A DNA stretch of 19,899 nucleotides, taken from NCBI GenBank assembly GCA_945952355.1, contig CAMFIW010000007.1, positions 1 to 19,899 of the forward strand, given 5' to 3'. A model generated the notes under the pieces. The model was not told the DNA's origin and searched no databases. It worked only from the letters and a program-made list of their open reading frames with translations. The translations under genes and the position numbers were made by a program. This DNA comes from an uncultured Phenylobacterium sp. GTDB taxonomy: Bacteria > Pseudomonadota > Alphaproteobacteria > Caulobacterales > Caulobacteraceae. This document shows, piece by piece, positions 1 through 19,899 of this stretch; positions within the stretch are counted from its first letter, which is position 1; each line of letters begins with the position of its first letter.

Positions 1-53
1 ACCCTCTCCGTCTCGGCGCTCCGCGCCGATCCACCTCCCCCAACGGGGGAGGA
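1..53. repeat. Right-hand part of a dispersed palindromic intergenic repeat
   Basis: Two adjacent perfect hairpins are visible: TCGGCGC/GCGCCGA (13-19 with 23-29) and CCTCCCCC/GGGGGAGG (34-41 with 45-52). The order and flanking bases match the right end of the longer element at 2766-2896, which also has a CCACCTCCCCC-NNC-GGGGGAGGAA block. The element is cut by the window edge and lies just downstream of the minus-strand gene ending at 62, so it may also help end that transcript. Repeats of this kind are common between genes in Caulobacterales genomes. Confidence 0.6.
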
Positions 54-61
54 ACTCAATG

Positions 62-454
62 CTATCGCGCGAAGACGCTTCGCGTCAGGCAGGAAAAGAC
101 CAGGCGCCCGGCCTCGTCGAGCAGATCGTGCTGGGCGATGATGATGCCCTTGCCGTCGCCGACCGGGTCCTTGCCCATCACCGTCATACGACCGCGCAGG
201 GCTTCGCCCGCCGGCGGATTGCGCGCCCAGCGCAGGGCGTCGACGCCGAGGCGCTTGGTCTGGGGCCAGGCCACCACCGAGGCGGCGTCAAGCCGGGTCC
301 AGATCGCGTAGACCATGGCGTCCGGCGCTCCGCGTTCGACCGGCCAGCCGGGCGCGAAGGCCTCGATGAACGCCTCCAGGGCCTTCTGGTCGACGCGAAC
401 CTCGCCGAGCGACACCACCTGACCGATCTCGATCTCGTCGAAGGGCGCGGGCAT
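62..454 (-). CDS. MaoC-like hotdog-fold protein (putative acyl dehydratase/thioesterase)
   Basis: The 130-residue product starts MPAPFDEIEIGQVVSLGEV, the usual opening of MaoC/hotdog acyl-CoA hydratase-like proteins. It continues with a helix (QKALEAFIEAFAP), a GVDALRWARNPPAGEALRG stretch matching the family's central strand and turn, and a final long strand. I chose the ATG at 454 because GAGGAGG stands 6 nt upstream; an ATG 22 codons earlier would add an Arg/Pro-rich tail with no similarity. The Asp and His of R-specific hydratases (D-x(4)-H) are not evident in FAPGWPVERGAP, so hydratase activity is doubtful and a thioesterase or binding role is possible. It diverges from the dsbD-like gene. 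Fold assignment is fairly sure; the substrate is unknown. Confidence 0.6.
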   Translation of the reverse strand: MPAPFDEIEIGQVVSLGEVRVDQKALEAFIEAFAPGWPVERGAPDAMVYAIWTRLDAASVVAWPQTKRLGVDALRWARNPPAGEALRGRMTVMGKDPVGDGKGIIIAQHDLLDEAGRLVFSCLTRSVFAR

Positions 455-528
455 GGAAGGCCTCCTCACAACGCTGATTCGCCGATGATGCGGCGCGGCC
501 CTCGGCCAAGTCGAGCCCAAGCTCGCCT

Positions 529-539
529 GTAACGGTTAC
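529..539. promoter_or_regulatory. Palindrome GTAACGGTTAC in the divergent promoter region
   Basis: GTAAC-G-GTTAC is a perfect inverted repeat located just upstream of the proposed -35 box of the dsbD-like gene and 75 bp upstream of the hotdog gene start. Its position would suit a regulator acting on either gene. No binding protein can be named from the sequence. Confidence 0.3.
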
Positions 540-547
540 CGCATGCT

Positions 548-576
548 TTGCGTATGACGGAGCGACGGGCCATATA
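548..576 (+). promoter_or_regulatory. Candidate sigma-70-type promoter of the dsbD-like gene
   Basis: TTGCGT (548-553) and CATATA (571-576) are separated by 17 nt and lie 26 bp before the first ATG of the dsbD-like gene. The spacing and the AT-rich -10 stand out in a GC-rich background. This is read from consensus only. Confidence 0.45.
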
Positions 577-601
577 GCCGCCGAACGGTCGGGACAGAGG
601 T

Positions 602-2761
602 ATGATGCGTTTACTCATCAGGAGCCTGGCGCTTCTCGGCCTTGCCGCCGCCCTCGCCCTTCCCGCCGCCGCAGCGCCGGTGAAGACCGATCACGTGACC
701 GTCGAACTTGTGCCCCAGACCGCGGGCGTCGCCCCGGGCGGGACTGTGCAGGTTGCGCTGCGCCAGGACATCCAGGCCGGCTGGCATACCTATTGGAAAA
801 ATTCCGGCGACTCCGGCGCGCCGACCGAGATCACCTGGACCTTGCCGCCGGGCTGGAAGGCCGGCGACATCGCCTGGGCGCCGCCGCGCCGCGAGCCTAC
901 GGGCCCGCTGATGAACTATGGCTATCAGGGTCAGGTGCTTCTGCCGGTGGCGATCACCGCCCCGAAGTCGGCCAAGCCCGGCGAAACCGTGACCCTGAAG
1001 GCCCACGCGGCGCTGCTGGTCTGCGCCGACGTCTGCGTGCCCGAGGACGCCGACCTGACCCTCGACCTGCCGATCACCTCCGGGCCGGCGGCTCAAGATC
1101 CGACCTGGGGCGGCAAGATCGCCGCGGCCCTGGAGGCCACGCCCAAATCCGGCGAACTGACCGCCGTCGCGGCCAAGGCCGACAAGGCGATCAGGCTCGC
1201 CGTGGTCGGCGCGTCCCTGAAGGGCGTGGATATTTCGGACGCCTATTTCTTCCCCTTCGCCGCCGACGCCATCGACCACGCCAAGCCGCAGGCGATCGAG
1301 AGGGGACCTGGCGGCCTGACGCTCACCCTGGTCCCTGCGACCGGCAAGGACGCCGCGCCCGTCCCGCCCGGATTTGCCGGGGTGATCGAGGTCGGCGGCA
1401 AAGCCTACGAGGTCGCTGCCCGCGATGGCCCCCTGCCGCCCGAGGCTGGTGGGCTAGGAGCCGTGGCCGCCAAGGCTCCTGAGGCCGCGGCCCCGGCGGG
1501 AACCGCCGCGTCCGCCGGGCCGGGCATGGGCTTGATCGGCGCGATCGCCTTCGCCTTCGTGGGCGGGCTGATCCTCAACCTGATGCCTTGCGTCTTCCCG
1601 GTCCTGGCCATGAAGGCCGCCTCTCTGGCCGGCCATGCGCACGAGCGGCGCGCGGCTCAGGCCCAGGGCCTCGCTTTCCTCGCGGGCGTGCTAGTGACCT
1701 TTCTCGCCCTGGCCGGCCTGCTGATCGCCGTGCGCGCCGGCGGCGCCGCCGTGGGCTGGGGCTTCCAGCTCCAGTCGCCGCCGGTGGTGGCGGGTCTGGC
1801 GCTGCTGATGCTCGCCGTGGCGCTCAACCTGTCGGGCCTGTTCGAGATCGGCGCCTCCCTTCAGGGGGTCGGCTCGGAGGCGGCCTCCAAGGGCGGTCTC
1901 GCCGGAGCCTTCTTCACCGGCGCCCTGGCGGTCGTGGTGGCGGCGCCGTGCACGGCGCCCTTCATGGCCCCGGCCCTGGGCTGGGCCCTGACCCAGCCGG
2001 CCGCTGCGGCGCTCGCGGTGTTCTTCGGCCTGGGATTGGGCTTCGCCGCGCCCTTTACCCTGGCCGCCTTCATCCCCGCCTTGCTGGTCCGCCTGCCGCG
2101 CCCCGGCGCATGGATGGAGGGCTTCCGCAAGCTGATGGCCTTCCCGATGTACGGGGCGGCCGCTTGGCTCGCCTGGGTGCTGGCCGTGCAGTCGGGGTCG
2201 GACGCGCTGGCGCGCCTGTTCGCCGCCGCCGTGGTCCTGGCGCTCGCGGTCTGGCTGCTGGGCGTCGCCCAGCGCAAGCAGGCCGCCGGCGACAACCCCG
2301 CCGTCAGCGCGGTGATCGGCGCGGTGCTGTTGCTGGCCGCCGGCCTCGGCGCGATCTGGCCGAACTATGCCGAGCCGGCCTCCGCCTCGGCGGCCCAGGC
2401 CGAAGGTTCGGCCATCCCCTACCAGCCGTGGAGCCCCGATGCGGTCGCCCAGGCGCAGGCGAGCGGCAAGCCGGTATTCGTGAATTTCACCGCGGCCTGG
2501 TGCGTCACCTGTCAGGTCAACGAGAAAGTCGCCTTCTCCACCAAGACCGCGGCCGAGGCCTTCGCCAAGACCGGCGCGGTCTACCTGAAGGCGGACTGGA
2601 CCCGTCGCGATGCGATGATTGCGGCCGAGCTGGCCAAGCACGGCCGCGCGGGCGTGCCGCTCTATCTGGTCTATCCGGCCAAGGGCGGGGAGCCGGCCGT
2701 GCTGCCGCAGATCCTGTCGGGCGACGTGGTGGCGAAGGCGCTGGAAAAGGCGGGGGGCTGA
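602..2761 (+). CDS. DsbD/ScsB-type thiol:disulfide interchange protein
   Basis: This 719-residue inner-membrane protein would carry electrons from cytoplasmic thioredoxin to periplasmic thiol proteins. It has a signal peptide (about 1-24, ending ALPAAAA) and a periplasmic N-terminal domain with the pair C141-ADV-C145. The hydrophobic core (about 305-590) has one cysteine per half, C330 in LMPCVFP and C450 in AAPCTAP. The C-terminal thioredoxin-like domain has W-C634-V-T-C637. All three cysteine pairs of the relay are intact. The N-terminal part, about 300 residues, is longer than in E. coli DsbD, which favours the ScsB branch described in Caulobacter. AGAGG (596-600) sits 1 nt before ATG 602 and 4 nt before ATG 605, so the second ATG may be the true start. 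No scsC, scsD or periplasmic peroxiredoxin gene is adjacent. Confidence 0.9.
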   Translation: MMRLLIRSLALLGLAAALALPAAAAPVKTDHVTVELVPQTAGVAPGGTVQVALRQDIQAGWHTYWKNSGDSGAPTEITWTLPPGWKAGDIAWAPPRREPTGPLMNYGYQGQVLLPVAITAPKSAKPGETVTLKAHAALLVCADVCVPEDADLTLDLPITSGPAAQDPTWGGKIAAALEATPKSGELTAVAAKADKAIRLAVVGASLKGVDISDAYFFPFAADAIDHAKPQAIERGPGGLTLTLVPATGKDAAPVPPGFAGVIEVGGKAYEVAARDGPLPPEAGGLGAVAAKAPEAAAPAGTAASAGPGMGLIGAIAFAFVGGLILNLMPCVFPVLAMKAASLAGHAHERRAAQAQGLAFLAGVLVTFLALAGLLIAVRAGGAAVGWGFQLQSPPVVAGLALLMLAVALNLSGLFEIGASLQGVGSEAASKGGLAGAFFTGALAVVVAAPCTAPFMAPALGWALTQPAAAALAVFFGLGLGFAAPFTLAAFIPALLVRLPRPGAWMEGFRKLMAFPMYGAAAWLAWVLAVQSGSDALARLFAAAVVLALAVWLLGVAQRKQAAGDNPAVSAVIGAVLLLAAGLGAIWPNYAEPASASAAQAEGSAIPYQPWSPDAVAQAQASGKPVFVNFTAAWCVTCQVNEKVAFSTKTAAEAFAKTGAVYLKADWTRRDAMIAAELAKHGRAGVPLYLVYPAKGGEPAVLPQILSGDVVAKALEKAGG

Positions 2762-2765
2762 AGTT

Positions 2766-2896
2766 GCTCCCCCGCTGGGGGAGCTGTCAGCCGGCAGCGC
2801 GGGCTGACTGAGGGGGCTGACGCCCACTGACTCTGTGGGCTTGAGCCCCCTCCGCCTCGCGGCGCCGCCGCGAGCCACCTCCCCCGACGGGGGAGG
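2766..2896. repeat. Multi-hairpin intergenic repeat between convergent genes
   Basis: This 131-bp element is built of consecutive inverted repeats: GCTCCCCC/GGGGGAGC (2766-2784), GTCAGCC/GGCTGAC (2786-2808), AGGGGGCT/AGCCCCCT (2811-2818 with 2844-2851) enclosing GCCCAC/GTGGGC (2822-2840), CTCGCGGC/GCCGCGAG (2856-2874) and CCTCCCCC/GGGGGAGG (2878-2896). The right end matches positions 1-53. It fills the gap between two converging genes and could end both transcripts, although it has no T-tract. It looks like a non-coding dispersed element of the Caulobacterales type; copy number elsewhere is not visible here. Confidence 0.75.
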
Positions 2897-2908
2897 AATT
2901 TGGCGATC

Positions 2909-3355
2909 CTAGACCGGCGGGGCCGGCGGGGCGGTGATCACCTCGACATTGTCGTTGAGGAGGTAGGCCATCTCCTTCAGGGCGGCGACGCGGGCCTTGT
3001 GATCGGCCGCGCCGGTGACGGCGGCCAGCTTCAGCGGCAGGTCCTGCGAAATGCCGCGCAGGATGCACTTCAGGTCGCCGTCCGTTCCGCGCTTGGCGAG
3101 CGTCAGGTGGCCCTGCATGTCGAGGTCGGAGAGTTCGCCGACCCGGGCCTTGAAGGCGTCGCTGATCGGCTTGTCGTCGCCCATGAAGGCGTGGACCTCG
3201 GCCTTCAGCTTGGAGGCACGCTTCACGATGTCGACGAACAGCGGCTCCTGGGCCACCGCGGCGGGCGGGGCGGCCGCGGCGGTGTGCGTCGGCTGCATCG
3301 GGCCGGTGGCGGCGAGCCAGAAGACGGCGAGGGAGGCGGCGGCGTCGCAGGACAT
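2909..3355 (-). CDS. Hypothetical protein with N-terminal hydrophobic segment
   Basis: The 148-residue product is not one I recognise. It opens MSCDAAASLAVFWLAATG, a short hydrophobic segment without an early Lys or Arg, followed by an Ala/Pro/Thr-rich stretch (about 20-38) resembling an export signal or linker. The rest is predicted largely helical, with a single cysteine in LKCILRGISQ, and it ends in the Pro-rich tail ITAPPAPPV. The ATG at 3355 was chosen because GAGG stands 8 nt upstream; an in-frame ATG 21 codons earlier lacks that and would bury the hydrophobic segment. It diverges from pgi across 86 bp and converges on the dsbD-like gene across the repeat. A periplasmic or membrane-anchored location is inference. 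Confidence 0.55.
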   Translation of the reverse strand: MSCDAAASLAVFWLAATGPMQPTHTAAAAPPAAVAQEPLFVDIVKRASKLKAEVHAFMGDDKPISDAFKARVGELSDLDMQGHLTLAKRGTDGDLKCILRGISQDLPLKLAAVTGAADHKARVAALKEMAYLLNDNVEVITAPPAPPV

Positions 3356-3441
3356 ATGGCGTTCCTCGGGATGGGAGTTCCGCGAGACAGGCGGACCGGC
3401 TTTTGCTAACGCCGACATGGTAAACGCCGTGTTGAGGATTG

Positions 3442-5061
3442 ATGTCCGCCACCGACGCCGCCTGGGCGAGACTGCAGAAGGCGGGTGAGGCCGCCCGCCA
3501 GCGCCGCATCGTCGATGTGTTCGCCGGGGAGCCCGGCCGGCTCGAGCGGCTGGCCGCAGAGGCCTGCGGCCTGCGGCTCGACCTGTCCAAGCAGCCGTGG
3601 TCTCTGGACGACTTCGACCTGGCGCTGGACCTGGCGCGGACGGCTGAGATCGAGGCCGCGCGCGAACGCTTGATCGCGGGCGAAACGGTCAATCCCTCCG
3701 AGAACCGAGCGGCCCTGCACATGGCCCTGCGCGCGCCGGCCGGCGCCGACTGGCGCGATCGCGGGGCTCCAGTCTCGGGCGAGGTCGAAGCGGTCCGCGC
3801 CCAGATGAAGGCCTTCGCCCAGGCCGTGGAGACCGGCGCCAAGCGCGGCGTGAGCGGCGAGCCCTTCAATGCCATCGTCCATATCGGCATTGGCGGTTCG
3901 GACCTGGGTCCACGCTTGATCTGGGAGGCGCTGCGGCCCCTGAACCCGAAGATCGAGATCCGCTTCGCGGCCAATGTGGACCCGTCCGAACTGGCCTTCG
4001 CGCTCGCGGGGCTGGAGCCGGCGGAGACCCTTGTGGTCGTGGTCTCCAAGACCTTCACCACCCAGGAGACCCTGGCCAATGCGGAGGCGGCGCGGGCCTG
4101 GCTGCGCGACGCCCTTGGGCCTGGCGCGGACGCCCATCTGGTGGCGGTCTCGGCCGCGCCGGCGGTCGCCCAGGCGTTCGGCGTACCGGCCGATCAAGTG
4201 TTCGGCTTCTGGGACTGGGTCGGCGGCCGCTATTCGGTTTGGTCGGCGGTCGGGCTGAGCTGCGCCGTGGCCCTGGGCTGGGAGGCCTTCGAGGGGCTGC
4301 TGGCCGGCGGGGCGGCCATGGACGACCATTTCCGCGCCGCACCTCTGGAGGCCAACCTGCCGGTTCGGCTGGCGCTCGCCCATGTGTTCAATCGCAACAT
4401 CCTGTCCCGACCGATCCGGGCGGTGATCCCCTACGCCCAGCGCCTGCGCCTGTTCCCGGCCTTCCTGCAGCAGCTGGAGATGGAATCGAATGGCAAGCGG
4501 GTGACAGACGTGGGAGCTCCGGTCGCCCGGGCCACCGCCGCCAGCGTGTTCGGCGACGCCGGCACCAATGGGCAGCACGCGTTCTTCCAGGCGCTGCACC
4601 AGGGCACGGACGTCGTGCCGGTCGACTTCATCGCCGTGGCCGAGCCGCGAGAGGGCGATCCGGCGTCGCATGCGAAGCTGCTGGCCAACGTCATCGCCCA
4701 GGCGGAGGCCCTGATGGTGGGCCGCTCTGCCGGCGAGGTGCGCGAGGAGCTAACGGCCAAGGGCGCTTCGGCGGAAGAGATCGAGCGGCTGGTCCCGCAG
4801 CGGACCTTCCCGGGCGACCGGCCCTCGAGCTTCATCCTGATGCAGGCCCTGACGCCGGCGGCCCTGGGGGCGCTGATCGCCCTGCACGAGCACAAGGTGT
4901 TCGTCGAAGGGGTGCTCTGGGGCATCAACAGCTTCGACCAATGGGGCGTGGAACTGGGCAAGGCGCTCGCCTCGCGCATCCTGCCCGAGCTGGAGGGCGC
5001 GGCCTCCAACCCGCACGATCCGTCCACGGCCGACCTGATCGGCCGACTGAAATCCAAGTAG
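3442..5061 (+). CDS. pgi: Glucose-6-phosphate isomerase
   Basis: The 539-residue cytoplasmic enzyme interconverts glucose 6-phosphate and fructose 6-phosphate. Family landmarks are intact: HIGIGGSDLGP in the first sugar-isomerase domain, VVSKTFTTQET (phosphate binding), FWDWVGGRYSVWS, QLEMESNGK with catalytic E348, GTNGQHAFFQ with H379, and the C-terminal signature ending GVELGK with K507. Length is normal for the family. ATG 3442 follows GAGG by 4 nt; the TTG one codon earlier is too close. A GCTAACGC at 3405-3412 resembles the Caulobacter -10 element, but no -35 stands out. The next gene starts 11 nt after the stop, so the two are probably cotranscribed. Confidence 0.97.
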   Translation: MSATDAAWARLQKAGEAARQRRIVDVFAGEPGRLERLAAEACGLRLDLSKQPWSLDDFDLALDLARTAEIEAARERLIAGETVNPSENRAALHMALRAPAGADWRDRGAPVSGEVEAVRAQMKAFAQAVETGAKRGVSGEPFNAIVHIGIGGSDLGPRLIWEALRPLNPKIEIRFAANVDPSELAFALAGLEPAETLVVVVSKTFTTQETLANAEAARAWLRDALGPGADAHLVAVSAAPAVAQAFGVPADQVFGFWDWVGGRYSVWSAVGLSCAVALGWEAFEGLLAGGAAMDDHFRAAPLEANLPVRLALAHVFNRNILSRPIRAVIPYAQRLRLFPAFLQQLEMESNGKRVTDVGAPVARATAASVFGDAGTNGQHAFFQALHQGTDVVPVDFIAVAEPREGDPASHAKLLANVIAQAEALMVGRSAGEVREELTAKGASAEEIERLVPQRTFPGDRPSSFILMQALTPAALGALIALHEHKVFVEGVLWGINSFDQWGVELGKALASRILPELEGAASNPHDPSTADLIGRLKSK

Positions 5062-5072
5062 GGGAACACGTC

Positions 5073-5945
5073 ATGGAAGACCTCAAGGGCAAGACCGCCT
5101 TCATCACGGGCGGCGCCAGCGGGCTGGGCCTGGCCATGGCGCACGCCTTCGGCGAGGCGGGCATGCAGGTCATGCTGGCCGACATCGAGCAGGACGCGCT
5201 GACCAAGGCGATCGCGGACCTCGAGGAGCGCCAGATCAAGGTGGCTGGCGTGCCCTGCGACGTGGCCGTGCGCCAGTCGGTGCAGGAAGCCGCGGCCAAG
5301 ACCGTCGAGACCTTCGGCAAGGTGCATATCGTCTGCAACAACGCCGGCGTCGGCGCCGGCGGACCGATCGACCAGGTGAAGCCGGCCGACTGGGACTGGA
5401 TCCTGGCGGTGAACCTGCTGGGCGTGGTCTACGGCATGGAGACCTTCCTGCCGCTGATCCGCGAACACGGCGAGGGCGGCGCCTTCGTCAACACAGCCTC
5501 GATGGCCGGCATGATCTCGCCGCCGGGCATGGAGCCCTACAGCGCGACCAAGTTCGCGGTGGTGGCGATGTCGGAGGGCTGGGCGGGCCAGCTTGCGCCC
5601 GAGAACATCAATGTCGCGGTCTTGTGCCCCGGCTTCGTGAAGACCCGGATCAACCAGTCTGGACGCACCCGCCAGGCGCAGTACGGCGGTCCGGTCGACA
5701 GCCCGGTGGCGGCGGACTCGCTGGTGAACAGCGGCATCGATCCCGAGCGCGTCGGCCGCCGGGTGCTGGAGGCCGTCCGGGCCAAGGAGCGCTACATCTT
5801 CACCCATCCGGACATGAAGGCCTTCGCCGAGGCCCGCTTCGCTGGGATCCTGGCCGCCTTCGACGTGGCCGCGCAGAGCCCCGCCCTGGCCGGCATGGAC
5901 TACAAGACCCCGGACCTGTCCGGCGGCGTGGTCGGGAACGGCTGA
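5073..5945 (+). CDS. SDR-family NAD(P)-dependent oxidoreductase
   Basis: This 290-residue protein is a classical short-chain dehydrogenase/reductase. It shows the nucleotide-binding TGGASGLG (12-19), NNAG (89-92), and the catalytic Ser143, Tyr156 and Lys160 in ASMAG...YSATK with normal Tyr-x3-Lys spacing. An acidic residue in LADIEQ after the second strand suggests NAD preference. About 40 residues beyond the usual SDR core form a C-terminal extension (ERYIFTHPDMKAFAEARF), typical of a common proteobacterial subgroup of unknown substrate. GGGGA (5061-5065) lies 7 nt before the ATG. It follows pgi by 11 nt and its TGA overlaps the next gene's ATG, so all three are likely one operon; the link to sugar metabolism is unproven. 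Confidence 0.9.
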   Translation: MEDLKGKTAFITGGASGLGLAMAHAFGEAGMQVMLADIEQDALTKAIADLEERQIKVAGVPCDVAVRQSVQEAAAKTVETFGKVHIVCNNAGVGAGGPIDQVKPADWDWILAVNLLGVVYGMETFLPLIREHGEGGAFVNTASMAGMISPPGMEPYSATKFAVVAMSEGWAGQLAPENINVAVLCPGFVKTRINQSGRTRQAQYGGPVDSPVAADSLVNSGIDPERVGRRVLEAVRAKERYIFTHPDMKAFAEARFAGILAAFDVAAQSPALAGMDYKTPDLSGGVVGNG

Positions 5946-6685
5946 TGACCGTCCTGGTCACCGGCGGGACCAAGGGCATCGGGCTGGCCATCGCCCGGCG
6001 GCTGGCGCCCAGCTATCCGCGCCTTGCCCTGGCCTATCACGGCGATGACGCCGCCGCCGAAACTGCGGTCGCCGAGCTGGCGGCCCTGGGCGCCGAGGCC
6101 CAGGCCATCCGCTCCGACGTCGGGACGCCGGAAGGCGCGGGCGAGCTGATCGCCGTTCTGCGGCCCGGCGGCCTGACCCACATCGTCCACTCGGCGGCGA
6201 TGATCTATCCGACCACCCTGCTGGGCGCGGACCTCGGCCGGTTCCGCCAGGCGATCGAGACCAACGGCCTGTCGCTGCTCTATCTGGTCCATGCGGCCCA
6301 GGACTTGCTGGCGCGCGGGTCGAGCGTGGTGTTCATCACCAGCATGGGCGCGCGGATTCCGTCGGCGAACTATGGCGCGCTCGGGGTGGGCAAGGCCGCG
6401 GCCGAGGCGATCGTGCGCTACCTGGTGTCCGAGCTCGCGCCGCGCGGGGTGCGGATCAACGGCGTTGCGCCCGGCCTGGTGCACACCACCTCGGTGGCCT
6501 CGATGGTCGGTGGGGAGGAGGCCGCCCAGGCGGTGGTCGATCGCGCGGCCCGCTCCAATCCCTCCGGCCGGATGAGCCGCGATTCCGACTACGCCTCGCT
6601 GGTGGAGTACCTGCTCTCGCCCGACGCGGAATTCATCCAGGGCCAGGTGATCGCCGCCACCGGCGGCGTGGGCGTGATCGGCTAG
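5945..6685 (+). CDS. SDR-family oxidoreductase, FabL-like (possible enoyl-ACP reductase)
   Basis: The 246-residue protein has the SDR nucleotide-binding motif TGGTKGIG (6-13), but HSAA (82-85) replaces NNAG. The catalytic segment is S133...NY143-GALGVG-K150, giving Tyr-x6-Lys instead of Tyr-x3-Lys. That spacing marks enoyl-ACP reductases, and the surrounding SNPSGRM (204-210) and AEFIQGQVIAATGG (228-241) recall the C-terminal part of Bacillus subtilis FabL. A role in fatty-acid or polyketide-type enoyl reduction is therefore plausible; substrate and cofactor are inferred. The start ATG overlaps the previous stop (TGATG), implying translational coupling. Its stop TAG overlaps the opposing gene's stop in the tetramer CTAG. 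Confidence 0.8.
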   Translation: MTVLVTGGTKGIGLAIARRLAPSYPRLALAYHGDDAAAETAVAELAALGAEAQAIRSDVGTPEGAGELIAVLRPGGLTHIVHSAAMIYPTTLLGADLGRFRQAIETNGLSLLYLVHAAQDLLARGSSVVFITSMGARIPSANYGALGVGKAAAEAIVRYLVSELAPRGVRINGVAPGLVHTTSVASMVGGEEAAQAVVDRAARSNPSGRMSRDSDYASLVEYLLSPDAEFIQGQVIAATGGVGVIG

Positions 6686-7440
6686 GCTTCATCAAAAATA
6701 TGGTCGTGGCCGCCCAGGCGGCCCGGCCGCCAATAGCCCTCGGCCGAGATCTGCGCCTTGTCGAACCCGCGAGCCAGCAAGCCGCGGCGGATCGTGCGCA
6801 CCGTGCTGGTCTCGCCGATCACATAGGCCTGGCCGCGACCGGGCGGCGGGGCGAACAGCGACATCCGCTCGATCAGCGGCAGGCTGGCCGGAACCGCCGG
6901 GCCGTTGCGCACCAGCCACTCCAGGTCGAGATCGCAATCGGCGTCGAGGTACTGGCGGTCGTCCTTGTCCTCGACCTCGACGAAGGCGAAGGCCCGCGCA
7001 CGGCGGGGCAGGGTCTCCAGCATGGCGAAGATGCCCGGCAGACAGGTTTCGTCGCCGACGAAGACGTGCCAGTCGGCCTCAGGGTTCAGCACGGTGCGGC
7101 CGCGGGGGCCGCGGGCCTCCAGGCGATCGCCGGGGCGGGCGTTGAGCGCGAAGCGTTCGCCCGGACCGTGGTGGCCGTGGATCACGAAGTCGATGGTCAC
7201 CTCGCCCGGCGCCGCGTCGCGGATCGTGTAGTGGCGGCGATGCAGCTCGCCCTCGGCGTCGGGGACCAGCAGGGCGAGGTCCTGGCCGGCGCGATAGTCG
7301 AGCAAGCCGTCCATGTCGAAGGTCAGGCGGCGCATGTGGGCCGTCAGGTCCTGCACCCCGCGCAGGGTCAGTTCATGGAGGGGAAGCGGCGGCCGCGCCG
7401 GCCTGGCCCAGGCTTCGGGCGCTTGTTGGAGAGGTTGCAT
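6682..7440 (-). CDS. Siderophore-interacting protein (FAD-dependent ferric-siderophore reductase)
   Basis: This 252-residue cytoplasmic flavoprotein belongs to the SIP/ViuB family, which releases iron by reducing imported ferric siderophores. RRHYTIRD (68-75) is the FAD-binding R-x-Y-S/T motif, GDETCLPGIFAMLETLP (129-145) matches the SIP-specific domain, and YVIGETSTVRTIRRGLL (206-222) with ISAEGYWRPGR near the C terminus completes it. The ATG at 7440 has AGGA about 6 nt upstream; longer in-frame starts would add an unrelated 52-residue tail reading through the promoter region. No siderophore receptor or PadR regulator is next to it. It diverges from the his leader, and no clear Fur box is visible upstream. 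Confidence 0.88.
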   Translation of the reverse strand: MQPLQQAPEAWARPARPPLPLHELTLRGVQDLTAHMRRLTFDMDGLLDYRAGQDLALLVPDAEGELHRRHYTIRDAAPGEVTIDFVIHGHHGPGERFALNARPGDRLEARGPRGRTVLNPEADWHVFVGDETCLPGIFAMLETLPRRARAFAFVEVEDKDDRQYLDADCDLDLEWLVRNGPAVPASLPLIERMSLFAPPPGRGQAYVIGETSTVRTIRRGLLARGFDKAQISAEGYWRPGRLGGHDHIFDEA

Positions 7441-7453
7441 GTCGATCCTATCT

Positions 7454-7492
7454 AGACTGTTCTTGATATATCGAAACACAGACGAGACTGTT
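7454..7492. promoter_or_regulatory. Repeats in the SIP/his divergent intergenic region
   Basis: The 108-bp spacer between the SIP gene and the his leader peptide holds two direct copies of AGACTGTT (7454-7461 and 7485-7492, 31 bp apart) flanking the palindrome GATATATC (7465-7472). Unlike its surroundings it is AT-rich. These are plausible protein-binding sites for the SIP promoter, but I cannot assign -35 and -10 boxes with confidence for either direction. Confidence 0.3.
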
Positions 7493-7548
7493 TCGCAAGT
7501 GGGAGCGGACTCGCGTTTTGCAAAGGGCTGGGCTATGAGGCGCGCCGC

Positions 7549-7626
7549 ATGACCCGCCGCGCGCACCATCACGGCCATCACCATCCGACCTGCCATCGCG
7601 GGATCGGCCGAGGCTGCGCGAACTAG
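7549..7626 (+). CDS. hisL: Histidine-rich leader peptide of the hisSZG operon
   Basis: A 25-codon ORF begins MTRRAHHHGHHHPTCH and ends at TAG 7624-7626. Seven of its codons are His (residues 6-8, 10-12, 16), six of them within seven positions. GAGG (7537-7540) stands 8 nt before the ATG, a good ribosome-binding distance. It lies 154 bp upstream of hisS on the same strand, and is followed at once by stable hairpins. A His-codon run after a short MTR start is the hallmark of his attenuator leaders such as the enterobacterial HisL. The role would be to let ribosomes sense charged tRNA-His. It is too short for ordinary gene callers. Identification rests on composition and position, with no measured expression. 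Confidence 0.8.
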   Translation: MTRRAHHHGHHHPTCHRGIGRGCAN

Positions 7627-7704
7627 GCGGCCTCAGGCGCCGGGCCCCGCAAACGCGGATGGGGCCCTGACCGCCGGCTCCATCCCTGAGACACCACCAG
7701 GGAT
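7626..7704 (+). promoter_or_regulatory. Candidate histidine attenuator: two hairpins with a competing pairing
   Basis: Hairpin 1 pairs GGGCCCC (7642-7648) with GGGGCCC (7661-7667), extended by GGCGG (7626-7630) with CCGCC (7671-7675) and TCA/TGA between. Hairpin 2 pairs ATCCCTG (7682-7688) with CAGGGAT (7698-7704). A competing helix, GGATGG (7657-7662) with CCATCC (7680-7685), would break both, and the same GGATGG can also pair with CCATCC at 7581-7586 inside the His codons. GAGGC/GCCTC (7610-7614 with 7630-7634) is a further alternative around the leader stop codon. No T-tract follows either hairpin, so Rho or translation control is more likely than simple intrinsic termination. Which state is 'on' cannot be decided by eye. 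Confidence 0.55.
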
Positions 7705-7711
7705 CAGAACC

Positions 7712-7771
7712 ATGACCGACCTTTCCCCGAAACCGCTGCGCCGCCTTGCCGCGCGCGCCTGCTTGGCCTAG
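7712..7771 (+). CDS. Second short upstream ORF, in frame with hisS
   Basis: A 19-codon ORF (MTDLSPKPLRRLAARACLA) runs from ATG 7712 to TAG 7769-7771. Its likely Shine-Dalgarno AGGGA (7699-7703), 8 nt before the ATG, lies inside the 3' arm of attenuator hairpin 2. The hisS ATG follows 9 nt after its stop and in the same frame, so terminating ribosomes could restart at hisS, whose own site (AGGCGAG) is weak. It contains no His codon. The product may have no function of its own and may serve only as a coupling device. Alternatively it is chance. Confidence 0.45.
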   Translation: MTDLSPKPLRRLAARACLA

Positions 7772-7780
7772 GCGAGCGCC

Positions 7781-9247
7781 ATGTCCGAAGCTTCCTCCCG
7801 ACCCGAAGCCCGCGCCCCGCGCGGCTTCCTCGACCGCCGCGCCCGCGACCTCGCCGCCGAGCGCGCCATCCTGGCCAAGGTCAGCGCCGTCTATGAGCGC
7901 TATGGCTTCGAGGCCCTCGACACCGGCGCGATGGAATATGCCGACGCGCTCGGCAAGTTCCTGCCCGACGCCGACCGTCCGAACGAGGGCGTCTTCGCCC
8001 TGCAGGACGACGACGAGCAGTGGATGGCCCTGCGCTACGACCTGACGGCGCCGCTGGCCCGCTTCGTGGCCCAGAACTGGGACGCCCTGCCCAAGCCGTT
8101 CCGCCGCTACGCTTTCGGTCCGGTGTGGCGCAACGAGAAGCCCGGCCCCGGCCGTTTCCGCGAATTCACCCAGTGCGACGCCGACACGGTGGGCTCGGCC
8201 CGTCCCGAGGCCGATGCCGAGATCATCGCCATGGCGTCCGAGGGCCTGTTCGCGGCCGGCCTGCCCGCCGGGGCGGCGATCCTGAAGATCAACAATCGTA
8301 AGCTGCTGAACGGCCTGCTGGCCACGGCCGGCGTCGAAAGCGAGGGCCAGAAACTCGCCGTGCTCCGGGCGGTCGACAAGCTGGACCGACTGGGCCCGGA
8401 CGGCGTGCGCCTGTTGCTGGGCGAGGGCCGCAAGGACGAGTCGGGCGCCTTCACCAAGGGCGCGGGCCTCGCGGCCAAGGCGGCCGAGGCCGTGCTGGCC
8501 TTCACCGCCGCCGGAGCCGGTGGCCGCTCCGAGACGCTCGACCGCATCGCCGACGTGATCGGAGGCTCGCCCGAGGGCGACGAGGGGCTGGAGGAGCTGC
8601 GCCGCATCGACCAGGCCCTTAGCGGCCTTGGCGTCGGCCCGGACAAGGCGGTGTTCGACCCCTCGGTGGTGCGCGGCCTGGAGTACTATACGGGCGCAGT
8701 ATTCGAGGCCGAACTGCTGCTCTCGACCACGGACGAGAAGGGCGAGCCTGTGCGGTTCGGCTCGGTCGGCGGCGGCGGTCGCTATGACGACCTGGTGGCG
8801 CGGTTCACCGGCGAGCGGACGCCCGCGACGGGCTTCTCGTTCGGCGTCTCGCGCCTGGCCTCGGCCCTGCGCGCGGCCGGTCGGGACCTGGGCGCCCAGG
8901 CCCGTGGCCCAGTGGTGGTGATCGCCTTCAGCCAGGACGACATGGCCCAGTATTTCGGCGTGGTCAGCGAGCTGCGCTCGGCCGGCATCCCGGCTGAGGT
9001 CTATCTCGGAAGCTCGGGCATGAAGGCGCAGATGAAGTACGCCGACAGACGCCTGTCACCGGCCGCGATCATGCTGGGCGGCGACGAAATCCAGGCGGGG
9101 ACGGTGACGGTGAAGGATCTCGATCTCGGGCGCGAGCTGTCGGCCGGCGTGACCGACAACGCCGCCTGGCGCGCCGAGCGACCCGGCCAGCAGACGATCC
9201 CGCGGGCCGAGCTGATCCCGGCCCTGCGCCGCATCCTGGAGGCCTGA
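7781..9247 (+). CDS. hisS: Histidyl-tRNA synthetase
   Basis: This 488-residue class II synthetase attaches histidine to tRNA-His. It has motif 2 FRRYAFGPVWRNEKPGPGRF (starting at 107), the histidine-specific signature VRGLEYYTG (297-305) with the conserved R298, and motif 3 ATGFSFGVSRL (349-359), followed by an anticodon-binding domain with PAEVYLGSSG and QMKYADRR. The motif 2 loop reads NEKPGPGR rather than the E. coli HERPQKGR, as in the alphaproteobacterial group whose tRNA-His lacks G-1. It is the first large gene of the his operon; hisZ begins 3 nt after its stop. ATG 7781 is preferred; the in-frame ATG at 7712 is cut off by TAG at 7769. Confidence 0.96.
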   Translation: MSEASSRPEARAPRGFLDRRARDLAAERAILAKVSAVYERYGFEALDTGAMEYADALGKFLPDADRPNEGVFALQDDDEQWMALRYDLTAPLARFVAQNWDALPKPFRRYAFGPVWRNEKPGPGRFREFTQCDADTVGSARPEADAEIIAMASEGLFAAGLPAGAAILKINNRKLLNGLLATAGVESEGQKLAVLRAVDKLDRLGPDGVRLLLGEGRKDESGAFTKGAGLAAKAAEAVLAFTAAGAGGRSETLDRIADVIGGSPEGDEGLEELRRIDQALSGLGVGPDKAVFDPSVVRGLEYYTGAVFEAELLLSTTDEKGEPVRFGSVGGGGRYDDLVARFTGERTPATGFSFGVSRLASALRAAGRDLGAQARGPVVVIAFSQDDMAQYFGVVSELRSAGIPAEVYLGSSGMKAQMKYADRRLSPAAIMLGGDEIQAGTVTVKDLDLGRELSAGVTDNAAWRAERPGQQTIPRAELIPALRRILEA

Positions 9248-9250
9248 GCC

Positions 9251-10387
9251 ATGCGCGCCGAGGCTCCCGTTCCACCCGAGGCCCTGGCCGCCATCCGCGC
9301 GCCGTTCCAGGCGGCGGGGGCGGAGAGCGTCGACACCCCGATCCTCCAGCCTCTGGGCCTGCTGCTCGATTTGGCCGGGGAGGCCATGCGCGCCCGGCTG
9401 TTCGTGGTCCAGGCCGAGGGGGGCGAAGAGGCCTGCCTGCGGCCGGACTTCACCGTGCCGGTGGCGCGCCTGCACCTCGACCGCGGCGCCGAGGCCGGCC
9501 GCTACCTCTATGAGGGCAAGGTGTTCCGCGCCGCGCCGGACCAGCCGGACCGGCCGGAGGAGTTCCTCCAGATCGGGCTGGAGCGCTTCGACACCGGCGG
9601 GGTCTCGGCCGAGGCGGATGCCGAGATCGTGGCGTTGGCCTGGCGTGCGGCCGTCGCCGGCGGGCGAAGCGACCTTTCGCTGTGGCTGGGCGATATCGCC
9701 TTGTTCGCCGCCTTCGTGGACGGCCTGGACCTCACGCCTGCGCTCGCCGCGCGCCTGAAGCGCGCCGCGGCCCGTCCGCGCTTGCTACAGGGCGAACTGG
9801 CTCGCGCGGGCCAACCGCCGTCGGCGAACGAGCCCGGCGGGTTGGCGGCGCTGCTGTCCTCCCTGTCGCCGGTCGATGCGGGGCGGATGCTGGAAGAGGT
9901 CTGGGCGCTGGCGGGAATTGAGCCGGTGGGCGGCCGGGGGCCGACCGAGATCGCCGAGCGCCTGATCCGCCGCGCCGAGGCGGCCAGCGCGCCGGCCCTG
10001 ACCCTCGACCAGGCCGAGGCCCTGAGACGCTTCCTGGCGATCGAGGCCGAGCCGGCCGATGCGCTGGAGGCCGTGGCCGGCCTGGCGGGTCCGAAGTCAA
10101 AGGCCCTGAAGGCGGCCCTGAAAGGCTGGACCGACCGTCTCGCCAAACTGAGCGAGGCCGGGGCGCCGATCGCCCATGCCCGGTTCGCGACCGCCCTGGG
10201 TCATGCCTTCGACTACTATGACGGCCTGACCTTCGAGATCCGCTCGGCCGCGTTGGGCGCGGATCGGCCGATCGCGGTGGGCGGCCGCTATGACAGCCTG
10301 CCGACCCGCCTGGGCGGCCCCGCCGATGCCCGCGCCGTGGGCTGCATGGTCCGGCCGCGCCGGGCGCTTTCGGAGACCGCGCGATGA
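9251..10387 (+). CDS. hisZ: ATP phosphoribosyltransferase regulatory subunit
   Basis: HisZ is a catalytically inactive HisRS paralogue that binds the short form of HisG and makes it active and histidine-sensitive. The 378-residue product keeps the synthetase fold (LRPDFTVPVARLHL, YLYEGKVFR at 85-93, QIGLERFDTGG, and AFDYYDGLTFEI from 319) but ends after VGCMVRPRRAL without an anticodon-binding domain. It also lacks the V-R-G-L-x-Y-Y signature Arg, having AFDYYDG there, as expected for HisZ. It starts 3 nt after hisS and overlaps hisG by 4 nt (ATGA), so the three are translationally coupled. Having hisS and its paralogue side by side is consistent with origin by tandem duplication. Confidence 0.93.
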   Translation: MRAEAPVPPEALAAIRAPFQAAGAESVDTPILQPLGLLLDLAGEAMRARLFVVQAEGGEEACLRPDFTVPVARLHLDRGAEAGRYLYEGKVFRAAPDQPDRPEEFLQIGLERFDTGGVSAEADAEIVALAWRAAVAGGRSDLSLWLGDIALFAAFVDGLDLTPALAARLKRAAARPRLLQGELARAGQPPSANEPGGLAALLSSLSPVDAGRMLEEVWALAGIEPVGGRGPTEIAERLIRRAEAASAPALTLDQAEALRRFLAIEAEPADALEAVAGLAGPKSKALKAALKGWTDRLAKLSEAGAPIAHARFATALGHAFDYYDGLTFEIRSAALGADRPIAVGGRYDSLPTRLGGPADARAVGCMVRPRRALSETAR

Positions 10388-11337
10388 GCGAGCCCTTGAT
10401 CCTCGCCATCCCGTCCAAGGGCCGCCTGAAGGAACAGGTAGAGGAATGGCTGTACGATTGCGGACTGAAACTGTCCGTGGCCGGCGGCGCGCGCGGCTAC
10501 ATGGCCGAGCTGAAGGGTGTCGCCGGGGTGCAGGTGCGCCTGCTCTCGGCCGGCGATATCGCCGAGGCGCTGGATACTGGCGAGGCGCATCTGGGCGTCA
10601 CCGGCGAGGATCTGCTGCGCGAGCGTGGCGGTGACCTCGATTCGCGGGTCCTCCTGCTACGGGCCCTGGGTTTTGGCCGCGCCGACCTGGTGGTGGCCGT
10701 GCCCAAAAGCTGGCTTGACGTCGAGACCATGGCCGATCTGGAGGAGGTGGCCCACGACGTCCTGGCCAGAAGCGGCCGGCGGATGCGGGTGGCGACCAAG
10801 TACCTGGCCCAGACCCGCGCCTTCTTCGCCCGTCACGGGGTGGCGGACTATCGGATCACCGAGTCCAACGGCGCCACCGAGGGTGCGCCCGCAGCCGGCG
10901 CCGCCGAGCTGGTGGTGGACATCACCACTACGGGGGCCACCCTGGTGGCCAATGGGCTGAAGGTGCTTTCGGATGGAACGATCCTGCGCAGCCAGGCCCA
11001 GCTGGCTGCCGCCCTCCGCGCCGATTGGGGGGCGGGCCAGCTCAAGGCGGCCGAACAGCTCCTGCGAATCCTGGAAGCGCGGGCCACGGCCCACGAGAGC
11101 GCGACCCTGGTCTGGCCGCCCGGAAAGAACGACGAGGCTCTGGTCGAGGCCTTGGTCGCGGATGGCGCGGTGAGACGGCCAAACGGCCTGCTTGCGCCTG
11201 TCGAGAAGATCGCCCGGGTGGCGGAGATCCTGACGGCGGCCGGTCTCGGCCCGGTCACCGCCTCGCGGCCGGACTTCGTTTTTGACACCGGGTGTCCCGC
11301 CTTCGAAGCTCTACAAGCCCGAACGGTCAAAAACTGA
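10384..11337 (+). CDS. hisG: ATP phosphoribosyltransferase catalytic subunit
   Basis: HisG catalyses the first step of histidine synthesis, joining ATP and PRPP. The N-terminal LAIPSKGRLKEQ, LGVTGEDLLRE and the PRPP-binding motif E175-LVVDITTTGATL are all present, and the presence of HisZ indicates the short-form HisG. The protein is 317 residues, however, about 80 more than typical short forms. The extra C-terminal part (about 235-317, with LAPVEKIARVAEILTAAGLG) does not look like the ACT-like domain of long-form HisG by eye. The ATG overlaps the hisZ stop. The operon is probably controlled by the histidine leader upstream and by feedback through HisZ. Confidence 0.93.
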   Translation: MSEPLILAIPSKGRLKEQVEEWLYDCGLKLSVAGGARGYMAELKGVAGVQVRLLSAGDIAEALDTGEAHLGVTGEDLLRERGGDLDSRVLLLRALGFGRADLVVAVPKSWLDVETMADLEEVAHDVLARSGRRMRVATKYLAQTRAFFARHGVADYRITESNGATEGAPAAGAAELVVDITTTGATLVANGLKVLSDGTILRSQAQLAAALRADWGAGQLKAAEQLLRILEARATAHESATLVWPPGKNDEALVEALVADGAVRRPNGLLAPVEKIARVAEILTAAGLGPVTASRPDFVFDTGCPAFEALQARTVKN

Positions 11338-11553
11338 CGCATACGTCAAAAAATGTACTCATTTGGGGCACAAAAAGCCCCGCTCTCGGAAATCTGATCG
11401 TTTTCCGGCGTCTGGAACCGTTCGGCGCCATTGACTCAGGGGAAGAATTGCCATCTTCATAGCCCTGCGAGAGACATGACGGCCTCAAGTCCATCAGTCT
11501 CCGGCGTTTCGGGGAGGAAACGCCCGCTCCACAAGAGCGAATAGCTCAAAATA
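11338..11553 (+). ncRNA. Structured, comparatively AT-rich intergenic region; possible small RNA
   Basis: There is no convincing protein gene between hisG and 11711. The stretch holds successive stem-loops: TGACG/CGTCA (11335-11348), GGGGC/GCCCC (11365-11381), CGGAAA/TTTCCG (11387-11407), CAGGGGAAGA with TCTTC...CCCTG (11437-11467), GGCGTTTC/GAAACGCC with loop GGGGAG (11503-11524) and CGCTC/GAGCG (11525-11539), followed by an intrinsic terminator. TTGACT at 11431 could be a -35 box, with an unclear -10 near TCTTCAT (11454-11460), giving an RNA of roughly 125 nt. Otherwise this is the 3' untranslated region of the his operon. It lacks the SRP RNA tetraloop region and I could not match it to 6S RNA or RNase P RNA. 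A 22-codon ORF at 11476-11544 is probably incidental. Confidence 0.4.
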
Positions 11554-11592
11554 GGCCCGCTGCGATTATCCCCCGCAGCGGGCCAAATTTTT
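11554..11592 (+). terminator. Strong intrinsic terminator
   Basis: GGCCCGCTGCG (11554-11564) and CGCAGCGGGCC (11574-11584) form a perfect 11-bp stem with a 9-nt loop, followed by AAATTTTT. It ends either the hisSZG transcript or a small RNA encoded just upstream. On the opposite strand the stem is followed by TATTTT, so it may also work in reverse. Confidence 0.85.
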
Positions 11593-11604
11593 GCCCGACG
11601 CTGG

Positions 11605-11624
11605 TTTTGACAAAGATGTCAAAA
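11605..11624. promoter_or_regulatory. Inverted repeat TTTTGACA-N4-TGTCAAAA
   Basis: A perfect 8-bp inverted repeat with a 4-nt spacer lies about 90 bp upstream of the flavoprotein gene and just after the terminator. GTCAAAAA also occurs at 11326-11333 and 11345-11352. It could be an operator for the flavoprotein gene, or a weak hairpin. Between it and the gene are only an imperfect GC-rich palindrome (about 11634-11661, CCCTCC/GGAGGG) and the leader. Confidence 0.35.
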
Positions 11625-11710
11625 AGGATGAGCCCACCCTCCCCATGAAGGTGGAGGGAGGAAGTCTGAGATCATGCTAGAGCGCGCCGTCCCTCCGGAG
11701 CGCGCCACTC

Positions 11711-12952
11711 TTGCCCACCCCTTCAGTCACCATCGTCGGCGGCGGACCGGCCGGCCTCATGGCGGCGGAGGTGTTGAGCGCCGCCGGCGCGAACGTAACC
11801 GTGCGCGAGGCCATGCCTACCTTCGGGCGCAAGTTCTTGATGGCGGGGCGGGGCGGACTGAACCTTACCCACTCGGAACCCTTCGAGCTGTTCGCCGGCC
11901 GTTACGGCGCGGCCGCTCCGATGCTGCGGCCAATGCTGGAGGCCCTGCCGCCGTCCGCCCTGGTCGATTGGGCCCACGGCCTTGGGATCGAGACGTTCGT
12001 CGGCTCCAGCGGACGGGTGTTCCCGAAGGGGCTCAAGGCCTCGCCCCTGCTGCGCGCCTGGCTGGCGCGGCTCGCGGATCAAGGCGTGGCGCTGCGCCCG
12101 CGATCGCGCTGGCTGGGCTGGGCGGACGACGGCGCCCTCAGGTTCGCGGCCGCGGAGAGCCTGATCGAGACCGAGCGACCGGACGCGACGATCCTAGCTC
12201 TCGGTGGGGCGAGTTGGCCGCGCCTGGGTTCCGACGGCGCCTGGGCGCCCTTTCTGGCGGAGCGAGGCGTCGAGCTGTCGCGATTCCAGCCCGCCAACTG
12301 CGGCTTCGAGGTGGCCTGGACCGAGCCATTCCGCACTCGATTCGCCGGCCATCCTCTGAAGGCCGTGGCGCTGGGTTTCGCCGGGCGATCGGCGCGTGGC
12401 GAGGCGATGATCGCCGGCTACGGGATCGAAGGTGGGGCGGTGTACGCCCTTTCGGCGCTGCTGCGCGAAGCCTTGTCGACAGCCGGCGCGGCGACCTTGA
12501 CGCTCGACCTCCGGCCCGACATGGACCTCTCGGCGGTGGTCGCGCGGCTTGCCCGACCGCGGTCGGGCGAGACTCTGGCCAACCGCCTTCGCAAGGCGCT
12601 GAACCTCTCCCCGCTAGAGATCAATCTTCTACGCGAGGGTCTTGGGCCGTCGCCCGGCGCCGATCCGGTCGCGCTCGCTCAGGCGATCAAGGCGATCCCG
12701 ATCCGCCTGCGCGCGCCACGCCCGTTGGAGCGCGCCATCTCGTCCGCCGGCGGCGTCGACTTCACGGCCATCGACGAGGGCCTGGGCCTAAGGGCCCTGA
12801 CCGGCGTGCATGTGGCGGGGGAGATGCTGGACTGGGAGGCGCCTACGGGCGGCTATCTGCTGCAGGCCTGCTTCGCGACTGGCGCCTGGGCCGCGAGGGC
12901 GATCGCCGCCTCGTCTGGCCTGCGCGGACATGCCGCGCCGCGGCGGTCGTGA
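11711..12952 (+). CDS. HI0933/YhiN-type FAD flavoprotein (TIGR03862-like)
   Basis: This 413-residue predicted FAD-binding protein has the dinucleotide motif GGGPAG (10-15), the family segment GRKFLMAGRGGLNLTHSEP (39-57), and the C-terminal AGEMLDWEAPTGGYLLQACF. It is related to the BaiN/YhiN (HI0933) flavoproteins, and its pattern fits the PP_4765-type subgroup, whose reaction is unknown. The start must be TTG 11711: the only in-frame codons between the upstream stop (TAG 11678-11680) and this point contain no ATG or GTG. GGAG (11697-11700) stands 10 nt upstream. An overlapping longer frame from ATG 11674 is a Arg-rich shadow. It is a single gene with a structured region before it and a PAS gene 81 bp after it. 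Confidence 0.85.
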   Translation: MPTPSVTIVGGGPAGLMAAEVLSAAGANVTVREAMPTFGRKFLMAGRGGLNLTHSEPFELFAGRYGAAAPMLRPMLEALPPSALVDWAHGLGIETFVGSSGRVFPKGLKASPLLRAWLARLADQGVALRPRSRWLGWADDGALRFAAAESLIETERPDATILALGGASWPRLGSDGAWAPFLAERGVELSRFQPANCGFEVAWTEPFRTRFAGHPLKAVALGFAGRSARGEAMIAGYGIEGGAVYALSALLREALSTAGAATLTLDLRPDMDLSAVVARLARPRSGETLANRLRKALNLSPLEINLLREGLGPSPGADPVALAQAIKAIPIRLRAPRPLERAISSAGGVDFTAIDEGLGLRALTGVHVAGEMLDWEAPTGGYLLQACFATGAWAARAIAASSGLRGHAAPRRS

Positions 12953-13033
12953 CCGGGAGGCGGACGACAGTCATCGTCAAGGAATTCGACGCAACATGTC
13001 GTCGCGTGTCGCCCCCAAAGGCCGTGAGAGTCC

Positions 13034-13444
13034 GTGTCCCAGCCCCCGCCCGTGCCGTCCTCAGTGGCGACCATACCCGAACATGAGAGGATCCTGTCGC
13101 GCGTCCTGGCCTCGGACGATCCGGAGGCGTTGATCGGCGCGAGCCGCGAGCTCCTCATGATCCGCGACCTGGCCGGCCGGGTGCTGCGGATCAGCCCGGA
13201 ATGGTCGGCCCTGTTCGGGTTCTCGACGCCGCGCCTGCAGGGCACGCCGCTGCTCAGCCTCATCCATCCGCAGGACGTCTGGGCGACGCACGACGTCATG
13301 GACCGGGTGAACTTCACCAAGATGGTCTCCGGCTACGTGAACCGATATCGGGCCCTGGACGGCATCTACCGGCCGCTGGTCTGGACGGCGCGGATGTTCC
13401 AGGACCGCGTGGTGGGCGTCGCCCACGAGATTCCGGCCCGCTGA
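13034..13444 (+). CDS. Single-domain PAS protein
   Basis: The 136-residue product has one PAS domain (about 38-130): LMIRDLAGRVLRISPEWSAL, FGFSTPRLQGTPLLSLIHPQ and a final strand pair ending FQDRVVGVAHEIPAR. There is no kinase, GGDEF, HTH or other output domain, so it may sense a small molecule or light, or act as a partner for a separate signalling protein. The start is GTG 13034: an in-frame TGA at 13025-13027 leaves no earlier choice and the next ATG is inside the PAS fold. GAGAG lies 3-5 nt upstream, a tight spacing. A small hairpin, CCCAG/CTGGG (13455-13471), follows the stop. Function beyond PAS is unknown. Confidence 0.75.
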   Translation: MSQPPPVPSSVATIPEHERILSRVLASDDPEALIGASRELLMIRDLAGRVLRISPEWSALFGFSTPRLQGTPLLSLIHPQDVWATHDVMDRVNFTKMVSGYVNRYRALDGIYRPLVWTARMFQDRVVGVAHEIPAR

Positions 13445-13533
13445 CAAAAACCTGCCCAGGGTGACGCTGGGAGAATCTTGTGGCGGCGGCTCACGGGCCT
13501 AATGTGGCGCATCCGCCCTAGGGAGAGTGCGCC

Positions 13534-14748
13534 ATGGCCGATTTCGGAGCCGATGTTGAGCTGGAGACCTTCCGCGAGGAGGCCCGCGCCTGGCTGGACG
13601 CCAATTTCCCCACCGCCCTGAAGGGCAAGGCCGCCCAGATGGCGGGGCAGGAAGGGCCGGTCTCGGACCCGGACCTCGCCAAGTGGCGCAAGGCGATCGG
13701 CGAGAAGGGCTGGGCCACCCCGACCTGGCCCAAGGAATACGGCGGCGGCGGGCTCTCGCCGCAGCAGGCCCGGGTGCTGGCGCAGGAGATGGCCAAGGCC
13801 GGCGCCTTCAATCCGCTGATGTTCGGCATGGGCATCACCATGATCGGGCCGACCATCCTCGACTACGGCACCGAGGAACAGAAGCAGAAGCACATCCCGC
13901 CGATCGTCCGTGGCGAGGTGCGCTGGTGCGTCGGCTATTCGGAACCGGGCGCGGGCTCGGACCTCGCCTCCCTGCAGATGAAGTGCGAGGACGCCGGAGA
14001 TCACTGGAAAATCAACGGCCAAAAAATTTGGACGAGCGGCGCCCAGTGGTCGGACTGGTGCGGGGCGCTGGTGCGGACGGACTTCTCGGCGAAGAAGCAT
14101 GAAGGGATCAGCTTCATGCTGGTCGACATGCATCAGCCGGGGATCGAGACGCGGCCGATCAAGCTGATCGCGGGGGCCTCGCCGTTCTGCGAGACCTTCT
14201 TCACCGACGCGGTTGCGCCCAAGGATGCGATGCTGGGCCAGATCAATGTCGGCTGGACGGTCGGCAAGCGACTGCTGCAACACGAAAGGGCGAGCCAGAC
14301 GGGCGCTCCGGGGGGCGGTGGCGGACGAGTCACGCCGCTTTACGAGCTGGCCAAGCGCTATTGCGAGGTCGATGGGGCCGGCCGGATCGCCGATACCGAC
14401 CTGCGCGCGCGGGTGATCAAGAACGAGATGGACGCGCGCACCCACGGCCTGACGCTCGCCCGGGCGGTGGCGGAGGCGAAGGGCGCGTCGGGGGCGACCA
14501 ACGCCGCCTCTGTGTTGAAGAACTCCGCCACCAACGTCGCCCAGACCCGCGCCGAGCTGACCCTCGAGATCATGGGCGCCCAGGGCCTGGGCTGGGACGG
14601 CGAGGCGTTCCGCAAGGAAGAGATCGAGGCGGTGCGCGGCTGGCTCGGCGGCAAGGCGATGTCGATCTACGGCGGCTCGGCCGAGATCCAGAACAACATC
14701 ATCTCCAAGCGGATCCTGGGCCTGCCGGACGCGACCGGATCGGCCTGA
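13534..14748 (+). CDS. Acyl-CoA dehydrogenase family protein
   Basis: The 404-residue FAD enzyme would oxidise an acyl-CoA to the enoyl-CoA and pass electrons to ETF. It has the helical N-terminal domain, the central beta-domain signature CVGYSEPGAGSDLASLQ (from 132) with IWTSGAQWSDW, and a C-terminal helical domain ending IYGGSAEIQNNIISKRILGL. At the position where medium-chain enzymes carry the catalytic Glu (Y-E-G) it has Gly380 (Y379-G-G), as in a large subgroup of bacterial ACADs whose base lies elsewhere or which pair with a second subunit. AGGGAGAG lies about 7 nt before the ATG. The substrate is unknown, with branched, steroid or aromatic acyl-CoA possible, and no CoA ligase or hydratase adjoins it. 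Confidence 0.92.
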   Translation: MADFGADVELETFREEARAWLDANFPTALKGKAAQMAGQEGPVSDPDLAKWRKAIGEKGWATPTWPKEYGGGGLSPQQARVLAQEMAKAGAFNPLMFGMGITMIGPTILDYGTEEQKQKHIPPIVRGEVRWCVGYSEPGAGSDLASLQMKCEDAGDHWKINGQKIWTSGAQWSDWCGALVRTDFSAKKHEGISFMLVDMHQPGIETRPIKLIAGASPFCETFFTDAVAPKDAMLGQINVGWTVGKRLLQHERASQTGAPGGGGGRVTPLYELAKRYCEVDGAGRIADTDLRARVIKNEMDARTHGLTLARAVAEAKGASGATNAASVLKNSATNVAQTRAELTLEIMGAQGLGWDGEAFRKEEIEAVRGWLGGKAMSIYGGSAEIQNNIISKRILGLPDATGSA

Positions 14749-14830
14749 TCCCGAAGGGATCGCCGGCCGGCGGTCGCTCGCCTCCACCGGGGCAGGGCGG
14801 GAGGGGGACCAGCCGGCCGACTGAAGACCG
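14747..14830. terminator. Hairpin-rich spacer between convergent genes
   Basis: GATCCC-GAA-GGGATC (14747-14761) is a perfect hairpin overlapping the acyl-CoA dehydrogenase stop codon, followed by a GCCGGCCGGC block. GCCGGCCGGCGGTC can also pair imperfectly with GACCAGCCGGCC further on (about 14805-14819). No T-tract is present. It may act as a weak bidirectional terminator or be a decayed copy of a palindromic repeat. Confidence 0.4.
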
Positions 14831-14862
14831 GCGCTGGGGGACGCCGATCTTGTCCGAAAACC

Positions 14863-16899
14863 TCACCAAATCCGGACGCGGTTCTCCGGGGCGACGTACA
14901 TGGCGTCGCCCGGCTTGACCCCGAAGGCGTCGTAGAAGGCGTCGATGTTGCGCGTCGGGATGTCGACCCGGGCGCGAGCCGGCGAGTGCGGGTCGGAGAC
15001 AAGCAGCTGGCGCTGGCGATCGTCGCGCACCTTGGAGCGCCAGACCTGGGCCCAGCCCAGGAACACCCGCTGGTCGCCGGTCAGGCCGTCGATGACGGGA
15101 GCCGGCTGGCCCTTCAGCGAGACATGGTAGGCGTCGAGCGCCAGCAGCACCCCGCCCAGGTCGCCGATGTTCTCGCCCATGGTCTGCTCGCCCTTGATGA
15201 AGGCGCCGGGCAGGATCTCCATCGCCGAGTACTGGGCGCCCAGCTTGGCGGCCTCGGCCTTGAACTTGTCGGCGTCCTGCGGCGTCCACCAGTCGACCAG
15301 CCGCCCGTCGCCGTCGGATTTGCGGCCCTGGTCGTCGAAGCCATGGGTGATCTCGTGGCCGATCACCCCGCCGATGGCGCCGTAATTGACCGCCATGTCC
15401 GCCTGGGGATCGAAGAACGGCGGCTGCAGGATCGCGGCCGGGAAGAAGATGCCGTTCTTGGTCGAGGTGTAATAGGCGTTCACCGTCGCCGGCGTCATGG
15501 ACCATTCCTTGCGGTCCACCGGCTTGTCGAGGCGGGCGAGCTGGCGGTTCCACTCGAAGCGGTTGGCGCGCTCGACATTGCCGAACAGGTCGCCGTCCTT
15601 GACCGTCAGGGCGGAATAGTCGCGCCAGGTGTCCGGATAGCCGATCGAGACGCTGAACTTCGACAGCTTCTCCAGCGCCTTGGTCTTGGTCTCCGGGCCC
15701 ATCCAGGTCAGGTGCTCGATGCGGCCCTTCATGGCGGTGAGGATGTCGTTCACCAGGGCCACGGCCTTGGCCTTGTCCTGCGGGGTGAAATAGCTCTGGA
15801 CGTAGAGGCGGCCGAGCGCCTCGCCGATCTGGTCGTCGACCAGGGCCACGCCCCGCTTCCAGCGCGGCTTGGGCTCCGCCTGGCCGGTGATCACCTTGTC
15901 GCGGAACTGGTAGTGGGCGTCGTCGAACGCCTTGGAGAGATAGGGCGCGGCCTGGTCGGCCAGGGTGAAGGCCTCATAGGCTTTCAGGGTGTCGACCGGG
16001 GTCGCCGCGTAGATGGCGGCGATCTTCGGAAGCGCGCTGTCCTCGCGGACCACGACGCGCTTCACCTTGCCCAGGCCGGCGCCTTGCAGGAAGGCGGCCC
16101 AGGGGAAGCCGGGGGCGTCGGCGGCGAGCTTGGCCGGGTCGGAGGGATTGTAGGTCAGGTCGCGGTCGCGGCGCTGGGCGGCGGTCCAGGAGACCTTGGC
16201 GATCTCGGTCTCCATGGCGACGATCGCCTTGGCGTTGGCCGCCGGCTCCGGCCAGCCGGCCAGGGTCAGGATCTGGGCGACATAGGCCTCGTACTTGGCC
16301 TTCTGGTCGCCGAAGCGGGCTTCCAGATAGTAGTCGCGGTTGGGCAGGGTCAGGCCCGCCTGGGTGACATAGACCGCGTAGCGGGTCGGGTCCTTGCCGT
16401 CGTCGGAGATGAAGGCGCCGAAGACCGCGCCGCCGAAGTCGCCCTGGGTCTTGCCCATCAGGCGGGCGATGTCCTCGCGGGTCCTGGCGGCCTTGATGGC
16501 GGCGAGGCCGGGGGCCAGCGGCTTGGCGCCCAGGGCGTCGACGGCCGTCTCGTCCATGAAGCTGCGATAGAGGGCGCCGATCTTCGCGTCGTCGCCGGTG
16601 GCCGCCTTGTTGGCGGCGGCCGTTTCCAGGAGATCGTGCATCCGCGCGCTGGAGAGTTCGCGCAGGGCGTCGAAGGATCCGTAGCTGGAACGGTCGGCGG
16701 GAATCTCCAGCCGCTTCAGCCACGCGCCGTTGGCGTAGTCGTAGAAGTCCTGGCCGGGGCTGACGGCCTTGTCCTGTCCGGAGGCGTCGAAGCCCCATGC
16801 GCCCATGCGCGGCGCGGTCAGCGAAGGATCGGCGGCATGCGCGGCCGTGGCCAGGGCGCACGCCGCGACCGCGGCGAGCCAGAACGACTTCATGGACAT
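14863..16899 (-). CDS. M13-family zinc metallopeptidase (neprilysin/PepO type)
   Basis: This 678-residue exported peptidase has the zinc site H515-E-I-T-H519, the third ligand E576 in GENIGDLGG with D580, the substrate-binding NAYY in TVNAYYTSTKNG, and a C terminus ending VRIW, all typical of family M13. It opens MSMKSFWLAAVAACALATAAHAADP (shown in part: signal with Lys4 and hydrophobic 5-19), which could be cut after AHA, or lipidated at Cys14 since VAAC fits a lipobox. I preferred ATG 16899, with GAG 5 nt upstream; ATG 16893 is an alternative. It converges on the acyl-CoA dehydrogenase and starts 69 bp after the FAD gene on the same strand. It probably digests short peptides in the periplasm or at the outer membrane. 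Confidence 0.94.
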   Translation of the reverse strand: MSMKSFWLAAVAACALATAAHAADPSLTAPRMGAWGFDASGQDKAVSPGQDFYDYANGAWLKRLEIPADRSSYGSFDALRELSSARMHDLLETAAANKAATGDDAKIGALYRSFMDETAVDALGAKPLAPGLAAIKAARTREDIARLMGKTQGDFGGAVFGAFISDDGKDPTRYAVYVTQAGLTLPNRDYYLEARFGDQKAKYEAYVAQILTLAGWPEPAANAKAIVAMETEIAKVSWTAAQRRDRDLTYNPSDPAKLAADAPGFPWAAFLQGAGLGKVKRVVVREDSALPKIAAIYAATPVDTLKAYEAFTLADQAAPYLSKAFDDAHYQFRDKVITGQAEPKPRWKRGVALVDDQIGEALGRLYVQSYFTPQDKAKAVALVNDILTAMKGRIEHLTWMGPETKTKALEKLSKFSVSIGYPDTWRDYSALTVKDGDLFGNVERANRFEWNRQLARLDKPVDRKEWSMTPATVNAYYTSTKNGIFFPAAILQPPFFDPQADMAVNYGAIGGVIGHEITHGFDDQGRKSDGDGRLVDWWTPQDADKFKAEAAKLGAQYSAMEILPGAFIKGEQTMGENIGDLGGVLLALDAYHVSLKGQPAPVIDGLTGDQRVFLGWAQVWRSKVRDDRQRQLLVSDPHSPARARVDIPTRNIDAFYDAFGVKPGDAMYVAPENRVRIW

Positions 16900-16956
16900 G
16901 CGAACTCTGAGAGCGGGAGAGGCGCGGACCATGACCGCCCGCGCCCCGCTCGCCAC

Positions 16957-16972
16957 GTTACATTTTAGTTAC
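16957..16972 (-). promoter_or_regulatory. GTAAC-N6-GTAAC direct repeat upstream of the M13 gene
   Basis: Read on the minus strand, GTAAC occurs twice with 11-bp periodicity, one helical turn, about 58 bp before the peptidase start. Between them TAAAAT (plus 16962-16967) resembles a -10 box but has no matching -35. Head-to-tail half-sites one turn apart are the usual target of OmpR/PhoB-type response regulators (compare CpxR GTAAA-N5-GTAAA). The specific regulator is unknown. Confidence 0.35.
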
Positions 16973-18240
16973 GTTTCGGCGGCCCGCCCGGCGAGCAGGG
17001 CCGAGGCTTCGCGGGCGGCGCCGATGGCGCTGGCGGCGGCCGCGTCAGAGAGCATGCCCGCGTCGCCCACCCAGTCGCCGGCCAGGAAGAGACCGGGCGC
17101 ATCCGCCACGATGACCGGCGTGCGGCGCCCCTCCGTACGCCAGCCCGGAAGATCGTGGGCGACCTGGATGCCGACCAGCCGCTGTTTGTGGACCAAGGCC
17201 TCCCGCCAATCCGGCCTCAGGCGGTCCGCCAGCCGCTCCAACTCCCGCAGGTGGACGGGATCGGGCGCTTCGTCAGGTGCGAGATAGCGGCCCAGATGTA
17301 GCAGGCCGCCGCCCGGCGGCGCCAACTCGGCCACCGCCGAATGGAGGGACAGGTAGGTCGGCGCATCCATGCCCAGCGCGAATTCCGCACCAGGCTCGGG
17401 GTTCGCGAGCCCGAGGTCGAGACCCATCATTCGCAAAGGCCGCGCCGCCTGTGCGGCGGTGGCGATGTCCCGTGAGTCGGCGACCAGGTCGCGCGCCGCC
17501 GTCGGCGAGGCGGCCAGGATGACGGCGTCGAAGGCTTGCGGCGCCTGGCCGGCGAATTCGAGCCGCCAAGCGTGATGTTCGCGCCGGATCGCCAAGACCC
17601 GATGTTCGGAACGCAGCACCGCGCCAGCGCTGGTCGCAGCCTGCGCCAGGCCTGCGATCAAGGCGCGCCAGCCCCCATCGACGTAGAGCACGCCGCCAAA
17701 GCTCAACCGCACCTGGTCCAGCGCCGCCTTGGCGTCGATCTCATCCGGCGCATGCGAATAGCTGGACACCCGCACCAGGGCCTCGATCACCATCCGCACC
17801 TTCCCCGGCAGGCCTTCGGTGAAGGCGCGCAGCGGGGCTCCGCGGTCGCCCGCGGCGCCTTCGCCGATCTGCGCCAGGACCTCGGCGAGACGGGCGCCTT
17901 CGGCTGGGTTCAGAGGCGCCGCGACGCGGCCGGCGGCGGGGCGGGTCGGCAGCGGATGGGCCACGTCTCCCCAGGTCGCCATGGCGCCGTCGAGGCGCAG
18001 CCGATGGCCGGAGACCGGCACGCCGAGCTCGGCAAGGACGGCATTGAAGGCGCCGCGCACATAGAGGGCGTGCGGACCCTGGTTGAAATGGAAGCCGTCG
18101 ACAATCCGCGTCTGGGCGCGTCCTCCGAGCTCGGGTGCGGCCTCGAACAGGCGAGGCTGCAACCCTTGGCGCGCCAGTGTCGCGGCCGCGACGAGACCGG
18201 CCACGCCGCCGCCGACGATGGCGATTTCCGCAGTTTTCAT
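16969..18240 (-). CDS. FAD-dependent amine-oxidase/phytoene-desaturase-like oxidoreductase
   Basis: The 423-residue protein has an N-terminal dinucleotide-binding site GGGVAGLVAA (10-19), the ELGGRAQT segment that contacts FAD in amine oxidases and carotenoid desaturases, and the C-terminal GLFLAGDWVGDAGMLSDAAA (383-402) closing the FAD site. The reaction is not predictable: relatives include phytoene desaturases, protoporphyrinogen oxidases and many uncharacterised proteins. GAGGG stands about 5 nt before the ATG. It diverges from the Rrf2 regulator across 56 bp containing two operators, so Rrf2 control of this gene is likely. The M13 gene follows on the same strand after 69 bp with its own possible promoter. 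Confidence 0.85.
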   Translation of the reverse strand: MKTAEIAIVGGGVAGLVAAATLARQGLQPRLFEAAPELGGRAQTRIVDGFHFNQGPHALYVRGAFNAVLAELGVPVSGHRLRLDGAMATWGDVAHPLPTRPAAGRVAAPLNPAEGARLAEVLAQIGEGAAGDRGAPLRAFTEGLPGKVRMVIEALVRVSSYSHAPDEIDAKAALDQVRLSFGGVLYVDGGWRALIAGLAQAATSAGAVLRSEHRVLAIRREHHAWRLEFAGQAPQAFDAVILAASPTAARDLVADSRDIATAAQAARPLRMMGLDLGLANPEPGAEFALGMDAPTYLSLHSAVAELAPPGGGLLHLGRYLAPDEAPDPVHLRELERLADRLRPDWREALVHKQRLVGIQVAHDLPGWRTEGRRTPVIVADAPGLFLAGDWVGDAGMLSDAAAASAIGAAREASALLAGRAAET

Positions 18241-18252
18241 CGAGCCCTCTTT

Positions 18253-18269
18253 CGGACAATTTGTGTCCG
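18253..18269. promoter_or_regulatory. Operator copy 1 (CGGACA-N5-TGTCCG)
   Basis: A perfect 6-bp inverted repeat with a 5-nt AT-rich spacer, CGGACAATTTGTGTCCG. It overlaps the proposed -10 of the FAD gene and the -35 of the Rrf2 gene. It is 24 bp, centre to centre, from copy 2. Confidence 0.7.
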
Positions 18270-18289
18270 TTTAAATCGGATGATAAATG
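18261..18289 (+). promoter_or_regulatory. Candidate promoter of the Rrf2 gene (leaderless mRNA)
   Basis: TTGTGT (18261-18266) and TAAATG (18284-18289) are 17 nt apart. A start site 7-8 nt after the -10 would fall at the ATG (18297), and no Shine-Dalgarno is visible, so the message may be leaderless. Both boxes lie within the operators, suggesting autorepression. Confidence 0.45.
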
Positions 18290-18296
18290 TCCGCAA
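18268..18296 (-). promoter_or_regulatory. Candidate promoter of the FAD oxidoreductase gene
   Basis: On the minus strand TTGCGG (18296-18291) and TAAACG (18273-18268) are 17 nt apart, 28 bp before the start codon. The boxes overlap operator copy 2 and the edge of copy 1, so binding there would block transcription. Confidence 0.45.
18277..18293. promoter_or_regulatory. Operator copy 2 (CGGATG-N5-TGTCCG)
   Basis: CGGATGATAAATGTCCG has the same 17-bp length, the same right half-site TGTCCG and nearly the same left half-site as copy 1. The two copies are the only conspicuous symmetric sequences in the 56-bp divergent spacer. Confidence 0.65.
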
Positions 18297-18812
18297 ATGA
18301 AAACTCTCGAAGGTGTCGAGTGGGCGGCCCATGCCTGCGCCGTCCTGGCCGGGCTGTCGCCGGGCGCCAGCTTGAACGCCGCCGCCCTGGCGGAATTTCA
18401 CGAGCTGCCGCCGGCCTATATGGCTAAGCACCTGCAGGCGCTGGTGCGTGCGGGCGTGCTGACGGCGAGCCGCGGCGGCGGTGGCGGATATCGCCTGGCC
18501 CGCCCCGCCGACGAGATCAGCCTGTGGGACGTGCAGGCGGCGATCGAGGGGCCGGGACCGAGCTTCCGCTGCCAGGACATTCGCAGGAACGGCCCCTGCG
18601 CCGGCTGTGCGCCCGCGAGCCTGCCCTGCGATATCGCGAGCGCCTTCCACGCCGCGGATGCAGCCTATCGCGCCCAGTTGAAGACGGTCAGCGTCGCCGA
18701 GATCGCCCGGCGCGTGGGCCAGAAGTACGGCCCCGATGGCCGTGCGCACTTCGGCGATTGGGCGAGGCGCAACGGCGCCGCACCGCTGGAGGGGCGGCGC
18801 GCGCCGTCCTAG
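18297..18812 (+). CDS. Rrf2-family transcriptional regulator
   Basis: This 171-residue DNA-binding protein has the Rrf2 winged helix: WAAHACAVLAGL, the recognition region LPPAYMAKHLQALVRAGVL (38-56), and the wing SRGGGGGYRLARPADEISLW. It then has four cysteines, C92, C101, C104 and C111 (RCQDIRRNGPCAGC...PCD), where IscR and NsrR hold an iron-sulfur cluster, though the spacing (x8, x2, x6) is different. The member could therefore sense redox, nitric oxide or iron, or bind zinc. ATG 18297 was chosen because it matches the family's N terminus; upstream in-frame codons run through the operators. It diverges from the FAD oxidoreductase gene, the likely target, and probably represses itself. Confidence 0.88.
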   Translation: MKTLEGVEWAAHACAVLAGLSPGASLNAAALAEFHELPPAYMAKHLQALVRAGVLTASRGGGGGYRLARPADEISLWDVQAAIEGPGPSFRCQDIRRNGPCAGCAPASLPCDIASAFHAADAAYRAQLKTVSVAEIARRVGQKYGPDGRAHFGDWARRNGAAPLEGRRAPS

Positions 18813-18882
18813 CGGCTGCGGTGCGGGGACGCGAACGGCATCCGGGCATGGCGATCCGGCGCCCCAGGCCGTACGAAGGGGC

Positions 18883-19899
18883 ATGACCCCGCGCTCCGCC
18901 GATCTCGCCGCCTTGCAGACGCCCTGCCTCATCGTCGACGAGGCGAAGATGACCCGCAGTATCGAGGCGATGGCGGCGAAGGCGCGGGCGCTGGGCGTGA
19001 CGCTGCGGCCGCACCTGAAGACCGCCAAGTCGGTCGACGTGGCGCGGCGCCTGCTGACCGGCGGGACGGGCCCCGCGACGGTCTCGACCCTGGCCGAGGC
19101 CGAAGTGTTCGCGGCCGCGGGCGTGGCCGACATCCTCTATGCGGTGGGGATCGCGCCGCAGAAGCTCGACCGGGTGCAGGCGATCCGGCGGCGGGGTTGC
19201 GACCTTGCCGTGATCCTCGACACCCTCGAGCAGGCCGACGCGGTGGCCGAGGCGTCCCGCCGGGCGGGCGAGGCGATCCCGGCCCTGATCGAGATCGACA
19301 GCGACGGCCATCGGGGCGGCCTGAAGCCGGCCGATCCGATGCTGGTCGAGGTGGGGCGGCGGCTGCACGACGGCGGAGCCGCGATGCGCGGCGTCGTCAC
19401 CCATGCGGGCGGCAGCTATGACGTGGTGGGCCCGGCCGGCCACGAAGTCTTCGCCGAGCAGGAGCGCGCCGCCGCCGTGGGCGCGGCCGAGGCCCTCCGC
19501 GCGGCGGGCCTGCCTTGTCCGGTGGTGAGCGTGGGGTCGACGCCGACGGCGCGGGCCGCGCGCGACCTGACCGGCGTCACCGAACTGCGGGCCGGGGTCT
19601 ATGTGTTCTTCGACCTGGTCATGGCGGGTATCGAGGCCTGCGCGGTGGAGGACATCGCGCTCTCGGTCCTGACCACGGTGATCGGCCGCCAGGCGGACCG
19701 GGGCTGGCTGCTGGTCGACGCCGGCTGGATGGCGCTGTCGCGCGACCGGGGCACGGCCGGCCAGGCGGTCGACCAGGGCTATGGCCTGGTCTGCGACGAG
19801 GCCGGCCAGGTGTTGCCCGACCTGATCGTGATCAAGGCGAACCAGGCACACGGGATCGTCGCACCCCGGCCGCGCGCGCCGGCGCTCGACCTGCCGGTC
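18883..19899 (+). CDS. DSD1/D-threonine-aldolase-like PLP enzyme (3' end outside window)
   Basis: At least 339 codons are open to the window edge with no stop. The N terminus has LQTPCLIVDEAKM and LRPHLKTAKS, in which K46 is the expected PLP-binding lysine of the fold-III (alanine-racemase-like) D-serine dehydratase/D-threonine aldolase family. VSVGSTPTAR and ELRAGVYVFFDLVM (phosphate binding and dimer core) follow, then VDAGWMALSRDRG. NQAHG (H323) is near the place where family members bind a metal. Likely reactions are D-threonine or other 3-hydroxy-D-amino acid cleavage, or D-serine dehydration. AAGGGG lies just before the ATG. It starts 70 bp after the Rrf2 gene on the same strand, so cotranscription is possible. 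Confidence 0.87.
   Translation, partial: MTPRSADLAALQTPCLIVDEAKMTRSIEAMAAKARALGVTLRPHLKTAKSVDVARRLLTGGTGPATVSTLAEAEVFAAAGVADILYAVGIAPQKLDRVQAIRRRGCDLAVILDTLEQADAVAEASRRAGEAIPALIEIDSDGHRGGLKPADPMLVEVGRRLHDGGAAMRGVVTHAGGSYDVVGPAGHEVFAEQERAAAVGAAEALRAAGLPCPVVSVGSTPTARAARDLTGVTELRAGVYVFFDLVMAGIEACAVEDIALSVLTTVIGRQADRGWLLVDAGWMALSRDRGTAGQAVDQGYGLVCDEAGQVLPDLIVIKANQAHGIVAPRPRAPALDLPV

Follow-up and report, generated by a model that had tools for sequence, protein, structure and literature searches.

Organization of the hisS-hisZ-hisG locus

The 19,899 bp stretch of DNA from an uncultured Phenylobacterium sp. that we analyzed as a whole (referred to here as the window) contains the genes hisS, hisZ and hisG, preceded by two short open reading frames and two promoter-like elements, as follows:

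7532..7539, + strand: P1, a −10-like element (GCTATGAG) with a CTANR motif before the leader start
7549..7626, + strand: leader ORF of 25 codons, MTRRAHHHGHHHPTCHRGIGRGCAN, from the list of ORFs and its translation
7712..7771, + strand: second short ORF of 19 codons, MTDLSPKPLRRLAARACLA, in frame with hisS and with its stop 9 nt before hisS
7745..7772, + strand: P2, a promoter-like pair of CTTGCC (7745–7750) and CCTAGG (7767–7772), 8 nt before hisS
7781..9247, + strand: hisS, histidine--tRNA ligase (NCBIfam TIGR00442, 381 bits, cut-off 286.75)
9251..10387, + strand: hisZ, ATP phosphoribosyltransferase regulatory subunit (NCBIfam NF008949, 530.8 bits, cut-off 420)
10384..11337, + strand: hisG, ATP phosphoribosyltransferase (NCBIfam TIGR00070, 168.4 bits, cut-off 75.75)

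A match to the Caulobacter sRNA CrfA (RF01527, 61.3 bits) is present just past hisG at 11469–11594 on the + strand.

The leader ORF contains seven His codons, at 7564–7572, 7576–7584 and 7594–7596, and agrees with an earlier note on this DNA that had proposed a 25-codon leader with seven His codons here. The sequence CAYCAYCAYNNNCAYCAYCAY, with the codon pattern HHHxHHH, has a single forward-strand occurrence in 3.69 Mb of assembly (completeness 74%), and in the same 3.69 Mb it is absent from the reverse strand and from a backward-read control. Scanning of all six frames of the whole window identifies just one stretch of eight codons with at least six His codons, and a comparable stretch arises in none of 20,000 same-strand mononucleotide shuffles of the 350 nt preceding hisS.

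The leader is conserved and associated with hisZ and hisG

We compared 189 regions upstream of hisS, 79 of them from named loci (80 less L061, whose sequence begins at the gene itself) and the remaining 110 from other family genomes, the window's own included; some genomes are represented in both sets, and two loci (L053 and L082) have less than 60 nt of upstream sequence. A His leader, taken as at least four His codons within eight, is present in 117 of these regions and absent from 72. Measured from the nearest start codon at least three codons ahead of the His run, the 104 unique leaders are 23–26 codons long, contain four to eight His codons, and begin with ATG (99) or GTG (5). The His-rich ORF before hisS is real and conserved, and both the His run and the pairings described below, on whose conservation the earlier note had staked its reading, are retained in relatives.

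By record title, the leader-bearing named loci belong to Phenylobacterium, to Caulobacter, and to Caulobacterales or Proteobacteria with less precise names; among named loci with enough sequence, a His leader is missing from all 20 of Brevundimonas and all five of Asticcacaulis. In all 35 named leader loci whose sequence extends far enough, hisZ and hisG are the next genes (two more lacked room), whereas among the 42 named loci without a leader at least part of hisZ is next in 11 and absent in 31; discounting L053 and L082, both among the 31, gives 11 of 40 testable loci. The association has a Fisher p of 5e-12, with related species counted separately and so not independent. Because hisZ and hisG are next in 35 of 35 loci with the leader versus 11 of 40 without, the leader goes with the biosynthetic genes and not with hisS as such.

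Predicted transcription and translation starts of the leader

The CTANR motif ends 8–12 nt before the start codon in 96 of the 104 unique leaders, compared with 96 of 2131 other ATG or GTG codons in the same regions, scored over the same range of distances. In the window, GACTCG at 7508–7513 may be the −35 element of P1, from which the transcript is predicted to start at approximately 7549.

The leader had been described as having a good Shine-Dalgarno sequence (SD), and a GAGG is indeed present at 7537–7540; however, it lies within GCTATGAGG, the site of the conserved −10-like motif of the relatives, most of which have no SD. SD cores are found ahead of only five of the 104 unique leaders, one of them the window's own, whose GAGG falls in the tested range, and this rules out a conserved SD across the family, although the GAGG could act as an SD for the window's copy. 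We read the leader mRNA as probably leaderless because of the placement of CTANR, the rarity of SD cores and two precedents: C. crescentus is reported to have 375 leaderless mRNAs that are translated about as well as others (PMC4117421), and the S. meliloti trpL mRNA is likewise reported to be leaderless.

Six segments and two alternative sets of helices

Six segments in and after the leader ORF have the potential to pair:

7586..7591, + strand: R0, pairing with R1 in a leader hairpin just past the His run (predicted by RNAalifold with no structure supplied)
7598..7606, + strand: R1, GCGGGATCG, partner of R0 or R2 (R1:R2, 89.7% of cells paired)
7642..7650, + strand: R2, GGGCCCCGC, partner of R1 or R3 (pairing in the alignment)
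7655..7667, + strand: R3, GCGGATGGGGCCC (R3:R4, 97.5% of cells paired)
7676..7690, + strand: R4, GGCTCCATCCCTGAG, partner of R3 or R5 (pairing in the alignment and folding of the window)
7698..7707, + strand: R5, CAGGGATCAG, containing the SD-like AGGGA (7699–7703) of the start at 7712 (folding of the R4-to-start segment)

Two hairpins in the window (7642–7648/7661–7667 and 7682–7688/7698–7704) and a rival helix of GGATGG (7657–7662) with CCATCC (7680–7685) that overlaps both are all present as the earlier note had described them. The predicted R0:R1 pairing inside the leader adds a sixth segment that was absent from that account; one of its pairs, 42:60, is GC in 35 of 55 sequences, CG in 11 and other in nine.

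These counts come from an alignment (A1) of 55 sequences no more than 90% alike, reduced from 56 by removal of L043, which contains an insertion. RNAalifold, run unguided on this alignment, predicts R0:R1 and R3:R4. The combination of R1:R2 and R3:R4 has 94.5% of its cells paired, compared with at most 58.6% for slid versions, and that of R2:R3 and R4:R5 has 83.6%, compared with at most 46.4%, although a structure derived from a consensus tends to beat its slid versions anyway. For R2:R3 with R4:R5, two of five measures are no higher than in shuffles, with 305 of 500 shuffles being as high for double-change pairs and 373 of 500 for pair types. Covariation is thin, as most other helix pairs barely vary, and comes mainly from pair 134:162 in R3:R4, the clearest compensating change (UA 27, CG 22, unpaired 5, gap 1; n=55). 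On a hisS tree this pair switches four times at best and once on supported branches, which is not significant; the tree scripts mis-located R4 in some rows, and the alignment counts are preferred. Over five helices there are 81 G-U cells versus 33 A-C cells, which favors the sense strand, with R1:R2 running against the trend (seven A-C and one G-U). As modeled, R0–R5 form two mutually exclusive sets of helices, and these are conserved in relatives.

A covariance search of the 72 regions without a leader gave one match clearly above chance, in L137 (122–274, − strand), where R1–R4 are retained but neither the promoter nor the leader's His half is, leaving a broken attenuator before hisS. In L043, from one Caulobacter MAG, inspection by eye indicates that approximately 90 nt have been inserted between R2 and R3 (about 2825–2915).

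The last hairpin and the likely regulatory output

Folding of the window places the SD of the next start within the last hairpin, at 7682–7704. The R4-to-start segment was long enough for folding in 47 of the 55 aligned sequences (eight were dropped as too short), and relative to shuffles these have a mean z of −1.87, with z below −1 in 41 and at or below 0 in 45; in 42 of them, 60% or more of the best SD five-mer is paired. When a list of SD cores was applied to the 104 unique leaders none was found before the first ATG past R4 in 32, including the window, whose AGGGA is not on the list. No terminator-like site is present in 7400–7850 of the window, and among the 98 parsed leaders (of the 104 unique) a T-run of at least four after R3 is absent from 97 and present in one; an intrinsic terminator with a U-tract before hisS was rejected on these results. 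Because the last hairpin is predicted to hide the SD and there is no U-tract, translation is the likely output. The missing U-tract had been taken earlier to indicate either a Rho-dependent or a translational variant, and a translational output, as opposed to intrinsic termination, is the part of that suggestion that the hidden SD and the lack of a terminator bear out.

Blocked translation of a stretch of mRNA commonly invites Rho, and with no intrinsic terminator and an untranslated stretch as a target, the histidine leader could act chiefly through Rho-dependent termination before hisS, with the hiding of the SD a side effect. We consider this unlikely, as the SD is paired in 42 of 47 his segments and, over half or more of its window, in the 15 of 15 foldable thrS- and asd-type loci described below, and in Caulobacter the hairpin lies directly against the hisS start, where Rho would have little space to act.

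A translational switch should also make the start region harder to open when the leader is read to its end. Opening the SD and start region is calculated to be on average 3.2 kcal/mol dearer with the ribosome on the stop codon than with it on the fourth His codon (n=104), and the difference is greater than 1 kcal/mol in 88 of the 104 leaders and less than −1 in eight. Shuffling the 3' part of the leader reduces the mean difference to 1.7; the natural value exceeds the median shuffle in 84 of 104 leaders and all 12 shuffles in 13. For the window itself the difference is about zero (11.4 vs 11.5), and the ON fold is computed to be less stable than the OFF fold by 4.1 kcal/mol when the ribosome sits on the fourth His codon and by 2.0 kcal/mol when it sits on the sixth. 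Equilibrium folding of the window's leader does not favor the ON state on stalling, and because of this the switch in the window, as modeled, must rest on the order of cotranscriptional folding, or else is weak.

A second short ORF and a putative second promoter

The SD that the last hairpin is predicted to hide is that of the 19-codon ORF at 7712–7771, which the earlier note missed. A near-identical MAG (L003) has the same arrangement. In the Caulobacter-type loci that we read, the start past R5 is generally in the hisS frame and close to hisS; in Phenylobacterium it is about 50–100 nt further upstream and begins a short ORF, which can run into hisS as a fusion, overlap it through ATGA, or end a short distance ahead of it; these relations are noisy, having been parsed in 72 of 104 leaders with some placed at an ATG within R3. 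A role for this ORF as a second amino-acid sensor was considered and rejected, as it lacks a run of regulatory codons and, in the relatives, the corresponding stretch holds the −10-like box of P2.

P2-like pairs in the relatives consist of CTTGnn and a TAAG- or TAGG-like box, at an almost constant position ahead of the hisS ATG. In 41 leader loci the upstream element is CTTG[ACG] in 34, CTTGTG in six and neither in one (L104); these loci were preselected as having a −10-like box ahead of a hisS start well past R5, and only the CTTG is an independent sign. In a control set of 72 loci without a leader, the −10-like box is found in 18 and the box together with CTTG[ACG] in two, and several hisZG loci without the leader have, by eye, a similar pair before hisS. 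The sequences suggest that P2 is a second promoter giving a leaderless, attenuator-free hisS mRNA in this genus. The idea that HisRS is controlled together with HisZG in a single loop consequently survives in its link of the leader to hisS-hisZ-hisG, but is weakened as the only control of HisRS, with the promoter-like P2 placed directly before hisS.

An antisense match to CC3513

One Rfam match, which the earlier note did not have, overlaps the leader on the opposite strand:

7492..7660, − strand: match to RF01528 (CC3513), scoring 31.8 bits (E 4e-4) and falling short of the 40-bit gathering threshold

Three Caulobacter-type relatives score 121–135 bits with the same model, which matches at E ≤0.01 in 24 of 119 family genomes and above the cut-off in 14 of 119. 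All 24 places are just before hisS on the opposite strand, and among 14 control genomes only C. vibrioides has a match, above the cut-off. CC3513 is the reverse complement of the His leader region; the locus is the same, and Rfam annotates the other strand, as an sRNA. CC3513 is said to have been reported as an sRNA by Landt et al. in 2008. Among the ncRNAs reported in that year only CrfA had been characterized further according to the text of a 2018 paper (PMC5988900), and none of the text matches listed for CC3513 concerns the sRNA by its title. The strand or identity of RF01528 needs re-examination.

These matches, in the window and in relatives and consistently opposite to and before hisS in 24 of 119 family genomes, as well as in the C. 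vibrioides control, raise the question of whether the conserved element is the sRNA CC3513 itself, with the sense ORF incidental, or whether an antisense RNA controls the leader. We think either is quite improbable, because the features of the sense strand – the narrow range of ORF lengths, the promoter-like box before the ATG, and the excess of G-U over A-C cells – explain the conservation, and the His codons use both CAC (392) and CAT (241).

Leaders of similar layout upstream of thrS- and asd-like genes

At E ≤0.01, a covariance model of the His leader (model R1, in which one R0:R1 pair is misplaced, at 44:58 instead of 44:57) has matches in 11 of the 385 genomes of the class, one of them the window's. 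The other ten matches are five Thr-rich leaders preceding thrS-like genes (a near-identical pair from one genus among them), three Thr/Lys leaders before asd-like genes, and two without an assigned target (L198 and one in G357). A search of the order matched 33 of 249 genomes; among the places listed, eight have Thr/Lys/Ile leaders in front of asd-like genes, and the one in G585 looks unrelated. NCBIfam searches with five protein starts identify asd above the cut-off for L202, L204 and L217, and thrS as the best family, below the cut-off, for the fragments in L199 and L203; the other thrS- and asd-like targets were named by eye. Thr or Thr/Lys leader ORFs of similar layout are seen in L199–L206, L217–L222, L224, L225 and part of L228–L248; the earlier note had no such relatives.

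A second covariance model (model R2), built from nine thrS- and asd-type leaders, matches in 56 of 385 class genomes. Its 22 loci include two that repeat earlier places and 19 long enough to read, 11 of which are before thrS- or asd-like genes, one (L247) before a gene that by eye is dapA-like, and seven unassigned. Model R2 recovers hisS leaders elsewhere (L118, E 1.8e-7), and on the window's own leader it gives 10.7 bits (E 0.49), no better than at 17752–17883 of the window (11.4 bits). Seventeen of 20 listed thrS- and asd-type loci were parsed for terminators and folding (L241, L247 and L248 were left out) and the outcomes counted by hand: a T-run of at least four follows R3 in seven of the 17, and in all 15 foldable loci half or more of the SD window is paired, with z below −1 in 10 of the 15.

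In the window's own genome no asd leader was seen by eye in L227. A possible further leader, MLRLATIIRTMKTTSLAGLGGSRRHAG, is present in L196 (G000:C284:4640–4786, + strand), where the contig ends before a target, and a weak covariance match, L194, may be an ordinary terminator.

That leaders with Thr or Lys codons and much the same layout precede thrS- and asd-like genes also bears on the possibility that the peptide itself acts. Clusters of His residues can bind metals, and the leader peptide could do so with the RNA folds being unrelated to control; the link to hisZG, the conserved helices and the Thr and Lys versions make this very hard to credit. We propose, tentatively and with rather less than even confidence, that there is one alphaproteobacterial family of elements, each with a leaderless leader ORF, segments R0–R5 and an SD-hiding hairpin, which has been retuned by codon swaps, with His for hisS-hisZ-hisG, Thr for thrS and Thr/Lys(/Ile) for asd. 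Some members would add an R2:R3 terminator and others, including that in the window, would act through translation alone, and CC3513 would be either a by-product of the His member or its antisense partner. The likeness of the thrS, asd and his elements could be due either to shared descent or to shared design.

Discussion

The his attenuator of E. coli and Salmonella has six segments, A–F, with alternative pairings. The element described here resembles it in having a short leader with a His run, a six-segment chain of alternative pairings, and control of early histidine synthesis. Unlike the E. coli attenuator it has no U-tract terminator, its last hairpin is predicted to hide an SD, its leader ORF is probably leaderless, and the operon is hisS-hisZ-hisG. 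Neither the Rfam his leader model nor the T-box model matches anywhere in the window at gathering scores, or in 7480–7830 at E values up to 1.

Among other known systems, S. meliloti trpL/rnTrpL differs in its Trp codons and its transcription terminator. S. meliloti SEP5, reported as an sORF that has six Thr and three Lys codons and lies within the 5'-UTR of an "aspartate dehydrogenase" gene (PMC10117765), is probably of the asd leader type that we found by covariance search, and differs from the His leader in its codons and its target. Combination of a leader peptide with a hairpin over the ribosome-binding site has been named as an existing variant (PMC9413887), and in the actinobacterial LEU elements Leu codons are described as paired with the leuA SD (PMC1262725); the window shares with such translational attenuators a leader of regulatory codons and a predicted hairpin over the next SD. 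His-leader attenuators have also been reported before the HisRS-family genes hisS* and hisZ of Bacillus (PMC2965389), and although these too place a His leader before HisRS-family genes, they are in Firmicutes and were found through their terminators. Ribosome profiling of C. crescentus revealed leader CDSs before trpS and ilv genes, with no mention of hisS in the main text (PMC4117421), and hisS is not mentioned in the main texts of PMC4287350, PMC11005374, PMC12559287 or PMC5988900. Among the titles, beginnings of abstracts and passages covered by our literature searches, none describes a translational leader attenuator for hisS-hisZ-hisG or in the Caulobacteraceae; Vitreschak 2004 and Lopatovskaya 2010 may overlap with the present work.

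The leader ORF, its length, its His codons, the pairings, the promoter-like motifs and the gene order are all conserved, and we put the probability that the element is a ribosome-mediated histidine attenuator with translation as its output at roughly 0.75. Much of the histidine attenuator proposed earlier is retained in this reading, namely a sensing leader, competing helices and the link to hisS-hisZ-hisG, but translation of the leader from an SD and a HisRS governed by the loop alone are both made less likely.

From these features we infer start sites, stalling, switching, re-initiation and a Rho step that would operate together as follows. RNA polymerase would start at or next to the leader ATG, and ribosomes would load on the leaderless message. 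When charged tRNA-His is low, a ribosome would stall in the His run and cover R0, freeing R1 to pair with R2; R3:R4 would then form, leaving R5 and its SD open so that the start behind R5 can be used. This start would be that at 7712 in the window, and generally that of hisS itself in Caulobacter, and its use would lead to translation of hisS-hisZ-hisG, in the window presumably by way of the 19-codon ORF with re-initiation 9 nt past its end. When histidine is sufficient, a ribosome reaching the stop codon would disturb R1, such that R2:R3 and R4:R5 form and conceal the SD, after which Rho may terminate the untranslated RNA. P2 at 7745–7772 may, in this genus, yield a leaderless hisS mRNA, providing a supply of HisRS that bypasses the switch.

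If this reading is correct, charging of tRNA-His and the first step of histidine synthesis would be under a single translational switch in Caulobacter and Phenylobacterium, and an Rfam sRNA of unclear role would gain a concrete interpretation that is testable in C. crescentus. The element would also provide a simple test case for leaderless mRNAs as amino-acid sensors. The relatives before thrS and asd point to a solution common to the class, one that differs from that of the enterobacteria.
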